Below, piece by piece: positions 1 through 64,000 of a stretch of 64,000 nt of DNA. The stretch comes from Flavobacteriales bacterium (lineage in GTDB: Bacteria > Bacteroidota > Bacteroidia > Flavobacteriales_D > Sanyastnellaceae): the NCBI GenBank assembly GCA_018402085.1, contig JAGYJM010000002.1, positions 3,177,501 through 3,241,500 on the forward strand, read 5' to 3'. The first letter of the stretch is position 1; every line of letters starts with the position of its first letter. The notes under the pieces are model-generated. The model saw only the letters and a program-made list of their open reading frames with translations, ran no database searches and was not told the DNA's origin. The position numbers and the translations under genes are program-made.

Positions 1-441
1 GAAAGCGACGAAGCCAGTACCGAAGAAGTCTCAGGATCATTTATTGTACCCGTCGATGCCGCTCAAGGTTCGAGCAGGATGCGCGTGAGCATGAAGTTCA
101 TTGGTTTCTTTGGGGCTCCGCAAGAGGCTTGCGACGAACTCGAATTCGGCGAAGTAGAAGACTACTGCCTCGAAATTACCGACAACATCGTAGGTATCAG
201 CGAAACCGGCCGGTTGAACTGGAACGTTTACCCGAACCCGGCTAACGATGTGCTCAATATCAGCCTGCCAACCGGCACCTTCGACGTTGAAGTACGCGAC
301 ATGACCGGTCGTCTGGTGGCGCAGCAGCCTACACAAGGCAATGCGGTGATCTCACTCGATAACGTGCAGACAGGTGTTTACCTCGTGCAGGTGCTGAGTG
401 AAGGACGCACCATCGGTACGCAACGCGTGATTGTGCGATAA
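1..441 (+). CDS. T9SS-secreted protein, C-terminal part (5' truncated)
   Basis: The reading frame is open from base 1, so the gene begins outside the window; an internal ATG at 79 is not the start. Two pieces are visible. The first ends in a GEVEDYC motif, typical of the GEVED domain in Bacteroidota surface proteins. The second is a type A T9SS sorting domain that begins at the YPNPA motif (about residue 78 of the visible part) and ends in a basic beta-strand (RVIVR). The product should cross the outer membrane through the type IX system and be anchored or released after its C-terminus is cut. The catalytic or binding part is not in the window, so its function cannot be named. It converges with the next gene on a shared terminator. 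Confidence 0.85.
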   Translation, partial: ESDEASTEEVSGSFIVPVDAAQGSSRMRVSMKFIGFFGAPQEACDELEFGEVEDYCLEITDNIVGISETGRLNWNVYPNPANDVLNISLPTGTFDVEVRDMTGRLVAQQPTQGNAVISLDNVQTGVYLVQVLSEGRTIGTQRVIVR

Positions 442-465
442 GCACTTGCTCGATTACAACATTGA

Positions 466-494
466 AAAAGCCCGGACCAGTTGGTTCGGGCTTT
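466..494. terminator. Bidirectional intrinsic terminator
   Basis: A 13-bp stem (AAAAGCCCGGACC with GGTTCGGGCTTTT, one G-T pair) closes a four-base loop. A-run and T-run ends on both sides suit termination from either strand. It sits between two convergent T9SS cargo genes. Confidence 0.85.
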
Positions 495-500
495 TCTTTT

Positions 501-521
501 CGGTGCAAAAGCACCGGATGC
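501..521 (+). repeat. Hairpin-GATG element, intergenic copy
   Basis: Arms CGGTGC/GCACCG around AAAA, followed by GATGC and preceded by TTTCTTTT (493-500), which overlaps the T-run of the terminator. This is a strict member of the family described in the findings. Confidence 0.75.
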
Positions 522-543
522 TTCAGTGATTCCAGCCTTTCAG

Positions 544-3500
544 CTATTGCTTCAAAATGCGCTTCATTGATTTCCCCGGAACCTCAACCACGTAGAGTCC
601 ATCGGCCAACATACTGATATCAACGCGGTGTGCGGCGCGAAGTTGTTCCTCTACTACGATGCGACCTGACATATCCCGCACACGAAGTGGAAGCCCGTGC
701 CAGTCTGCGGGAGTGCTCACAAAAACAACATCGCGTGTTGGGTTCGGATAGACCGTCCACTGTTGCTCGGCGGTTTCATTCACTTCAACGGAACCTTCTG
801 ACATCAGATTCACATTGTCAATCCAGATGTGGTTGCCGTAGCCGCCGATGTTGGCAAAGGCGAGGGTCACACAAGACTCCTCCGCCAATGGCGCGAGGTC
901 TACGGTATCCGTACGCCAGATGGTCTCTCCACCCAGATCGTACCACCACCAGGTGTAACAATCGTCTACACCCAGCTCATCGCCGAACTTCGAGTAAATG
1001 GGGGTCCACTCCTCGCTTCCCTCAAGCTGGTACCAGACCTCCAGACCGTCAACGTATTCATTGAACGGTGCGTGCACCACCTCAAAGTGAAGAATCGGGT
1101 CTTCCATAGCGGTCATATCTACGGCCGGCATCACCAGAAGGTCAGCATTGCCCTGCGTATCAACCCAATAATTAGGGAACTGTGCCACGCGGTTTGATTC
1201 ATCGGTCAGGTCGGTTCCCCACTCCCACGTTCCGAAGCCGCTGCTCTCGATTTTCCATCCCGGAGGTGGGAACGCCTCATTAAAGTCTTCCACAATCGGA
1301 AGCGGCAAGGGTTCATCCACTACCGTAATCATGTCTTCCCAGGTGAACGAATCGGTATTGCCATCACTATCCGTAACCGTTAAGGTAACATCGTAGCTCC
1401 CGGGAGTGCTGTAGACGACAAGGGGTTCCGGACCATCCGCCGCTTCTGCGGCGCCACCTTCAAACGCCCACTCGTAAGACGCGCCTTCGCAGCGTAACAC
1501 ACTGGTATCACTGAATTTGACAGTGTCTGGTGCACACTGAAGCGCAAGGTTCACCTCCAGCTGATCGGCCATGAACGCCGCCTGCGGTGCCGATGGCGTA
1601 TAGAAGTCGCTCTGATGCACCCCTCGCGAGCCTGCACCGCGTATTTTACCTTCACAGTAGTAAGGCTGAAGGAAGGTCATCGGCGTCTGAGCTGGAAGTC
1701 CTGTATTGAAAAGTTCCCATTCAGACATGGTATCATCTATGTAATAAATCGCCCTGTTTGTGCCTACATACAGACCTCCTTGAGACCCTCTTTGGTGGGC
1801 AATAGAAATGACATATTCATTGGACAATTCGGGGGTCGTTCGATCAGTCCAGTTATCACCTCCATTGATTGATTCAAAGACCTTGTATCCACTGTGATTA
1901 CCGACAAAAGCAACCCACAATCGATCAGGGTTTTGACCGTCAACGTCGAGGTAGAGCGGTCTATTTGAATTGCCTCCTGACTGCACGTTAGAAATGCTAA
2001 TTTCTTCCCAGTTTTCACCTCCATCAGCAGTGCGCCAAAGATTCCAGTCACTTCCGTTATTGCGATGTGAAATATAGATGCGGTTTGGATCTCTTCGCGC
2101 CACCTTGACCGAGATGATGTTACCGCCTCCGAAGCTGTGCAAAAGCTCCCAGCTTTGACCGCCATCGATGCTTTTCCAGAGTTCATCATCAACAGGTGAA
2201 TATACGTGATTGTAACATCGCGGATCCCATTCCATATTGCCATACTCGCCCCACCAGTAGCCGGTATTCGCACGCTTACTGTTGTCAAACGCCGCACCGC
2301 TGATGCGGGTCCAGCGGTCATCGCTGTAATTGAACGCACCGCCGTCATGGTAGCCACGGGTAGCGTCTCCTGGGTTCACAAACCCTCTGAAATTGTCTCC
2401 GCCAAGCTCCGCGAGCCACCCTCCGGAGGTCGGGTCGTCAGCGCCCCAGTGGTAGATGTCTTTATACTTAATCAGCGTTCCGTTGTGGTAGGTACCCCCA
2501 ACCATCACGTCTCCGTCGCGGAATCCCGCCTGCCAGCCCCAAAAGTCTGTACCGTGAATGCCGTACATCCGTGGTTCGAGGTGGTCACCCTGGTCGTCGC
2601 TGTAGTAAAGACCGCCATCAGAGGCCACCCACATATCAACGCCATTATCCGTCTCGAAAAACTTAATGTCGTGTACGTCGGCATGGCTGTAGCGGTCTTG
2701 CGTAAACTCTCCTACCCACGTCACCCAGTGTGCATTGAGCTCCCAGCTGGCACCCGCATTAAGACTTCTCCAGACGTTGATCCCCGCACCGAAGATGCGG
2801 TCAGCCACATCTGGAGACGCACCAAGGGCAAGGTCATAGTAGTACTGTCCACCGTCTTCGCTTCCATCCTCACTCCACCCAAGGATGTTCGGATTGGTTT
2901 CTGCAGCCCATGCACCCGCAGGTTCTGTGCCGCAGCACTGAAAGGTGAAACTCTCTCCGGCATCATCGCTTACATAGATCCCATAAAGACCACCACCATC
3001 ATTCGCTTGTCCGCCCGCCAGCACATAAATCCGGTCAGGGGTAGCCGCGCTCACAGACATCTCCGAGCGTTTCTGCTCGCCATTACCGGGGGGCACAGGC
3101 CATCCGTCTGCTCCTTCAGTGAAGGAGTCGCCACCGTCTGTTGAGCGGAAGAACAAGGTACCGTCTCCTTGCAAAGCTACCGCGTAAACGATGTCAGGAT
3201 TGGTTGGGTGAAATTCAATTTCCATGAAGTTCTGCGGCTCGAGTTCAGTCCAGCTCGCACCACCGTCGTCACTGCGAAGCAAGCCGCCGTTGGTCGCAGC
3301 AAACAGTCGATCGGGATTACCCGGTTGTAAGCGCAGGTCGCGGGTGTGGAGGTTTTGCAACTGAAACGCGGCATCGCCGGTCATTGTCCATGTCACACCG
3401 CCATCCGTGGTCTTCCAGATTTTGCCATTGCCCTCACCGAAATAGACAATGTCTTCATTCTCCGGGTGGATCTCGATGCTGTACACCTCCGTTACGAGCA

Positions 3501-4029
3501 GTTCTTTCGACATCAGTTCCCAGTGCAATCCTTTGTCAACCGATTTCCAGATGCCTGCTGTTGCTGACCCGGCCCACACCACATCAGGATTAGAAGCACT
3601 CTGCTCCGCAGTGTAGATATGCGCTGCTCCGGGCGACTGTACTTCGAAGTTCATGGCGACTTCAGGGTCATAGTGCCACGGACCAAGCTCTTCCCATGCC
3701 CCGTTTTGCCGCTGCTTCTGTTGGTAGGCCGCGAGGTAGGCCGCGTGTGCGTCAGGCGCCTCTGATCGTTTGCCGTAAGGCGCCCCGCTGACTTGCGCAT
3801 TGCGCATATACCGCTTGTAAAACTGCGTATCGCGGTTCTTCACGAAGGGGTTTGCAGCATAGTATGCTTCGTAGGCTTGCCGCACCGCTTCGGGTGCTTC
3901 GCCGTCGTACATCATTTTCACCCATTCGGGCGCATCAGGCGCGGCCTCGTAAGGGGTGATTGGGGTGAACTGCGCAAAAGCGCAGGATGCGATCAGCATC
4001 AGTATCGCTGATAATAGTGGTCGGATCAT
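544..4029 (-). CDS. Secreted beta-propeller (BNR/sortilin-like) protein with PKD and T9SS domains
   Basis: 1161 residues with a signal peptide ending near ASCAFA-Q (residue 19). Residues ~130-810 hold many Asp-box/BNR-like repeats of the type S-x-D-x-G-x-x-W (e.g. KSVDKGLHW, RSDDGGASW, KSIDGGQSW), as in VPS10/sortilin-type propellers. A PKD domain follows at ~830-905, ending TPGSYDVTLTVTD. A jelly-roll/MAM-like segment lies at ~925-1075. The T9SS type A domain starts at VYPNPTRD (~1093). It is probably a surface or secreted binding protein or glycan-active propeller; no catalytic residues can be assigned. Two hairpin-GATG elements lie inside it, one in the signal peptide and one in the PKD domain. 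Confidence 0.88.
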   Translation of the reverse strand: MIRPLLSAILMLIASCAFAQFTPITPYEAAPDAPEWVKMMYDGEAPEAVRQAYEAYYAANPFVKNRDTQFYKRYMRNAQVSGAPYGKRSEAPDAHAAYLAAYQQKQRQNGAWEELGPWHYDPEVAMNFEVQSPGAAHIYTAEQSASNPDVVWAGSATAGIWKSVDKGLHWELMSKELLVTEVYSIEIHPENEDIVYFGEGNGKIWKTTDGGVTWTMTGDAAFQLQNLHTRDLRLQPGNPDRLFAATNGGLLRSDDGGASWTELEPQNFMEIEFHPTNPDIVYAVALQGDGTLFFRSTDGGDSFTEGADGWPVPPGNGEQKRSEMSVSAATPDRIYVLAGGQANDGGGLYGIYVSDDAGESFTFQCCGTEPAGAWAAETNPNILGWSEDGSEDGGQYYYDLALGASPDVADRIFGAGINVWRSLNAGASWELNAHWVTWVGEFTQDRYSHADVHDIKFFETDNGVDMWVASDGGLYYSDDQGDHLEPRMYGIHGTDFWGWQAGFRDGDVMVGGTYHNGTLIKYKDIYHWGADDPTSGGWLAELGGDNFRGFVNPGDATRGYHDGGAFNYSDDRWTRISGAAFDNSKRANTGYWWGEYGNMEWDPRCYNHVYSPVDDELWKSIDGGQSWELLHSFGGGNIISVKVARRDPNRIYISHRNNGSDWNLWRTADGGENWEEISISNVQSGGNSNRPLYLDVDGQNPDRLWVAFVGNHSGYKVFESINGGDNWTDRTTPELSNEYVISIAHQRGSQGGLYVGTNRAIYYIDDTMSEWELFNTGLPAQTPMTFLQPYYCEGKIRGAGSRGVHQSDFYTPSAPQAAFMADQLEVNLALQCAPDTVKFSDTSVLRCEGASYEWAFEGGAAEAADGPEPLVVYSTPGSYDVTLTVTDSDGNTDSFTWEDMITVVDEPLPLPIVEDFNEAFPPPGWKIESSGFGTWEWGTDLTDESNRVAQFPNYWVDTQGNADLLVMPAVDMTAMEDPILHFEVVHAPFNEYVDGLEVWYQLEGSEEWTPIYSKFGDELGVDDCYTWWWYDLGGETIWRTDTVDLAPLAEESCVTLAFANIGGYGNHIWIDNVNLMSEGSVEVNETAEQQWTVYPNPTRDVVFVSTPADWHGLPLRVRDMSGRIVVEEQLRAAHRVDISMLADGLYVVEVPGKSMKRILKQ
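1434..1453 (-). repeat. Hairpin-GATG element inside the BNR/PKD gene
   Basis: On the minus strand: CGCCGC-AGAA-GCGGCG-GATG. It is sense to the gene and encodes A-A-E-A-A-D within the PKD domain. Strict member. Confidence 0.75.
3970..3990 (+). repeat. Hairpin-GATG element in a signal peptide
   Basis: CTGCGC-AAAA-GCGCAG-GATGC on the plus strand, antisense to the gene, where it encodes A-S-C-A-F-A-Q at the signal peptidase site. Strict member. Confidence 0.7.
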
Positions 4030-4334
4030 TACAGGTTTATTTGCCTGAAAGATAGCACAGAAGTGCTTTCCTTAAATGTCAAATGTACGCTCGATCTAGG
4101 ATGGCAAGGCACGATCTCGTAACAATAAGCCCTCGGTCAGCTGTCAACCGTCTGCCGTGTGCGGTCAGCAGTCTGTTTTTTAATCCTGGATGTCGTGAAG
4201 CTCCTGAGATCCCCGGCCTCATGTGGCTGACGGCTGTCGGCAGACGACAGACTGCTGACAGCAACCTCCCGACCCCAGACCCCAGACTCCCGACTAAAAA
4301 GTAGTACCTTTGCATCCCTACAGGGCACCTCCTT
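4030..4334. other. Intergenic region with inverted word repeats
   Basis: Between the divergent BNR and PurF-like genes. It holds two exact inverted pairs: CGTCTGCCG (4149-4157) with CGGCAGACG (4238-4246), and TCAGCAGTCTG (4165-4175) with CAGACTGCTGA (4248-4258). The pairs cross rather than nest, so they look like degenerate repeats of a CTGTCnGC-type word, not one hairpin. A promoter lies at the right end. Confidence 0.5.
4305..4312 (+). promoter_or_regulatory. Bacteroidota -7 element of the PurF-like gene
   Basis: TACCTTTG matches TAnnTTTG, 22 bases before the ATG at 4335. No clear TTG is seen at the -33 position. Confidence 0.55.
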
Positions 4335-6236
4335 ATGAGCGACGCTATCAAGCATGAATGCGGTATCGCGCTTCTCCGTCTGAAGCAACCGCTGTCTTAT
4401 TATCGCCGAAAGTACGGCACCTCCTTCTACGGCCTGAATAAAATGTATCTCCTGATGGAGAAACAGCACAACCGCGGACAAGACGGTGCAGGACTGGCCA
4501 ATATTAAACTGGATGTTCAACCCGGTCAGCGCTACATTTCGCGAATGCGCTCGAACAGCAGCCGGCCGATACAAGACGTTTTTGCCCGCGTCAATGAGCG
4601 TTTCAAAGAGCTTGAAGAGCACGACCCCGAAAAACTCGATGATCCGGATTTTCTGAAGGCGAACTACGGGTTTACAGGGGAGGTTTTTCTCGGACACCTC
4701 CGCTACGGCACTTTCGGGAAGAACAGCATTGAGAGCATTCACCCCTTTCTTCGTCAGAACAACTGGATGACCCGAAATATCGTGGTCGCCGGCAACTTCA
4801 ACCTGACGAACGTAGACGAACTATTCGGTCAACTTGTAGACCTCGGACAGCACCCGAAAGAGAAAGCCGATACGGTCACGGTGATGGAGAAAATCGGACA
4901 CTTCCTCGATGAAGAGAATGAGAAGCTGTTCCGCATCTACAAAGACCAGGGCTACGACAATGTACAGATTTCGCATAAGATCGCCGCGACCATGGATGTG
5001 GCTAACATTCTGCGCCGCTCTGCCGATAAGTGGGATGGTGGTTACGCGATGGCGGGCCTCTTCGGACATGGAGACGCCTTCGTGCTTCGCGACCCGAACG
5101 GTATTCGTCCGGCCTTCTGGTACGAAGACGAAGAAGTCGTGGTGGTTGCCAGTGAACGTCCGGTGATTCAAACAGCCTTCAATGTGCCGGAAGAAAACGT
5201 TGCTGAACTCGACCCCGGTCACGCCCTGATCATTCGCAAAGACTTACGGGTGAGTGTAGAGCAGATTCGCACCCCGCTCGAGCGCCGTGCCTGCAGTTTC
5301 GAACGTATCTACTTCTCGCGCGGCAGCGATGCCGACATCTACCGCGAACGCAAAGAACTTGGTCGCCTGGTGGTGCCCCGCATCCTTGAAGCGGTCGGCC
5401 ACGACCTTGACAAGTCTGTGTTCTCATTCATTCCGAACACCGCCGAGACCTCGTTCTATGGCATGGTGAAAGGACTCGAAGACTACCTGAACCAATGGAA
5501 GTTTGACGAGATCCGTAAAGAGGGCGACAGCATTTCGGATGCCCGCCTGACTGAACTGCTTGCCGTGCGTCCGCGCGTCGAAAAAATCGCCATCAAAGAC
5601 GCGAAACTGCGCACCTTCATTACACAAGACGATGCACGTGACGACATGGTGACGCACGTTTACGACATCACTTACGGCACCGTCAAACGCGGCGAAGACA
5701 ACCTTGTTGTCATTGACGACTCCATTGTGCGTGGAACCACCTTGCGTAAATCGATCATCCGGATGCTCGATCGTTTGCAGCCCAGGCGCATCGTGGTCGT
5801 ATCCTCTGCGCCGCAGATTCGCTACCCTGATTGCTATGGCATCGACATGGCCAAGATGGGTGACTTTATCGCCTTCCAGGCCGCGATTTCACGGTTGAAG
5901 AAACAAGGTAAGCAAGACCTCATCGACCAGGTCTACCGAATGTGCAAAGAGCAGGAGCAACTGCCGAAAGAGCAGGTGAAGAACTACGTCAAAGAAATTT
6001 ACGCTCCATTCACGGATGACCAAATCAGTGACGAAATTTCATTATTGCTTGCGCCTGAAGACGTCAAGGCAGAGGTGAAGATCATCTACCAGACGGTTGA
6101 CAGTCTCCACAACGCATGTCCGGATCACATCGGCGACTGGTACTTCACCGGTGACTACCCGACACCGGGAGGTAACAAGGTGGTCAATCGTGCATTCATC
6201 AATTACGTAGAAGGAAGAAACGAGCGGGCGTATTAA
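4335..6236 (+). CDS. PurF-like amidophosphoribosyltransferase (large Bacteroidota form)
   Basis: 633 residues, longer than the ~500 of classical PurF. A class II glutamine amidotransferase (Ntn hydrolase) domain begins with HECGIALL, with Cys9 as the likely nucleophile once the short propeptide is removed; NRGQDGAG follows. The phosphoribosyltransferase half carries the PRPP-binding loop VVIDDSIVRGTT at ~457-468. The family transfers glutamine-derived ammonia to PRPP, the first step of purine synthesis. Many Bacteroidota encode this long paralogue as well as a shorter PurF, so its exact role is uncertain and I give no symbol. Its stop codon overlaps that of the convergent aminopeptidase gene. 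Confidence 0.85.
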   Translation: MSDAIKHECGIALLRLKQPLSYYRRKYGTSFYGLNKMYLLMEKQHNRGQDGAGLANIKLDVQPGQRYISRMRSNSSRPIQDVFARVNERFKELEEHDPEKLDDPDFLKANYGFTGEVFLGHLRYGTFGKNSIESIHPFLRQNNWMTRNIVVAGNFNLTNVDELFGQLVDLGQHPKEKADTVTVMEKIGHFLDEENEKLFRIYKDQGYDNVQISHKIAATMDVANILRRSADKWDGGYAMAGLFGHGDAFVLRDPNGIRPAFWYEDEEVVVVASERPVIQTAFNVPEENVAELDPGHALIIRKDLRVSVEQIRTPLERRACSFERIYFSRGSDADIYRERKELGRLVVPRILEAVGHDLDKSVFSFIPNTAETSFYGMVKGLEDYLNQWKFDEIRKEGDSISDARLTELLAVRPRVEKIAIKDAKLRTFITQDDARDDMVTHVYDITYGTVKRGEDNLVVIDDSIVRGTTLRKSIIRMLDRLQPRRIVVVSSAPQIRYPDCYGIDMAKMGDFIAFQAAISRLKKQGKQDLIDQVYRMCKEQEQLPKEQVKNYVKEIYAPFTDDQISDEISLLLAPEDVKAEVKIIYQTVDSLHNACPDHIGDWYFTGDYPTPGGNKVVNRAFINYVEGRNERAY

Positions 6237-7522
6237 CCGTTCATCAGCTCTTCAATGTGATCAGCCTCCAGCGGGATGTCTTTCATGAGATCCACAAAGC
6301 CATCTTCAGTGATAATGATGTCGTTCTCCAGACGAATGCCCAGATTCTCTGCGCGGATGTAAATTCCCGGCTCTACTGTGAACGCATGTCCCGCCTGAAT
6401 CGGCTCGTGCCACAGGCCCACATCGTGCACATCAAGACCAATAAAGTGGCTCGTGCCGTGCATGAAGTACTTCTTATACGCCGGCCAGTCCTTGTTCTGC
6501 TTCTCTACATCGTGCTTGTCAAGCAATTTCAAGTCAAGCAACTGCTTCGTCATCAGCTCGCCCACTTGCTTGTGGTATTCGTAGAGCGACACACCCGGAC
6601 GCAGCAGCGTCATCGCTTCTTTCATCACGCTCAGCACGCTGTTGTACACAGAACGCTGGCGATCGGTGAAACGTCCGTTCACCGGAATGCAACGCGTCAT
6701 GTCAGAGGCATAATTTCCGTACTCGCAGCCCACATCCATCAAGATGACGTCGCCGTCTTGACACACATCTTCGTTTTCGATATAGTGCAACACACAAGCG
6801 TTGAATCCGCTTGCGATGATCGGCGTGTACGCAAAGCCGCGTGAACCATTGCGCAAGAACTCATGCATGTACTCGGCCTCGATTTCGTACTCTTTCACAC
6901 CCGGCTTCACAAACTTCAGCACGCGCTCAAAGCCCTGCCTGGTGATGTTGCAGGCGCGCTGCATCTGGTCGATTTCGGGCTGCTGCTTCACTGAGCGTAC
7001 GCGGTGCATGATGGGTGCTGCACGTTCAATGCGGTAGTTGGGATACTCTTTCCGCACCCACGCATTCCAGCGATCCTGTCGCGTTTCTACCTCGGTTGCC
7101 GCGCGCGTGTGCTCATTACCATTGAGGTAAATGCACGATGCTTCAGACAAGATCGCGCGCAGCGTTTTCTCAAATGAGTTAGTCCAGTACACCGTCTCAA
7201 CGCCTGACACTTCAGTCGCCTGCGTTTTGTCGAGTTTGGCACCCTCCCAGATGGCGATCTCATCGTTGGTTTCACGCACGAACAGCACTTCGCGGTGCTT
7301 GGCGAGGTGGCTATCCGGAAAGACCACCAGAATCGTTTCTTCCTGATCCACTCCGGTCAGGTGAAAGATGTCGGTATTCTGTTTGAACGGCAAGGTGCCA
7401 TCGGCACTGGTAGGCAGCACATCGTTGCTGAAGAAGATGGCCACTCCTCCGGCTTGCATACCGGCAGCAAAGCGTTTGCGGTTCTGAATGTAGAGGTCTT
7501 TCGAGAGCGGTTCGTAGCGCAT
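6233..7522 (-). CDS. Xaa-Pro aminopeptidase (aminopeptidase P, M24 family)
   Basis: 429 residues from MRYEPLSKDLY. This start is preferred because a -7 element (TACCTTCG, minus strand, 7538-7545) lies just upstream, making the longer upstream frame untranscribed leader. An AMP_N-type domain covers ~1-170 and the M24 pita-bread domain the rest. Visible metal ligands: D-V-G and D-M-T-R in the VGCEYGNYASDMTR stretch, His in HGTSHFIGLDVHD, Glu in VEPGIYIR, Glu in RLENDI. It removes N-terminal residues before proline, with two Mn or similar ions. No signal peptide, so probably cytosolic. It overlaps the end of the PurF-like gene by 4 bp. Confidence 0.9.
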   Translation of the reverse strand: MRYEPLSKDLYIQNRKRFAAGMQAGGVAIFFSNDVLPTSADGTLPFKQNTDIFHLTGVDQEETILVVFPDSHLAKHREVLFVRETNDEIAIWEGAKLDKTQATEVSGVETVYWTNSFEKTLRAILSEASCIYLNGNEHTRAATEVETRQDRWNAWVRKEYPNYRIERAAPIMHRVRSVKQQPEIDQMQRACNITRQGFERVLKFVKPGVKEYEIEAEYMHEFLRNGSRGFAYTPIIASGFNACVLHYIENEDVCQDGDVILMDVGCEYGNYASDMTRCIPVNGRFTDRQRSVYNSVLSVMKEAMTLLRPGVSLYEYHKQVGELMTKQLLDLKLLDKHDVEKQNKDWPAYKKYFMHGTSHFIGLDVHDVGLWHEPIQAGHAFTVEPGIYIRAENLGIRLENDIIITEDGFVDLMKDIPLEADHIEELMNG

Positions 7523-7527
7523 ATTGT

Positions 7528-7545
7528 TACTTTTGTGCGAAGGTA
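7528..7545. promoter_or_regulatory. Back-to-back divergent promoters for aminopeptidase P and RidA
   Basis: Plus strand TACTTTTG (7528-7535) faces ridA; minus strand TACCTTCG (7538-7545) faces the aminopeptidase. Both fit TAnnTTTG, the second with one mismatch. Confidence 0.45.
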
Positions 7546-7574
7546 CTAATCCAGTAGCGGTTCTCCGTTTGCAG

Positions 7575-7603
7575 TTTCTTTTCCGCGCAAAAGCGCGGGA
7601 TGC
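7575..7603 (+). repeat. Hairpin-GATG element in the ridA leader
   Basis: TTTCTTTT precedes CCGCGC-AAAA-GCGCGG-GATGC. The 16-mer GGATGCGAACACGATC at 7598-7613 recurs exactly at 24738-24753. Strict member, about 30 bases before the ridA ATG. Confidence 0.8.
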
Positions 7604-7632
7604 GAACACGATCCGCCCAAACAACATTGCAC

Positions 7633-8064
7633 ATGGCGAACGAAAAAATCAACACCAACGAAGCACCCAAACCGGTCGGACTCTATCCTCACGCTCGCAA
7701 AGTGGGTAATCTTCTCTTCCTTTCAGGCGTAGGTCCGCGCACTGCGGGGTCAGACGCCAACGACAGCGGCGTTCCCGGATTGAAACTTGACCACAACGGC
7801 AACTTCGTTGAGTACGACTTTGAAGCACAGGTGCACAGTGTCTTTCAAAATGTGCGTAAGATTCTCGAGGCCTCGGGCTCGTCATGGGAAGAGCTCGTAG
7901 ACGTAACGGTCTTCCTGGTCGACATGAAGCGCGACTTCAAAACCTTCAACAAGATTTACGCTGAGTACTTCAAAGACAACCAGCCCTGCCGCACCACCGT
8001 CGAGATCAACTCACTGCCCACACCCATTGCCATTGAGCTGAAGTGCGTTGCAACGGTTCAGTAA
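7633..8064 (+). CDS. RidA/YjgF/YER057c family enamine/imine deaminase
   Basis: 143 residues from MANEKINTNEAPKPVG; an upstream in-frame ATG at 7600 lies inside the hairpin repeat and is unlikely. RidA features: GLYPHARKVGNLLFLSG, the Arg in PCRTTVEI (equivalent of the catalytic Arg105) and the C-terminal PIAIELKCVA strand. An internal stretch (ANDSGVPGLKLDHNG) makes it longer than the ~126-residue RidA, as in the 2-aminomuconate-deaminase-like branch. RidA proteins hydrolyse reactive enamines/imines from PLP enzymes. The neighbours do not indicate a particular pathway. Confidence 0.85.
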   Translation: MANEKINTNEAPKPVGLYPHARKVGNLLFLSGVGPRTAGSDANDSGVPGLKLDHNGNFVEYDFEAQVHSVFQNVRKILEASGSSWEELVDVTVFLVDMKRDFKTFNKIYAEYFKDNQPCRTTVEINSLPTPIAIELKCVATVQ

Positions 8065-8447
8065 TGCATGATGCACAATTGCTGATTGGCGATTTATGAG
8101 TGCCGATTGCTGATTTCAAAGAAACGTCCAATCAACACAGGGAGGGGCTTGTTGCCACAACAAGATCAACAATATGCAGCCGCCCCCTCCAAGGGGAGCT
8201 CCCGAGACCGCGCAGCGGTGCTCGGGTGAGGGGTGGTGGTGCTCTTCCGAAACAACCCCATCAACCTCTCAGTCCACCGCTTTCGCGGTGGCCAGCTCTG
8301 CTGAGATCCGGAGAGCCTTGATTGCCCTTAACAAATCAGCAATTTGAAATCGCTAATCTGCAATCATCAATATTAAGTCTCCCCCAAAATGAGGGGAGAC
8401 GTCAACCGTTCCACGGTTGACAAGGGGTGTTTACCAATCATTATTCA
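8065..8447. repeat. Intergenic hairpin-repeat block (family A)
   Basis: No gene is seen. 8179-8240 carries CCCCTCC, AAGGGGAGCT and CCCGAG-acCGCGCAGCGgtg-CTCGGG, then GTGAGGGGTGG. 8377-8400 forms GTCTCCCC/GGGGAGAC, and 8401-8421 forms GTCAACCG/CGGTTGAC. The same plan (CCCCTCACCCG, variable stem, CGGGAG, CCCCTaa..ttAGGGG) recurs at 46395-46470 and 46681-46755. A CCACCGC-TTTC-GCGGTGG hairpin is at 8274-8291. Confidence 0.65.
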
Positions 8448-9389
8448 TTACTCACTATTCACGCTTCTTACCGCGAGTTTTTCCATGTCATAATGCTTCC
8501 TGAAAAACTCATCGCACCACAGGCAGATGTTCTCTAATTCATTGGTGCGTTGCTGTGCGTATTCAGCGCTGATACCGATGCTTTCACCCATGGTGATGGG
8601 ATCGCCTTCATTCAGCTTTTGCATGATCGGGTCATCGGCGACGCGGGTGAGCACGTCGGCCACTTTCTCGCGGCGGGCGTCGCCCATGGGCTGAATCGTT
8701 CCCGGACAACACGGATTGATGGCCCACAACTGAATCGAGATCTCTTGCGGAATGCCCTCTGCACCGGTTAAGAAGCCGATGCCGCCCGAAAGCACCGCGC
8801 AAAAGTTGTGGTTCGGATCGCGCTTCCAGATGTTTTTCTGCATAGCGCGTCCGCGGGCCCAGTTGCCGCCCAGCCACATGTCTTCTGTCGCGCCCCAGTG
8901 GCCCCAGCTCAAGGGTTTCTTGGTGAGGTAGGTGTCAATCTGAATCAGCGGGTCTTTGTCATCACCGTTCACGCCGCGTGAGGCGAACAGTTCGGCGAGT
9001 TGATCCAGGCGCTTTCCGGCGTGCTTGTGGTAGCGGTCAATGCTGGCGATGTCGAAACGGGTGACGCCTTTCTCAATCAAAGTGTCAAGTCGCTCTTCGT
9101 TCAAAAGGTCGCCGTTGGTTTGCAGCATGATCTGCGTGCGGTCGCCGTACTTTTCTTTCAGCGCATCGAGGATGGCATAAAGCTTCCAGCGCTCGGCCAG
9201 CGGCTCACCACCCGATAAGATGATGCGGTCTGGGTAGTCAGGCAGGTTTTCTACAATCTGCAGGCACTCTTCTGTAGAGATGCGCGCCCCTTGCGGACCG
9301 CTCAGATTGTAGCAGTGATCGCACTTGTCGTTGCAGAGCTGCGTAAACACCCAGTAAATCGATTCAATATGGTTGAAGTCTTTGTTCAT
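8448..9389 (-). CDS. Radical SAM enzyme with C-terminal cysteine clusters
   Basis: 313 residues. The [4Fe-4S]/SAM motif is C19-x3-C23-x2-C26 (CNDKCDHC), and ILSGGEPL is the GGE motif that binds SAM methionine. Cysteines in the C-terminal half (FCAVL, NPCCPG, NICLWCDEF) could hold an auxiliary cluster, as in SPASM/Twitch enzymes. The substrate is unknown. The start lies one base after the stop of the ABC ATPase gene, making it the last gene of the TonB receptor-ABC operon. The context suggests it modifies or processes what the transporter brings in. It is not a close match to any radical SAM subfamily I can name. Confidence 0.85.
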   Translation of the reverse strand: MNKDFNHIESIYWVFTQLCNDKCDHCYNLSGPQGARISTEECLQIVENLPDYPDRIILSGGEPLAERWKLYAILDALKEKYGDRTQIMLQTNGDLLNEERLDTLIEKGVTRFDIASIDRYHKHAGKRLDQLAELFASRGVNGDDKDPLIQIDTYLTKKPLSWGHWGATEDMWLGGNWARGRAMQKNIWKRDPNHNFCAVLSGGIGFLTGAEGIPQEISIQLWAINPCCPGTIQPMGDARREKVADVLTRVADDPIMQKLNEGDPITMGESIGISAEYAQQRTNELENICLWCDEFFRKHYDMEKLAVRSVNSE

Positions 9390-9390
9390 G

Positions 9391-10122
9391 TCATTTCAAG
9401 TTAGTCCAGAAAGCCGCCTCCCGCCCTACTCCACTGCGTGGGTCTTTCCGAAAGGCCTCCAAATCTGTGAATACGTCCAGCTTGCCGTCTTGCATGTATC
9501 CAAACCGGTCGCCTGTGAGCAGCGCCTCTTTCACGTCATGCGTGATAAACAGCGCTGTAATGTGGTAATCCGCAGCCAGTCGCTTGTACAGTTGCTGCAT
9601 CTCTTCGCGCGTGCCTGCATCCAGACTACCAAAAGGCTCGTCGAGTAAGACGACTTTCGGACGTAGAATCAGTGCTCTTCCAAATGCTACACGCTGCTTT
9701 TGGCCGCCCGAAAGGGCGGGAGGCCTCTTGCTGCGGTGATCCGCAAGATCAAGTGCTTCAAGCATTTCATTCACCCGCTGCGTGCGCTCGGATGCGTTCA
9801 CTTCGCTCCTACGTCGTTTCAACGCCAATCCGAAGCCGATGTTCTCTGCTGCGTTCAAATGATCGAAAAGCGAGGGCTCCTGACTAAGGTAAACGATGTT
9901 GCGCTCTTCTGTCGCGAGGGTGTGCAGGGGCGCTCCGTCAAACGCTACTGAACCCTGGTCGGGTTGCTCGAGCCCTGCGATGCATTTCAGCAAGGTGGTC
10001 TTACCGCAGCCCGATGCGCCCAGCACTGACAGGGTCTCACCCTTGTTGAGCGATAGGTGGATGCCTTTCAGTATCTCCTGTGCGCCGTAACGCTTATGTA
10101 TCGAGTCAACGGTTAAGCCCAT
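9391..10122 (-). CDS. ABC transporter ATP-binding protein (YnjD-like)
   Basis: 243 residues from MGLTVDSIHKRYG. Walker A GASGCGKTT (~35-43), Q-loop YLSQEPSLF, signature LSGGQKQR, Walker B VVLLDEPFGSLDAG and H-loop ALFITHDV are all intact. It drives uptake through the two permeases encoded immediately upstream, whose nearest gene it overlaps by 17 bp. The family resembles ATPases of the iron/thiamine/polyamine class and E. coli YnjD. In the signature region the DNA forms CCGCCC-GAAA-GGGCGG, but this is explained by the conserved protein motif. Confidence 0.9.
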   Translation of the reverse strand: MGLTVDSIHKRYGAQEILKGIHLSLNKGETLSVLGASGCGKTTLLKCIAGLEQPDQGSVAFDGAPLHTLATEERNIVYLSQEPSLFDHLNAAENIGFGLALKRRRSEVNASERTQRVNEMLEALDLADHRSKRPPALSGGQKQRVAFGRALILRPKVVLLDEPFGSLDAGTREEMQQLYKRLAADYHITALFITHDVKEALLTGDRFGYMQDGKLDVFTDLEAFRKDPRSGVGREAAFWTNLK

Positions 10123-10870
10123 CTGCAATGCGAATCTTTCGTGTGAAAAGGAGGAAGAATACCGGCGGCAACACCAGCAAGCAACACGCCACAGCGGCCA
10201 TCGAGCGGTTGCCTTCAAGCGTGAACTGCAAAACACTTGTCGTTAGGGTGCGCACCTGGCCCACACCTAGCAGCTGTATCAATCCGTACTCAAACCACGA
10301 GAACAGAAATAACTGAACGAGCGAGAGCAGTATAGTCGGACGTGCCGCCGGACGATGAATACGCCACAATCGCTCGCTCACCGAGGCCCCAAGGGTGCCC
10401 CCCGCATCATCAGTCACCTTGCGGTCGGCGGTCCAGAAGGTGCTGAAGAGAATGAAGCTGTACGGTGTGGCAATGCACAGCTGCGCGAGCAAGACGCCGC
10501 CAAAGGAGGCGGTGAGTCCGCTCCAGGCGAAGTAGAATTGCAGGTTCGCAGCGCTGATGACCGGGGCCGTGCAAAAGGGTACCAATGCCAACCACAGAAT
10601 CAGTTTTCGGCGCCGCGATCGCAAGAGCAACCAACCGGTGAAAAAACCTAGTACCGTGCCCACAACCGCAACCGCAACCGCAAGAATGACCGAGGTGAAA
10701 ATGAGCGCCCCAAGCCCATCCGGACGTACGACCGATGCCCAGTTGCGCAGCTCCCATTCGGGCAGCACGGAAGGGTAAGCCCACTGCCCGGCGAACGACA
10801 GCATCAGCAACACTGCCAGAGGCAGTGTGTACACGATGAAAAGCAATCCACGGGTGAGTTTAACGTCCAT
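10106..10870 (-). CDS. ABC transporter permease (C-terminal YnjC-like half)
   Basis: 254 residues, about six hydrophobic helices. An EAA-like cytoplasmic loop is seen around DAGGTLGASVSERLWRIHRP. In E. coli the YnjC permease is a single ~510-residue protein with two such units; here the units are two overlapping genes. It overlaps its upstream partner by 11 bp and the ATPase by 17 bp, so translational coupling is likely. Confidence 0.82.
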   Translation of the reverse strand: MDVKLTRGLLFIVYTLPLAVLLMLSFAGQWAYPSVLPEWELRNWASVVRPDGLGALIFTSVILAVAVAVVGTVLGFFTGWLLLRSRRRKLILWLALVPFCTAPVISAANLQFYFAWSGLTASFGGVLLAQLCIATPYSFILFSTFWTADRKVTDDAGGTLGASVSERLWRIHRPAARPTILLSLVQLFLFSWFEYGLIQLLGVGQVRTLTTSVLQFTLEGNRSMAAVACCLLVLPPVFFLLFTRKIRIADGLNR

Positions 10871-11696
10871 AGTTGCGGTTCAAAGGTTGTACAATTACCA
10901 GCGCAAATCCGGCAATGAAGAGCGCCCATAAAGCCGACAGCGCATACCCTTCCGGAATGCGTGCGAGACTGTACCCACGGAGTTTGTCGATGATTTCAAC
11001 GCTCATCGGTCGCAGCGATTGCGATCCGAGCAGCAACGGCACTTCGTACGTGCCCAGCACGAAGACGAACCACACAATGATCAACGTGATGTTGCGCCGC
11101 AGTACCAGGGGCAAAAACAACTTGAAAAAGCGCTCTCCTGCAGATGCACCGAGGGTGCGCGCAGCATCGAGCTGAACCGTAACATCCCGCCGGGAGGCGG
11201 AAAGCAAAAAAAGCACCGTGAAGAAGGCAAATGACAAAAGGGTGTGCGTCAAAAACACGGCAATCCCCAGCGGATCGCTCACCAGAGTGGGAAAATCAGA
11301 CGCGCTATTGATCACGCCGATTGAAGCCAGGGTGCGCGAGAGCAGACCGGTGTCTGACAAAAAGTGAAAGCCGAAGAAAGCCGCTACAATCGGGGGCATC
11401 GCCAGGGGTAGAAAGAACCATGAAGGCAGTACGCTGCGTCGCTGCGTGAAGAGCACGCGCAACACCATGAAGGCCAGCGCCGCCGCCGTGAGGGTGGCTC
11501 CACTTGCCAGCAACAGGGTGTAGCCGAAGCTCTCTGCAAAGCGGCCGGTGCTGAAAAGGGCGGCGAAATGGTCAGTTGTAAAACCGTCAGATTTAAACCC
11601 GACGAGGCCCAGTCCGTTCAGCAACGCATACCCAATACCCAGCCATGCGGGCAGAGCGATAAGGAGGATGAACAGAATGAGGGCCACTTTTCTCAC
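10860..11696 (-). CDS. ABC transporter permease (N-terminal YnjC-like half)
   Basis: 278 residues with about six membrane segments, the first at residues 5-28. An EAA-type loop is visible in LDAARTLGASAGERFFKLFLPLV. It starts on the ATGA overlap with the stop of the binding-protein gene. It pairs with the next permease to form the membrane pore of the uptake system. Confidence 0.85.
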   Translation of the reverse strand: MRKVALILFILLIALPAWLGIGYALLNGLGLVGFKSDGFTTDHFAALFSTGRFAESFGYTLLLASGATLTAAALAFMVLRVLFTQRRSVLPSWFFLPLAMPPIVAAFFGFHFLSDTGLLSRTLASIGVINSASDFPTLVSDPLGIAVFLTHTLLSFAFFTVLFLLSASRRDVTVQLDAARTLGASAGERFFKLFLPLVLRRNITLIIVWFVFVLGTYEVPLLLGSQSLRPMSVEIIDKLRGYSLARIPEGYALSALWALFIAGFALVIVQPLNRNYGR

Positions 11697-12946
11697 TGCG
11701 CTTCAATCACGTAGGTTCTGAAATCTTCGTAGAGGCGGATCATGTACTCCGGCGCCGGCTCCTGAATCGCATTCTGCTCGAGCACTTCGCGCGGGGGCGC
11801 ATAGGTGCGCTGATCAAGTGAGTCAACCTTTGCCTGCATTTCAGCCGGCAACTTTGAACGGTCAAGCACGGTACCGTCGCCCCAGACTTTCGGGTCTGCC
11901 TTGCGCAGTTGTGCTTCAGGTGAAATGAGGAAATTCACCACGGCCATGGCTCCGGCCTTGGCCGCACTGTGTTCAGTAATGCCCATGTAGTGGCTGTTCT
12001 GAATGGTGCCGCTCTCAAAGGTATACGCACGACTGCTCTCCGGCAGGGTGCCGTTGATGACTTTGTTTTCGACCTCGCCGTCGTTGTTGCTCATCGTGAA
12101 CCACAGTTCGCCATTGCTGAAGAGCTGGTGCATCGGCGCAACGGATGCCGGAAAGGTGCGCCCCTCGCGCCAGAAGTACTGCTTGTTGCGGTTGAGGTAC
12201 TCCCAGAGTTCTTTCGAGAGTTGCTCATAACGCGCTTCATCAAACTCCCCGTCAAGTGAATGCGGATCACCGGCAAGGTTGGCCAGCATTGACTTCAGCA
12301 AGGTCATCCCCGTGAAGTCGGTGGGGATGGTAAACTTACCCGGGTGTGTACGCACCCACTCCTGCAGCTCTGCAAGGTTCTGCGGCGGCTGCGCCACATG
12401 ATCACTGTTGTAAATCAGGCAGAGTTGCACGTTGCCCCATGGACATTCATACCCCTCTGTCGGTTGCTGAAAATCGGTGTTAATGAAGGGGTTGTCGAGA
12501 TCGAGGTAGCGGCTGTTGGGGAGCGCGCTCACGAACGGCCCGTACAAGGCGTCCATCTCGCGGAGCTGGAAAAACGTCTCGCCGTTGATCCACATCAGGT
12601 CAATGTCGCTTTCACTGACCTGCGCCTGCTGCTCGGCAAGCAAGGTCGACACAATCTGGCTGCCTTGTCCGCTTGAGATTTCGAGGTTGACGCCGTACTG
12701 CTCTTTGACCATCGGCGTCACGTAGTCGCTCATGTAGTCGTTGATCAGCGGGTCTCCTTGCCACATCATCAGTTGAACGGTCTGACCCTTTGCGCGCGTA
12801 AGCACAGAATCCCACGGCAGGGCGGTCAGGTCAACCGACGCATCCGCCGCTCCCGATAGCGATCGGGATGCGGCGTCTGAAGAAGCATCACTACCACACG
12901 AGGTAGCGAAAATCACGAACAGGAGGGCGAACAGGATATTTTTCAT
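11693..12946 (-). CDS. ABC transporter substrate-binding lipoprotein (YnjB-like)
   Basis: 417 residues from MKNILFALL, with lipobox FATSC (Cys17). The body is a family 1 periplasmic binding protein. Stretches such as MMWQGDPLINDY and DLMWINGETFFQLRE closely resemble E. coli YnjB (COG4134), whose substrate is not established. A six-residue-longer start at 12964 exists but would spoil the signal peptide. A composite hairpin element is read in frame at residues ~24-36 (A-A-S-R-S-L-S-G-A-A-D-A), in the tether between the lipid anchor and the folded domain. It starts 14 bases after the TonB receptor stop. Confidence 0.88.
   Translation of the reverse strand: MKNILFALLFVIFATSCGSDASSDAASRSLSGAADASVDLTALPWDSVLTRAKGQTVQLMMWQGDPLINDYMSDYVTPMVKEQYGVNLEISSGQGSQIVSTLLAEQQAQVSESDIDLMWINGETFFQLREMDALYGPFVSALPNSRYLDLDNPFINTDFQQPTEGYECPWGNVQLCLIYNSDHVAQPPQNLAELQEWVRTHPGKFTIPTDFTGMTLLKSMLANLAGDPHSLDGEFDEARYEQLSKELWEYLNRNKQYFWREGRTFPASVAPMHQLFSNGELWFTMSNNDGEVENKVINGTLPESSRAYTFESGTIQNSHYMGITEHSAAKAGAMAVVNFLISPEAQLRKADPKVWGDGTVLDRSKLPAEMQAKVDSLDQRTYAPPREVLEQNAIQEPAPEYMIRLYEDFRTYVIEAQ
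12841..12875 (-). repeat. Composite (nested) hairpin-GATG element in a lipoprotein tether
   Basis: Outer arms CGCCGC/GCGGCG followed by GATG on the minus strand. The loop holds a second hairpin, ATCCCGAT-CGCT-ATCGGGA. It is sense to the gene and uses the same reading frame as the simple coding copies. Confidence 0.75.
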
Positions 12947-12960
12947 GCTACGAAGTTCGG

Positions 12961-15957
12961 TCAAAAGGTGTAACGCAGGCCGAATTGGAACTGGCGTGGT
13001 GGTGCCGCGTTGCGACGAACGAGCAGCCCGCTGTCAGCCGGACCGACCTGGATCTGGTTGCTCTGCGTGGCGTTGTTGCTGTACCCGCTGAGATTCTCGG
13101 CGTTGAGTGCGTTAAAAACCGATGCGGTGATAGCAATGCGCTGGCCTTCGGCAATCGGAATGTTGTACTGCAGGTTGACATCGAAGGTCGTGCTCCACGG
13201 CAGGCGGTCGCTGTTGCGATCTTCACCCGGTGCGCGGTCACTGTTGCCTACGTAGGCATCTCCGAATGAGCGTCCGTCGCCGTTAAGGTCGGTCGTGCCG
13301 TATAAGGTCGCATCCGGAATACGATTGATCGGCTGGCCGCTCTGCAGCAATGCCGCCAATGTCGCCGAGAAGTTGCGTATCGGATACCAGGTCAGGAAAC
13401 CATTGATCATGTGGGTGCGGTCGTTGATCGATGGACCCCATTCGTTGTCGAAGTTGTTGGCATCCATCGCGCGGAAGTTGATGTCTTCTGTGTTGTTTTC
13501 GAGACGTGACAAGGTGTACACCAAGCGATACGAAACCTTGTCTTCTCCGCGGTCTTTGTTCAGTGTGAAACTCGCAGCCCAGTAACGTGAACGACCGGCT
13601 GCTTCGGTCATCATCACGTTGCGCGAAATGCCGCGGAGGGTGTCGCCCTGCACGATGCTGTAGATGCCGTTTTCGTCATTGAAAATCGGCACCGGACGGG
13701 TTAGGTCGGCTTCGTCTTGCGGACGAACCTCTACGTTATCAGGGTCAATCGGGTAGGCCTCAGGCGCATTCAAATCGCGCAAGCGGAAGAGGTTCTCACT
13801 CTGGTTGTGCACGAGGTCAACGTAAAACAAGGTGTTGTCGTCAATCTGGTACTGGTAGCCGAGTGTGAACTGGTGCGAGTACGGATTGTCATACCCGTTG
13901 GGATTGAGAATGCGCAGCTCGTTCTGAAAAATCTGCTCGCGTTGATCCTGCAGCTCACTTGCCAGCGGGCCATCGAGGTAATCGACGTTGCTAACGTTGG
14001 CGGCTACGTTGCCCGCGTTGGTGACCGCTGCAATGTCGGTGTCATCCGGCAGGATACCGAGGTTGACCAGCTGCGCCACCTGTGTTTGGTAGTCAGCAGA
14101 GTTCGAGTTGAATTGCAACGCGTCGCTGTAAATGGCGTAGAGCACTTTTTCGTAGAAGAGTCCGTACCCACCGCGAATGGCACTGCGCGGACTCAATTTA
14201 TAGTTGAAGCTGAGGCGCGGTGCGATGTTGTTCATATCGCCTTCATCGCCGGCGCCCACGCTGAGGTCGTCGTAATCATAGCGCACACCGAGGTTCAGGT
14301 TGAGGCGCTCGTTGACATCGATCTGGTCTTCGAAATAGACGCTGTAGATGTTCTGCGTGCCGTCGAAAGCACTTTGGCGCAGCTCAACGGCGTAGTTGAG
14401 TACTTCAGCGTCTGACGGAATGGCTCCCGCACCGAGGTCTGCCCCCGGATTGGTCGCTGCCAGCGCAGTGAGTTGATCTTGTGTCAGCTTCACCGTGTAA
14501 CTGCCATTCGGATTGCCTCCGCCAAACAGCGAGAAGGTGGATGCCTTCACCTGCGCCCCGGCTTTCAGGGTGTGACGGCCTTTGTAGAAGGTGAACTTCT
14601 GGTGAAGTTGCTGGGTGTTCTCCAGTTCTCTGAAGCGGAAACCGGGGTGACCGAGCACGGCAATGGTCTGCTCTTGCGGGTCCAGCACGCTCACGTTCGG
14701 GTCATCGGGGTTGTTCGGGTCTGCGTAATCCCACAAAAAGCGACCGTAGAGGTAGTTGGTTTCCGAGACCCAATCATCGCCGAAATACGAATGGCGAAAC
14801 GCTACGTTCAGCGAGTTACGGGTTTGCGTGTTGCCGGCAGAGTTGAAGGTCACTCCACCGTCAAGTCCGCCGCCCTGACGCTCGATGCCAACCAGTCCGG
14901 CATTTACGCGAAGCATCGACTGGTGACGATCACTCCAGCGGTGATCAATGCGGCCTGAGAGGTAGGTAAATTCGTTTTGCCCGCGCACGGTCGTGTTAAC
15001 GCCGAGCTGCGGCGAGTTCAGCAGGTTGTCTTTGATGTCGCGGGTGTACTCGGCATTGATGTAGTAAAAGGTCTTGTCTTTGACGAGTGCACCTCCGAGG
15101 CCAAATCCTGCCTGGTGGCGTTGAAAGCCGTCTTTGACCTGGTTACCTGAAAGGTCGCGTTGTGCGTAGGGTGACTCAGCGTCTAGCACCGCTCCCGGAC
15201 GGGTCAGGTAGAAAACTTCACCCGTTTGTTCGTTGCTTCCGCTTTTAGTGGTGATGTTGATGACCCCGTTGGCCGTGAGTCCAAACTCTGGTGAGAAGTT
15301 GTTCGTAAGCACTGTGATGTTGTCGGTAAAGCCCACGGGAATTGCGAAACGTTGTCCGCCGAGAAAGTTCTCGTTGTTGTCCATCCCGTCGATGAGGTAG
15401 TTCGTGAAGAGCGGATTGGCGCCGTTGATGGCGACATTCGGCGCTTCGGGATAGAATCCGGTGGCTTGCGTGATGTTGGGCAGACGGTACAGCGCACGCG
15501 TGATGTCGCGCCCTTCTATCGGCACTTCTTCGATTTCGCGGGCACTTAAACTGCTGGCCACCTCGGCGTTGCGCGTGTTGAGTTGCGTTACGAGGTTGCG
15601 TCCGCTGCTGATCGTCGCGGCCTCGAGTTCAACGCTTTGCGATTTGTAAATCAACAGACTCACTGAAGCGCTCTGGTTTACACGTACATTCACATAGCCC
15701 GTATCTACATTCGTATATTCCGGGTGCGCCCCGATGTACACGCGATAGCGTCCGGCGCGTGGCACATTGAAGCGAGCCTTTCCACGTTCATCGCTGGTAC
15801 GCTGTTGTTTAAATCCGCTTTCTTGTTGATCAATGATCACGTCTACATCGCTCACCGTCTCGAGCGAAGTGAGGTCATACAGCTGGATGGTAACATCCGA
15901 TTGGGCCAGGGCGGTGAGGTTCAGCACCACGAGGGCCATAACAATGAGGTTTTTCAT
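12961..15957 (-). CDS. TonB-dependent receptor with N-terminal carboxypeptidase-regulatory-like domain
   Basis: 998 residues from MKNLIVMALVVLNLTALAQ (signal peptide). An upstream extension to 16044 is leader, since it runs through repeat DNA. Residues ~20-110 form a CarboxypepD_reg-like beta-sandwich, then a plug domain (VPIEGRDITRALYRLPNITQA, NYLIDGMDNNENFLGG, VINITTKSGSN), then a ~22-strand barrel ending in RYTF, a terminal-Phe beta-signal. It imports a ligand through the outer membrane with TonB energy. Being first in the operon with the YnjB-like ABC genes implies a full two-membrane uptake route for one substrate. No SusD partner is present, which argues against glycans. Confidence 0.92.
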   Translation of the reverse strand: MKNLIVMALVVLNLTALAQSDVTIQLYDLTSLETVSDVDVIIDQQESGFKQQRTSDERGKARFNVPRAGRYRVYIGAHPEYTNVDTGYVNVRVNQSASVSLLIYKSQSVELEAATISSGRNLVTQLNTRNAEVASSLSAREIEEVPIEGRDITRALYRLPNITQATGFYPEAPNVAINGANPLFTNYLIDGMDNNENFLGGQRFAIPVGFTDNITVLTNNFSPEFGLTANGVINITTKSGSNEQTGEVFYLTRPGAVLDAESPYAQRDLSGNQVKDGFQRHQAGFGLGGALVKDKTFYYINAEYTRDIKDNLLNSPQLGVNTTVRGQNEFTYLSGRIDHRWSDRHQSMLRVNAGLVGIERQGGGLDGGVTFNSAGNTQTRNSLNVAFRHSYFGDDWVSETNYLYGRFLWDYADPNNPDDPNVSVLDPQEQTIAVLGHPGFRFRELENTQQLHQKFTFYKGRHTLKAGAQVKASTFSLFGGGNPNGSYTVKLTQDQLTALAATNPGADLGAGAIPSDAEVLNYAVELRQSAFDGTQNIYSVYFEDQIDVNERLNLNLGVRYDYDDLSVGAGDEGDMNNIAPRLSFNYKLSPRSAIRGGYGLFYEKVLYAIYSDALQFNSNSADYQTQVAQLVNLGILPDDTDIAAVTNAGNVAANVSNVDYLDGPLASELQDQREQIFQNELRILNPNGYDNPYSHQFTLGYQYQIDDNTLFYVDLVHNQSENLFRLRDLNAPEAYPIDPDNVEVRPQDEADLTRPVPIFNDENGIYSIVQGDTLRGISRNVMMTEAAGRSRYWAASFTLNKDRGEDKVSYRLVYTLSRLENNTEDINFRAMDANNFDNEWGPSINDRTHMINGFLTWYPIRNFSATLAALLQSGQPINRIPDATLYGTTDLNGDGRSFGDAYVGNSDRAPGEDRNSDRLPWSTTFDVNLQYNIPIAEGQRIAITASVFNALNAENLSGYSNNATQSNQIQVGPADSGLLVRRNAAPPRQFQFGLRYTF

Positions 15958-15971
15958 TGAAGTGTTTTGGT

Positions 15972-16006
15972 CGGCGTATCCCGATGGCATTCGGGAGCGC
16001 CGGATG
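15972..16006 (+). repeat. Composite hairpin-GATG element upstream of the TonB receptor
   Basis: Outer arms CGGCG/CGCCG followed by GATG; the loop holds TCCCGA-TGGCAT-TCGGGA. It lies 15 bases before the receptor start codon, so it would be in the mRNA leader (antisense orientation). Confidence 0.7.
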
Positions 16007-16028
16007 AGGTTTACTGAAAGAATGAGAG

Positions 16029-16046
16029 GGATGCGTACTCGCATCC
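16029..16046. repeat. GGATGCG/CGCATCC hairpin (family F)
   Basis: GGATGCG-TACT-CGCATCC, preceded by GAGAG. A second copy with the same flank is at 46558-46576. Confidence 0.55.
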
Positions 16047-16055
16047 AAAGAGAAA

Positions 16056-16757
16056 TCAGGCCGCCTGAGGGGGACCACGCAGGATGTGCGCCGCATGGGC
16101 CACTGCATCCGGAAGAAGGATGTCGTTTTGAACACTGAGAGGTGCTGTGGTTTCAAGCGCTTTTTTCAGGCGCAAAAGCGCCTGGATGCGTCGGTCTGTC
16201 GTGTTTTCAAGTGCAAATGCCCGGAGGTCATGGTGCGTGTTGACATCCGCCGCTTTTGCGGCGAACAAGAGCACAGCCCCCGTCTGCTGCAACTGCGCCG
16301 TCAACGCTGCGTGCACGCGCGACGAATGCCACGGAATGACAGCAAAGTCGAGTTGATTGAAGGTCTCGCGATCGAGTCCGATCAGCCAATCGCCACCGCG
16401 GCGGTCGGGACCCAGAATGGCCGACTGACCGGCATCGGGCAGCGCATCGATGGACTGCTGAAGCAGCTCAGGACGGCACTCGGCGCCATCGGCACCGATG
16501 AGCAGCACGCGGTCGAAACCGGCTGCGAAGGTGTCTTGAAAAGCGTTGTGGAGCCGCTCAGCGAATGAACGTCCACGCTGCTTTTCCGTATCAATCACCA
16601 CCACCGGCAGTCCACTTTGCTGCGCTGCTTCGAGCGTCTGATGTTGCAAATGCGCCACCAATCGCTCATTCGCCACCTGCGAGAGGTGCGGCAACACGCG
16701 CTTGCGTCGGGCATCTTCGCGAGCAGTGCGGGTGAATATAGCGAGGGCAGTACGCAT
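16056..16757 (-). CDS. DUF2064 / rSAM-selenodomain-associated transferase 1-like protein (degenerate)
   Basis: 233 residues from MRTALAIFTRTAR. The fold matches the GT-A/CofC-like family TIGR04282: RRKRVLP corresponds to the KTRL segment, LLIGADGAECRPELLQQ to the IGTDCPxLxPELL segment, and LGPDRRGGDWLIGL to the GPxxDGGYxLIGL motif. The usual DCP and DGGYY residues are altered (DGAECRP and RRGGDW), so activity is uncertain. Members are known as partners of radical SAM proteins, which agrees with the rSAM gene at the end of the downstream operon. Two hairpin-GATG elements are embedded. The start avoids repeat DNA upstream. Confidence 0.75.
   Translation of the reverse strand: MRTALAIFTRTAREDARRKRVLPHLSQVANERLVAHLQHQTLEAAQQSGLPVVVIDTEKQRGRSFAERLHNAFQDTFAAGFDRVLLIGADGAECRPELLQQSIDALPDAGQSAILGPDRRGGDWLIGLDRETFNQLDFAVIPWHSSRVHAALTAQLQQTGAVLLFAAKAADVNTHHDLRAFALENTTDRRIQALLRLKKALETTAPLSVQNDILLPDAVAHAAHILRGPPQAA
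16167..16189 (+). repeat. Hairpin-GATG element in the DUF2064 gene (antisense)
   Basis: Seven-pair arms CAGGCGC/GCGCCTG around AAAA, then GATGC; six T precede it. The gene reads I-Q-A-L-L-R-L through it. Strict member. Confidence 0.75.
16244..16263 (-). repeat. Hairpin-GATG element in the DUF2064 gene (sense)
   Basis: CGCCGC-AAAA-GCGGCG-GATG on the minus strand, encoding F-A-A-K-A-A-D. Strict member, only ~55 bases from the previous copy. Confidence 0.75.
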
Positions 16758-16780
16758 GGGGGCAAGGTAATGAATGTAAG

Positions 16781-16841
16781 CCCACACTGCAGTGTGGGCC
16801 ATGGAAAAGGAACCTGTAAGCCCGCACTGCAGTGCGTGCCG
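16781..16841. repeat. Two CACTGCAGTG palindromes (family D)
   Basis: 16781-16798 is CCCACACTGCAGTGTGGG, preceded by ATGTAAG and followed by CCATG. 16824-16835 is GCACTGCAGTGC, also preceded by TGTAAGCCC. A third copy is at 39765-39784 in the opposite orientation. They lie between the divergent DUF2064 and ATPase genes. Confidence 0.65.
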
Positions 16842-16909
16842 TTCTATGGCACCTAACCAACTTTCGCACCCCTCAATGAGCAAAAATCATACAAAAAGCT
16901 CAACAGGAA

Positions 16910-18118
16910 GTGCAAAACGACTACATTCGTGTCTGCAATAAAAGAATCGTGGACACACTGTACCAAAAATACCGGCTGCTCTTGCAGCAAACTGACCTAA
17001 GCTTTAAACGTTATCTCTACGGTGAGATCGATTGGAGCAGCCGTATGGTAGGTATTGTTGGTCCGCGGGGAGTGGGAAAGACCACACTGATTCTCCAGTA
17101 TATCAAAGAGCACCTGGATGCAGATAAAGCACTCTATGCCACAGCAGACGACCTGTTTTTTAGTGAAAGCCGCTTGTATGATCTTGCTGACGACTTTTTT
17201 AAGCATGGTGGCGAAGTGCTGTTTGTGGATGAGATCCATAAGTACCCGGAGTGGTCGAGAGAATTGAAGAACATTTACGATTCGCTGCCCGGATTGAAGC
17301 TGGTCTTCACGGGGTCGTCTGTGCTAGATATCCTGAAAGGGTCATCAGATCTGAGCAGACGGGCGGTTATGTATGCCTTACAAGGACTTTCTTTTCGGGA
17401 ATATCTGCAGCTATATCATGGCATAGAACTGGGAGTCTCCGACCTGGAAAAGGTAATTCAGCATCAAGTGGAATGGCCTGAAGGAATCCGGCCGCTTCCC
17501 TTATTCGATGACTACCTGAAGCGTGGTTATTACCCATTCGGTATCGAGGGTCAGCTCACGCTGCGGTTGAGTCAGATCATCGTGCAAACGCTTGAATCAG
17601 ATATCCCACAGTTTGCGAATTTGAATGTGAGCACCGCCCGGAAGCTGAAACGGCTGCTCGGGATTATTGCTGAAAGCGTGCCGTTCAAACCGAACTTCAC
17701 AAAGATTGCATCTATTATTTCAGTCAGCCGTAACTCCCTCGACGACTATCTCGCATACATGGAAAGCGCTGGACTCATCGCGCAATTGCGGAGCGGAACT
17801 TCCGGTATCCGCGGTCTCGGAAAGGTCAGCAAGGTCTACCTCGATAACACGAACATTGCTCATAACCTACAGCCTGAGTCGCCCGATAAGGGGAACCTCA
17901 GAGAGACCTTCTTTTACAATCAAATGCGATTGAAATACCGGGTTGAGGCCGCCGATAAAGCTGACTTTAAGCTTGAAGATTACACCTTCGAGATCGGCGG
18001 AAAGAACAAGAAGCAATCACAGATCCATCAAGACGGCAGGTCGTTTATCGTAAAAGACGACATCGAATTCGGTTATCGAAATGTGATTCCCCTCTGGGCG
18101 TTCGGACTGACGTATTAG
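16910..18118 (+). CDS. AAA_14/DUF4143 family ATPase
   Basis: 402 residues. No usable in-frame ATG exists upstream, so I place the start at GTG 16910; an ATG at 16876 is out of frame and soon stops. Walker A GPRGVGKTT (~51-59), Walker B VLFVDEIHK and sensor-like LVFTGSS belong to the AAA_14 domain. The C-terminal ~170 residues are DUF4143, which often has a winged-helix and a restriction-enzyme-like fold. Such orphan ATPases are scattered in genomes and are commonly transferred; the molecular role is unknown. No partner gene is adjacent and repeat DNA follows it. Confidence 0.85.
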   Translation: MQNDYIRVCNKRIVDTLYQKYRLLLQQTDLSFKRYLYGEIDWSSRMVGIVGPRGVGKTTLILQYIKEHLDADKALYATADDLFFSESRLYDLADDFFKHGGEVLFVDEIHKYPEWSRELKNIYDSLPGLKLVFTGSSVLDILKGSSDLSRRAVMYALQGLSFREYLQLYHGIELGVSDLEKVIQHQVEWPEGIRPLPLFDDYLKRGYYPFGIEGQLTLRLSQIIVQTLESDIPQFANLNVSTARKLKRLLGIIAESVPFKPNFTKIASIISVSRNSLDDYLAYMESAGLIAQLRSGTSGIRGLGKVSKVYLDNTNIAHNLQPESPDKGNLRETFFYNQMRLKYRVEAADKADFKLEDYTFEIGGKNKKQSQIHQDGRSFIVKDDIEFGYRNVIPLWAFGLTY

Positions 18119-18597
18119 GCGCAATGCATTACGCGCATCGAAATGGAAGTAGAAATGAAAATGAGAGTGAGAGTGAGAATGGAAGGAAAGGTGGGCCATG
18201 ACGCCGCACCCCGAGAGGGACGGCCTTCCACAAACAAGGTCAGCGCAAGTATGCGCTGGAGTATATTCCTTGATTGTCCCGGGGCCGCACCCCTCAGTCG
18301 ATCTTTCCCTTCGTGAAAATCGACAGCTCCCCTCGGCGGAGGGGAGCAACCTCCTGAAAGACTTCTCAATTTCCCTGCTACCTAACAGCACCCCAGTTTC
18401 CCAGTTTCCCGGTTTCCCGAATCGTCCTTAAGTCCATCGTCTAAGCTCAGTCTCCAACTTCACAAACAGGGTGAGTTTGAAAGAATGAACGAAGATGCCC
18501 GGGCACACCTTGATTTCAGCCGGTAGTCTAAAATCAAAGCTGCGACAGAGTTGCTCTGAACTAATTGCGGTACTTTTATACTTTCATGTAATCTATC
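18119..18597. repeat. Intergenic repeat region with a distal copy of the ~270-bp unit
   Basis: 18131-18190 is a degenerate purine tract of GARATG-type words. 18213-18230 (GAGAGGGACGGCCTTCCA) recurs inverted at 39853-39870. 18231-18425 is a copy of the unit found three times in tandem at 20241-21086: GCGCAAGTATGCGC hairpin (18243), a TCGAT/ATCGA arm pair, CTCCCCTC/GAGGGGAG, and AGTTTCCC direct repeats. Nothing coding is supported. Confidence 0.7.
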
Positions 18598-19866
18598 ATG
18601 CCCGAGTTCAAACGTCTGGAAGATCTCCAGACAAGAGTAGCGAAAGCCCTCCTCATCGCTTCAAGCATGCTGATTTTCGGTATCAGCCTCAGCGATCTGG
18701 TGTTGGGTTTTTGGCTGCTCGCCGCCATCAAAATGGCCCTTATTTTACTCTTCGTCTGGGCTTACCACAAATTGCGCAATGAAGGATATAAAGAATCGAA
18801 TACGCACTTGGTGAACATACCTGTGCTGGTCTTCTTCTCGTTGAATTTTCTAACCAACCAGGGCATTGACGGCCCTACGCTTGCCGGAATGCTATCGCTT
18901 TTCGTCGTTTACCCCATTCTTTTGTCTAAGCCCTGGAAGTGGGTTTATACGATTGTCACCTTACTTTTAATAGCCGTGTTGTTGCTTGTCAGCATTGACA
19001 AACAGCTACTATTTGTGGCTGATTATTCCAGCGAATCCCTGCGTGTTTACGACCACATCTTCACCTATGCCGCGATGGGTGTTTTTCTCACACTATTGGT
19101 GAGCCTGGTCATCAACTTCTACCGGAAACAAAATATAGATTTAGAGCGCGCCAGGCTTGAACTTTCGAAGCAAGTAGCTCGCGAAGAAGCAGAGAAAAGT
19201 CGAAAAAGTGAGCTTTTGGGCATCTTGGCGCATGATGTTCGGGCACCCGTGGCCAATTTGAGCCAAATCATGAAACTGTATGAGAGGGAAGTCTTGAGTG
19301 CTGAGGCCATGGCCGGACTGATGGATAGCATACGCTACCGCCTTCGTGACCTTGAAGGTACAATTGATAATGTCTTAGGCCAGATTCACCTTGAGAATAC
19401 TCTTGAAACCGATGGACACGAGTCTATTGATCCCTCGGGTATTACTCAAGAGTTGACTGCCCTTTTGCGGTACAAGTTTGATGCAAAGAAACAGACCTTG
19501 CTCTTTCTGGATAATTCGAGCCGGGGTTCGCGTTTAACGAAGACGCAGGTTGCCAATACCCTTGCGCTCATTTTAAGGAACCTGCTCGACAATGCGCACA
19601 AATATTCACCAGAAGGCTCGGAGGTCAGAATTATCTTGTCAGACACCCCGAAGGCGCTCGAATGGAAAATCATTGATCAGGGGCCCGGGATACCAGAAGA
19701 AATGAAAGACCGCTTATTCTCAAGCAGCATTCAGTCTAAGCAGGGCACTGGGGTCGGACTGTATATCTGCAAATCGCTGGCTGATCGTATTAGTGCGGCG
19801 CTGCACTTTGACACCGGCTCCTCTGGCACGGTATTTACCGTGCACTTCCCGCTTGAAAAGCCATAA
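18598..19866 (+). CDS. Membrane sensor histidine kinase (orphan)
   Basis: 422 residues. The N-terminal ~180 residues have about six hydrophobic helices and no large extracytoplasmic domain (7TM-like sensor). A short coiled coil (~180-205) leads to the dimerisation domain with phospho-acceptor His212 in LGILAHDVRAPVAN. The catalytic domain has N box LRNLLDNAHKYSPEG, G1 DQGPGIPEE and G2 GTGVGLYICK. It autophosphorylates on His and passes phosphate to a response regulator, but none is encoded nearby. Repeat units lie on both sides, so the gene could be lost or moved by recombination. Confidence 0.9.
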   Translation: MPEFKRLEDLQTRVAKALLIASSMLIFGISLSDLVLGFWLLAAIKMALILLFVWAYHKLRNEGYKESNTHLVNIPVLVFFSLNFLTNQGIDGPTLAGMLSLFVVYPILLSKPWKWVYTIVTLLLIAVLLLVSIDKQLLFVADYSSESLRVYDHIFTYAAMGVFLTLLVSLVINFYRKQNIDLERARLELSKQVAREEAEKSRKSELLGILAHDVRAPVANLSQIMKLYEREVLSAEAMAGLMDSIRYRLRDLEGTIDNVLGQIHLENTLETDGHESIDPSGITQELTALLRYKFDAKKQTLLFLDNSSRGSRLTKTQVANTLALILRNLLDNAHKYSPEGSEVRIILSDTPKALEWKIIDQGPGIPEEMKDRLFSSSIQSKQGTGVGLYICKSLADRISAALHFDTGSSGTVFTVHFPLEKP

Positions 19867-21122
19867 ATAATAATTTGGCTCCTCCTCTTTGTCGGCTCCG
19901 GACTTGCAATGCCAGACTGTTGCTCGAAGCTTATGGTTTTCTCGTAATGGCTTCAGCCGTTCAAAGAAGAATAATGAATGAACAGTAAATGGTGATCCGC
20001 GAGTTGAATCCGAAATCAGAATTGAGTTGCGAACTCACTCTCCAACCCAAACTCCAACCGCTCCTTCACAAGGGCACCAATTACGAAAACAGTTTGAGCT
20101 TGGGTTGGAGTTGGTGTGTGAGTGGTGTCCGCGCTTAGTATCCCTGCTCACCGATTCTTCGCCGTTTCCAGGCTCTCCGTTTTTCAACATACCAGCCTTG
20201 CTGTAGGTCGATAAATCGAATTGTTTCCCGGTTTCCCGAATCGTCGATTCGTCCATGAGTCCATAAGTCGATTCGATGCGCTTCGCTTCAAAAGCCCGGC
20301 GGCAATAGCCGCCGCCACCCTGTATTTAACCCCACAAACAAGGTCAGCGCAAGTATGCGCTGGAGTATATTCCTTGATTGTCCCGGTTCCGCACCCCTCA
20401 GTCGATCTTTCCCTTCGTGAAAATCGACAGCTCCCCTCGGCGGAGGGGAGCAACCTCCTGAAAGACTTCCCAATTTCCCTGCTACCTACCAGTTTCCCGG
20501 TTTCCCGAATCGTCGATTCGTCCATGAGTCCATGAGTCCATAGGTCGATGCGCTTCGCTTCCACAAACCGGCGGCAATAGCCGCCGCCACACTACTCGAC
20601 GTAACGTGTAGCAGGGTCAGCGCAAGTATGCGCTGGAGTATATTCCTTGATTGTCCCGGTTCCGCACCCCTCAGTCGATCTTTCCCTTCGTGAAAATCGA
20701 CAGCTCCCCTCGGCGGAGGGGAGCAACCTCCTGAAAGACTTCCCAATTTCCCTGCTACCTACCAGTTTCCCAGTTTCCCGAATCGTCGATTCGTCCATGA
20801 GTCCATGAGTCCATAGGTCGATGCGCTTCGCTTCCACAAACCGGCGGCAATAGCCGCCGCCACCCTGTATTTAACCCCACAAACAAGGTCAGCGCAAGTA
20901 TGCGCTGGAGTATATTCCTTGATTGTCCCGGGGCCGCACCCCTCAGTCGATCTTTCCCTTCGTGAAAATCGACAGCTCCCCTCGGCGGAGGGGAGCAACC
21001 TCCTGAAGGACTTCTCAATTTCCCTGCTACCTAACAGTACCCCAGTTTCCCAGCTCACCAGTTTCCCTGTTCTCCAGTTTCCCGAATCGTCGATAGGTCT
21101 ATAAGTCCATGGGTCGACCGGT
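19867..21122. repeat. Large intergenic region with three tandem ~270-bp repeat units
   Basis: No gene is supported in 1.26 kb. 20030-20115 holds an imperfect inverted tract (CCAACCCAAACTCCAACC with TTGGGTTGGAGTTGG). Tandem units run 20241-20509, 20510-20782 and 20783-21086. Each contains a GTCCATGA direct repeat, GGCGGC-AATA-GCCGCC, GCGCAAGTATGCGC, CTCCCCTC/GAGGGGAG, and AGTTTCCC direct repeats. Small open frames inside (the ...LPSAEGSCRFSRRE... peptides) repeat with the DNA and have no start signals. Confidence 0.8.
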
Positions 21123-24100
21123 CTACACCGGCTTCTTGAACATGAACTTGTACTTCACACGGTTCAGGTACCAGTACATCACCGGCACGATCACGAGCGT
21201 CAGGAAGGTCGCGAAGGTCAAACCGTAAATGATCGCCCACGACATCGGCTTCCAGAAGATGTTGTTGTCACCACCCACGTAAATGCCCGGGTCATAGTCT
21301 GATAAGAAGCCCACAAAGTCGATGTTCAAACCTACCGCCAGCGGCAGCAGACCCAGAATCGTTGTGATTGCCGTCAGCAGTACCGGACGTAAACGCACCT
21401 TGCCGCCTTCTACTATCGCGTTCACGACCTCATCAAACGGCAGGCGGTCATTCTCGTCAAGGCCAAGCTCCTCTTTGCGACGCTCGCGGATGAGGTTCGT
21501 GTAGTCAATCAGTACGATCGCGTTGTTCACCACCACCCCGGCGAGCGAGATAATACCAATCATGGTCATCAGGATCACAAAGTCCATCTGGAAGATCACC
21601 AGTCCGAGCAATACCCCGATCAAACTGAAGAAGACCGAGAAACCGATGATAAACGGTGTCGAAATCGAATTGAACTGTGCCGTAATGATTAAAAAGATCA
21701 TAAAGAGCGCAATCATCAGTGCCGTGATGAGGAAGTTCAGCTCCTTTTGCTGCTCTTCCTGCTGTCCGGTAAACTCCCATGAAATGTTTTCCGGCATCTC
21801 GAAGGCCTTCAGCTCCTTCTTGAGCTGCGCCACGATTTCGTTGGCGTTGTAGCCTTCAAGTACGTTTGATTGAATCGTGATCACGCGGTCAAGATCCAGA
21901 CGTTTCACGGCAGAGAAGGTGTTCGACTTGTCGTAGCTGGCAACTGCCGAGATCGGAATCTGCTTGATGCGCCCTGTCGCCGGATCCCGGAAGGTAATTT
22001 TCTGATTCATCAAGGCGTCCGGGTCGTTGCGGTATTCTTCAGCAAAGCGGATGTTGATCGGATAATCGTCTTCACCATCTTTGAAGGTGCTCACTTCCTG
22101 TCCGAAAAGGGCCGTGCGAATGGCATTTCCCACCTGGTAGGTCGAGAGTCCGTAACGGCGTGCCTTATCGCGGTCAATGGTGACCGGCATTTCCGGTTTG
22201 TTTTTGTTGACGTCGAGTTTCAGCTCTTCGATACCGGCGATGCGGCGATCTTCGATGAATCGCTGCATTTGCGTAGCATATTGCATAATGCTGTCGTAGT
22301 CTTCACCTTTGATTTCGATGTTGATCGGCGGGCCTTGCGGCGGACCATTTTCGTTTTTGGTGACTACAATTTCGGCCTCCGGAAAGTTACGGAGGTCTTC
22401 ACGAATCGCGTTCAACACATCATTGGTGCTGAGTCCGCGGCGTTCCTGGAACTTCACAAATGAAACGGTGATCCGCGCTTTGTGCGGGGTGTTTCCCATC
22501 TGCGGGCCCTGATTCGGGTCACTGGTTCCGTTACCCACTTGTCCGATCACCGAGTTCACCAGAAAGCTCTCCGGTTCTCCGGTATTCGGGTCGGGCATCT
22601 GGAATTGCTCACTGTTAACCACTGCGAGCACCCTGTTTTCAATGTCTTTCGCAACGCGATTGGTTTCTTCAATGGCGGTGCCGATCGGCTTCTCAATAAA
22701 GACGTTGAGGTACTGCGGCTCATTTGACGGAAAGAACTCTACCTTCGGCGTGAAGGCCCCCATGAGCACTACCGCAACGACCAATAAACTGGCGGTGCCG
22801 AAGAAGAAGACCCATGGACGTTTACCGGCGAGTACCCAAGAGAGAAAGCGCTCGTAAACGCGCTCCAGTTTCGGTAGTAAACTTTCCTGAAAGCGGTCTG
22901 CCGTTGGTGTGAGCACGTAGGCATTGAGAAAGCCGAGAATACCGGCAACGAGCAAAATGTTGCCGAACACGCGAAGTCCGTTGGCGAGGCCCGACGTGTC
23001 CGCATCCGGCGCTTCTGCGCCGAAAGAAAGAAACACAAATAACGCACCCGCCGCAACCAGAATACCGCTTACGATGTTTGACCGGCGGTTATTGGGCTTG
23101 ATTTCAGCACTCGGCCTCATGAAGAGCGAGGCCAGCACCGGGTTGATTACCAGTGCCACGAAGAGCGATGAGGAGAGTACGATGATCAGCGTGATCGGCA
23201 GGTATTTGAGGAATTCGCCCATCATGCCGGGCCAGATGGCAAGCGGCACAAAGGCAGCAAGCGTGGTAGCGGTAGAGGCAATGATTGGCCAGGCAACCTC
23301 CCCAACGCCATATTTCGCTGCCTGAATCGGATTGAAGCCTTTTTCATCCATCAACCGATACACGTTCTCCACTACCACGATCCCGTTATCCACGAGCATG
23401 CCCAGAGCGAGAACCAGTGAAAACAGCACCATGGTATTGAAGGTGATGCCCATTGAATTCAGGATCATAAACGACATGAACATCGATAGGGGGATGGCTA
23501 CCCCAACAAACAGCGCGTTGCGAAGACCGAGAAAGAACAATAACACACCCACCACGAGGATCACCCCGAAGATGATGCTGTTTTGCAGCTCCTCAACCTG
23601 TGCGCGCGTTTGGTCGCTCTGGTCGTTGGTAATCGAGATGTTCAGGTTTTCAGGAAGCTCCGTGGCGCGTGTCTCGGCGATAATCGCGTTGATCTTGTCA
23701 GACGCCTCGATGAGGTTCTCGCCCGCCCGTTTAATAATATCAAGCGAAACCACCGGCTGAAGGTACTCGCGAGCGTAGCTTTCTTTTTCTTCTTCTTTGA
23801 ACTTCACTTCGGCGATGTCGCGGAGATACACCACGTTCGCTTTTTCATTTTTAACGATGACCCCGCCAATTTCAGACGGGTCTTTAAATTCACCCACCAC
23901 TTGCATGGTGCGGCGGTAGTCGTCAATGGTTACGTCACCACCTGAAATGGTCAGGTTTTCTTGAGAAATCGCATTGGAGATGTCGTTGAAGCTGATGTTC
24001 ATCGCCTCGGCCTTGAGATAATCAACCTGCACCTCAACTTCTTTATCCATCACCCCGCGGATATCTACTTTCGATATCTCCGGAAGGTCTTCGATGCGGT

Positions 24101-24656
24101 CTTCAAGCAGCTCAGCGTACTGCTTGAGGTCGTCAAGCGAGTAGTCTCCTGACAGATTCACGTTCATCACGGGCATCAACTCGGAGAAGTTGAGCTCAAA
24201 AATGTTGGGGTCTGCCGGCAGGTCTTTCGGAAACTCAGGGTCAGACTTAGCGACGTCTACTTTATCTTTCACCTTGCGCAATGCCTCGTCAGGGGTAACA
24301 TCAAAGTCAAATTTGACCTGAATAGCCGAGTAACCCTGCTGCGAAGTGCTGGTGATTTCATCAACGCCGGTGATTGTATTGATCTCTTTTTCGAGCGGAC
24401 GCGTGATGAGTTTTTCGATGTCAGTCGGACTGTTTCCGGGGTATGCGGTACCGATGTAAATTTCAGGCACAACCACCTCCGGGAAGCTCTCTTTCGGCAC
24501 GGTGACGTACGAGTACACGCCTGCAAACAGAATGATGAAGGTGATCACCAGTACGGTAGTCCGGTTGTTGACCGACAGGCTGGTCAGCGCGAACTCTTTG
24601 AGCTTTCCTTTGCCGCCTGAACCGTTTCCGTTTTCTTTATCGAGTATGTCTTTCAT
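21123..24656 (-). CDS. Efflux RND transporter permease subunit (HAE1/AcrB-like)
   Basis: 1177 residues, somewhat longer than the usual ~1050. Twelve transmembrane helices with two large periplasmic loops (after TM1 and after TM7) are visible. TM4 reads LGMLVDNGIVVVENV where AcrB has VDD, and the TM10 region reads VVVNNAIVLIDY where AcrB has AKNAIL, so two proton-relay positions (Asp408 and Lys940 equivalents) are Asn. This variant is seen in other Bacteroidota HAE1 proteins. Around residue 550 a hairpin-GATG element encodes F-G-A-E-A-P-D-A, in the link between the two halves. Last gene of the TetR-TolC-adaptor-RND operon. Confidence 0.92.
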   Translation of the reverse strand: MKDILDKENGNGSGGKGKLKEFALTSLSVNNRTTVLVITFIILFAGVYSYVTVPKESFPEVVVPEIYIGTAYPGNSPTDIEKLITRPLEKEINTITGVDEITSTSQQGYSAIQVKFDFDVTPDEALRKVKDKVDVAKSDPEFPKDLPADPNIFELNFSELMPVMNVNLSGDYSLDDLKQYAELLEDRIEDLPEISKVDIRGVMDKEVEVQVDYLKAEAMNISFNDISNAISQENLTISGGDVTIDDYRRTMQVVGEFKDPSEIGGVIVKNEKANVVYLRDIAEVKFKEEEKESYAREYLQPVVSLDIIKRAGENLIEASDKINAIIAETRATELPENLNISITNDQSDQTRAQVEELQNSIIFGVILVVGVLLFFLGLRNALFVGVAIPLSMFMSFMILNSMGITFNTMVLFSLVLALGMLVDNGIVVVENVYRLMDEKGFNPIQAAKYGVGEVAWPIIASTATTLAAFVPLAIWPGMMGEFLKYLPITLIIVLSSSLFVALVINPVLASLFMRPSAEIKPNNRRSNIVSGILVAAGALFVFLSFGAEAPDADTSGLANGLRVFGNILLVAGILGFLNAYVLTPTADRFQESLLPKLERVYERFLSWVLAGKRPWVFFFGTASLLVVAVVLMGAFTPKVEFFPSNEPQYLNVFIEKPIGTAIEETNRVAKDIENRVLAVVNSEQFQMPDPNTGEPESFLVNSVIGQVGNGTSDPNQGPQMGNTPHKARITVSFVKFQERRGLSTNDVLNAIREDLRNFPEAEIVVTKNENGPPQGPPINIEIKGEDYDSIMQYATQMQRFIEDRRIAGIEELKLDVNKNKPEMPVTIDRDKARRYGLSTYQVGNAIRTALFGQEVSTFKDGEDDYPINIRFAEEYRNDPDALMNQKITFRDPATGRIKQIPISAVASYDKSNTFSAVKRLDLDRVITIQSNVLEGYNANEIVAQLKKELKAFEMPENISWEFTGQQEEQQKELNFLITALMIALFMIFLIITAQFNSISTPFIIGFSVFFSLIGVLLGLVIFQMDFVILMTMIGIISLAGVVVNNAIVLIDYTNLIRERRKEELGLDENDRLPFDEVVNAIVEGGKVRLRPVLLTAITTILGLLPLAVGLNIDFVGFLSDYDPGIYVGGDNNIFWKPMSWAIIYGLTFATFLTLVIVPVMYWYLNRVKYKFMFKKPV
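23002..23030 (-). repeat. Hairpin-GATG element inside the RND gene
   Basis: Minus strand CTTTCTTT, then CGGCGC-AGAA-GCGCCG-GATGC, then GGACACG. Both flanks match intergenic copies (TTTCTTTT and GATGCGAACACG), the clearest evidence that coding and intergenic copies are one family. Confidence 0.85.
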
Positions 24657-24710
24657 GTTGACAGTCTTATGGCCTTTGCACCTGTGTTAAACCGTTGTGT
24701 GTTTCAGGTT

Positions 24711-24753
24711 TCCGCCGTTTTCACGGCGAAAAACTCCGGATGCGAACACGATC
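24711..24753 (+). repeat. Degenerate hairpin-GATG element between adaptor and RND genes
   Basis: CGCCGTTTTCACGGCG hairpin, AAAAACTCC, then GGATGCGAACACGATC, which is identical to 7598-7613. The stem is displaced relative to the GATG. Confidence 0.55.
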
Positions 24754-24772
24754 TGCACGTTCGCAGGTTAGA

Positions 24773-25939
24773 TTACTTCAGGGCAACTTTTTTAGGTTCT
24801 GCGAAAAGCTCAACTTCTTGTCCGTCAACCACCCGACGCGCACCTTTGTCAACAATCAAGTCGCCGTTTTCGAGCCCTGATTCAATAAGGATGTTACCTC
24901 GGTACGATTGCCCGGTCTGCACAGGGCGCTTCTTCACGATGTACCGTTCATTTTCTTGTTCAAGCACGTAGAGAAACTCTTGATTTTTAGTGTCTTGCTG
25001 CACCATAGAGGCGGGTACAACCATGGCGCTGTCAATGTGGGAATCATTGATGCGGAGGGCGCAGTACATATTTGGCCTCAGATGCTTGTGGTTTTCAAGA
25101 GCGACCGTCACCTCAAACGTTCGGTTTTCAGGCTTTATGAAGCGGCCTACCCGCCGAATGGTGGAAGGAATGGTATCAATATCCGGCACCACCACCTCGA
25201 CGTTCATGCCTTCAGACACGTACGGCACATAGTTCTCACTCACATCAGCGGTCACGTACATTTCGTTCAGGCTGACAATGCGCGCCACCGGCATCGCCGG
25301 GGAGGCCATTTCACCCACCCTTGGCGTGATCTGATCCACGACACCGCTGAACGGAGAGCGCACAGTGCCCTGACTTACCTGCTTACTGAGCGTGGCCAGG
25401 GTGTTTTCTAAGCGGTCTTTATTGTTTTTTGCCTCGAGGTATTGTACTTCAGAGCCGATGTTCTGTTCCCAGAGCCTGCCCTGACGCTCAAAGATGTCTT
25501 TGGCGAGTTCATACTGAGTCTCTACTTCATCGATATTTTTTTGCAACAGTTCGGTATCAATGGTCATCAGCGCTTGTCCGATCGAAACCTGGTCGCCTTC
25601 CTGCACCAGCACATTTTTTATGATGCCTTGCGTTTCGGGGTAAACCTCTGCATTTCGGTTGGTTTCAATGTTGCCTTGTACGGTAAAGTAGTGCTTGAAT
25701 GTGCTTGGTGCGGCTCGCAGAGCAGTCACATTGACGACGTCATAGGTGCCTGCCGCGCGGGCAATGGCTTCTTCTACATCCGTGAGCTCTCCTGTAAGCG
25801 ACTCCAGCTCTGTTTTCAGTGAGTCACGCTTTTGCTTGAGCCCCTGAAGATCAGCGTTTTCTTCAACCGGCGGCTGGCATGCGGTGAAGAATACCAGTGC
25901 AAAGGCGAAAAGCAGCGAAAATGACAAGAAGGTCTTCAT
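24773..25939 (-). CDS. RND efflux periplasmic adaptor lipoprotein (membrane fusion protein)
   Basis: 388 residues from MKTFLSFSLL, lipobox FFTAC (Cys21). An alternative start at 25978 overlaps the TolC stop as ATGA and adds 13 residues; coupling may use it. Order: coiled-coil start ~30-55 (GLKQKRDSLKTELESL), lipoyl/barrel-sandwich half (VYPETQGIIKNVLVQEGDQV), hairpin (~120-160), second lipoyl half (VRSPFSGVVDQI), beta-barrel and membrane-proximal domains. It bridges the RND pump and the TolC channel. Confidence 0.9.
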   Translation of the reverse strand: MKTFLSFSLLFAFALVFFTACQPPVEENADLQGLKQKRDSLKTELESLTGELTDVEEAIARAAGTYDVVNVTALRAAPSTFKHYFTVQGNIETNRNAEVYPETQGIIKNVLVQEGDQVSIGQALMTIDTELLQKNIDEVETQYELAKDIFERQGRLWEQNIGSEVQYLEAKNNKDRLENTLATLSKQVSQGTVRSPFSGVVDQITPRVGEMASPAMPVARIVSLNEMYVTADVSENYVPYVSEGMNVEVVVPDIDTIPSTIRRVGRFIKPENRTFEVTVALENHKHLRPNMYCALRINDSHIDSAMVVPASMVQQDTKNQEFLYVLEQENERYIVKKRPVQTGQSYRGNILIESGLENGDLIVDKGARRVVDGQEVELFAEPKKVALK

Positions 25940-25977
25940 ATTTCGTGGTTGTTCAAGTGTTGGCGAAATCCGTTTCA

Positions 25978-27387
25978 TCAGAAGTTGTTAAGTGCCTTGT
26001 TCAGGCGGGTGCGAGCGTTGAGTAATTGCAGAGTGGCATTGATATAGTTGCCCTGGGTAGTCAGCATCTGGTTTTGTGCCTGAGACAGTTCAAAGCTGCT
26101 TGACATTCCTTCATTGTACTTTACCTGAGTGGTGTTGTAAATGCGTTCAGCCAGCGCCATGTTGCGTTGCTGTATAGACCGTTGCTCGAGGGCGTTGTCG
26201 AAGTCAATTTTCGCAGAGCGGTACTCGAGGCGGGCCCCTTGTTCGATTTGTTGAAGTGCTGCTTCAGCTTTTTCGAGATCGACCTTCGCTTTTTCGATGC
26301 GCTGATAGCCCATCGAGCTTCCGAAAATGGGCCAATTGAGCTGTACTCCCCAAAGCTGGATAGGGAACCAGCGGCCACCGCCGTCAAAGAAGCTGAATTC
26401 GTTGCGCTGAGCGTTCTGCTGGTAAGTGTAAAAGGCATTGATCGACGGCAGGCGGCGAGCTTTTTCGTTTTTAATACCCAGCTCTGCCAGGCGCACATAA
26501 TTCTGTTGCATCATGACCTCCGGGTTGGCATCAAGGTTAAGTGGTGCACTCAATAACGCCACCTCGTCTCCTTTAACCAGTGAGTCAACGGTATCGGTCA
26601 GCTCAAGTTCTGCAGAAAGATCGAGCCCGATCTGAAATTTCAGCATGTCAAGCGTGACTTCTTCCTGTTGCTCCGCATACTTAATGCGCGAATCAAGATC
26701 AGCGAGAGAGAGCTCAAGCTGATCAACATCCTGCGCTTCGGCAAAACCGTTCTCATATAAAGCCCTGGTTTCTTCAAGCGAGTTTTCCAGCACACCGCGA
26801 CTATCTTTGAGAATGGTCACATTCTCCTGCGAGATCAGCACCATGTGGTAGGCCTCCGCCACCTGCTGGCGGGTCTCTGCTTCAGACTTCCTTACGCCAA
26901 CTCGCATCGCCTCTGCATAAGCCTTTTGAGCCTGCAGTCCAATGAAGAATGACCCGTCGAAAATGAGCTGTGATGCGGTGAACCCCGCGGTCACCGTTTG
27001 CTCATTGCCGAATTGAAACTCCTGCAGCCCGTCAGGATCTGGTGCCGGGGCATTGAGCGGAACCCCGGTTTCTTGAGCGACACCGGCAAGAAACTGCGTA
27101 AGGTAGTCAGGGAAACCGAAGGCGTCTGCCGGTGCTACTTGCACAGGAATGTCAATGAAATTGTTGTACTCCAGGGTTCCGTTGACCTGGGGAAGGCCTG
27201 CTGAAAGCGTCTCTTTCACCTCGCGCTCGGCCTTTGCAGCGTCAAGCTGTGCAGATCGCACATTGAATGCATTGTCAATCGCATACTGCTGTGCTTGTTC
27301 CAGGCTCATGCGAAGCACTTCCTGCGACTGCGCGCCTGTAGCGAACAGCAGCATGACAGCGGTTGTGAACAGTTTCATTCGTATCAT
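25978..27387 (-). CDS. TolC family outer membrane efflux protein
   Basis: 469 residues with signal peptide ending ATGAQSQ. It has two OEP repeats rich in long helices (AYAEAMRVGVRKSEAETRQQVAEAYH and later AQNQMLTTQGNYINATLQLLNARTRLNKAL). It forms the outer-membrane channel and periplasmic tunnel of the tripartite pump. Its start overlaps the tetR stop as ATGA; a second Met three codons in (27378) is also possible. Confidence 0.9.
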   Translation of the reverse strand: MIRMKLFTTAVMLLFATGAQSQEVLRMSLEQAQQYAIDNAFNVRSAQLDAAKAEREVKETLSAGLPQVNGTLEYNNFIDIPVQVAPADAFGFPDYLTQFLAGVAQETGVPLNAPAPDPDGLQEFQFGNEQTVTAGFTASQLIFDGSFFIGLQAQKAYAEAMRVGVRKSEAETRQQVAEAYHMVLISQENVTILKDSRGVLENSLEETRALYENGFAEAQDVDQLELSLADLDSRIKYAEQQEEVTLDMLKFQIGLDLSAELELTDTVDSLVKGDEVALLSAPLNLDANPEVMMQQNYVRLAELGIKNEKARRLPSINAFYTYQQNAQRNEFSFFDGGGRWFPIQLWGVQLNWPIFGSSMGYQRIEKAKVDLEKAEAALQQIEQGARLEYRSAKIDFDNALEQRSIQQRNMALAERIYNTTQVKYNEGMSSSFELSQAQNQMLTTQGNYINATLQLLNARTRLNKALNNF

Positions 27388-28022
27388 TTGGTCGTTGGTG
27401 TTTGTTCTTGCCGCACCTTTTCAACGAGGTAGCGAATGCCCTTCTCGCTTGCGATACCGCGTATGTGAAGGCGGAAGAGTTCAAGGTAGAGGTCCTGAAA
27501 CGAGTAATCGGTTTCTTCAAAAGCAACTTTGCGAAAGAACGACTCTATTCCTGCAACATAGAGCGCCGCCACAACATCCGGATTCAGATCGTTGCGGTAA
27601 AGGCCTTCTGTCATGCCTTTTTCCATATTGCGTACGAGGGTCTCCGTAATCGTCTGGTCACGAGATTCTTCCATGCGCTTCATCTGTTCAGGATGGTACT
27701 TCTGCATGTCGTACAATACCGACGGATGCAAGTCTTTCACCATCGTGATCACCATGCGCTGCACTTCGAACATCTCATCAATCGCGTTCAATCCTAGCGC
27801 GTGAATCTCTGATATCTGGGCATCTTCAAGTTCGCAGTGCAGATCGAAGGCGCGCGTCACCAGGTCATTTTTGTCGCTCACATACTTATATAGCGTCTTT
27901 TTGCTGACCCCAAGGTGCCGCGCGATATCGTCCATGTTGACACTCTTGATGCCATAGCGCATGAAGACTTCAATCGCACCGGAAATGATCTTTTGTCCTT
28001 TATTGTCCTGTTCTTTGGTCAT
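27384..28022 (-). CDS. TetR/AcrR family transcriptional regulator of the efflux operon
   Basis: 212 residues. The N-terminal HTH is typical: IISGAIEVFMRYGIKSVNMDDIARHLGVSKKTLYKYVSDKNDLV (~12-55). The C-terminal helical ligand domain is not assignable to a ligand. As first gene of the efflux operon, with a dyad overlapping its promoter, it is most likely an autoregulated repressor released by a pump substrate. Confidence 0.9.
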   Translation of the reverse strand: MTKEQDNKGQKIISGAIEVFMRYGIKSVNMDDIARHLGVSKKTLYKYVSDKNDLVTRAFDLHCELEDAQISEIHALGLNAIDEMFEVQRMVITMVKDLHPSVLYDMQKYHPEQMKRMEESRDQTITETLVRNMEKGMTEGLYRNDLNPDVVAALYVAGIESFFRKVAFEETDYSFQDLYLELFRLHIRGIASEKGIRYLVEKVRQEQTPTTK

Positions 28023-28392
28023 AGCGTTGGCAAAAATAACTCATTTTCCCTTTTGGAAACGAAAATGGTGTTAAATCGTTTCCGGTGGGTTTGTTGTGTA
28101 GCCGCAAAGAAAAGGTTATCGGAATGCTATCAACAGAAAAACCTGCTGAACGGTCATGACGATGGCTTAGCACATCAATGCGTTGCACTCTGCTGATCCG
28201 GCATTTTTTAATGATTTTTACGACTGGGTGACCGGTAAAAAAACGCACACAACTCGTCACTGATGCCCTAAAAGCTATCGGATTGCAGTCCGCAACCATT
28301 CGCAATTGCGAGCGCTTATCTGTTTTCAACTTGCGCTTTGGTGGTTCTTAACTTGATATAAGATGAAATCTATTTGCGAGGCGGAAGGTCGG
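28023..28392. other. Intergenic region upstream of tetR
   Basis: Apart from the tetR promoter/operator at its left end I see no gene. TTGATATAAGATG (28353-28365) is AT-rich and may contribute a second promoter to the candidate RNA. Confidence 0.4.
28031..28067 (-). promoter_or_regulatory. tetR promoter -7 element with overlapping dyad operator
   Basis: Minus strand TATTTTTG (28031-28038) fits TAnnTTTG. Directly upstream is CATTTTC (28042-28048)/GAAAATG (28061-28067), with an inner TTTCC/GGAAA pair. The dyad covers the space between -7 and -33, as expected for a repressor site. Confidence 0.6.
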
Positions 28393-28481
28393 TAGCTTTG
28401 CTGTGCTCAACCCAAGCAGGATAACAACACTCGGCTTTCCTGTCTCAACTCCTTAGAGGAACCCTTCCGGTTCCTTTTTTT
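28393..28481 (+). ncRNA. Candidate small RNA (orphan promoter-terminator pair)
   Basis: TTG (28374-28376) and TAGCTTTG (28393-28400) form a plus-strand promoter with 16-base spacing. About 75 bases downstream lies a terminator: AGGAACC-CTTCC-GGTTCCT with seven T (28457-28481). No start codon opens a useful frame between them, and the downstream gene is on the opposite strand. AGCAGGA (28415-28421) can pair with TCCTGT (28438-28443). Expression is not shown. Confidence 0.45.
28457..28481 (+). terminator. Rho-independent terminator, plus strand
   Basis: Seven-pair stem AGGAACC/GGTTCCT with loop CTTCC, followed by a T7 run on the plus strand only. It cannot serve the minus-strand gene that ends at 28480, since the left side lacks an A-run. 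Confidence 0.75.
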
Positions 28482-29790
28482 ATTGGCTTCCGAAGAGCGG
28501 ACGCGGTTTGGCAACACCTCCGTCAAGGAGGTAGTCGTTCATTTTCTTTCTGCGTTCTTCGCTAAGTTCACCCGCCAGTTCGAGTGCGTAATATAAAAAC
28601 AGGCTGTCAACTCTCCTGCTAAAAGGAAAGAAGTCATTTTCATTGATCCGCATCAATTCAGGAGGAGGAGGCTGTCCGAGGCGCATTCTCGCAATAGCCT
28701 GATAGACATACATGCGGCATTCAGCTCCGTGGGTGTAGTAGCTGTCTGTTCGAATAAAGTTTTTGCGTGCGCTTTGGATCATGCTGAGCACGAGTTCGTC
28801 TTCACCCACGACGATAAGTGACGAACACACCCAATAATGAAAGAAGGGTATGCGCTCGTACTTCTTACTGCTTTTGCACAGCAGCGCATCAATGCGCTTT
28901 AGCAAATCGGTCTGAGGTTGCAGTGACACCCCTTCTTTATACCGTTGCTCCATGAGCACGCCGAGAGCTCTTGCCAGGGGAATTCCGTGCACTGAGCCCA
29001 TGTTGCTCTCCAGCATCACTTCAAGTCCTTCAGCAAATCGCTTAGCCTCTGCTGCATCGCCTACCGAGAGTGCCCTGCGGGCGAGCAGGCTCCATGCGAA
29101 CATTTTTTCTTCAGCGCTTTCAGCGTGACGCATATACTCCAGCATGGCATATCGATGCCGGGTATTCAGATTATCAACATCTACAAAGAGTTCGAAATAG
29201 AACTTTCTTGCGAAAGGGTTTTCAGCCCATTCAGCCCAGAGTTCGCGAACCTGTCCGAGTGGCTCACGGCGCAGCTCATTACCGAGCATCAGCATTGTCT
29301 GGTATAGCCGTACGTCAAGCTGTTGTCGATTACGAAACAACATTTCAAACTCAAAGAATTTGCGAATGAAACCGAAGTTTCGGGACCTAAAGCTGACAAT
29401 CAGAAGTTGTTTGAAGACATCAACCTGGTCCGGATATGACAGTTTTTGAAGTACGACGAGCAATTCTTTTTGTGAGAAACTGCCTTCGTAGGCGTCCAGA
29501 ATAATCCGGTTCACCTCCTGCATGGGATAAGGCGGAGAAGCGCCCAGCTCCACTTCATAAAAGCTGTGGTATCCACTGTATCGGGCCAGTAAATCAAGTG
29601 TTGTTCTGCTGAAGCCTCCGTCATAACTGACCAGCCCGAAAAACCGGCGCAGGGTGTTATAACTCACCGGAGCTTTGAGCTCGTTAGAGATTTCATCAGC
29701 CAGCATTTCGCAGTCGCCTCTTGACAATACAGGGCGACCAAAAACCTGCTCTATCTGTTGCTTTAAAATCTCGAGGTCTTTGTTATCCAC
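28480..29790 (-). CDS. Helical protein with N-terminal HTH-like domain, function unknown
   Basis: 436 residues, no signal peptide. Residues ~1-70 (LSRGDCEMLADEISNELKAPVSYNTLRRFFGLV) look like the small helical domain found at the N-terminus of many Bacteroidota proteins of unknown role, with a DNA-binding-like pattern (inference). The rest is alpha-helical and resembles irregular TPR-type repeats (e.g. LARRALSVGDAAEAKRFAEGLE). Upstream direct repeats at 29865 and 29933 could be its own binding sites. I cannot name a function. Confidence 0.7.
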   Translation of the reverse strand: MDNKDLEILKQQIEQVFGRPVLSRGDCEMLADEISNELKAPVSYNTLRRFFGLVSYDGGFSRTTLDLLARYSGYHSFYEVELGASPPYPMQEVNRIILDAYEGSFSQKELLVVLQKLSYPDQVDVFKQLLIVSFRSRNFGFIRKFFEFEMLFRNRQQLDVRLYQTMLMLGNELRREPLGQVRELWAEWAENPFARKFYFELFVDVDNLNTRHRYAMLEYMRHAESAEEKMFAWSLLARRALSVGDAAEAKRFAEGLEVMLESNMGSVHGIPLARALGVLMEQRYKEGVSLQPQTDLLKRIDALLCKSSKKYERIPFFHYWVCSSLIVVGEDELVLSMIQSARKNFIRTDSYYTHGAECRMYVYQAIARMRLGQPPPPELMRINENDFFPFSRRVDSLFLYYALELAGELSEERRKKMNDYLLDGGVAKPRPLFGSQ

Positions 29791-29864
29791 CTTACTCTTA
29801 AATCCAAAAAATAAAGATCAGAGGAATAAATTTAAAATTTCCGACTGTCTGCTTTTACACTGCA

Positions 29865-29951
29865 TTTTGTACCAATTTGTATCTCGCTGGTGCCTCTCAC
29901 TGGTTTTCGGGCGGCCTCTTTTCGGTATGTGCTTTTGTACCAAAGTGTATC
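29865..29951. promoter_or_regulatory. Paired direct repeats TTTTGTACCAA(T/A)(T/G)TGTATC
   Basis: Copies at 29865-29883 and 29933-29951 differ at two positions and start 68 bases apart. The location 75-160 bases before the start of the HTH-like gene suits operator sites. Confidence 0.45.
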
Positions 29952-30000
29952 ACTCGTTTTTTGTGGTTTCTGCATTTCAGCAGCATCTTTGTACTTGCTG

Positions 30001-30096
30001 AAAAACATTAGTCCCTCGCGTTAGAATCTGGGTGATCTGTCTCTGTTCAAAGGCTCGCCCTCTCATTTGGTCCTGACTAACGCGGGGGATGTTTTT
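30001..30096. repeat. Long imperfect inverted repeat (structured RNA or MITE-like)
   Basis: Left arm AAAAACAT, a three-base bulge, TCCCTCGCGTTAG (30012-30024); right arm CTAACGCGGGGGA (30077-30089) and TGTTTTT. Together about 20 pairs enclosing ~52 bases. Confidence 0.55.
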
Positions 30097-30208
30097 CAAC
30101 CCGGTTTCCCTTCTCATTCACCTCTTGCTCACACAGAAACCCTTGCCGCATACTTTCTGAGTTTGCGCTGCGCTTCGTAAGTTTGACACGAGACGCAAGA
30201 ATACCAAA

Positions 30209-31498
30209 ATGGCTCATTTCTCCAATTGGAGCGGCAACCTCCGGTTTACGCCGGGTAACCTTTTCCGCGCAAGCTCAGAAGAGGCAATCATTGACCTCGT
30301 GCAACTGGCCGCTCGTGAAGGCAAGAAGGTGCGGGTTGTGGGAGCCGGACATTCATGGACGCCCCTCGTTGAAACTGAAGACTACTTGCTGAACCTCGAT
30401 CAGCTTTGTGGGCTCCTTGCCATTGAGGGTAATGAAGCGACGGTCTGGGCCGGCACCCGCCTGAAAGAGCTCGGCCAGCTCTTATTCGAAAAAAACCTGG
30501 CCCTGGAAAACCTCGGAGATATTGATGTGCAGGCGATTGCGGGGGCCATCAGCACCGGCACACACGGCACCGGAGTGAATTTCCAGACCATTTCAAACCA
30601 AATCAGCCGTTTGCGCATGGTCACCGCCTCAGGCGAGGTGGTCACCTGTGACGCCGAGCAGCTCCCTGACCTGTTCAACGCTGCCCGAACCTCGCTCGGA
30701 ACATTGGGCATCATCACTCAGATCACCTTGCGGTGTCAGCCGACCTATAAACTTGAGTACCGCGGCGGCAAAGAAAGCCTCGACCACTGCCTGAGTCGCC
30801 TGTCTCAATACAACGCCGAAACCCGCAATTTTGAGTTTTACTGCTTCCCTTACAGCGAGAGGGTGCAGACGAAATTCATCAATGAGACGAACGAGGCCCC
30901 AACCAAAGATTCTTTGAGCCGGTACCTGAATGATGTGGTCTTGGAAAACGGTGTTTTCGGGGCGATCTGCAACGTGTCGCGAGCCCTGCCGACGACCATC
31001 CCGGCATTGAGCAAACTGACCGCCGCGGCGGCGGGCACAAACCGAAAAATAGACCACGCACACCGCATCTTTGCCACGGTGCGTGATGTTCGCTTCAACG
31101 AAATGGAGTACAATATTCCTGCAGAAAAACTTCCTGAAGCCCTTAACGCCCTGATGCGAATGATCCGCGATGAGCGCATCAAGGTGAACTTTCCTATTGA
31201 ATGCCGCTTCGTTAAAAGCGACAACCTATGGATCAGCCCGGCATACCAGCGAAACTCCGCATACATCGCCGTACATATGTTCAAAGGCATGTCTTACCGT
31301 GAATATTTCGAGAAAGTTGAAGCACTGATGAGTAACTATGGCGGGCGTCCGCACTGGGGTAAAATGCACTTCCTGTTGAATGACAGCCTTGCAGAACGGT
31401 ATCCGAAATGGGACGACTTCAAACGCCTTCGCCGCGAAATGGATCCTGACGGGCGCTTCCTGAACCGCTACCTCGAGAAGGTTTTCGGTGAAGCGTAA
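30209..31498 (+). CDS. FAD-binding oxidoreductase, D-arabinono-1,4-lactone oxidase-like
   Basis: 429 residues. The N-terminal PCMH-type FAD domain has RVVGAGHSWTP, where His is the usual flavin attachment site, and AIAGAISTGTHGTG. The C-terminal ALO domain includes the family signature GGRPHWGKMH near residue 385. Family members oxidise aldonolactones or alditols with oxygen or another acceptor. No signal peptide. It converges with a PLP aldolase/deaminase gene with which such oxidases are often neighbours in other genomes. The substrate cannot be told from sequence. Confidence 0.88.
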   Translation: MAHFSNWSGNLRFTPGNLFRASSEEAIIDLVQLAAREGKKVRVVGAGHSWTPLVETEDYLLNLDQLCGLLAIEGNEATVWAGTRLKELGQLLFEKNLALENLGDIDVQAIAGAISTGTHGTGVNFQTISNQISRLRMVTASGEVVTCDAEQLPDLFNAARTSLGTLGIITQITLRCQPTYKLEYRGGKESLDHCLSRLSQYNAETRNFEFYCFPYSERVQTKFINETNEAPTKDSLSRYLNDVVLENGVFGAICNVSRALPTTIPALSKLTAAAAGTNRKIDHAHRIFATVRDVRFNEMEYNIPAEKLPEALNALMRMIRDERIKVNFPIECRFVKSDNLWISPAYQRNSAYIAVHMFKGMSYREYFEKVEALMSNYGGRPHWGKMHFLLNDSLAERYPKWDDFKRLRREMDPDGRFLNRYLEKVFGEA

Positions 31499-31551
31499 CC
31501 GCTGAACCCGGAGCCCACCATCACTTTTCATTTTTAATTCCTGCGTGGGTC

Positions 31552-32733
31552 TCACAAAAAGCACTTCCCCTCCCCGCGGTAGGTCTTCCATTTCGTTCCG
31601 TTATACTGAAAGTTGTCAAGGATGTGCAGCTCATTGAATCGTTCACAAAGCTCTCCGGCTTTTGCGTGGCGGAAATATATATTATCACCAATCCCAAGGC
31701 TGTTCCCCTTGATGATCACGGGGGTTTGCACCTCTCCGGCACCTTCTTCACTCACCAGCTGCACATTACAGGGCGTCCATGGCTTAGGAAGGCGCAGAGC
31801 ATCAGCACTTCCTGATGCCAGATAGCCGCCGCCCATGCAGGTCATCATCCCTTTCTTCGGGATTCTGACAACCGGAAGTGCAAACCCGGCGGCTTCCCGG
31901 TGGCGAAATTCGCGGTAGCGATCGAACAGGTGCGGTGCGTAAAAGCCCGAACCGACCGTCACCTCAGTGATATCGTCTTCGGCGCGAGTTGATTCCAAAC
32001 TACCGGTGCCTCCGCCATTCACAAGCGTTACCTCCGTGAACTCACCCAATGCTGCTACCGCCTTGCGTCTTCGCTCACGGATGATGCTGATCGATCGTTT
32101 TTTCAGCAGAGCGATCGCGGCTGTTTTTAAATCGAAAGTCCCATCCGGACGGTCGCCCAGCCCGGCAATCTGCGCCTCATAGCCCATCAGCCCCACCACC
32201 TGAAGGTGACGCATCGGAGCAATTTCGTTCATCAGCTTCCTGATCGCATCCCCGCTTTTCAGCGGGCTTCTATACACACCAAAGTACACCCCCGGAAATT
32301 TCACCGACATATCGAGGTCAATGCACACCCTGATGATTCTGCCTGTTCGATCGCCCACCCTTTCGAGCATGGCACCGTGCGCCGGGTGATCAACCATGAA
32401 AGTTACCTGCTTCCCCGTTTCTGCGAGCTTTTGTGCAGCCGGCTCGTCAACCGTTGGGTAGCCCAACAGAATGTCATCAAACCCCTGTTCAATGAGAAAC
32501 AGCGCCTCCTCAGGCGCGAACGACATGATGCCCTGAAATTGATCAGACCGCGCAAAAATGTGGTTTAACACCGGCACTGACCGCACCGATTTGCTTGCAA
32601 CCCGGATGCGCTTATTACCGGCACGCTTTAGGATCTGATCAATGTTGACATCAAGTGCCGTGCGGTCAAGAAAGGCAAAGGGCGCCTCCAAAGAGGTAAA
32701 CGCGTCTTCAAACATTTCGTGCAAGTCATTCAT
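31552..32733 (-). CDS. PLP-dependent amino acid aldolase/deaminase (alanine racemase N-terminal fold, D-threonine aldolase-like)
   Basis: 393 residues from MNDLHEMFEDAF, which removes an upstream in-frame extension. VASKSVRSVPVL carries the PLP Schiff-base lysine of the fold-type III barrel. The C-terminal beta domain includes GDNIYFRHAKAGELCERF, like D-threonine aldolase/D-serine dehydratase proteins with a metal-binding His/Cys pair near the end. Likely reaction: retro-aldol cleavage or dehydration of a D-beta-hydroxy amino acid (inference). Its promoter region is shared with the divergent nuclease gene. Confidence 0.85.
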   Translation of the reverse strand: MNDLHEMFEDAFTSLEAPFAFLDRTALDVNIDQILKRAGNKRIRVASKSVRSVPVLNHIFARSDQFQGIMSFAPEEALFLIEQGFDDILLGYPTVDEPAAQKLAETGKQVTFMVDHPAHGAMLERVGDRTGRIIRVCIDLDMSVKFPGVYFGVYRSPLKSGDAIRKLMNEIAPMRHLQVVGLMGYEAQIAGLGDRPDGTFDLKTAAIALLKKRSISIIRERRRKAVAALGEFTEVTLVNGGGTGSLESTRAEDDITEVTVGSGFYAPHLFDRYREFRHREAAGFALPVVRIPKKGMMTCMGGGYLASGSADALRLPKPWTPCNVQLVSEEGAGEVQTPVIIKGNSLGIGDNIYFRHAKAGELCERFNELHILDNFQYNGTKWKTYRGEGKCFL

Positions 32734-32807
32734 TGCTGCTGAAATTAAGACATCCTCTACAGAATCATGCTTTAACGCTTGCACCTTTTTTGCGAACTTG
32801 CACCTCT

Positions 32808-34085
32808 ATGCAATTGAACCCAACGCACTCCGCACCAGCCGCTTTCCGATGCATTCTGACCGGTATCGTGGCACTCTTCATCAGCATCTCCGCCTTCGGA
32901 CAGCGCACTCCTGAAGACGCGCTGAAGTTATATCTGGAGCAACTCTCGCAAATTGAGACCCGTGCAGACAGCGTGCGCGGGTTGATCGAAGATGCGAAGT
33001 TAGCTCAAGTGCGCGCGCAACTGCGCGCCGTAGGTTATGCCAGTGACGACGCCATTGAACACAGCGCCATGGTGCTGTCGTATTCAGAACAGCATGAGCA
33101 GGCACGCTGGGTCATGCACATGATCACCCCTGACATTATTGACGGTAGAGTAACGCGTACCAATGATTTCCGCGAAGACCCTAAAGTACCAACCGGCACT
33201 GCTGTAGAAGCTGATTATTTTCTGAAATACGAACAGGAAGACGGCTCTTTCGAGTACGATGGCTTCGGTTATGACCGTGGGCACCTCGCTCCATCTGCTG
33301 ATTTTCGCTGGTCACAAACGGCGCTTTCAGAATCATATTTCTACTCAAATATGTCGCCCCAGGTGGCTGAATTCAATCGCGGAACATGGGCTGAGCTTGA
33401 AGACGCCATCCGCGGCTATATTTACCGCAACAGAGAGCAGTCGTTGTATGTGGTGACACTGCCTATGCTCACTCCTGACCTGCCCGTAATTCAGCGCAGC
33501 ATCAATCAGGTCGCCATTCCCGAGTATTATTTTAAGGTGGTGCTTGATCTCGAAAAGCAGCGCGGGATCGCTTTCAAGATGCCCAATCGCAAGATTGAAG
33601 AACCCTTGCATGCCTTCGCGATCTCTATCGATCAGGCCGAAGAAGAAACCGGGTTTGACTTCTTTCCGTTGATTTCTGAAGACGCCGCAAAAGCGGCGGA
33701 AGCGACATTCGACCCTGAAATCTGGTTTTCGGAAGAAATGCTCGGTGACGCTGAACCCTTGCCAGCTCCTGAACTTCCTCGCGGACATTTCAACACTACC
33801 CAGGCGCAGCAATACATGGGCTACAGCAAAGATGTTATCATTTGTGGCACCGTAGTAGGCACCCGCACCTCCCGGAGCGGAAATGTCTGGATCAATCTCG
33901 ATCGTCAATATCCGAACCAGGTTTTTTCGGTGTACATCAAGAAAGAGCATCTGGTCAACTTCAGTTATGACCCTGAAGAGGCTCTAAAAGGACAGGTGTT
34001 GTGCATCAAAGGGCGCGTCATGGACTTCGGCGGAACACCAACGATGCGGATCGAACGCGAGAAGGTCGTAGAGATTTACGATTAG
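32808..34085 (+). CDS. Secreted DNA/RNA non-specific endonuclease with C-terminal OB fold
   Basis: 425 residues from MQLNPTHSAP; signal peptide ending SISAFGQ (~31). A helical linker is followed by the beta-beta-alpha-metal nuclease domain with catalytic His159 in DRGHLAPSADF and the metal-binding Asn in YSNMSPQ. The last ~110 residues (IICGTVVGTRTSRSGNVWINL to the end) look like an OB-fold nucleic-acid-binding domain, an uncommon pairing. It probably degrades extracellular or periplasmic nucleic acids for nutrition. A hairpin element encodes D-A-A-K-A-A-E-A in the link before the OB fold. Confidence 0.85.
   Translation: MQLNPTHSAPAAFRCILTGIVALFISISAFGQRTPEDALKLYLEQLSQIETRADSVRGLIEDAKLAQVRAQLRAVGYASDDAIEHSAMVLSYSEQHEQARWVMHMITPDIIDGRVTRTNDFREDPKVPTGTAVEADYFLKYEQEDGSFEYDGFGYDRGHLAPSADFRWSQTALSESYFYSNMSPQVAEFNRGTWAELEDAIRGYIYRNREQSLYVVTLPMLTPDLPVIQRSINQVAIPEYYFKVVLDLEKQRGIAFKMPNRKIEEPLHAFAISIDQAEEETGFDFFPLISEDAAKAAEATFDPEIWFSEEMLGDAEPLPAPELPRGHFNTTQAQQYMGYSKDVIICGTVVGTRTSRSGNVWINLDRQYPNQVFSVYIKKEHLVNFSYDPEEALKGQVLCIKGRVMDFGGTPTMRIEREKVVEIYD
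33683..33703 (+). repeat. Hairpin element (GAAGC variant) in the nuclease linker
   Basis: CGCCGC-AAAA-GCGGCG followed by GAAGC instead of GATGC, sense to the gene and in the family's usual frame. Confidence 0.6.
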
Positions 34086-34188
34086 GTTTCTGCCAGGCAT
34101 CAAAATTTGAGTCGCGAGCGGCGATCGTCTCAACATCTTTCGCCTTGTATTTTGTGTTCGGAATGCTGCATCGTGAATCGTGAATTAA

Positions 34189-34214
34189 AAAAGCCACCCC
34201 GAAGGGTGGCTTTT
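34189..34214. terminator. Bidirectional terminator between nuclease and RRM genes
   Basis: AAAAGCCACCC-CGAA-GGGTGGCTTTT: an 11-pair stem with a tetraloop, A-run and T-run on the two sides, between convergent genes. Confidence 0.9.
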
Positions 34215-34234
34215 CTCTTGATGTCAGATTCTGA

Positions 34235-34591
34235 TTACCAGCCGGAGTTACCTCCACGGCTGCCACCACGGTCAAAACCGCCGCGACGACCACCGCCGCC
34301 GCCGCCACCGCGGTCAAAACCGCCACGACGACCACCGCCGCCGCCCTCTTCACGAGGACGAGCTTGTTTAACTACCATACGACGACCATCGTACTCGCTG
34401 TCATTCAGCGCGTCAATGGCTGCCTGACCCTCTGAATCGTCGTCCATTTCAACGAAACCGTAACCTTTAGAGTTGCCGGTGTCGCGGTCCATAATCACCT
34501 TTGCAGATGATACCTCGCCATACTGGGCGAATAGATCCATAAGATCGTCCTGAGTTACATTCGAACTCAGCTTTGTAACAAAAATGTTCAT
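34235..34591 (-). CDS. RRM RNA-binding protein with Gly/Arg-rich tail
   Basis: 118 residues from MNIFVTKLSS. One RRM domain: RNP2 IFVTKL (3-8) and RNP1 KGYGFVEM (42-49). The tail is GRP-like, with GGGGGRRGGFDRGG repeated twice (DNA direct repeat at about 34260-34350). Such small proteins are abundant, often cold-induced, single-stranded RNA binders or chaperones. A promoter ~150 bases upstream implies a long leader, as in cold-shock mRNAs. Confidence 0.9.
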   Translation of the reverse strand: MNIFVTKLSSNVTQDDLMDLFAQYGEVSSAKVIMDRDTGNSKGYGFVEMDDDSEGQAAIDALNDSEYDGRRMVVKQARPREEGGGGGRRGGFDRGGGGGGGRRGGFDRGGSRGGNSGW

Positions 34592-34750
34592 TATAGAAAA
34601 AATTAAAATAAAATGCGGGGGGATGATGGAGACAGGAAGAATGTGTGTAAATAAATCAGTAATCAAGCCTTGCAGTGTATCTTTTAAAAACCTGTCTGTT
34701 CAGACACTGCTAACATGTGAAATTCTTTGAAGCTTTTGCGCTTCGTGAAA

Positions 34751-34783
34751 CAAAGGTAGGCAAATTGCGCACTGCTGCGACAA
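34751..34783 (-). promoter_or_regulatory. Promoter of the RRM gene
   Basis: Minus strand TACCTTTG at 34751-34758 with TTG at 34781-34783 (22-base spacing). The implied mRNA leader is ~150 bases. Confidence 0.55.
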
Positions 34784-34852
34784 CCCTTCAAAAAAATTAA
34801 CCTTTTGCCGGTGATTATGAACAATTCGGCTCAACTTTCGTAACAAAGTACT

Positions 34853-36277
34853 ATGGCGGCATGGGCTTCTTCGCTTTCCCGGTTCTGGAGAGCGCTTTCT
34901 TTAAGTGGTGCAAAGCAGCTTGAAGAGGTGCGGTACTACCGATCACTGGTACTCAGTAACCAGGTGAGCGTCATCCTGTTCGTGTTTTCACTGATCATTG
35001 GGGTCTCTGTGTACACTACGGTTCCTCAGAACACTCTGATGATCAACTGGATTGGAGGGCTCAGCCTTACACTTGCCAGTGGTTTGCTCTGGAATCGGTT
35101 CGGTCTCTTTCAACTCAGTCAATTTATCATTGCTACCGGCCTCCCCTTGTTTCTGCTGTTTTCTACCATACATTCGAAGCTGGTGAATCCTGAAATTATC
35201 CACGAAGGAAGCTACTACAATCCGAGGTTCTTTCTGGTTGGGCTCTGTTTTATCCCGCTTGTCATCTATGATTTTCGGCAGCGACTACCCCTCGCTCTGA
35301 GCCTCTTTACCAATCTCACTGTGCTGATCCTGTATGACCCCATCCACCGCTTTTGCGGTGCCGGAGCAGAACAAATCATGGATCATCGACTTGAAAACCA
35401 ACTTTTTGTAAGTGTTTCCTCTTCTTCTGCCGGACTCGCAATTGTGGCGGGAATGCTTGTGTTGAAAAAAGCAAATGCCCGCTATGAGCGACGAATTGAG
35501 AGCCTTCTGGAGCAAACTAGCCGGCAAAACAATGAACTAAAGGCGGGTATCCGTTACGCGAGACGTCTCCAGGCATCGGTGCTGCCGTCTGCTGATAGCC
35601 TGGGGGCTCTGAGTGGTCGTATTGCTCTCTTCTTTCGGCCAAAAGACCAGCTCAGCGGAGACTTTTACTTCGCTCGTGATGTTGGCGCTTCGCATTACGT
35701 GTCAGTCGTTGACTGCACCGGTCACGGGGTGCCCGGTGCCTTTGTGAGCCTGATGGCCCATAAGGCGCTGAGTGAGGCGCTTGAGGTACACGCCGAAAAC
35801 GGTCCGGCAGCCACCCTCACCGATTTGCACCAACGCATCCGAAATGCATTTGATTCTGACCAAAACGGCATTCAAGACGGTATGGATCTCTCGCTCTTTA
35901 AAATCGACCCCGTGAAAAAAGAGCTGCGCTGGGCTGGTGCTCGTGGAATCTCATGGCTGCTCCACAAGGGCGAGCTCGGGCGACTCCCATCTGAAAGGCG
36001 ATCCGTTGGCGATGCCTCCGATGACCCCTTCTCTGAAGCAAGTCTACCTTACTCGTCGGGTGACCTTCTCTTTATCACTTCAGATGGCTTTGCCGATCAA
36101 TTCGGTGGAGGACTCAATAAGAAATTCGGACGAAAACGCTTGCGCAAGATGTTCGCTGAACTGGATCAAATTCCGGTTTCTGCGATCGAAGCACGGCTCC
36201 ATCATCGCTTTGACGCATGGATCGAAGACGAAGAACAGACCGATGATGTCTGTGTAATGGTCGTGAAGCTGCCGTAA
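34853..36277 (+). CDS. Membrane PP2C/SpoIIE-type serine phosphatase
   Basis: 474 residues. The first ~215 hold about six or seven hydrophobic helices; a short coiled coil (ARYERRIESLLEQTSRQNNELK) links to the SpoIIE-type PPM domain (~235-474). Metal-binding Asp residues are seen in LSGDFYFARD, VVDCTGHGVPGAFVS and FITSDGFADQFGG. It should dephosphorylate a protein, often an anti-sigma-factor antagonist, under control of the membrane part; no partner is adjacent. A hairpin-GATG element encodes H-R-F-C-G-A in the loop before the last helix. Confidence 0.87.
   Translation: MAAWASSLSRFWRALSLSGAKQLEEVRYYRSLVLSNQVSVILFVFSLIIGVSVYTTVPQNTLMINWIGGLSLTLASGLLWNRFGLFQLSQFIIATGLPLFLLFSTIHSKLVNPEIIHEGSYYNPRFFLVGLCFIPLVIYDFRQRLPLALSLFTNLTVLILYDPIHRFCGAGAEQIMDHRLENQLFVSVSSSSAGLAIVAGMLVLKKANARYERRIESLLEQTSRQNNELKAGIRYARRLQASVLPSADSLGALSGRIALFFRPKDQLSGDFYFARDVGASHYVSVVDCTGHGVPGAFVSLMAHKALSEALEVHAENGPAATLTDLHQRIRNAFDSDQNGIQDGMDLSLFKIDPVKKELRWAGARGISWLLHKGELGRLPSERRSVGDASDDPFSEASLPYSSGDLLFITSDGFADQFGGGLNKKFGRKRLRKMFAELDQIPVSAIEARLHHRFDAWIEDEEQTDDVCVMVVKLP
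35341..35360 (-). repeat. Hairpin-GATG element inside the PP2C gene (antisense)
   Basis: Minus strand CACCGC-AAAA-GCGGTG-GATG. Strict member. Confidence 0.7.
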
Positions 36278-36292
36278 GCACACCCGCCCTAC

Positions 36293-36376
36293 TTAGAATG
36301 ATTCTAAACACCACAAATGTGGTATTGCCGCCTCTGTGGACCGGGTATAGCTTTGCGTTGTCTAGAAAAATTCTAA
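36293..36376 (+). promoter_or_regulatory. Promoter with Fur-like palindromes upstream of the HmuY-like gene
   Basis: TTG (36325-36327)-N20-TAGCTTTG (36348-36355) is a textbook Bacteroidota promoter. TTAGAAT-G-ATTCTAA (36293-36307) lies upstream, and TAGAA-AAA-TTCTA (36363-36375) sits at the expected start of transcription. Both resemble Fur/PerR-type boxes. CCACA-AA-TGTGG (36311-36322) is a third dyad. Confidence 0.65.
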
Positions 36377-36379
36377 ATA

Positions 36380-36961
36380 ATGCGCTATTCTATACTCACT
36401 CTTCTGGTCATTGCCGCACTCAGCCTTCAGGGGCAGCAATCGTATACCGTATCCATGAATGAAGGCTACACTGACGATGTTTTCTTCGTCCTGAATGACG
36501 GAACAGCTTTCACCATCGCACCTTCTGCCGGCCGGAGTCGCGAGTGGGTGTCATTAGACAGCGGCCAGCTGCAGAACCTTCCGGCTGATGATGAGTGGGA
36601 TCTGCTTTTGGGCTCCTACCTCCATGTATTCGCCCCGGAGACGAACCCTAATCCTTATCAGGTCACCGGCGCGCTGCTCAACCCTGCCGGCGTGATCGCG
36701 CATGAAAGTGACGCCTACGCTTATGACGAATACAGCCTCTCGCTTATTGAAACGATGAACTTCAGAGCTGATCGCGACCTGATCGGATACGACTGGAAAG
36801 AGTTTGACTTCGACCTCGGTTTTGTAACCAATCAAGACATGATCTTCGCGGTAAAGTCAACCGAGAACGACTTTTACGCACTGCGGTTTACCACCTTCTA
36901 CGACGAAAACGGCACGAAGGGCAACTTCGGCTTCACCTATCGGCTGATTGGCGAACAGTAG
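36380..36961 (+). CDS. HmuY-like secreted protein
   Basis: 193 residues; signal peptide MRYSILTLLVIAALSLQGQ without a lipobox. The C-terminal segment IFAVKSTENDFYALRFTTFYDENGTKGNFGFTYRL (~150-190) follows the pattern of HmuY family haem-binding proteins (..vkt.dgkYYkLRFl.FYde.g.kgyp.f.y..L). Family members bind haem or related molecules outside the cell and pass them to TonB receptors. No TonB receptor (HmuR) is adjacent. The Fur-like boxes upstream support iron regulation. Haem ligands are not obvious, so binding is inferred from family resemblance. Confidence 0.65.
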   Translation: MRYSILTLLVIAALSLQGQQSYTVSMNEGYTDDVFFVLNDGTAFTIAPSAGRSREWVSLDSGQLQNLPADDEWDLLLGSYLHVFAPETNPNPYQVTGALLNPAGVIAHESDAYAYDEYSLSLIETMNFRADRDLIGYDWKEFDFDLGFVTNQDMIFAVKSTENDFYALRFTTFYDENGTKGNFGFTYRLIGEQ

Positions 36962-36965
36962 TCGA

Positions 36966-38588
36966 CTACTTCACAAAGCTGATGCGGCGCGCGCGATCAA
37001 ATACCGCAACGTAGCGTCCGGGTGCCAATGCGCTCACATCTGCCGCCTGCAGGCCATCGATGTCGTAAACGGCTACCGTTCTTCCTGTAAGGTCAATGAT
37101 CTCCAGCATACTGACATCGCTGAGATTGAAGTTCAGCATCCTGGCGGCGGGCTGCGGCCATACTTTCAGTGCTGACTTCTTCGACTCGCTGATGTGCGTG
37201 GCATTTCCGACCTCAACGTCGATCTCAAAACTGCAGCCGTCAGGATCGGTAATGGTCAGGGTGTACGTTCCCGGAGTTACGCCGGTCAGCTCAAGTCCTT
37301 GCGCGCCATTGCTCCAGGCGAACTCCCAGTCTGGCTCGGGGTCAATCACGGATCCGCTGACACTCCCATCCGGCGCTTCTGCGCCGCTGGCGTCAACCAC
37401 CGTAAAATCCACTTCCGGCTCGAACGCTTCGCGGTACTGTTCAAAGAAAAGAAAGCCCGCCAGAATGGCGAGCGGTGCGCACTCACCGTGGTCAAACGCC
37501 CCACCGTTGACGGCTTCCACGTCAAGGGCACCATTAGCGGTCATCCATTCAGCCGTAAAGATTGAGTTTTCCCATGCCACCTGGGTGTCAGCCGTGCATC
37601 CGCACAACCTCGTGGGAGCCTCCGGCACCCAGTCATACAGGTCATTGTCTTGCATGGCAATACGAATCGGATGCTGCGGGTCATTGAGGTAGGCCTGAAA
37701 AACCTCTGGCTGCAACATCTCAGATGGCACAGACGGCAACTGTCCGTTGATGAAGCCGATAGAATTTGAACCATCAAACAGGTCGGGCAGTACCGCAGCA
37801 TACTCGGGCAGGAAAATATCTTCAAGCTCATCGTAGAGCGTGCCATATACCAGTTCATAACTCATGATCACATAAGGCAGGTAACCCGGAGTAGGGTAAG
37901 GCTCTCCATTGGTCAGCACCTCCGCCTGAATGCCCGAAACATCATACGGCCCGCTCATCGGGGCTGAAGCCGTGACGGTAAACTCGTCTGCTGCCTCTTC
38001 CTGAATCATCTTATGCAGCGCCATCGCCGCATGTCCGCCCTGCGAATAACCACAAACGAACACCTGCTCATTCAATTCAAACCCCAGCTCTTCTTTAAGT
38101 TCTTTCGCGGCCCGCAAGAGGTTCAGTGACGTCGTTGCCTGTGATTCTGCATGCACATAAGGATGGAGCCCTTCCGAATCACCCAGTCCGATGTAATCCG
38201 GCATCGCCACGGCATATCCGACGCTGGCGAGAACCACTCCGATGTTGGATTCACCATTCTGATAGCTTGGCACATTCGTTTTGTTCGCCACCGTGCCGTG
38301 CTGGTAGCTCGCAAGCGGTAGTCCGCAATCTACCCCAACCGGCAGGCAAAGTGCACCGGAGACATCCACACTATCACCGTTAGGATGCAGCGTACGGTAG
38401 TTGATTTTATAGAAATCAACCTCATATTGAGCACTTACAACTCCGTCAGGCACGCCCAGTTGATCCAGAATCTGGGTAACCTGGTTTATACTGATGTTCT
38501 CAAGCAGGGTTGCCTCCTGGGCCCTGCTGTTGAGGGACAGCAGCGCGAAAGCGCTGGATAGGAGAAAGGTGTAACGACATTTTGGCAT
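36966..38588 (-). CDS. Secreted alpha/beta hydrolase (lipase-like) with T9SS domain
   Basis: 540 residues; signal peptide ending LNSRAQ (~23). The alpha/beta-hydrolase domain (~30-395) has nucleophile Ser172 in GYSQGGHAA, plausible acid and His in the ~300-390 part (AFDHGE), and resembles secretory (LIP-type) lipases. A SprB-like repeat (~400-460: WSNGAQGLELTGVTPGTYTLTITDPDGC) precedes the T9SS sorting domain (KVWPQPAARMLNF). It likely acts on esters at the cell surface or outside. It ends 4 bases from the convergent HmuY-like gene. Two hairpin elements lie inside, in the signal peptide and in the linker. Confidence 0.87.
   Translation of the reverse strand: MPKCRYTFLLSSAFALLSLNSRAQEATLLENISINQVTQILDQLGVPDGVVSAQYEVDFYKINYRTLHPNGDSVDVSGALCLPVGVDCGLPLASYQHGTVANKTNVPSYQNGESNIGVVLASVGYAVAMPDYIGLGDSEGLHPYVHAESQATTSLNLLRAAKELKEELGFELNEQVFVCGYSQGGHAAMALHKMIQEEAADEFTVTASAPMSGPYDVSGIQAEVLTNGEPYPTPGYLPYVIMSYELVYGTLYDELEDIFLPEYAAVLPDLFDGSNSIGFINGQLPSVPSEMLQPEVFQAYLNDPQHPIRIAMQDNDLYDWVPEAPTRLCGCTADTQVAWENSIFTAEWMTANGALDVEAVNGGAFDHGECAPLAILAGFLFFEQYREAFEPEVDFTVVDASGAEAPDGSVSGSVIDPEPDWEFAWSNGAQGLELTGVTPGTYTLTITDPDGCSFEIDVEVGNATHISESKKSALKVWPQPAARMLNFNLSDVSMLEIIDLTGRTVAVYDIDGLQAADVSALAPGRYVAVFDRARRISFVK
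37368..37387 (-). repeat. Hairpin-GATG element in the lipase-like gene linker
   Basis: Minus strand CGGCGC-AGAA-GCGCCG-GATG, encoding S-G-A-E-A-P-D-G, nearly the same peptide as in the RND protein. Strict member. Confidence 0.75.
38541..38560 (+). repeat. Hairpin element (GATA variant) in the lipase signal peptide
   Basis: CAGCGC-GAAA-GCGCTG-GATA, antisense to the gene, which reads S-S-A-F-A-L-L. It parallels the copy at 3970. Confidence 0.5.
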
Positions 38589-38667
38589 AACCCCCCAAGA
38601 TAAGCAAGGGGAGGGGAATATCTCTGCAGTTTTCGATGAAAAATGCGCGATTCCCTATCTTCGCTGT

Positions 38668-38922
38668 ATGAACAAGACCGGATTTCCGTTTGATCGCAGC
38701 AAGTATACCTTGTTGCTTGTTGGCCTGGTGGTCGTCATTTTGGGCTTTGTACTGATGTCTGGCGGAGGCTCTGACGACCCGAATGAATTCAGCGAAGCGA
38801 TCTTTAGTGCGCGCCGCATCACCGTGGCTCCGTTACTTGTGATGGCCGGCTACGGCGTGATTATGTATGCGATCCTTAAGAAGCACGCAGCTGCGGTCAA
38901 CGAATCCGACTCAAAAGCCTGA
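38668..38922 (+). CDS. DUF3098 family membrane protein
   Basis: 84 residues with two hydrophobic helices (~13-31 and ~53-71), the PFDRSKYTLLLVGLVVVILGFVLM pattern and an NEFSEAIFSARRI segment typical of DUF3098. In Bacteroidota this small protein is commonly encoded next to uppP, as here (9-base gap). The function is unknown; a role at the cell envelope is inferred from context. Confidence 0.85.
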   Translation: MNKTGFPFDRSKYTLLLVGLVVVILGFVLMSGGGSDDPNEFSEAIFSARRITVAPLLVMAGYGVIMYAILKKHAAAVNESDSKA

Positions 38923-38931
38923 GCCTGAGCC

Positions 38932-39723
38932 GTGAGTTGGTGGGAGGCCCTGCTGCTGGGTTTGATACAGGGGTTGACAGAGTTTCTTCCCGTTTCGAGC
39001 AGCGGACATCTTGAGTTGGGTAAAGCCTTGTTTGGCAGCACCCAGTTGCCGGCCGAGAGTCTAGCTTTCACGGTCATCCTTCATTTTGCTACCGCCCTGA
39101 GTACACTTGTGGTTTTCAGAAGAGATGTTGCGGTCATATTCAACGGGCTCTTTCGCGGTCAAAAAGAAGCGTTTCGTTTCAGCCTTAAGATTGTGTTGTC
39201 AATGATTCCGGCAGCTATTGTTGGCATTCTGTTTGACGAAGAAATTGAGCGGTTGTTCAGCGGACAAGTTTTACTTGTAGGTGCCATGCTGGGCGTGACC
39301 GGTTTATTACTTTTCCTTGCCGATCGTGCAAAGCGCACCGACAAGAAAGTCACCTTTACCGATGCTTTGGTCATTGGCGTTTCTCAGGCGATTGCCATTC
39401 TTCCTGGGATATCGCGCTCTGGGGCAACGGTTTCGACCAGTGTGCTGTTGGGTGTGGATCGGGAACAGGCGGCCCGTTTCAGCTTCTTGATGGTGGTGCC
39501 ACTCATCTTTGGTAAGATGGCCAAAGACCTGATTGACGGCGGGGTGAGTTTTAGTGGCGACGCTGCTCAGAACTACCTTATCGGTTTTACGGCGGCGTTT
39601 ATTGCCGGCTGGGCTGCCTGCAAATGGATGGTTGCGCTCGTAAAAAAAGCCCAGCTCAAATACTTCGCCTACTACTGTTTTGTGGTGGGTGCGGTGACGC
39701 TGGTTTGGACGGCGGTTGGTTAG
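38932..39723 (+). CDS. uppP: Undecaprenyl-diphosphatase
   Basis: 263 residues from a GTG start. Family motifs: GLTEFLPVSSSGHLEL (~15-30) and LPGISRSGATVSTSVLLG. About eight membrane helices. It removes a phosphate from undecaprenyl diphosphate at the membrane, recycling the lipid carrier of peptidoglycan synthesis; over-expression is known to give bacitracin resistance. It is probably cotranscribed with the DUF3098 gene. Confidence 0.95.
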   Translation: MSWWEALLLGLIQGLTEFLPVSSSGHLELGKALFGSTQLPAESLAFTVILHFATALSTLVVFRRDVAVIFNGLFRGQKEAFRFSLKIVLSMIPAAIVGILFDEEIERLFSGQVLLVGAMLGVTGLLLFLADRAKRTDKKVTFTDALVIGVSQAIAILPGISRSGATVSTSVLLGVDREQAARFSFLMVVPLIFGKMAKDLIDGGVSFSGDAAQNYLIGFTAAFIAGWAACKWMVALVKKAQLKYFAYYCFVVGAVTLVWTAVG

Positions 39724-40061
39724 TGGGTAGCGGTTGTCCTTGGCACTGTGGTACCTGCAGCATGTCCCACACTGCAGTGTGGGATTACATTTCAGTTTCA
39801 GTTCGATGTCATGAACCCTTGTGAGCTCGACCATTTCGTTGTCACGGACGGCTGGAAGGCCGTCCCTCTCAGAGGTCACTAAAAGACGCAGAGCGCCGGA
39901 ATGATGCGGCGTTGACACTTCGACTCCCACTCCCATTCCCATTTCCATTCTCTGTCCTACGTACTAAGTCCTCCGATAAGAAGGCCTGCACATCTTTTCA
40001 CTAAACTTGCCGACGAACCTGGTCTCGATCGCTTGCGGTTGTCGGCCGCAACCTCACTGCT
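39724..40061. repeat. Intergenic repeat region
   Basis: 39765-39784 is TCCCACACTGCAGTGTGGGA followed by TTACAT, an inverted copy of the 16781 palindrome. 39853-39870 is the inverse of 18213-18230. 39917-39952 is a pyrimidine tract of CCCATT/CCATTT words resembling the reverse of 18141-18185. No gene. Confidence 0.6.
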
Positions 40062-40814
40062 ATGAAATGGTACCTTAAGGTATTGAATCAGTACGCTGAT
40101 TTCGACGGCCGCGCGCGAAGAACGGAATACTGGATGTTCGTCTTGTTCAACATCCTCTTTGCCATGGCGGCAACGATCCTCGACAACCTGCTCGGACTCA
40201 CGATCGCCGGCTTGCCTTACGGGTTCATCTATTTCCTTTATCTCGCATTCGTGTTCATTCCCGGACTGGCCGTGGTCGTCCGGCGCCTTCACGACATCGG
40301 CAAAAGCGGGTGGATGATCCTGCTTTCGCTGATTCCGCTTGTAGGGGGCATCTGGCTGCTCATTCTGATGCTTCAGAAAGGCGACCTGAGAGAAAACGAA
40401 TACGGCCCGAGTCCTTACGCAGGTGATGGCTCGCGAGCCGCCGGTGACCTCGGCAGCGACATTCTCGACGGTGACTACAGCAGTGGTGCCGCTCAAGCTG
40501 ACACTGCCATGAACGGGGATGCCCTTGTCAAAACCGACACGGCTGACCTGCTCATCCTACTGGCCATTGTGTGGATGACCCTTTCGCGCATCCTCTGGTT
40601 CATAATGCCAAAAATCACGGAAAGCTATTACACCGAGAGCTGGTTCACCGTCTTCAATGGTTTTACCACATTTGTCTGGGCCTGTGTGCCGCTCGGACTT
40701 GCTTTTGCGATCAAGCACCCTACAAAACGGATGGCGATGCTGGTGATCGGCGGACTTTATTTGCTTTTTGGGTTGGTAGATATTGGTTCCAATATTTTCG
40801 GTCTGATCAGCTAG
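40062..40814 (+). CDS. DUF805 domain membrane protein
   Basis: 250 residues. The N-terminal ~120 residues are a DUF805 domain (YADFDGRARRTEYWMFVLFN, VRRLHDIGKSGWMIL, DNEYGPSPY-like NEYGPSPY) with three or four helices. A polar linker (~125-160) and three further helices follow, which is longer than simple DUF805 proteins such as YhaH. Inner-membrane; role unknown. The gene is flanked by repeat DNA and has no operon partner. Confidence 0.85.
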   Translation: MKWYLKVLNQYADFDGRARRTEYWMFVLFNILFAMAATILDNLLGLTIAGLPYGFIYFLYLAFVFIPGLAVVVRRLHDIGKSGWMILLSLIPLVGGIWLLILMLQKGDLRENEYGPSPYAGDGSRAAGDLGSDILDGDYSSGAAQADTAMNGDALVKTDTADLLILLAIVWMTLSRILWFIMPKITESYYTESWFTVFNGFTTFVWACVPLGLAFAIKHPTKRMAMLVIGGLYLLFGLVDIGSNIFGLIS

Positions 40815-41081
40815 TGGCCGACGCGCAAAGCGCGTCACCACACAGTAACCTCCAGGAATAACAAAATGCAGCGCAACAATGCGCTGCACTCCCGACACCA
40901 AACACCCGGAGCCTGACGATCTACGCCTGACGAATTCTGTTGAAGGATGAGTGGTCTGTGCGCGTATTCCTTTTTCTCTCCCTAGAATCATCCATATTCC
41001 GGCAACGGGAAAGCTTCTCATAAAAAATTAACCACCTTAGCGGATATAAGAGCTTTCAAAGTAGTTGATTTTTTACGATCT
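40815..41081. repeat. Short intergenic region with hairpin repeats
   Basis: GACGCGC-AAA-GCGCGTC then ACCAC (40820-40841), and GCAGCGCAACAATGCGCTGC (40867-40886), members of the C-like and B families. AT-rich sequence before 41082 may hold a promoter. Confidence 0.55.
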
Positions 41082-42488
41082 ATGTCACGGCTTCGCTTCT
41101 TTATATATCATTTCCTGACCGTAATTACCGGCGCTCTCATCCTCTCAACGATTGGCCTCTACAATGGCTACCCCCTGGTGTTTTCTGACACCGGAACCTA
41201 CATTTTGAGCGGCTTCAATGACGTGGTACCGGTTGATCGTCCGGTCATGTACGGTCGTTTCTTGTCACTTTTTTCGTTCGAACATTCTCTTTGGTGGGTC
41301 ATCTGGGCTCAAAACCTGCTAACGTCTTTCGTACTGTTCGCGTTTTTGGGCCTCTTTTTCTCAAATTTCCGCCAGTTGCGTGCTACATTTCTATTTTGCG
41401 TGCTGCTGCTGACCCTCGCCTCCGGAATTGCCTGGTACTCAAACCAACTGATGCCTGATTTTTTCGCCCCCCTTTTCTTGCTCTGTTTCTACACATTACT
41501 GATGGGCAAAAAGTCTGGTCTGCTGATGCAGGTGGCCCTGTACCTTATATTGCTCCTCTCCCTGCTGGTGCACTTCTCTCACCTGATGTTAGGGGTGGTG
41601 GTCGTGCTACTGACGCTGTTCTTAAAGTTCACGATGAATCGCAAACTGCGCTGGGTACCGGTCAAAAGGGTGCTGGCGCTTTCGGTCATCACCTTGTCCG
41701 GGTGGCTTATTGTGCCGTGCATTAACCTCTCGATTGAAAGCGAATTCTCGCTATCAAAAGGGTCACATGTTTTTCTAATGGGTCATTTGGCTGATACCGG
41801 TATCCTCCGCGAGCTACTGCAAGAGAAGTGTGGCGAACCCGAATTCGAATCACTTAAGCTCTGTGCGTTTAAAGACAGCCTCCCAACCAATGCAGCGGGC
41901 TTCATCTGGTCAGGCGAAATCCTTCAGACGTCCGGCGGTTGGGAAAACAGTAAAGACGAGTACCAGAAGATCATTAACGCATCCCTCACAGACCCCCACT
42001 ACTTGTTTCGTAATGTGTTCGTCTCTGTGACGTACGGACTTGTTCAGCTCACTGACAATAAAATCGGACACGGGCTTAGCGCCTACGTCGAAAAGAGCGC
42101 CCCTTATATGCAAGTTCGCGAAGAGTTCGGCCATGAACTCAACCCTTACATGAATAGCAGACAAAACAGATATAACGGCTACCTTCTCGACCTTGAAACC
42201 GTAAACGACTACCAGGAACTACTCTTGCTGCTCTCACTGTTTAGTTGTTTCATCCTTCTGCCCCGGTCTCTCAGGGCGTCACTCAACAGGCAGACCCTAT
42301 GGCTGATTGGCTTTGCCGTGTTTTTCATAGTGTCCAATTCGTTCATCACGGCCGGGCTCAATTCTCCTTACGGGCGGCTTCAGGCCCGTGTGGTCTGGCT
42401 TTTTCCGTTGGCAATGATGGTACTCGTGATTAAGAACTTCAGCTTGATCCTCGCGTACATTCGAAGGCATCTTTCAAGCGAAATGTGA
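41082..42488 (+). CDS. Polytopic membrane protein, possibly GT-C-like
   Basis: 468 residues with about ten hydrophobic helices and one large extracytoplasmic region (~215-365, with LADTGILRELLQEKCGEPEFE). An early YPLVFSDTGTYILSG loop after TM1 places an acidic residue where GT-C glycosyltransferases keep their catalytic Asp; this is suggestive only. No signal or neighbouring glycan genes. The role is unknown. Confidence 0.7.
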   Translation: MSRLRFFIYHFLTVITGALILSTIGLYNGYPLVFSDTGTYILSGFNDVVPVDRPVMYGRFLSLFSFEHSLWWVIWAQNLLTSFVLFAFLGLFFSNFRQLRATFLFCVLLLTLASGIAWYSNQLMPDFFAPLFLLCFYTLLMGKKSGLLMQVALYLILLLSLLVHFSHLMLGVVVVLLTLFLKFTMNRKLRWVPVKRVLALSVITLSGWLIVPCINLSIESEFSLSKGSHVFLMGHLADTGILRELLQEKCGEPEFESLKLCAFKDSLPTNAAGFIWSGEILQTSGGWENSKDEYQKIINASLTDPHYLFRNVFVSVTYGLVQLTDNKIGHGLSAYVEKSAPYMQVREEFGHELNPYMNSRQNRYNGYLLDLETVNDYQELLLLLSLFSCFILLPRSLRASLNRQTLWLIGFAVFFIVSNSFITAGLNSPYGRLQARVVWLFPLAMMVLVIKNFSLILAYIRRHLSSEM

Positions 42489-42761
42489 CATTCAACCGCC
42501 CGTAATGCTGACTCTTTGGTCTTGGTACTTTCGCCAAAACCGACCTGACCTCTGTAAGCACAAATTCTCAAGCCAACGGCAATCGCCGCCGCCATACATA
42601 AGGAGTCCCAAAGGAGACCCGAAGGAGTCTGTAGTACGGCAAACGGCTGCTGGTAGCAGCCTCTACGAATTCGTTGAATCTGATCAAAGAAGCGCAACTA
42701 TGTGCTACCCTCCAACCCCCAGACACCCGATCCATGACGAATTCTGCAGTATATTAGAGGT
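42489..42761. repeat. Short intergenic region with degenerate repeats
   Basis: Remnants of the C family (GGCAATCGCCGCCGCCAT at 42579), GGAGTCC/GGAGACCC words, and GCGCAACTATGTGC (42690), a B-family member with one mismatch. No gene is seen. Confidence 0.45.
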
Positions 42762-45206
42762 ATGAAAGCGTATATCCTTCTCATCCTTATCGCCCTCTCC
42801 GCCCTCGGAGCATCCGCTCAAAGCAAGCACAACCGCACGTACATGGGCTGCCACCACGTCCGACAGTTTGAAGCTTACGAAGGTGCCAAAAAGCTTTCGT
42901 GGAAACAGCAGAAAGCACTCCAAACCAGCATTCAGCGCAGTGACACCATCGATATTCAACACTACGATATTCACCTTGATGTGACCGACTACAACGGACA
43001 ATACATCACCGGCTTCACAACCATCACCTACAGCGCACTAGAGCCTGATCGCGAAAGTATCATCCTCGATTTGTTCGAGCTGCAGGTTGATAGTGTGCTC
43101 AATGGCAATGGCGGACAACTGAACTTTAACTACGACGACGAATTTCTTCAGGTCTATTTCCCAGAGTCGCCGGTTGTCGGTGAAACCAATGAGCTGACCG
43201 TCTACTACCAAGGCAACCCGCACCGGGATCCCTTCTGGGGTGGTTTCTACTTCGAAAGCGACTACATCTACAACCTGGGTATCGGTCTGACTACCGTGCC
43301 GCCCAACTTCGGTAAGGTTTGGTACCCTTGCTTTGACATCTTCACCGAACGCGCGACCTACACCTACAACATCACCTCGGCCAACGGAATGCGCGCCGCC
43401 TGCCAGGGTGACCTCATCGAAGAAATCCAGCACGACGGAGACACGCTCACCCGCGTCTTCCACTTCGATACCGAAATCCCCACCTACCTCTCTGCCATCG
43501 CCGTCGCCGACTACGAAAGCACTGACTTTGTTTACGATGGCGCATACGGAGAAGTGCCGGTGCGGCTCACCTCGAAGCCCCAGCATCAGGCGGGCATGAA
43601 CGACGTGTTTCAGGAACTCGGTTTTGCCATCGATGCCTGTGAATACTGGTACGGACCCAGTCCGTTCTCGCGCGTGGGCTACGTGCTAACCACTGACGGT
43701 GCCCTCGAGATTCCTACGAATATTGCCTACCCGCAGTTCATGCTGAATGCAAGCCTCGTTGACAACGGCGGACTCATCAGCCACGAGCTCGGCCATTATT
43801 GGTGGGGCGATGTCATCACGATGATCGAGCACAACGATATGTGGCTCAAAGAAGGCCCGGCAGAGTACAGCTCCTTCCTCTTCGTGGAGTTCAAAGACGG
43901 CGAAGAAACATTCGTCGAGTTCATAAAAGACAACCAGCTCTTCGTGCTCGAGCAGTGCCACGTGCAAGACAACGGTTTCCACCCGATGTCGCCGATGCCC
44001 GACGAAGAGATCTACGGCCGCACAACCTACCAGAAAGGGGCCAGCGTAATGCACAACCTTCGTGCTTATATGGGCGACGAAATGTTCCGCGAGGGCATGA
44101 TGGCCATGCAAGAGAACATGCCCTGGTCGAACATGGATTCCGGTATGTTCCGGGATTCGCTCATGGCTTACACAGGTCTTAACCTCACTGATTTTTTCGC
44201 TGATCAGGTCTTCTCTCCCGGCTTCAGTGTCTTCGTGATTGACTCTACCGAAACAGTCAACAACGGAGGCAGCTACGAGCACACCCTCTACTTGCAGCAA
44301 AGGCTCCGTGAGTGTCCGCAGTTCTATAACAACGTGCCTCTGGAGGTCACCGCCTACGATGAAAACTGGGAGAAACACAATTTCATGACCCTGGTGTCAG
44401 GTCAGAACGACCAGGTCAGCATCACGACCGATTTTATGCCCGTGATGGTTGCCCTTAACACCAATGGTAAGCTCAACCAGGCCCGCCTTGATTACGACCA
44501 TGTGTTTGACGGCACCACCGGACTGGTCAATCACCCGTGGGTTGATTTCCGCATTGGTTGTAACGCGATCAATGAGGGTGACAGCGCGCTCGTGCGCATC
44601 GAACACATCTGGGCTGCGCCTGACAATGTTGACCTCGCTGACTATGTTGACGAGATCTCTTCTACGCACTACTGGCGTGTTGACGGGGTGATTCCTGAAG
44701 GAGTCGAGCTCGACGGCCGACTCATGTACTCAGGGTCAGACCCGGTTGAAGACCTTGACTATGACCTGGCAGGCTTCAACGAAGCAGATATCATGCTTGT
44801 CTGGCGACCCCATGCCGGCCACCCCTGGATCAAGTACCAGCATTACGAGCTCCAGGCCGGAAACCTCGGTAATGGTTCAGGAGCTTTCAATATTGAGCCG
44901 CTCTATCCGGGTGAGTATGCCTTTGCCAATGGCGATCCCGAAGTGGCCGTGGCTGAATTGAACAGCGCAAAAGCGCTGGATGTATGGCCTGTCCCCGCCA
45001 CCGACGTCCTTCACATCTCATACGACGCTGCAGACGCATCTGATCTGGAGGTGCTCGACGCGTCAGGACGACGCGTGGAAAGCATCCCGGTAATCTCGGC
45101 AGCACAATGGTCAATAAATGTCGCTGACTACACCCCCGGAAGCTACAGCATTGTGCTGCGAAACCGCCGCGGTGAAATGATCGGACGAACTTCGTTTATT
45201 CGCTAG
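42762..45206 (+). CDS. Secreted M1 family metallopeptidase with T9SS domain
   Basis: 814 residues, signal peptide ending LGASAQ. The N-terminal beta domain is followed by a gluzincin catalytic domain: zinc motif HELGH (341-345) with Glu364 in LKEGPAEY, spaced exactly as in M1 peptidases. The substrate motif reads GALEI instead of GAMEN. The C-terminal region has a beta domain and a T9SS sorting domain (VWPVPATDVLH). It likely removes N-terminal residues from peptides outside the cell. A hairpin-GATG element encodes N-S-A-K-A-L-D-V right before the sorting domain. Its end overlaps the convergent DUF4837 gene by 11 bp. Confidence 0.9.
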   Translation: MKAYILLILIALSALGASAQSKHNRTYMGCHHVRQFEAYEGAKKLSWKQQKALQTSIQRSDTIDIQHYDIHLDVTDYNGQYITGFTTITYSALEPDRESIILDLFELQVDSVLNGNGGQLNFNYDDEFLQVYFPESPVVGETNELTVYYQGNPHRDPFWGGFYFESDYIYNLGIGLTTVPPNFGKVWYPCFDIFTERATYTYNITSANGMRAACQGDLIEEIQHDGDTLTRVFHFDTEIPTYLSAIAVADYESTDFVYDGAYGEVPVRLTSKPQHQAGMNDVFQELGFAIDACEYWYGPSPFSRVGYVLTTDGALEIPTNIAYPQFMLNASLVDNGGLISHELGHYWWGDVITMIEHNDMWLKEGPAEYSSFLFVEFKDGEETFVEFIKDNQLFVLEQCHVQDNGFHPMSPMPDEEIYGRTTYQKGASVMHNLRAYMGDEMFREGMMAMQENMPWSNMDSGMFRDSLMAYTGLNLTDFFADQVFSPGFSVFVIDSTETVNNGGSYEHTLYLQQRLRECPQFYNNVPLEVTAYDENWEKHNFMTLVSGQNDQVSITTDFMPVMVALNTNGKLNQARLDYDHVFDGTTGLVNHPWVDFRIGCNAINEGDSALVRIEHIWAAPDNVDLADYVDEISSTHYWRVDGVIPEGVELDGRLMYSGSDPVEDLDYDLAGFNEADIMLVWRPHAGHPWIKYQHYELQAGNLGNGSGAFNIEPLYPGEYAFANGDPEVAVAELNSAKALDVWPVPATDVLHISYDAADASDLEVLDASGRRVESIPVISAAQWSINVADYTPGSYSIVLRNRRGEMIGRTSFIR
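44963..44982 (+). repeat. Hairpin-GATG element before the T9SS domain of the M1 peptidase
   Basis: CAGCGC-AAAA-GCGCTG-GATG, sense, usual frame. Strict member. Confidence 0.75.
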
Positions 45207-46233
45207 CGACCTCTTTTTTCTTAGGGGTAAGGCGAAAAGTCTTCAGTACGGCCTCAACCTCGCGAATGTATTCCCGCTTACCGAAGTAGGGTGCATAGGC
45301 GTAACCGTCTAGTGTGATGATGCGTTCATTCTGTTTGTCGTAAAACGTGAGCATATAGAAGGGGCCGCCCATAAAATCGTTTTCCATACGCCAGAGTCCG
45401 CGCAACTCTGATGCGAATTGGCCTTTAAATGTAACCTCCTCATAGCGTGGTGTCAACGCCGTGGAGGTCGTCATATAACTGTTGGGCACAGCCCCCTGAA
45501 CATGCTTGCTCAGCACCGCATTGCGCTTTTCAATGAGCCACTTCATTGAAAAGACACTGTCTGTGCTGTAAGGGTAGGTGTAAATGAAGAAGCCTTCTTT
45601 GACATCGTGGTTTTGTCCGCCTTTCATACGCGTCATCTCGCGCTGGATCCAGATAAAGTCTTTCTGACTCGTTACCAACTGAGCTTCGCGCGGCACATCA
45701 ATCGTAAAACCATATTGCTCAGACAGTTCAGTATTTAACACCTCATTATCAAAGGCTTTAATGTTCGACTTTAGCCGGCTGATTTCCTCCGTGTTCAATA
45801 CACTCAGCATCTCATCACCGCGATCTATGATCGCAGAAGCAACAGCATCTGGTGTTTTCCCTTTTGCCTCGATGTAAATCTGTTCCTGCGAATACCGCTC
45901 TTTGTAAAATTTCACGGTGGGATCTTGTGTATCCACCCGGTCAGCTACTTCAACAACCAACACATTGCGGTGTGGCCTCCAGAATTTATCAAAGTCAACG
46001 GGGTCAATCTGTATAAGGTCAAACATGTCTTCCGCTTGCGGCAGCACCGGGTACGGGCGCTGCACGACCTCCCGAATCGCAGCTCCTATGGCTCCTTTCC
46101 ATTGCTGTTCTGTAGCTACCACAAGCAACTCCCCCGCCGGGCCCACTTTTCCGGGCAGCCCGGCTCTTCCACCCTCATTGCTGCCACATGACAACAAGAG
46201 GCCAATAATCATCATGATCAACAGGTTTCGCAT
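45196..46233 (-). CDS. DUF4837 family lipoprotein
   Basis: 345 residues from MRNLLIMMIIGLLLSC (lipobox Cys16); 12 upstream in-frame codons are excluded because they would break the signal peptide. Features shared with DUF4837 proteins include GELLVVATEQQWKG near the N-terminus and FYMLTFYDKQNERIITLDGYAYAPYFGKREYIRE near the C-terminus. The family is confined to Bacteroidota; function unknown, cell envelope location likely. Confidence 0.85.
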   Translation of the reverse strand: MRNLLIMMIIGLLLSCGSNEGGRAGLPGKVGPAGELLVVATEQQWKGAIGAAIREVVQRPYPVLPQAEDMFDLIQIDPVDFDKFWRPHRNVLVVEVADRVDTQDPTVKFYKERYSQEQIYIEAKGKTPDAVASAIIDRGDEMLSVLNTEEISRLKSNIKAFDNEVLNTELSEQYGFTIDVPREAQLVTSQKDFIWIQREMTRMKGGQNHDVKEGFFIYTYPYSTDSVFSMKWLIEKRNAVLSKHVQGAVPNSYMTTSTALTPRYEEVTFKGQFASELRGLWRMENDFMGGPFYMLTFYDKQNERIITLDGYAYAPYFGKREYIREVEAVLKTFRLTPKKKEVASE

Positions 46234-46780
46234 AGCTTCCGTTATAACGTCAATACTGATTGGTAGCAAAGCTACTCCGCATTTATTTCATTCGAAAAGG
46301 TACACTTAGTGAACGCACCGCGTCAAATGCTTGTTACGCCAAACACGGCCTTGCTCAAGTAATAATCTCAGTTCTGAGTGGTCTGCCGTCATCCGTCTGC
46401 GGTCTAAGACCCCTCACCCGTGGCCGCATAGCGACCACGGGAGCTCCCCTAATTTTAGGGGAGCCTTAGAATTTGGTAGTGTCCTGAAAAAGTCACGTAT
46501 TTCAACAACCCGGCGGCAATAGCCGCCGCCACACTTAAACCAAGGCCAGGAAGAGAGGGATGCGCCACGCGCATCCTTTACGTCGAACGACAATTCTCAG
46601 ACAGCTATAAGCCGTCTCCTCAAATCTGCCGAAAGATGAAATAGCAGCGCAACTATGCGCTGAACCCCTATCACCTCACTCCTGAACCGAAAGACCCCTC
46701 ACCCGACCCTGCTTCGCAGTCTCGGGAGCGCCCCTAAATTAGGGGAGCATTCGTGTGAGTTGAACGTCCCGCAGGAGACC
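46234..46780. repeat. Intergenic hairpin-repeat block (families A, B, C, F)
   Basis: 46395-46470: CCCCTCACCCGTGGCCGC..GCGACCACGGG then GCTCCCCTAATTTTAGGGGAGC. 46512-46527: GGCGGC-AATA-GCCGCC. 46558-46576: GGATGCG/CGCATCC. 46643-46662: GCAGCGCAACTATGCGCTG. 46681-46755: a second family A unit. No gene is seen. Confidence 0.7.
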
Positions 46781-48043
46781 CTACTTATAGATATACAACT
46801 TCTGCCCCACCCGAATCATGTGCCCGCGAATGTTATTCCAGGCCTTCAGCTGTGAAACCCTCACCCCGAATCGCTGAGCGATCGTGCCAAGCACATCCCC
46901 GGAGCGCACATAATATACGATCGGTTCGTCTTCTACCACAACCTCTGGTTCTTCGTCGGGCTTGTAATTGCGAATGCTGTCTTCAAGAGCTATGAAAGCC
47001 TCCACTTCTTTGTAAGGAAGGCGCAATTCATAGGCGCCTCCTTTCGGCACTACCCCTCTGCGGTACGTTGGATTGTACCACGCCAACTCATCTACGGTCA
47101 ACCCGGTGTACGCTGCCACCTGGTCAAATCGCACTTGTTCGGTAACCCTTAGCGTGTCGGTTTCAGCCCAGCTGCAACTCGCCTCTGCCGGAAAGATGTT
47201 GTGTTCTTCATGAAAGTTCATCAGATAATTAACGGCGATGAAGGCAGGCACATATCCGCGGGTTTCGCGGGGCAGGAAAGGACGTACTTCCCAGTAGGTG
47301 GTCTTGCCGCCTGACCTGCGAATGGCTTTGTTCACATTGCCCGGCCCCGCGTTATAGGCTGCCAGAGCAAGGCTCCAGTCGTTGTACATACCATGCAGCT
47401 TTTTCAGGTATCTGCACGCTGCTTCAGTACTTCGTTGCGGATCCATCCGTTCGTCTACGTATGAATTGATCTGAAGGTCATACATGCGTCCGGTACCATA
47501 CATGAACTGCCACAACCCTGTAGCCCCCACCCTAGAGCGGGCCTTTGGATTGAGGGCAGACTCCACAATGGGAAGGTAGCGCAACTCAAGCGGCACATCA
47601 TACTTGTCGAGGTACTCTTCAAAAAGGGGGAAATAATACCGTGAAAGCCCAAGCATGCGCCCGAGTTGCTCGTTTCGGCGTGTGGCGTAAAAGGAAATGT
47701 AGTCAATGATGACCTCTGAAGGCTGCAGGTCCATCGGGGTTTCAGCATTGAGCATTTCAAGCCGCGTGAAGATAAGCGCCGTATCGAGTGCCGGCACTGA
47801 ATCTTCTCCGAAGGCGTAAATATTCCAGAGGAGCGTATCTGTACTCAGGCAGAACTGGTCGCGAAACGACTGCTGCCAGATGCTGTCGATCTCATTGAGG
47901 AAGAGACCGTTCACCAGCACAACATCCTTTACCGGTTTCACCAAAGGATCAAGCAGAAGAGCCGAATCAGCTTCGGTTTCTTGCGCTTGAAGCGGGGCAA
48001 TATATACGCACAGTACGGCAAGGCCTACTGAAAATCTTCGCAC
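46781..48043 (-). CDS. mltD: Membrane-bound lytic murein transglycosylase D-like protein
   Basis: 420 residues; signal peptide ending APLQAQ. The SLT domain (~140-260) has catalytic Glu161 in ESALNPKARSRVGATGLWQFM and the AAYNAGPGNV motif. One clear LysM domain (YYVRSGDVLGTIAQRFGVRVSQL..) ends the protein at ~375-420, and a diverged LysM-like segment precedes it. It cleaves peptidoglycan between MurNAc and GlcNAc, forming anhydro ends. It starts 55 bases after tatA and is probably cotranscribed. Confidence 0.9.
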   Translation of the reverse strand: MRRFSVGLAVLCVYIAPLQAQETEADSALLLDPLVKPVKDVVLVNGLFLNEIDSIWQQSFRDQFCLSTDTLLWNIYAFGEDSVPALDTALIFTRLEMLNAETPMDLQPSEVIIDYISFYATRRNEQLGRMLGLSRYYFPLFEEYLDKYDVPLELRYLPIVESALNPKARSRVGATGLWQFMYGTGRMYDLQINSYVDERMDPQRSTEAACRYLKKLHGMYNDWSLALAAYNAGPGNVNKAIRRSGGKTTYWEVRPFLPRETRGYVPAFIAVNYLMNFHEEHNIFPAEASCSWAETDTLRVTEQVRFDQVAAYTGLTVDELAWYNPTYRRGVVPKGGAYELRLPYKEVEAFIALEDSIRNYKPDEEPEVVVEDEPIVYYVRSGDVLGTIAQRFGVRVSQLKAWNNIRGHMIRVGQKLYIYK

Positions 48044-48098
48044 AGTAAAAAATTCTGGGGTTTAACCATTCGCCGCTGAGTCCGGCTCTATCAATGAA

Positions 48099-48287
48099 TC
48101 AGCGGTCAATATTATCGCGCTTCTGATCGCTACCGTTCTGGTCTTCGTCGTCGTTCTTGGTCGCCTCTTTGAATTCTTTCACGCCACGACCCAGACCACG
48201 CATCAACTCAGGAATTTTACGTCCACCAAACAACAGCAGGATCACTGCTACGATCAAAACAATTTGCCAGGGGCCAATGCTACCCAT
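48099..48287 (-). CDS. tatA: Sec-independent protein translocase TatA/E
   Basis: 62 residues from [15 protein letters not shown]; a long in-frame extension to 48503 runs through repeat DNA and panC and is rejected. One membrane helix (~7-20), the [23 protein letters not shown] hinge and amphipathic helix, and an acidic tail. It forms the protein-conducting element of the twin-arginine pathway; tatC is not in the window. A hairpin-GATG element lies 19 bases before the start codon. Confidence 0.92.
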
Positions 48288-48305
48288 ATCTGAGGTGTTT
48301 CTTGG

Positions 48306-48333
48306 TTTCTTTTCGGCGATAAAACGCCGGATG
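48306..48333 (+). repeat. Hairpin-GATG element upstream of tatA
   Basis: TTTCTTTT, CGGCG-ATAAAA-CGCCG, GATG. A shorter stem and a longer loop than the strict form. Confidence 0.65.
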
Positions 48334-48393
48334 GAGATTCTTAGTGCAAAGGTAGCGGAATTTATGCGAGTAGCCGCCGTGTGCTGCTGAATC

Positions 48394-49236
48394 TCAGTCT
48401 GTGAGTGGCTCGTTATCAATGAGCCTGACCGCCCCAACCTTTGCGGCGACGAGCGCTCTGACCGGTTCGTCCCATTTCTGTGCCGGCTCAAAGCTGTTTT
48501 CATTAACCAACGCTACATACTCCAGTTCTACACCGGGCTGTTGTTCCAGGTGGCGCTGTGCCCACTTTTCGAGCTTCCTCGGGTCAAGGTGCTGCTTGCG
48601 TGACTTCATTTCGCGCAGGGTGTGCCACAGGGCAAGGGCGTTTTGCCTGTCGGCCGGGCTGAGGCGCACATTTCGTGAACTGAGAGCGAGTCCGTCTGCA
48701 TCACGCACCAGCGCGCAAGGCATAATCCTGACCGGTAGTTTTTCACGTTTCACGAGTTCCCGCACCACGGCAAGCTGCTGAAAGTCTTTTTCGCCAAAGT
48801 AAGCCTTATCAGGGTTGACCGTTTTGAAGAGCTTCCGCACAATGGTAACGACCCCGTCAAAATGGCCCGGGCGCTTCGCTGCCTCGAGCGTTTCTGTCAA
48901 GTGTCCGTAGTCGGCAGCACTTCTCTCGGGGCGACTGCCATACATGCCTTCTATGCTCGGAGCAAAAACAAGGTCGCATCCCGCCGCTTCTGCGGCGGCC
49001 AAATCAGCCGAAAGAGCACGGGGATACGCCAAAAGATCGTCAGAACGGTCAAATTGAGTCGGATTCACGAAAATACTGACCACACAAAGTTCGTTCTCTT
49101 CTGCAGCCCTGCGGATAAGCGCAGAATGCCCTGAATGCAGCGCACCCATTGTAGGTACGAACCCAATACTGGCGGGGGTATTGAAGTAGGCTCGCCGCAA
49201 TTTTTGCCATTCATCAGGCCGGGTGAAAACAAGCAT
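48394..49236 (-). CDS. panC: Pantoate--beta-alanine ligase (pantothenate synthetase)
   Basis: 280 residues, the normal length. ATP-binding HIGH-type motif HSGH in [28 protein letters not shown], and the KMSKS-like ALSSRN. It condenses pantoate and beta-alanine with ATP to give pantothenate, the coenzyme A precursor. A hairpin-GATG element spans [11 protein letters not shown], where other PanC proteins have an equally long stretch, so it did not lengthen the protein. It is divergent from the GT5-like gene, a common arrangement in Bacteroidota. Confidence 0.95.
48976..48998 (-). repeat. Hairpin-GATG element inside panC
   Basis: Minus strand CCGCCGC-AGAA-GCGGCGG-GATGC (seven pairs), sense. It encodes A-A-A-E-A-A-G in the usual frame. 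Strict member. Confidence 0.7.
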
Positions 49237-49287
49237 CGAATGAAGTCACTTCTGGGTTAGCAAAACGGCCAAAGCTAACGGATTCAC

Positions 49288-49318
49288 TTGAACTGAGGCA
49301 CTATTTTTTGTACTTTTG
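49288..49318 (+). promoter_or_regulatory. Promoter of the GT5-like gene
   Basis: TTG (49288-49290)-N20-TACTTTTG (49311-49318), 28 bases before the ATG. Confidence 0.7.
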
Positions 49319-49346
49319 CAAGAATTCCTGACAAAATCCAATCCTG

Positions 49347-50177
49347 ATGAGTAAAGCCAAGATCCTCTACGTTTCACAAGAAATTCAACCCTTCTGCCCG
49401 GAAACAATAATATCAAGGATTAGCAGGCAACTCCCGCAGGGCGCTCACGAAAAAGATAAAGAGATTCGCGTTTTTATGCCGCGTTACGGCAAGATCAATG
49501 AACGCCGTCACCAACTTCATGAAGTGATCCGTCTATCGGGGATGAACCTGATCGTAAACGATACTGATCACCCCTTGATCATCAAAGTGGCCTCCATTCC
49601 TAGTGCACGTATGCAAGTGTACTTTATTGACAATGAAGAGTACTTTAAGCGCAAGCATTACCTCACCGATGAAGACGGTGACCTTTTCGAAGACAGCGAC
49701 GAGCGAGCCATGTTCTTTTCTCGCGGTGTGCTCGAAACGGTAAAAAAGCTTGGCTGGGTGCCGGATGTAATTCATTGCCACGGCTGGATGTCTTCCCTTA
49801 TGCCGGTATATGCAAAACATATGTACAAAAATGACGCCCACTTTGCCGATTCAAAAGTGGTCTACAGCGTATACGATAACGGTTTCGAGGGTCAATTGAG
49901 CAGTGATTTTACCAAAAAACTCCAATTTGACGGCGTTCCGGACGATATCATTCCGTTTATTGACAAGCCAACCTTTGAGAACCTGAATAAAGCCGCAATC
50001 AAATATTCTGACGGTGTGCTCGTTAACAGTGATGTTAACAATGCGAAACTTTCGAAATTTATCGACGAGCAAAACATTCCGGTTGTCAACAACGCAGCGG
50101 AAGACAGCATTGTTGCCGACGCTATTTCACTCTATGACACCGTGCTTGAGGGAAACCATGAACTTGTTGAAGACTGA
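49347..50177 (+). CDS. Glycogen/starch synthase N-terminal domain protein (GT5-like, truncated)
   Basis: 276 residues, matching only the N-terminal Rossmann half of GT5 synthases (~480 residues). YVSQEIQPF, VFMPRYG and DVIHCHGWMSSL are typical, but the KTGGL ADP-glucose motif after residue 15 is replaced by CPETIISRISRQL, and the C-terminal GT-B half is absent. Catalysis as a glycogen synthase is therefore doubtful, and a regulatory or structural role is possible. This short form next to panC recurs in Bacteroidota. The DUF4270 gene starts directly after it. Confidence 0.82.
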   Translation: MSKAKILYVSQEIQPFCPETIISRISRQLPQGAHEKDKEIRVFMPRYGKINERRHQLHEVIRLSGMNLIVNDTDHPLIIKVASIPSARMQVYFIDNEEYFKRKHYLTDEDGDLFEDSDERAMFFSRGVLETVKKLGWVPDVIHCHGWMSSLMPVYAKHMYKNDAHFADSKVVYSVYDNGFEGQLSSDFTKKLQFDGVPDDIIPFIDKPTFENLNKAAIKYSDGVLVNSDVNNAKLSKFIDEQNIPVVNNAAEDSIVADAISLYDTVLEGNHELVED

Positions 50178-50193
50178 TTTGAATAAGCATAGA

Positions 50194-51495
50194 ATGATCC
50201 ATCCATGGCGGCTCCTAGGAGCCGCCTTCTTTATGGCCTCCACCCTGTTGCTTGCGAGCTGTGAAAAGCCCGAGCAATCAATCGGTCTGAATCTGCAACC
50301 GGAAGACGAGCTTATCAACGTTTTCCGTACAGACACCTTCACGATTACGGCAGAGATCATCCCGGAAGACTCCCTTCGCACGGATGAGCTTTCACAGATG
50401 CTCCTCGGAAACTATTTCGACCCGGAGATTGGCCGGCTCAGTGCTTCTTTCTATTCTCAAGTGCGTCTCTCTACGCCTGATCATGACTTCGGAAGCAATC
50501 CGGTGGCCGATTCTCTCGTGCTTTCTATGCGCTACACCGGAGAGCTTTTTGGTTCGCAGCAGCCGCAATTCTTTGAGGTCTTCGAGATGAGTGATTCGCT
50601 TTCGCTTGATTCGGCCTATTACTCAAATCAAGACCACGAGATCACCGGTGCAAACCTTGTCGCTCCCGGTGTGCCACCCATTCGCATGGATCCCCGAAAG
50701 GAAGTCAGCCTGGCGAACGACACAGTACCGCCCCAACTTCGCCTCCGCCTTAGCGATGAATTGGCCAACGACTGGGTGAATCTTGACCCGGCAACCTATG
50801 ATTCAAATGACGCCTGGACCTCTTACTTTAAAGGCCTCTACGTGCGTTCTTCTTCTTATACCGGCGGTATTGCACACCTTGACCTGGTGTCAAGCGAATC
50901 CGGAATCCGCTTGTATTATCATAACGATACCGACACCTCCTTTTTTGATTACACCATCAACAATGTAACGGCGCGGTACAGCCGGTTTGAGCATGAATTC
51001 ATTGGTGAGCTTGCGCCTTTGAACACCGGAGAACCGGTGGATGCTCAGGTTAGTCCCCGCGTTCAGAGTGCTTCAGGTATGAAGAGCTTGCTGACGTTTC
51101 CGGGGCTTGATTCATTAAATGTGAACCAGGAGCGAACCATTAACAAGGCTGAATTGATCATTCCGTGCGCTGAACGATCAGATCTGCGGAAGTTTTATCC
51201 GACACGGCTTTTTCTGCTGACTGAAAACGACGAGGGCGATATTGTGGGCATTCCCGGACAACTTTCCGGCACCGTAGAAGTAGGGGGTTTCTATGAATTA
51301 ACAGAAAATCGTTACCGTTTCAATGTTACCCGTTGGCTGCAACTCTATCTGAACGGTGAAGTCACCGTGAATTATCTTTACCTCGTAGCAGGTAATGCCG
51401 GAGTCAGCGCCAGAAACGTTGCCCTCAACGGCCCGGAACACAGTCTTGACGACCCCTCGCAAAATATGCGGCTTCAGGTGACGTATTCTTATTGA
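50194..51495 (+). CDS. DUF4270 family lipoprotein
   Basis: 433 residues from MIHPWRLLGAAFFM with lipobox LLASC (Cys23). An upstream in-frame ATG at 50158 would overlap the GT5-like gene by 20 bp and lengthen the n-region; it cannot be excluded. Beta-rich body with RTDTFTITAEIIPEDS near the start and YLYLVAGNAG..RNVALNGPEH near the end, as in DUF4270. Function unknown. Gene order GT5-DUF4270-glmS is shared by many Bacteroidota. Confidence 0.85.
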   Translation: MIHPWRLLGAAFFMASTLLLASCEKPEQSIGLNLQPEDELINVFRTDTFTITAEIIPEDSLRTDELSQMLLGNYFDPEIGRLSASFYSQVRLSTPDHDFGSNPVADSLVLSMRYTGELFGSQQPQFFEVFEMSDSLSLDSAYYSNQDHEITGANLVAPGVPPIRMDPRKEVSLANDTVPPQLRLRLSDELANDWVNLDPATYDSNDAWTSYFKGLYVRSSSYTGGIAHLDLVSSESGIRLYYHNDTDTSFFDYTINNVTARYSRFEHEFIGELAPLNTGEPVDAQVSPRVQSASGMKSLLTFPGLDSLNVNQERTINKAELIIPCAERSDLRKFYPTRLFLLTENDEGDIVGIPGQLSGTVEVGGFYELTENRYRFNVTRWLQLYLNGEVTVNYLYLVAGNAGVSARNVALNGPEHSLDDPSQNMRLQVTYSY

Positions 51496-51505
51496 TTCGG
51501 CTACG

Positions 51506-51533
51506 TTGCTGTAGCTTTGATTTTCTACTTTCG
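51506..51533 (+). promoter_or_regulatory. Promoter elements upstream of glmS
   Basis: TAGCTTTG (51512-51519) with TTG at 51492, and TACTTTCG (51526-51533) with TTG at 51506; both pairs have 17-base spacing. Confidence 0.5.
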
Positions 51534-51570
51534 CATAGTCCCGACTACTATGGGGCTCAATTAGATTATT

Positions 51571-53415
51571 ATGTGTGGAATTGTTGCCTACCTCGGACGA
51601 GAAGATGCTTATCCGGTATTGATTAAAGGGCTCAAGCGTCTAGAATACCGCGGTTATGACAGCGCGGGCGTGGCCCTGCTCAATGATGGAGAGATCAGCT
51701 TGCATAAGTGCAAAGGAAAAGTCTCTGACCTTGAGTCACATGTTGGCGTGCCGAATGTCGCAGGATCCGTTGGTATCGGCCATACCCGATGGGCTACCCA
51801 TGGGCCGCCCAATGATGTCAACGCCCACCCTCACCTTTCCGGAAAGGGCGACCTGGCGATCATCCATAACGGTATCATCGAGAATTACAATACCCTTAAA
51901 GAAGAGCTGATCAACCGCGGACATCATTTCGAGAGTGAAACCGACACAGAGGTACTCGCACACCTCATAGAAGAAGTTCGCAGCAATACCGACACTTCCC
52001 TTTTTGAAGCCGTTCGGATTTCACTCAATGAAGTTGTAGGCGCGTACGCCATCGTAGTCATGGATAAAAACAATCCTGACCAGCTCATTGCCGCGAAAAA
52101 AAGCAGTCCGTTGGTGATCGGTATCGGTGAAGATGGCACCTACTATGTGGGTTCAGATGCAACCCCCATTGTAGAATACACGAAAAACGTCGTGTACATG
52201 GAAGACGAAGAGGTGGCCCTGCTTGACCGCACGAAAGGGCTCAAAATTGTGACCATCCAGAACAGAGAAAAGACACCCTACATTCAGGAGCTGGAGCTTC
52301 ACTTAGAAGCCCTTGAAAAAGGCGGGTACGACTACTTCATGCTCAAGGAGATTTACGAACAGCCGCGCTCTATACGCGACTGTTTCAGGGGGCGAATCAG
52401 CCTTCAAAAAGGAATGGTCCGCCTTTCAGGCATTGAGGTGCACGAAGAAAAGTGGATCAACGCAAAACGCATCATCATCGTTGGATGTGGCACGTCATGG
52501 CATGCCGGACTGGTTGGCGAGTACCTCTTTGAAGATCTCGCCCGGATTCCGGTGGAGGTAGAATACGCCTCTGAGTTTCGCTACCGCAATCCGGTCATCA
52601 ACAGCGACGACATTGTGATTGCGATTTCACAAAGTGGCGAAACCGCAGACACCCTCGCGGCTATTCAGTTGGCCAAGAGCAAAGGGGCACACATCTTCGG
52701 AGTGTGCAACGTCGTAGGCTCTACGATCTCCCGTGAAACCGACAGCGGATGCTATACCCATGCGGGTCCGGAAATTGGGGTCGCCTCAACGAAAGCCTTC
52801 ACTGCGCAAGTCACGGTGCTCACCCTAATGGCGCTGGCCGTGGCACAGAAACGCAATGCTATTTCGGCTGAGCGTCTGCACCGCCTGATCGTTGAAATCA
52901 GCTCATTGCCTGATAAAGTTCAGACCGCGCTGGAGTCAAACAAAATGGTGGAACACATTTCGGGCATTTATAAAGATGCGCGAAACGCCCTGTACCTGGG
53001 TCGTGGTTACACCTTTCCGGTAGCGCTGGAAGGCGCTCTGAAACTGAAAGAAATCAGTTACATCCATGCCGAAGGATACCCTGCGGCAGAAATGAAACAC
53101 GGGCCGATTGCCCTGATCGATGAGGAGATGCCGGTGTTTGTCATTGCGACACACGGACAAAGTTACGAGAAGGTGGTGAGCAATATTCAGGAGGTCAAAG
53201 CCCGAAAAGGGAAGATCATTGCCATCGTTACCGCGGGCGAGCAGCATGTACTGACGCTTGCAGACCACATTATTGAGATTCCGAAGACAGACGATGCGCT
53301 TGTGCCGATTGTGTCTGTGATTCCGCTGCAACTACTTAGTTATCATATCGCTCTGATGCGCGGCTGCAATGTTGACCAGCCCCGGAACCTGGCCAAGTCT
53401 GTTACGGTTGAATGA
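51571..53415 (+). CDS. glmS: Glutamine--fructose-6-phosphate aminotransferase (isomerizing)
   Basis: 614 residues, full length. The N-terminal glutaminase begins MCGIVAYLG with nucleophile Cys2 and includes GYDSAG and HTRWATHG. Two SIS isomerase domains follow (CGTSWHAG, SQSGETADT; LGRGYTFPVALEGALKLKEISYIHAE), and the C-terminus AKSVTVE is the conserved lid. It makes glucosamine-6-phosphate for peptidoglycan and lipopolysaccharide. No glmS ribozyme-like element is evident in the 75-base leader. Confidence 0.97.
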   Translation: MCGIVAYLGREDAYPVLIKGLKRLEYRGYDSAGVALLNDGEISLHKCKGKVSDLESHVGVPNVAGSVGIGHTRWATHGPPNDVNAHPHLSGKGDLAIIHNGIIENYNTLKEELINRGHHFESETDTEVLAHLIEEVRSNTDTSLFEAVRISLNEVVGAYAIVVMDKNNPDQLIAAKKSSPLVIGIGEDGTYYVGSDATPIVEYTKNVVYMEDEEVALLDRTKGLKIVTIQNREKTPYIQELELHLEALEKGGYDYFMLKEIYEQPRSIRDCFRGRISLQKGMVRLSGIEVHEEKWINAKRIIIVGCGTSWHAGLVGEYLFEDLARIPVEVEYASEFRYRNPVINSDDIVIAISQSGETADTLAAIQLAKSKGAHIFGVCNVVGSTISRETDSGCYTHAGPEIGVASTKAFTAQVTVLTLMALAVAQKRNAISAERLHRLIVEISSLPDKVQTALESNKMVEHISGIYKDARNALYLGRGYTFPVALEGALKLKEISYIHAEGYPAAEMKHGPIALIDEEMPVFVIATHGQSYEKVVSNIQEVKARKGKIIAIVTAGEQHVLTLADHIIEIPKTDDALVPIVSVIPLQLLSYHIALMRGCNVDQPRNLAKSVTVE

Positions 53416-53454
53416 TAATCGTCAGCCTCTCAGGCAGACTGAAAAAAAAGAGTT

Positions 53455-53462
53455 TAGCTTTG
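53455..53462 (+). promoter_or_regulatory. -7 element upstream of the beta-barrel gene
   Basis: TAGCTTTG, identical to the boxes at 28393, 36348 and 51512. It implies a leader of ~120 bases before 53594. No good TTG partner is seen. Confidence 0.45.
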
Positions 53463-53593
53463 CTCCGTCTTAGCGGTGTACGTGTCGCTATCAAAGACGA
53501 AATGTTGAAAACCAATTTTCTGAACAGGCTGTCAGGCACGACAAACTTGTTTCCTTGCAGCTTGGAATCGATTTATCCTTAAATTCAAACCAA

Positions 53594-54343
53594 ATGAAAA
53601 AGGTAATTTACTTTTTTGCAGCAGCTCTGCTCTGCCTCGCCGGTGTGAACGAAGCACAGGCACAAAAACAAATGGGTGGTGAAAAGAACCTCGAGTTCAA
53701 TTTTGCTCCCCTCGGAGGTAACCCGATCGGTGTGAACGGCATCCGCTTCCGTTACTTCAACAGCGAGTCGTCTGCACTTCGCGTCAACCTTTTCGTAGGA
53801 TCTTCTACGACCACCACTGTGACTGCACAAGAAGGAGAATTCAGCCCTGAAGACCCAACGAGCCCGCTCTTGCAGTCTTACGACCGTGCTTTCGACCTCA
53901 CTATCCGCCCCGGATATGAGATCCACTTCGAGGGTACCGATCGCCTTTCTCCTTACGTAGGTGCTGAGATTGACTTCGGTATTGGTAACACCAGCACCGA
54001 AAACGAAAACTGGGGCGCTCAAGATCCTGACGATTCTCCTGGTGACTTCGTGGTATGGACAGACACTACCAAGGATCCTTACACTCGCTTTGGACTGAAC
54101 CTTCTTGCCGGATTCGACTTTTACTTCGCAGATAATGTGTATCTTGGAGCTGAATTCGGATATGGCTTCTCTGTGATGAGCATGGGTGACACAACTGTCG
54201 AGACAGACAACCAGTCGGCTTGGGGTTTGAACAATCTGGGTGACCCGGATGCTGATCTTCCAGATCCAACTGTGAACGGCTCACAGTTCAACGTTGGCCC
54301 TAACGTGAACGGCCAGATCCGTCTCGGATTCCTGTTCAACTAA
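53594..54343 (+). CDS. Outer membrane beta-barrel protein
   Basis: 249 residues from MKKVIYFFAAALLCLAG, cleaved after NEAQAQ. Alternating amphipathic strands (LNLLAGFDFYFADNVYLGAEFGYGFSV) and a C-terminal QIRLGFLFN strand suggest an eight- to ten-strand OmpA/OmpW-like barrel. An acidic loop (NENWGAQDPDDSPGD) would face outside. Ligand unknown. The next lipoprotein gene starts 7 bases downstream, so they probably work together. Confidence 0.82.
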   Translation: MKKVIYFFAAALLCLAGVNEAQAQKQMGGEKNLEFNFAPLGGNPIGVNGIRFRYFNSESSALRVNLFVGSSTTTTVTAQEGEFSPEDPTSPLLQSYDRAFDLTIRPGYEIHFEGTDRLSPYVGAEIDFGIGNTSTENENWGAQDPDDSPGDFVVWTDTTKDPYTRFGLNLLAGFDFYFADNVYLGAEFGYGFSVMSMGDTTVETDNQSAWGLNNLGDPDADLPDPTVNGSQFNVGPNVNGQIRLGFLFN

Positions 54344-54350
54344 TAGAATT

Positions 54351-55223
54351 ATGCGTTACAACACTCCCCTTCAATCACTCAAGTTTTTCGGACTGATCAC
54401 TGCGCTCTTTTTCCTCGGTGCCTGCACCAAAGAGCAAGTTGGTGGCGGGGGCTATATGGCTCCGCAACCACAAAACGTGACTGTAGATCAAGACGACGCC
54501 CGTCTTGCGCGCCAGATGATGGAGCGCATGCCGGAAATCGGTATCTGGAACGAAGAACGAGGCCAGCTTTACAAGTTCAACCTGCAGACCCGTGAGTTCA
54601 GCTTTGCTGATCCGAACCCGGGGTGGAACTTCTCAAACAGCGATGGCCCTACCTACATCGAAGGTGACAACGGGGGGATTCTGATCATTCCTTCGTGGTC
54701 TTTCGGAGGCAACACGGGCGGTACGGTTGTTGCCGGCTCTTCCGCCATCGATATTGATTACACGTTCTGCTTCTCTGCTTCTGACGAGGCCCTCGGTTTG
54801 GATCTTTTCAACTACGGCGGCAACCTTGACGGTGTATCCATGGTGCTTGGCATCGGTGGTGACTTTGAGGCGCTCGCTGACGGCGAAGTGGATGAAGATG
54901 CAGACTTCACGGATTTCTTCCACGGTTATGCGCTGTACTTCGTTTACGACAACGAGGCCTCGGGTACCTACGAAATCCTCAACTGGCTTGATGATCTTGA
55001 AGAAGACATGGATGTTCTTGATAACAAGGGCTTCTCTTATGTGATCGACTTCCAGAACTTCAGCTTGTACTTTTCCGCAGAAGGAACGCTCAACGTGAGT
55101 GGTGGTGAAATGACTTTCAACGGTGAATACCTTGGAATCATGGAGCTTCTCGAGTCGCTAGAAGACGAAGACGAAATCGATGTTGACCTTGTTTCCGGTT
55201 TCGGAACGATGGGCTGCAGCTAA
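54351..55223 (+). CDS. Lipoprotein of unknown function
   Basis: 290 residues; lipobox FLGAC (Cys25), followed by a Gly-rich tether (GGGGYMAP). The mature part is acidic, with runs of Asp/Glu (ADGEVDEDADF, LEDEDEIDVDL). I do not recognise a family. A terminator 30-50 bases downstream closes this two-gene unit. Confidence 0.75.
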   Translation: MRYNTPLQSLKFFGLITALFFLGACTKEQVGGGGYMAPQPQNVTVDQDDARLARQMMERMPEIGIWNEERGQLYKFNLQTREFSFADPNPGWNFSNSDGPTYIEGDNGGILIIPSWSFGGNTGGTVVAGSSAIDIDYTFCFSASDEALGLDLFNYGGNLDGVSMVLGIGGDFEALADGEVDEDADFTDFFHGYALYFVYDNEASGTYEILNWLDDLEEDMDVLDNKGFSYVIDFQNFSLYFSAEGTLNVSGGEMTFNGEYLGIMELLESLEDEDEIDVDLVSGFGTMGCS

Positions 55224-55245
55224 GATTAGAATCCAATCACTTTAT

Positions 55246-55279
55246 GAAAACACCCCGCATGTATGCGGGGTGTTTTTTT
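55246..55279 (+). terminator. Rho-independent terminator after the lipoprotein gene
   Basis: ACACCCCGCAT/ATGCGGGGTGT stem with a small loop and a T7 run. Confidence 0.9.
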
Positions 55280-55296
55280 GTCGTTAACTTCCCGGT

Positions 55297-56070
55297 ATGA
55301 CCGCACGCTTCAGCTATCTCGAAAAAGAATACCTGGCTGACCTGAACAAGGGTATTGACTGCAGCATTCCTCTCATCGCCGCCCCCGGCAGGGTTGCCGC
55401 ATGGTACGTTTCGCCTATCCGAATTGAACCGGTTCGGTCCGCCGGCTGGGTAGGCAGCGTAGCCGAGGGCGGATCTGTCAATTTCCGAGAGATCACTTTT
55501 AATCCGCACGGACACGGCACGCATACCGAATGCGTGGGGCACATCACCCCTGAGGTGTATTCAGTCAACACCCACATCAGAAGCTATCATCATCCTGCGC
55601 TTTTGCGCAGTGTGCAGGCAGAAGAGATCACTGAAGAAACAGCCCGTGACGGCATGGAGGCAGGCGACCGCGTGATTACAGCTGCCATGATCCCTGATGG
55701 GCCGCTTGCGCCCGCATTTGTGCTTCGCACCCTGCCCAACGGTTCATTTAAGGCGACAACGAATTACAGCGACAGCAACCCGCCTTATTTATCTGCTGCG
55801 GCCATGGAGAAAATAGTTGCGGGTGGCGTTGAGCACCTATTGCTCGATTTACCAAGCGTAGATCGTGAATCTGACGGCGGCGCCTTGCGTGCGCACCACC
55901 ATTTCTGGGGCTTGCCTGAGAGGAATCGCAGGCACTGCTCGATCACCGAAATGATTTTTGTGCCCGACGCCGCGACTGACGGCGTGTACCTGCTGAACCT
56001 ACAGTTTGCGCCCTTTGAAAATGATGCAAGTCCGAGCCGCCCGGTGCTCTATCCGGCGATCTCTGTTTGA
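55297..56070 (+). CDS. Cyclase family protein (kynurenine formamidase-like metal hydrolase)
   Basis: 257 residues. The metal motif HGHGTHTE (His, His and the following acid) identifies the cyclase/KynB superfamily, and NPPYLSAAAM and VDRESDGG are later conserved loops. Family enzymes hydrolyse amides such as N-formylkynurenine or related cyclic substrates. No other kynurenine gene is close, so the substrate is open. A hairpin-GATG element encodes H-P-A-L-L-R. It overlaps the convergent kinase gene by 22 bp. Confidence 0.85.
   Translation: MTARFSYLEKEYLADLNKGIDCSIPLIAAPGRVAAWYVSPIRIEPVRSAGWVGSVAEGGSVNFREITFNPHGHGTHTECVGHITPEVYSVNTHIRSYHHPALLRSVQAEEITEETARDGMEAGDRVITAAMIPDGPLAPAFVLRTLPNGSFKATTNYSDSNPPYLSAAAMEKIVAGGVEHLLLDLPSVDRESDGGALRAHHHFWGLPERNRRHCSITEMIFVPDAATDGVYLLNLQFAPFENDASPSRPVLYPAISV
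55591..55610 (-). repeat. Hairpin-GATG element in the cyclase gene (antisense)
   Basis: Minus strand CTGCGC-AAAA-GCGCAG-GATG, the same stem as the copy at 3970. Strict member. Confidence 0.75.
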
Positions 56071-57539
56071 GCATTTGCAACCGGCAATTCAAGTGTGAAA
56101 GTGGTTCCTATACCCGGGGCGGTGTTGAAGTAGATCCGCCCGCCGGCCTGTTCAACCATTCCGCGCACCATTGCGAGTCCTAAGCCCGTGCCGGTGCTCT
56201 TCGTGGTAAAATTGGGTTCAAAAATCTTATGCTGCATTTCTTCCGGGACACCCTCTCCATTGTCTCTTACGTGGATTCTATGAACGTTCTCGCCGGGCTC
56301 GACATCGACCTCTATATTGCCCTTTCGACCCTCAGGAATGGCCTGTATGGCGTTGGTGATGAGATTATTCAAGATGCGGATCATGTGATCTTTATCCGTG
56401 AAGGCCATCATCGGAAGGTTTTCGCCGTCATTGTTGCTGCTGAACAAGACTTCATTCTGCTGTGTAAATAGGTCAAGGCATTGATTCACCACCTCGCGAA
56501 GGTCAATGATTTCATTTCTGGCTTGTGGCATTTTCGCGAAGTCACTGAATTCACTGGCGATATTTGACAACGCGTTGATCTGTTCGATCATGCTGTCTGA
56601 GAATTTTCGAAGTTGTTGCTGAAAGCCGGGGTCATCGGGGCGCCATGAGCGCTGCAGGTGCTGCACCCTGAGCTTCATGGGGGTCAGTGGGTTTTTGATT
56701 TCATGTGCGACCTGCCTGGCCATTTCTCGCCAAGCACTTTCTCGTTCTGACCTTGCGAGCTCGGATGCCGAGCGCTCTACTTCCTGAAGCATTCGGTTGT
56801 ACTCTTTTACCAGTGCGCCTATTTCATCGTTTCCTCGCCATTCTATGGGCTCTATTTTCTTTCCGAGATCAACCTGTTTCATGCGCTGCCCTACACGCTG
56901 CAGGCGTGAAATAATGTAATTCGACAACACGAAGGCGAGTACGCTTGCGCCCAGGAACAGACCAATGTAAATACGGGTCAGCTGGATCAGGAACGCATTC
57001 AATTCACCGCGATCTACTTCACTCTTGTCATACCGCACATTGGTAATGGCAATAGGTCGATCGTTGCTTCCGCGGAAGTACCAGTAGGCCATCACAAAAG
57101 TGCCATAGTCAATATCTTTAGCGAGCTCTGCCCGGGTATTTCCGGTAGAAAGCTGCTTCATGATCGTGTAGTCAATTTTTTGTGAGAAGCCCAGTTCTTC
57201 GATATTCTTAGGGCTAGATGATATAAGGAGGTCACCTTTGAGGTTATAGAGGTTGATGGCGAGGCTGTGCACATCTGACAGCTCACAAATCTTCTCACTG
57301 AAGATGGCTGGCACTGCTTCGGTGGCCATGCTGCCTCCGTACTGTTGCAGAAAGTACTGCATGCTTTCTTGAACAGCGAGTTCTTTACGCTGTAGACGTG
57401 CCTTGTTGTACTCTTCTTCCTGCTGCTTAAAATTGAAGTAAGCCGTGATCCCTGAAGCCAGAAATGACAATAGGATGAGCGTCAGCATAGACAGGTATAT
57501 GCGCAGTCGAAGGGTCAGATGCCACCGGATTTTTTTCAT
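56049..57539 (-). CDS. NtrY-like membrane sensor histidine kinase
   Basis: 496 residues from MKKIRWHLTL. TM1 ~12-33, periplasmic sensor ~35-190, TM2 ~191-210, HAMP ~211-262, then HisKA with His279 in RQVAHEIKNPLTPMKLRVQHLQRSW, the NtrY/NtrB-type pattern. The ATPase domain has NNLITNAIQAIP, VRDNGEGVPEEM and TGTGLGLAMVRG. It would phosphorylate a response regulator, often an NtrC-type activator, not present here. It lies downstream of atpG beyond a terminator, so it is a separate unit. Confidence 0.9.
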   Translation of the reverse strand: MKKIRWHLTLRLRIYLSMLTLILLSFLASGITAYFNFKQQEEEYNKARLQRKELAVQESMQYFLQQYGGSMATEAVPAIFSEKICELSDVHSLAINLYNLKGDLLISSSPKNIEELGFSQKIDYTIMKQLSTGNTRAELAKDIDYGTFVMAYWYFRGSNDRPIAITNVRYDKSEVDRGELNAFLIQLTRIYIGLFLGASVLAFVLSNYIISRLQRVGQRMKQVDLGKKIEPIEWRGNDEIGALVKEYNRMLQEVERSASELARSERESAWREMARQVAHEIKNPLTPMKLRVQHLQRSWRPDDPGFQQQLRKFSDSMIEQINALSNIASEFSDFAKMPQARNEIIDLREVVNQCLDLFTQQNEVLFSSNNDGENLPMMAFTDKDHMIRILNNLITNAIQAIPEGRKGNIEVDVEPGENVHRIHVRDNGEGVPEEMQHKIFEPNFTTKSTGTGLGLAMVRGMVEQAGGRIYFNTAPGIGTTFTLELPVANAQTEIAG

Positions 57540-57619
57540 CAGCTCATCGCTTGGGTACAATTTAGCATCAAAAATCGTGCTGAAAATGGTGTTCGGACGT
57601 ACTTGGGCAGGGAGGTTTA

Positions 57620-57634
57620 TTTTGTGACACAAAA
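57620..57634. promoter_or_regulatory. Perfect palindrome TTTTGTGACACAAAA
   Basis: Seven-base arms around a central A, adjoining the atp terminator and upstream of the kinase gene. It may be an operator, or simply the terminator edge. Confidence 0.35.
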
Positions 57635-57658
57635 AAAGCACCTCAATGAGGTGCTTTC
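57631..57658 (-). terminator. Terminator of the atp operon
   Basis: On the minus strand GCACCTC-ATT-GAGGTGC is followed by seven T, 23 bases after the atpG stop. Confidence 0.88.
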
Positions 57659-57680
57659 TCCATCTATGGTGTCCACGTTA

Positions 57681-58568
57681 TCAACCGTTGAGAGCTTCTG
57701 CTCCGCCAACGATTTCAAGAATTTCATTGGTAATGCTTGCCTGCCGCGCTTTATTGTAGGTAAGCTTCAGCTCTTTGAGCAGGTCTGTTGCGTTATCCGT
57801 TGCTTTGTGCATAGCCGTCATTCGGGCGCCGTGTTCTGAAGCATTGCTATCGAGGAGCGCCTTAAAAAGCTGCAGCTTAATACTATTAGGAATAATACGC
57901 TCGATGATGACTTCTTTGTTTGGCTCAAAGATGTAATCTCCTGCAGCGTTACCCTTTTTGCTGTCTTTATCTTCTTTGGGCACAACGGGCAGCATTTGCT
58001 CGAACATCACATCTTGGGCGGCCGCATTGCGGAAGCGGTTATACACCACGTAAACCCTATCCCATTTACCGTTGGCAAACTGATCCATCGCCACCTGAGC
58101 AATCTCAGCCGTATTCTCAAAAGATAACTCATCAAAAATGGCGAACGGCTCGGGCGCGAACCCTTCAGTGGTATGGTATTCGGTGCGCTTAAACGCATCA
58201 AAAGCCTTCTTTCCGAGTGAAACCACTTTCACATTCACCCCACTGTAGTCGGATTTAATGCGGCGCTTCACCTCTTTAATGATGTTGTTATTAAACGCTC
58301 CACAGAGGCCGCGATTTGACGTAACCGTCATGATGAGCACATTCTTCACGGGGCGCTCTACAGAGTAGACGCCCTCGCTTGAGTCGAGGCTTGCGCCCAC
58401 GTTCGCGAGGATTTCCTGCAGCTTTTCAGCGTACGGTCGCAACTGCGTAATGGCGTCTTGTGCACGGCGCAATTTCGCGGCCGACACCATCTTCATCGCC
58501 TGAGTGATCTGGCGTGTAGATTGTACCGAGGTAATTCTGCTTCGTACTTCTTTAAGTCCGCCGGCCAT
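57681..58568 (-). CDS. atpG: ATP synthase F1 gamma subunit
   Basis: 295 residues. The N-terminal coiled coil (LKEVRSRITSVQSTRQITQAMKMVSAAKLRRAQ) and C-terminal helix (RMTAMHKATDNATDLLKELKLTYNKARQASITNEILEIVGGAEAL) form the rotor shaft; SNRGLCGAFN is conserved. Last gene of the cluster, 4 bases after atpA. The beta and epsilon genes (atpD, atpC) do not follow. Confidence 0.97.
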   Translation of the reverse strand: MAGGLKEVRSRITSVQSTRQITQAMKMVSAAKLRRAQDAITQLRPYAEKLQEILANVGASLDSSEGVYSVERPVKNVLIMTVTSNRGLCGAFNNNIIKEVKRRIKSDYSGVNVKVVSLGKKAFDAFKRTEYHTTEGFAPEPFAIFDELSFENTAEIAQVAMDQFANGKWDRVYVVYNRFRNAAAQDVMFEQMLPVVPKEDKDSKKGNAAGDYIFEPNKEVIIERIIPNSIKLQLFKALLDSNASEHGARMTAMHKATDNATDLLKELKLTYNKARQASITNEILEIVGGAEALNG

Positions 58569-58572
58569 GATT

Positions 58573-60156
58573 CTATCCCGCTTTGTATTTGGCAGTCAGC
58601 TCTTTCGCTGCGCTACGGAGTACATCTTGTGTTTCATCGGTCAACTTACCGGCCTTTAGGGTGTCAAGGATATCGCGGTGTTTGTTGCGCATGTAGGATA
58701 GAAATTCTTTTTCAAATTCACGCACTTTGGCAACAGGCACATCGATCAGGAGGCCTTTTGTACCGAGGTAGATAATTGAAATCTGCTCTTCTACCGTCAT
58801 CGGCGAGTTTTGCGCTTGTTTGAGGATTTCTACGTTGCGAGCACCTTTGTCGAGTACGGCCTTTGTGGCGTCATCGAGGTCAGATCCGAATTTTGAGAAA
58901 GCTTCCAGCTCACGATACTGTGCCTGGTCGAGCTTCAGGGTTCCGGCTACTTTCTTCATCGACTTGATCTGTGCCGAACCGCCCACACGTGATACGGAGA
59001 TCCCTACGTTAATCGCCGGGCGTACACCCGATAGGAAGAGGCTTGACTCGAGGAAGATTTGTCCGTCAGTAATCGAAATCACGTTTGTCGGGATGTAGGC
59101 TGAGACGTCTCCGGCTTGTGTTTCGATAATTGGCAGTGCTGTTAGCGACCCTCCTCCTTTCACGTGTCCTCTCAGAGACTCCGGGAGATCATTCATGCGG
59201 GAGGCTATTTCATCAGAGTTGATGACTTTCGCCGCGCGCTCGAGGAGGCGGCTATGGAGGTAGAATACGTCACCCGGGTATGCCTCACGGCCCGGGGGGC
59301 GACGTAGGAGGAGCGATACCTCGCGGTAGGCGACTGCTTGTTTTGAAAGGTCATCGTAGACAATCAATGCCGGGTTGCCGGTATCGCGGAAATACTCTCC
59401 GATTGCTGCGCCCGTAAACGGCGCGTAGAACTGAAGCGGTGCAGGTTCAGATGCGGATGCCGCTACCACTACCGTGTAAGGCAGGGCACCATTCTCTTCA
59501 AGTGTTTTTACGATTTGTGCTACCGTAGATCCTTTTTGCCCGATCGCCACATAGATGCAGAATACGGGCTCACCGCGGTCATAAAACTCACGCTGGTTGA
59601 TAATGGTATCGATGGCTACGGTTGTTTTTCCCGTCTGGCGGTCGCCAATGATCAGCTCTCGCTGCCCACGACCGATCGGAATCATCGCATCGATCGCTTT
59701 CACGCCGGTTTGAAGTGGCTCATTTACCGGTTGGCGGTAAATTACCCCGGGTGCTTTACGCTCAATGGGCATCTCGAACAACTCGCCCTGGATGGGACCT
59801 TTTCCGTCAATTGGCTCCCCCAATGTATTGACGACGCGGCCGAGCATGCCTTTTCCGGCCTTCACCGATGCGATAAGTCCGGTTCGCTTAACGGTAGAAC
59901 CTTCTTTGAGGTCACCAGAGGGGCCGAGCAATACTGCACCCACATTGTCTTCTTCAAGATTCAGTACGATTCCGCGCACACCATTCTCGAACTCAATCAG
60001 CTCACCTGATTGCACATGCGAGAGTCCGTAGATACGGGCGATACCATCACCTACTTGAAGGATGGAACCTACTTCTTCTAACTCTGCTTCGGTTTTTATA
60101 CCTGAGAGTTGTTCTCTGAGAATTGCAGATACTTCTGCCGGTTTCAAATCAGCCAT
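58573..60156 (-). CDS. atpA: ATP synthase F1 alpha subunit
   Basis: 527 residues. P-loop GDRQTGKT (171-178), the [34 protein letters not shown] segment and the [13 protein letters not shown] signature are intact. It carries non-catalytic nucleotide sites of F1 and forms the hexamer with beta. Confidence 0.98.
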
Positions 60157-60189
60157 TGATACCTTTCTGTTTTGACCTTTTGGTCATCA

Positions 60190-60750
60190 TTAAATCAATG
60201 CTTCGTAAGTCTTGTCGATAAGTTCATGGTGCAGCATGCGCAGTTGAGACTGCACAGACGCATCTACCATGCGGTCTTCGACCTTGAGTACGAAACCACC
60301 GATGATCTCGGGATCCACCACTTCATTTACTTCGATCATCCCGCCGTCATTCATCTGCGTAACGATCTTATTCACTGCAGCGCGCAATGTGTCGTCAAGC
60401 GGTACAGCGGTGACCACTTGTGAAGTGAGTACCCCTTTTCTTTTTTTGTTCAGGGCTACATATGCTGCAGCCACTTCTGCGAGGATGTCTTCGCGTCCTT
60501 TCGAAATCAGAATACGGATGAACGCATGCGTCATCTCGTGAACACGTCCGCCAAAAATCGCGTCAAACACCTTCTGTTTCTTGTCTGCGTTTACCACAGG
60601 ACTTTCAAGCAGAACGCGCAGGTCACGGTTTTCAGCCACAACCCTCCCGAACATTTGCATGTCATCGGTTACCAGGTCAACGCTGCTTCTTTCCAGCGCG
60701 AGACTCAGCAGCGACTTTGCGTAGCGGAGTGCGATTTTCGAACTGTGCAT
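60190..60750 (-). CDS. atpH: ATP synthase F1 delta subunit
   Basis: 186 residues. The OSCP/delta helical N-domain (ALRYAKSLLSLALERSSVDLV) and the C-terminal VLTSQVVTAVPLDDTL..VDPEIIGGFVLKVEDRMVDASVQSQLRML are typical. It joins F1 to the b stator. Confidence 0.95.
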   Translation of the reverse strand: MHSSKIALRYAKSLLSLALERSSVDLVTDDMQMFGRVVAENRDLRVLLESPVVNADKKQKVFDAIFGGRVHEMTHAFIRILISKGREDILAEVAAAYVALNKKRKGVLTSQVVTAVPLDDTLRAAVNKIVTQMNDGGMIEVNEVVDPEIIGGFVLKVEDRMVDASVQSQLRMLHHELIDKTYEALI

Positions 60751-60757
60751 TACTGAA

Positions 60758-61255
60758 TCAGTTGACGTTCGTTTCCTCGAGTAGTTTATTCACGAGTTCG
60801 CGTTGTTTATCTTCGTCTGCCAGTTGGAGACGGATAACTTTTTCAGCGATCTCGAGTGACAATTGTGCCACGTGAGACTTGAGTTCAGCCACCGCAGCAG
60901 CCTTCTCATTCTGCACGGCTTCACGGGCGTTGGTGACAATACGGTCTGCTTCCTCTTTGGCCAAACCTTTGGCTTCAGCAACGATCTGATCCTTTATTTC
61001 ACGGGCTTCGCGCAGAATTTCATCGCGCTCTACACGTGCTTCCTGGAGCAGTTTTTCGTTATCTGACTTTAAGTTCTCAATCTCCTGACGTGCTTTTTCA
61101 GCTTCGTTCAGGGAGTTCGAGATGGACTCTTCGCGTTCCTTTAGTCCTTTCAGGATCGGCCCCCACGCAGCGCGACGGAGGATGACCAGAACAAGCAGGA
61201 AAGCGATAGACGCCCATACCATTGTGCCGAGGCTCGGCGAAAGTAAAGCATCCAT
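60758..61255 (-). CDS. atpF: ATP synthase F0 b subunit
   Basis: 165 residues with one membrane helix (~11-30) and a long charged coiled coil. It is the peripheral stalk and starts 22 bases after atpE. Confidence 0.96.
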   Translation of the reverse strand: MDALLSPSLGTMVWASIAFLLVLVILRRAAWGPILKGLKEREESISNSLNEAEKARQEIENLKSDNEKLLQEARVERDEILREAREIKDQIVAEAKGLAKEEADRIVTNAREAVQNEKAAAVAELKSHVAQLSLEIAEKVIRLQLADEDKQRELVNKLLEETNVN

Positions 61256-61277
61256 ACTTCAGTGCGTTTGTTAATGA

Positions 61278-61523
61278 TTAACCCAGTGCAACGAGCAGGC
61301 AAACGATCACGGCAAAAAGTGCTACACCCTCAACGAGTGCCGCAGCAACGATCATGTTCGCACGGAGGTCACCGGTTGCTTCAGGCTGACGTGCCATCGA
61401 TTCAAGTGCAGTACCGCCGATACGGCCAATACCCATTCCTGCGCCGATAACGGCTGCGCCAGCACCGAGTCCTGCGAGACCCTGGTTCATCATCGTGTCG
61501 AGAAGAACAATAAGCAGTTCCAT
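61278..61523 (-). CDS. atpE: ATP synthase F0 c subunit
   Basis: 81 residues, two helices joined by the polar loop ARQPEA. The ion-binding Glu lies in AALVEGVAL; Ser does not follow it and the Na+ ligand set is incomplete, so proton coupling is likely. Confidence 0.96.
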   Translation of the reverse strand: MELLIVLLDTMMNQGLAGLGAGAAVIGAGMGIGRIGGTALESMARQPEATGDLRANMIVAAALVEGVALFAVIVCLLVALG

Positions 61524-61541
61524 TTCTATTGATTTAATTGA

Positions 61542-62681
61542 TTAATGATGTGCTTCTTGAGTGGCGTCGCCGAAGTACAGCGCTGCCAAAAGTGTAAAAA
61601 CATATGCCTGGAGGAAAGCAACAAGCAACTCCAGGAAAAACATGAATACCATAAACAAGACGGAGCCCACTCCCACGCCCAGGCCAAGTGCCTGGCTCTG
61701 CTCACCGAAGATGAGAAGAAGGCTGACAAAGGCGAGAATAACGATGTGGCCTGCAGTGATGTTTGCCGTGAGACGAATCATCAATACCGTTGGCTTCAGA
61801 AAAATGCCTACAAACTCGATGGGTACGAGAATGAGCTTAATCGGCAACGGAACTCCCGGAGGCCAGAGGATGTGCCCCCAGTAGTGCTTATTACCACTGA
61901 CCGTTGTAATTAAAAACACAAAGCCTGCGAGAATGAGGGTGATTCCGAGTGTGCCGGTTACATTGAACCCTCCAAAGAATGGAATGAGCCCGAGGATATT
62001 ACAAAGCCAAATAAAGAAAAAAACAGTCAGGAGGAAGGGAGTAAACCGGTGGGCGTGCTTTTCGCCAATGGATGGTACCGCCACCTCATCACGAATAAAT
62101 ATAATGAGGGGCTCAAGTGCATTCTGAATTCCTTTGGGAGCCTGACCCGGACGTTTCTTGTATCCGTTTGCCACGGCGCGGAAAATGATCACCATAAGGA
62201 TAATGATCATGAGCATTCCGAATACGCTTTTCGTGATCGAAAAGTCGATCGGCTGCATTCCTATAGGTTGATGACTTTCGTGGTCAACGCTCGCATAGGT
62301 GCCATGGTTCATTTCATCAGCCGCATAGAGGATTTTCTCGTGGTAATTGACCACTGACTTGCCGTTTGCGAGCGGCACCTTGACCTTTCCTTCTGTGTCG
62401 TGATGAAACGCCGAAGACATGAAGAACTCCAGTCCGTCTCCGGTCCAGAGAATTACCGGCAGCGGAATGCTTACTTCCGGAATACCTTCTGAATGTTTAC
62501 CAAAAAGGTGAACGGAGTGTGCATCTGAGATATGATGAATGATGTACTCCCCGGCCTTAAAAGATTCTTCTGCGTGACCGTCTTCAGGGTGATCCACAGC
62601 GGTAGCATCAGCAGCCGCCAATACGGTAAATGCGAATCCGCAGAGCATCCATAAAAAAGAGGTGAGACTGGAATTTCTCAT
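61542..62681 (-). CDS. atpB: ATP synthase F0 a subunit
   Basis: 379 residues from MRNSSLTSFLW, with a signal-like N-terminus and a ~120-residue extracytoplasmic extension before the first conserved helix, as usual in Bacteroidota. The essential Arg is in VLMIRLTANITAGH. It provides the proton half-channels. An in-frame ATG at 62753 lies upstream of the promoter and is rejected. Confidence 0.95.
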   Translation of the reverse strand: MRNSSLTSFLWMLCGFAFTVLAAADATAVDHPEDGHAEESFKAGEYIIHHISDAHSVHLFGKHSEGIPEVSIPLPVILWTGDGLEFFMSSAFHHDTEGKVKVPLANGKSVVNYHEKILYAADEMNHGTYASVDHESHQPIGMQPIDFSITKSVFGMLMIIILMVIIFRAVANGYKKRPGQAPKGIQNALEPLIIFIRDEVAVPSIGEKHAHRFTPFLLTVFFFIWLCNILGLIPFFGGFNVTGTLGITLILAGFVFLITTVSGNKHYWGHILWPPGVPLPIKLILVPIEFVGIFLKPTVLMIRLTANITAGHIVILAFVSLLLIFGEQSQALGLGVGVGSVLFMVFMFFLELLVAFLQAYVFTLLAALYFGDATQEAHH

Positions 62682-62717
62682 TCCTGCAACGTTAACTACC
62701 CGTTTCAAAAATCGGTG

Positions 62718-62746
62718 CAAAAGTAGGCATTTACTTTCGCCTGCAA
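62718..62746 (-). promoter_or_regulatory. Promoter of the atp operon
   Basis: Minus strand TACTTTTG (62718-62725) with TTG (62744-62746), 18-base spacing. The leader to the atpB ATG is ~30 bases. Confidence 0.65.
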
Positions 62747-62813
62747 GTTTCAAATCGCGATTTTTTCAACAACTCTCACACAAAGTGCGCATCTGACCAT
62801 CCGGTGCGCGTTC

Positions 62814-62862
62814 GCATACGCCGCTTCCCGACAAGTCGGGACAGGTTACGCGGCGAAAGAAA
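62814..62862 (-). repeat. Composite hairpin-GATG element between the AtpI-like genes and atpB
   Basis: Minus strand TTTCTTT, CGCCGC, a loop holding TCCCGA-CTTG-TCGGGA, GCGGCG, then TATGCGAAC. It has both flanks of the simple family but a composite loop. Confidence 0.75.
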
Positions 62863-63237
62863 TCACTCAGGCTTTGCGGTATTCAGCACCGTACGAATTA
62901 GCACAATGGTAAACAGGGTGTAAGCGATAAACAGCGACACCACCACCTGGAGAATGTGCTCTTTAACGGTTACCAGATAGAGGAGCACTACCACGAGTGC
63001 TGTAAGTAGTTTAATGCCGACTACGCCGGTAAAGGTGGTCACGAAGCGTTGCGGACTTTTAGCATTTGCACGCAGAAGCATGCGGAAAAACAAGGCGTTC
63101 AGCAGCGCAAAAGTGGTGAAGATGGCCGGAATCACCCAGAGGTAAGGCTCATCGGCATATTGAACATAACCGAAATAAAGAAGGATCAAGGCCGCAAAAG
63201 TGAGGCCGTTGATCATGTGGAAGCGAGCCGTTTTCAT
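62863..63237 (-). CDS. AtpI-like four-helix membrane protein
   Basis: 124 residues, four hydrophobic helices (~11-28, 33-52, 68-88, 93-115). No strong family motif, but its place between atpZ and atpB matches the small AtpI/ATP synthase I-type proteins that help c-ring assembly. It overlaps the upstream atpZ-like gene by 4 bp. Confidence 0.7.
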   Translation of the reverse strand: MKTARFHMINGLTFAALILLYFGYVQYADEPYLWVIPAIFTTFALLNALFFRMLLRANAKSPQRFVTTFTGVVGIKLLTALVVVLLYLVTVKEHILQVVVSLFIAYTLFTIVLIRTVLNTAKPE

Positions 63238-63449
63238 TTGCGTTGAAAGTCTTTGATGACGTAATAGATGGCTGTCACAACACCGAGCAGCGCCCCTATG
63301 ACGGTTAAGATGGGTTTTTCTGATTCAATGTATTCGTCAAGACGCATCCCTCCGTAGGTGAACAGTCCAATGGCGGCGGCCATCGTAAATGCCATCCCGG
63401 AGTAGCGCAGGAAGCCGTCAGGCTGTTTTCTCTTCGGCGGCCGTTTCAC
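63234..63449 (-). CDS. AtpZ/AtpI family protein
   Basis: 71 residues, two helices. RYSGMAFTMAAAIGLFTYGGMRLDEYI matches the AtpZ/AtpI motif (G-x-x-x-G in helix 1, Asp/Glu after it). It probably assists F0 assembly or Mg2+ supply. The first 32 bp overlap the bactofilin end. Confidence 0.82.
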   Translation of the reverse strand: MKRPPKRKQPDGFLRYSGMAFTMAAAIGLFTYGGMRLDEYIESEKPILTVIGALLGVVTAIYYVIKDFQRK

Positions 63450-63837
63450 GGTTTCGCAGGTCTTTCACCTTGCTGCCCATGTGCACGTTACCGGTCATTT
63501 TCGCACCGGGCTCGATGCTGAGCTGACCGTAGTGAATTTCACCTTCTACACTCGCAGAAGCTTTCAGTGAGAGAAGGTCTTCTACCATGGTGGTACCTTC
63601 CATTTTGCCCTCCACTTCACAATTCTGGCACACAATAGAACCGCTGACCTTGCCGCTCGGCCCCACAACCAACCTTCCTTTAGTTTTCAGTTCACCCTCG
63701 AAGTTTCCGTCGATTCGGATGTTGCTCTCACAGTCAATTTCGCCCTTGAAGGACGTTCCTTCCACAATGCGGTTGATGGCTCTCTCAATGGAGTTATCAA
63801 TTGATTTTCTGCCCATTCGGTTATTCTTTTTCAACAT
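63418..63837 (-). CDS. Bactofilin (polymer-forming cytoskeletal protein)
   Basis: 139 residues. The DUF583 beta-helix core (~25-120) shows the recurring pattern GEIDCESNIRIDGNFEGELKTKGRLVVGPSGKVSGSIVCQNCEVEGKMEGT, with no nucleotide-binding site, as usual. Bactofilins polymerise spontaneously and organise envelope proteins. A second possible start is Met8 (63816). Confidence 0.93.
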   Translation of the reverse strand: MLKKNNRMGRKSIDNSIERAINRIVEGTSFKGEIDCESNIRIDGNFEGELKTKGRLVVGPSGKVSGSIVCQNCEVEGKMEGTTMVEDLLSLKASASVEGEIHYGQLSIEPGAKMTGNVHMGSKVKDLRNRETAAEEKTA

Positions 63838-63843
63838 ATCGCC

Positions 63844-64000
63844 TCACAGTTCATAGTTCTGCAGAAAGAAGCCCTGGTACGCCTCGAGGTCTTTGTTCTT
63901 GAACAAGGTAACGTAGTTTTCTTTCGATATCAAAGAAACTACGTAGCCAGCATCACGCAGGCTTTTGGTGTCTTCACTGCTTTGGAAGGTGTTGTAGAAA
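63844..64000 (-). CDS. C-terminus of a PorW/SprE-like T9SS protein (partial)
   Basis: Only the last 51 codons are in the window; the gene enters from the right edge. The pattern VVSLISKENYVTLFKNKD..AYQGFFLQNY resembles the C-terminal end of PorW/SprE TPR lipoproteins (I-S-x-x-N-[FY]-x-x-L...Y-x-x-F[FL]-x-x-N-Y), needed for T9SS secretion and gliding. The stop is 6 bases before bactofilin. The assignment rests on a short stretch. Confidence 0.5.
   Translation of the reverse strand, partial: FYNTFQSSEDTKSLRDAGYVVSLISKENYVTLFKNKDLEAYQGFFLQNYEL

Follow-up and report, generated by a model that had tools for sequence, protein, structure and literature searches.

A DUF2064 leader with a putative arrest motif ahead of a TonB receptor, YnjBCD-type transporter and radical SAM operon in Flavobacteriales

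The operon and its distribution

The window, that is, the whole stretch of 64,000 nucleotides analysed here (Flavobacteriales bacterium, contig JAGYJM010000002.1 of GCA_018402085.1), carries a single tight minus-strand operon, in which the gene for a DUF2064 protein is followed by those for a TonB-dependent receptor (TBDR), a YnjB-type substrate-binding lipoprotein, two permeases, an ABC ATPase, and a radical SAM (rSAM) enzyme (Table 1). Gene starts were reset to ATG codons compatible with those of relatives, GTG being kept for one permease. The receptor and lipoprotein genes are separated by 14 bases, the latter overlaps the gene of permease 1 by 4, the permease genes overlap each other by 11, those of permease 2 and the ATPase overlap by 17, and a single base separates the ATPase and rSAM genes; the six packed genes of the original prediction are thus all found, with DUF2064 on the same strand. 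A search of the window with Rfam gathering thresholds detected no known RNA element.

Table 1. Features of the operon (window coordinates)
Feature	Position	Strand	Basis or remark
DUF2064 leader gene, 233 aa	16056..16757	-	PF09837, 62.9 bits; GT-A/nucleotidyltransferase-like domain plus C-terminal tail
R-G-P-P arrest-like motif	16068..16079	-	residues 227-230 of 233, CGT GGT CCC CCT; recurs in relatives
Leader-TBDR intergenic region, 98 bases, stable hairpins	15958..16055	-	161-nt fold (15930-16090), z-score -3.1
TBDR, 998 aa, signal peptide-like start	12961..15957	-	PF25183, PF00593, PF07715; start fixed by relatives
YnjB-type substrate-binding lipoprotein	11693..12946	-	NF008633, 399 bits (cut-off 203)
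Permease 1, equivalent of YnjC N-half	10860..11696	-	only sub-cut-off permease-family matches, plus gene order
Permease 2, equivalent of YnjC C-half	10106..10870	-	PF00528 (BPD_transp_1)
ABC ATPase, YnjD-like	9391..10122	-	PF00005 (ABC_tran)
rSAM enzyme	8448..9389	-	PF04055
Terminator-like stem, 9 pairs, 3′ of rSAM gene	8377..8400	-	stem search

The operon is far beyond chance because its gene order recurs in relatives; among whole genomes it was found in six, one of which (L022) ends at a contig edge after permease 1 and another (L025) lacks DUF2064. The whole ABC set is present at 56 of the 64 rSAM loci with 9 kb of upstream DNA, so the receptor, the YnjBCD-type transporter, and the rSAM enzyme are indeed coupled, as predicted, and widely so. 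The absence of SusD, also noted originally, holds for the window copy but not for some relatives, where a SusC/SusD pair takes over; at L098-L101 and L103 the leader is placed 3′ of the rSAM gene and 5′ of such a pair (Pfam was run on L098 and L103). With 1.6 kb available upstream of each, seven loci (L025, L028, L038, L043, L056, L087, and L095) show a TBDR gene but no leader.

DUF2064 proteins with a C-terminal tail, of which 84 unique sequences were collected including that of the window, have as best downstream match within 1.8 kb a TBDR/SusC gene (72), AhpD-ArsS (6), ynjB (5), or a contig end (1); in all 83 testable loci the downstream gene is a co-directional importer gene or AhpD-ArsS. 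Tailed DUF2064 also stands ahead of other importers, in genomes where no close rSAM gene was found.

The DUF2064 leader and its tail

The window leader carries RGPP three residues ahead of its stop, the sole R[AG]PP among the 41 ATG-started ORFs of at least 200 aa in the window. This ending is found in 63 of the 84 tailed proteins, with a near variant in 16 and neither in 5, counts that are not independent as the sequences are kin; after clustering at 50% identity it is present in 40 of 55, and the expectation by chance from tail composition is about 3e-4 per protein. The 30 phylum loci were chosen by full-length match to a profile covering the tail as well, a bias toward tailed proteins in this part of the sample. 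None of 31 canonical DUF2064 proteins (one ending at a contig edge) has the motif. Thirteen further loci include eight complete DUF2064 proteins of the operon type outside rSAM loci, all eight with R[AG]PP; L154, which represents the operon copy in G026, has the motif too, L149 is truncated, and L151-L153, low-scoring canonical-like proteins of the same thirteen, lack it. Across the tailed proteins all six Arg and all four Pro codons are used in the motif, which indicates that selection acts on the peptide. Lys replaces Arg in 12 of the 84 (KGSP in 7, KAPP in 5), the window protein having Arg; PMC12992588 found Arg irreplaceable in the arrest peptides that it mutated.

The motif lies a median of 45 residues from the domain (range 41-51, n = 79 with motif). 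Pairwise identity amounts to 36% in the domain and 73% within the motif but drops to 8% over tail residues 247-267, where composition alone predicts 6.8%. Spacing within the folded domain is near constant too, and in the AlphaFold model of the longer, 275-aa version of the ORF (pLDDT 84.6; best PDB match 3cgx) helices reach residue 246; part of the “linker” may therefore belong to the domain.

With 80.4 bits against a cut-off of 134, the window protein scores below TIGR04282, and the KTR of the N-terminal loop, present in 28 of 31 canonical proteins, is found in none of the 84 tailed ones; in both respects the window protein falls short of the TIGR04282 enzyme. Other family residues are kept in the tailed set (G and D of GxD in 100%, Q in 96%, W in 99%), and their retention together with the loss of the loop fits binding without catalysis. 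From its sequence, the leader looks like a pseudo-enzyme of CofC-like nucleotidyl/glycosyltransferase fold. The description of DUF2064 as radical-SAM-associated stands as far as its place in the operon goes; against it are the sub-cut-off score, the lost KTR, the arrest motif, and the occurrence of such proteins without a close rSAM gene.

It is quite improbable that DUF2064 is instead a working enzyme of the pathway whose R[AG]PP tail serves another role, for example, docking of a partner. The protein does sit in the operon with several family residues kept, and at five loci (L106, L146, L162, L167, and L180) it is followed by ynjB rather than by a receptor gene; but the KTR loop is missing throughout the tailed set, the tail is near-random in sequence yet almost fixed in length, and several operons have no DUF2064 gene. 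Docking is also an unlikely use for RGPP, reported in PMC12992588 as the most excluded tetrapeptide in many bacterial phyla.

By a crude hydropathy measure, a strongly hydrophobic N-terminus is missing in 82 of the 84 tailed proteins (hydropathy above 1.6 in 2), and a hydrophobic stretch anywhere is present in 6, the window protein not among them; by the same measure the window leader shows neither the signal sequence nor the transmembrane segment of SecM-type leaders. When the footprint of a stalled ribosome was modelled on the mRNA, the mean gain in start accessibility across 66 loci was 0.062, against 0.015 (sd 0.005) for shuffled footprints; the gain exceeded 0.1 in 19 of the 66, the effect being absent in the window. 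A SecM-like hairpin common to all loci, placed between the motif and the start of the receptor gene, was accordingly rejected: significant on average, it is weak at most loci. A terminator-like stem over the last codons of the leader (16068-16056) was discarded as well, the regional stem count being near chance (14 vs 10.2, sd 3.7).

The transported substrate

PDB searches by sequence and by profile returned no YnjB relative, and the ligand is not given by solved structures. In the rSAM enzyme, alignment of 52 sequences shows extra cysteines that are invariant (C197, C227, and C228) or present in at least 90% (C289 and C292). Its model (pLDDT 87.7) is matched best by BtrN in Foldseek (TM to target 0.61), followed by EpeE, with SpeY at rank 13. 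Cysteines and fold matches were examined with a view to a C-terminal auxiliary Fe-S domain of the SPASM/twitch kind, which the enzyme may or may not carry. The profile matches listed are a mixture of maturases and tetrapyrrole enzymes, every one far below its cut-off, for which reason assignment to a curated equivalog was rejected; so was ArsS (TIGR04167), whose best score in the genome is 31 bits against 300 and falls on another gene.

The accessory genes suggest a riboside substrate. Nucleoside hydrolase and MTR-kinase-like (methylthioribose-kinase-like) genes are found at seven rSAM loci (clusters, one of each scanned) and also at L142 and L146; genes for ArsM and ArsR/SmtB lie near L061, L064, and L082, and one for ACR3 near L061; and AhpD-ArsS shares the tailed DUF2064 type of leader with the importer operons. 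Speculatively, the substrate might be a riboside or a ribose modified at position 5, perhaps one of the arsenosugar type, the arsenic part deriving from few loci and from family names. The open-access papers searched gave no match for arsenosugar together with TonB. Salvage of a cofactor or metallophore, to which the combination of TBDR and rSAM enzyme, the lack of a YnjB relative in the PDB searches, and the kinds of nearest rSAM profiles would be suited, is a rather unlikely alternative given the nucleoside hydrolase and MTR-kinase-like genes, the leader in common with AhpD-ArsS, and the ars genes near some loci. For the modified-peptide or metallophore substrate first envisaged, no support was found; the accessory genes point to ribosides.

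Proposed mechanism and comparison with known systems

The reading preferred here, to which a probability of roughly 0.7 is given, is that the operon forms an outer- and inner-membrane import and processing module whose expression is gated by a pseudo-enzyme sensor on a putative arrest peptide. The leader would consist of the DUF2064 pseudo-enzyme, a linker of about 45 residues, the length of the tunnel, and the C-terminal R[AG]PP arrest motif. When the metabolite is scarce, the ribosome would stall at the two prolines and the stall would keep the receptor, transporter, and rSAM genes on, either by holding the start region open or by blocking termination; when present, the metabolite would bind the DUF2064 domain once this has emerged from the exit tunnel, and folding of the bound domain would pull the chain free, so that translation is completed and the importer turned down. 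This reading is favoured by the average gain in start accessibility, and weakened by the patchiness of that gain, by the Lys variants of the motif, and by the seven leaderless loci. More speculatively, a riboside-type metabolite would enter via the TBDR and YnjBCD and then be processed by the rSAM enzyme.

Alternatively, the tail might stall ribosomes without any sensing by DUF2064, and stalling or slow termination would only couple translation of leader and receptor or answer a general cue such as the state of the ribosome. This would account for motif and gene order without a ligand, and a helix following the domain could produce the near-fixed spacing, as the model helices extend to residue 246; however, the domain is kept with its family residues and without its loop, as fits binding without catalysis, and a short bare leader would suffice for coupling. 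Such stalling without sensing is therefore considered unlikely.

A wider form of the sensor reading, in which a disabled paralogue of a pathway enzyme acts as co-translational metabolite sensor for interchangeable TonB/SusC importers and the ArsS pair throughout Bacteroidota, is put forward tentatively, at somewhat less than even odds; in such a “protein riboswitch” ligand binding would drive folding of a soluble domain where the tunnel opens, with a nearly constant 45 residues between it and R[AG]PP. Two questions left open in the Discussion of PMC12992588 are what force frees RAPP-type arrests when no protein secretion is involved, and whether, and by what means, such arrests control the genes downstream. 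Tailed DUF2064 makes them directly testable, since its 55 clusters (50% identity) combine a soluble domain with a motif at almost constant spacing and precede importers of several kinds. A role is thereby proposed for one branch of DUF2064, and a shared ligand would be a handle on the substrate of the YnjB-type transporter; if the wider reading is true, nature would here supply an arrest peptide that is portable and ligand-gated, its sensor being a folded domain derived from an enzyme.

E. coli ynjABCD likewise encodes a YnjB-family protein and an ATPase in the order B-C-D, but its YnjC is one protein (1536-base ynjC, NC_000913) where the window has two permease genes, and the ynj region viewed in NC_000913 is without TBDR, rSAM, and DUF2064 genes. 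Canonical DUF2064/TIGR04282, named arsenosugar biosynthesis glycosyltransferase, belongs to the same domain family and shares several conserved residues; the tailed proteins differ in the lost KTR loop, the gained tail, and the sub-cut-off score.

Ribosome arrest by RAPP/RGPP has been shown by experiment (PMC12992588). ApdA, ApdP, ApcA, and the RAPP/RGPP uORFs surveyed there resemble the present leader in their C-terminal motif and in their position upstream of genes including those of TonB receptors; of the surveyed uORFs ahead of TonB receptors, nearly all have a predicted signal sequence, in contrast to the tailed proteins with their mostly non-hydrophobic N-termini. A close parallel is CruR (DUF2946), a uORF before BfrG of Bordetella pertussis with a near-stop R[AG]PP directly 5′ of a TonB receptor gene (PMC9426467), for which experiments have established in vitro arrest and a control of the receptor gene that depends on RAPP (PMC12992588, PMC9426467), and for which release by copper, with the importer turned down, is proposed. 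Membership in CruR/DUF2946 was rejected for the window leader, as DUF2946 is unmatched in it and CXXC occurs in none of the 84 tailed proteins. No match for DUF2064 was found in the open-access papers searched, the literature on which the claim of novelty rests; RAPP/RGPP arrest and control by CruR are already known, and a sensor leader of the DUF2064 type would be new. CruR is predicted to be exported and poorly structured and senses copper by its CXXC, placed 45 residues from RAPP (PMC9426467), whereas the window leader holds a folded DUF2064 domain, the median distance from domain to motif in the tailed set being 45 residues as well.

The operon of the window and its relatives

The operon in the window comprises seven genes, namely the leader (a DUF2064 gene), a TonB-dependent receptor (TBDR), a YnjB lipoprotein, two permeases and an ATPase (the ABC set), and a radical SAM enzyme. 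With starts fitted to relatives, neighbouring genes among the last six either overlap or are spaced apart by 1 to 17 bases, and 98 bases separate the leader from the TBDR gene; a terminator-like stem lies 3′ of the radical SAM gene. Proteins similar to the divergent AAA_14/DUF4143 ATPase beside the operon occur in three fetched loci (L063, L101, L152).

Coordinates of the operon and of adjoining or associated genes
Feature	Locus	Positions	Orientation
Operon, DUF2064 to radical SAM	window	16757 to 8448	minus strand
AAA_14/DUF4143 ATPase	window	16910-18118	divergent from leader
Protein of ~215 residues	L067	7899-8552	
Protein of ~215 residues	L093	8599-9252	
CxLC protein	L106	15657-16034	
CxLC protein	L098	16559-16960	

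Scanning species genomes with the radical SAM alignment gave 130 relatives, the best 80 of which, with the window, make up 81 loci. Counted at any position within the fetched locus, the full ABC set is present in 67 (in 66 on the radical SAM strand), a TBDR homologue in 57 and DUF2064 in 49. The linkage of radical SAM gene and transporter put forward in the original prediction is real, and its refuting condition, a radical SAM gene unlinked in all relatives, does not hold, because ABC, TBDR and DUF2064 genes accompany the enzyme in most of the 64 loci with at least 9 kb upstream: DUF2064, TBDR and ABC in 38, TBDR and ABC in 11, DUF2064 and ABC in five, DUF2064 and TBDR in three, ABC alone in two, part of ABC in one and none in four. 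The operon is a conserved importer-enzyme module, the radical SAM enzyme being the best conserved protein across the six relatives whose gene order was compared. Homologues of receptor, transporter and DUF2064 genes are absent from the fetched loci L066, L070, L073 and L091; in L069 (Hymenobacter sp. BRD67) TBDR and ATPase are each split over two frames, reflecting either a decaying operon copy or sequencing errors.

By record title, the best 80 of the 130 relatives are mostly Bacteroidota; further hosts are Chlorobiota, Ignavibacteria, Kapaibacterium, Acanthopleuribacter and Sulfidibacter (the last two, we assume, Acidobacteriota) and one MAG each under the titles Armatimonadetes, Thalassovita and Gammaproteobacteria. 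In a search of 200 genomes, a close radical SAM enzyme was found in seven (the window's own and six at 68–79% identity), the other 12 matches being weak (E 7e-8 or worse); the two same-genus genomes among the 200 gave no match. The distribution is patchy, as it might be for a module that has moved horizontally.

A tailed DUF2064 protein at the operon head

The most interesting part of the operon is the leader, in which sequence marks of an arrest peptide are fused to a putative pseudo-enzyme domain. Canonical DUF2064 proteins (n=31) carry K, T and R in their loop at 100%, 94% and 100%, the tailed family at 2%, 0% and 24%; the latter keeps the GxD element's G and D in 100% of cases, Q in 96% and W in 99%. 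The predicted structure of the window's protein has a confident domain and a low-confidence tail, its nearest solved folds being 3cgx, a putative nucleotide-diphospho-sugar transferase, and 3-phosphoglycerate guanylyltransferase with Rv2983. The window's genome also encodes a second, canonical DUF2064 (L107), with neighbours that we take to be rhodanese-, purine nucleoside phosphorylase- and DUF547-like genes.

In an alignment of five DUF2064 proteins the C-terminal part is barely conserved save for R-G/A-P-P near the stop. Within the last 30 residues, R[AG]PP occurs in 42 of 53 DUF2064 rows from radical SAM loci (38/49 without duplicates); of the other 11, eight end in KAPP, PAPP, RGSP, RPPP or RSPT; the remaining three, L046, L069 and L092, lack a motif of this kind. 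None of 31 canonical controls (one from the window's genome, 30 from relatives, one of them all cut by a contig end) has R[AG]PP. Among 13 further stretches with lower-scoring DUF2064, it is present in all eight complete operon-type copies outside radical SAM loci and absent from three low-scoring canonical-like ones; L154, the operon copy of genome G026 on another contig, has it, and L149 is cut. A phylum search of 395 genomes gave 34 full-length matches, including the window and genome G007; an [RK][AGS][PS]P end was found in 30/30 proteins examined and R[AG]PP in 19/30, these being partly selected for the tail, which the search profile includes. Seven proteins, all in f17, a single family of that search (L157, L160, L164, L165, L168, L171, L172), have N-K-G-S-P instead, which may be a lineage-specific arrest motif. 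Altogether, 84 unique tailed proteins comprise RGPP 34, RAPP 29, KGSP 7, KAPP 5, RGSP 2, RSPT 1, RPPP 1 and none 5; clustered at 50% identity, R[AG]PP remains in 40/55.

The motif lies 41–51 residues (median 45, n=79) beyond the domain end (residue 220 of the 275-residue longer version of the leader). The domain has a pairwise identity of 36% and the motif one of 73%; in the tail it drops to 13% at residues 224–267 and 8% at 247–267, with 6.8% expected from composition alone. Segment lengths within the domain are likewise stable, so the constancy of tail length is telling mainly because the tail is nearly without sequence constraint. Every one of the six Arg codons is represented among the 63 R[AG]PP cases, as is each of the four Pro codons at either Pro position; therefore the peptide, not the RNA, is conserved.

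Genes behind the leader and the possible substrate

The leader associates with an importer or with ArsS, not with the radical SAM enzyme, as is evident from the genes downstream. The best same-strand match within 1.8 kb is TBDR/SusC in 72 cases, AhpD in six and ynjB in five; one leader lies at a contig end. In L098–L101 and L103 the leader follows the radical SAM gene and precedes a SusC/SusD pair (Pfam SusD-like_2, 279 bits in L098, 310 in L103); in L142 it heads TBDR, MTR-kinase-like and nucleoside hydrolase genes, and in L143 and L144 SusC/SusD and a protein weakly matching sodium/solute symporters (32 and 47 bits, cut-off 184). In L145, L148 and L150 it heads an AhpD-type gene followed by ArsS, which scores 442, 443 and 442 bits against a cut-off of 300; the AhpD-type gene scanned (L145) matches TIGR04169 at 187 bits (cut-off 120). 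L177, L183 and L184 appear to be loci of this kind. The window's genome has no ArsS above cut-off.

Clustering places a nucleoside hydrolase (PF01156) together with an APH protein in seven radical SAM loci (one of each was scanned), and L142 and L146 have both as well; by score the APH protein comes closest to methylthioribose kinase, at 118 bits, short of the cut-off of 275. The L052 operon contains an ArsM-like methyltransferase and L082 has another beside it, scoring 190 and 221 bits, short of the cut-off of 263. ArsM above cut-off, accompanied by an ArsR/SmtB regulator, is found near L061, L064 and L082, and ACR3 near L061. Such neighbours, and the presence of ArsS after a leader of this type, suggest a 5-modified ribose or riboside, possibly an arsenical one, as substrate, methylthioribose presumably paralleling dimethylarsinoyl-ribose; this is the weakest part of our interpretation. 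The radical SAM enzyme matched none of the curated equivalogs, and BtrN and EpeE are the closest folds to its predicted model. Two ~215-residue proteins adjoin the operon, each in 23 loci and both in 22; one of each was scanned, giving no Pfam or NCBIfam match, and we assume class I amidotransferase-type folds. A CxLC protein of 125–133 residues occurs in 13 rows, which are 12 distinct loci because L025 and L057 are the same; the one scanned matched no family.

Comparison with known arrest peptides

When the footprint of a hypothetical stalled ribosome was taken out of the computed fold, the next start became more accessible by a mean of 0.062; shuffled footprints gave 0.015 (sd 0.005). Gains above 0.1 were seen in 19 of 66 loci, against 6.1 with shuffled footprints. 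Because the computed fold of the window has no pairing between footprint and next start, termination blocking as in CruR, the copper-sensing leader ORF of Bordetella pertussis, would be an equal option there.

Arrest by RAPP/RGPP peptides has been shown experimentally, and in many bacterial phyla no tetrapeptide is reported to be more excluded than RGPP (PMC12992588). The same paper describes nearly all RAPP/RGPP-type uORFs upstream of TonB receptors as having predicted signal sequences, whereas the tailed DUF2064 proteins are mostly without a signal peptide by a crude hydropathy test. In CruR, according to PMC9426467, a nascent CXXC 45 residues from RAPP senses copper; this lifts the arrest, and Rho then terminates transcription ahead of a TonB receptor gene. 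CXXC is a feature of CruR, found in 0/84 tailed proteins; geometry and position are common to both.
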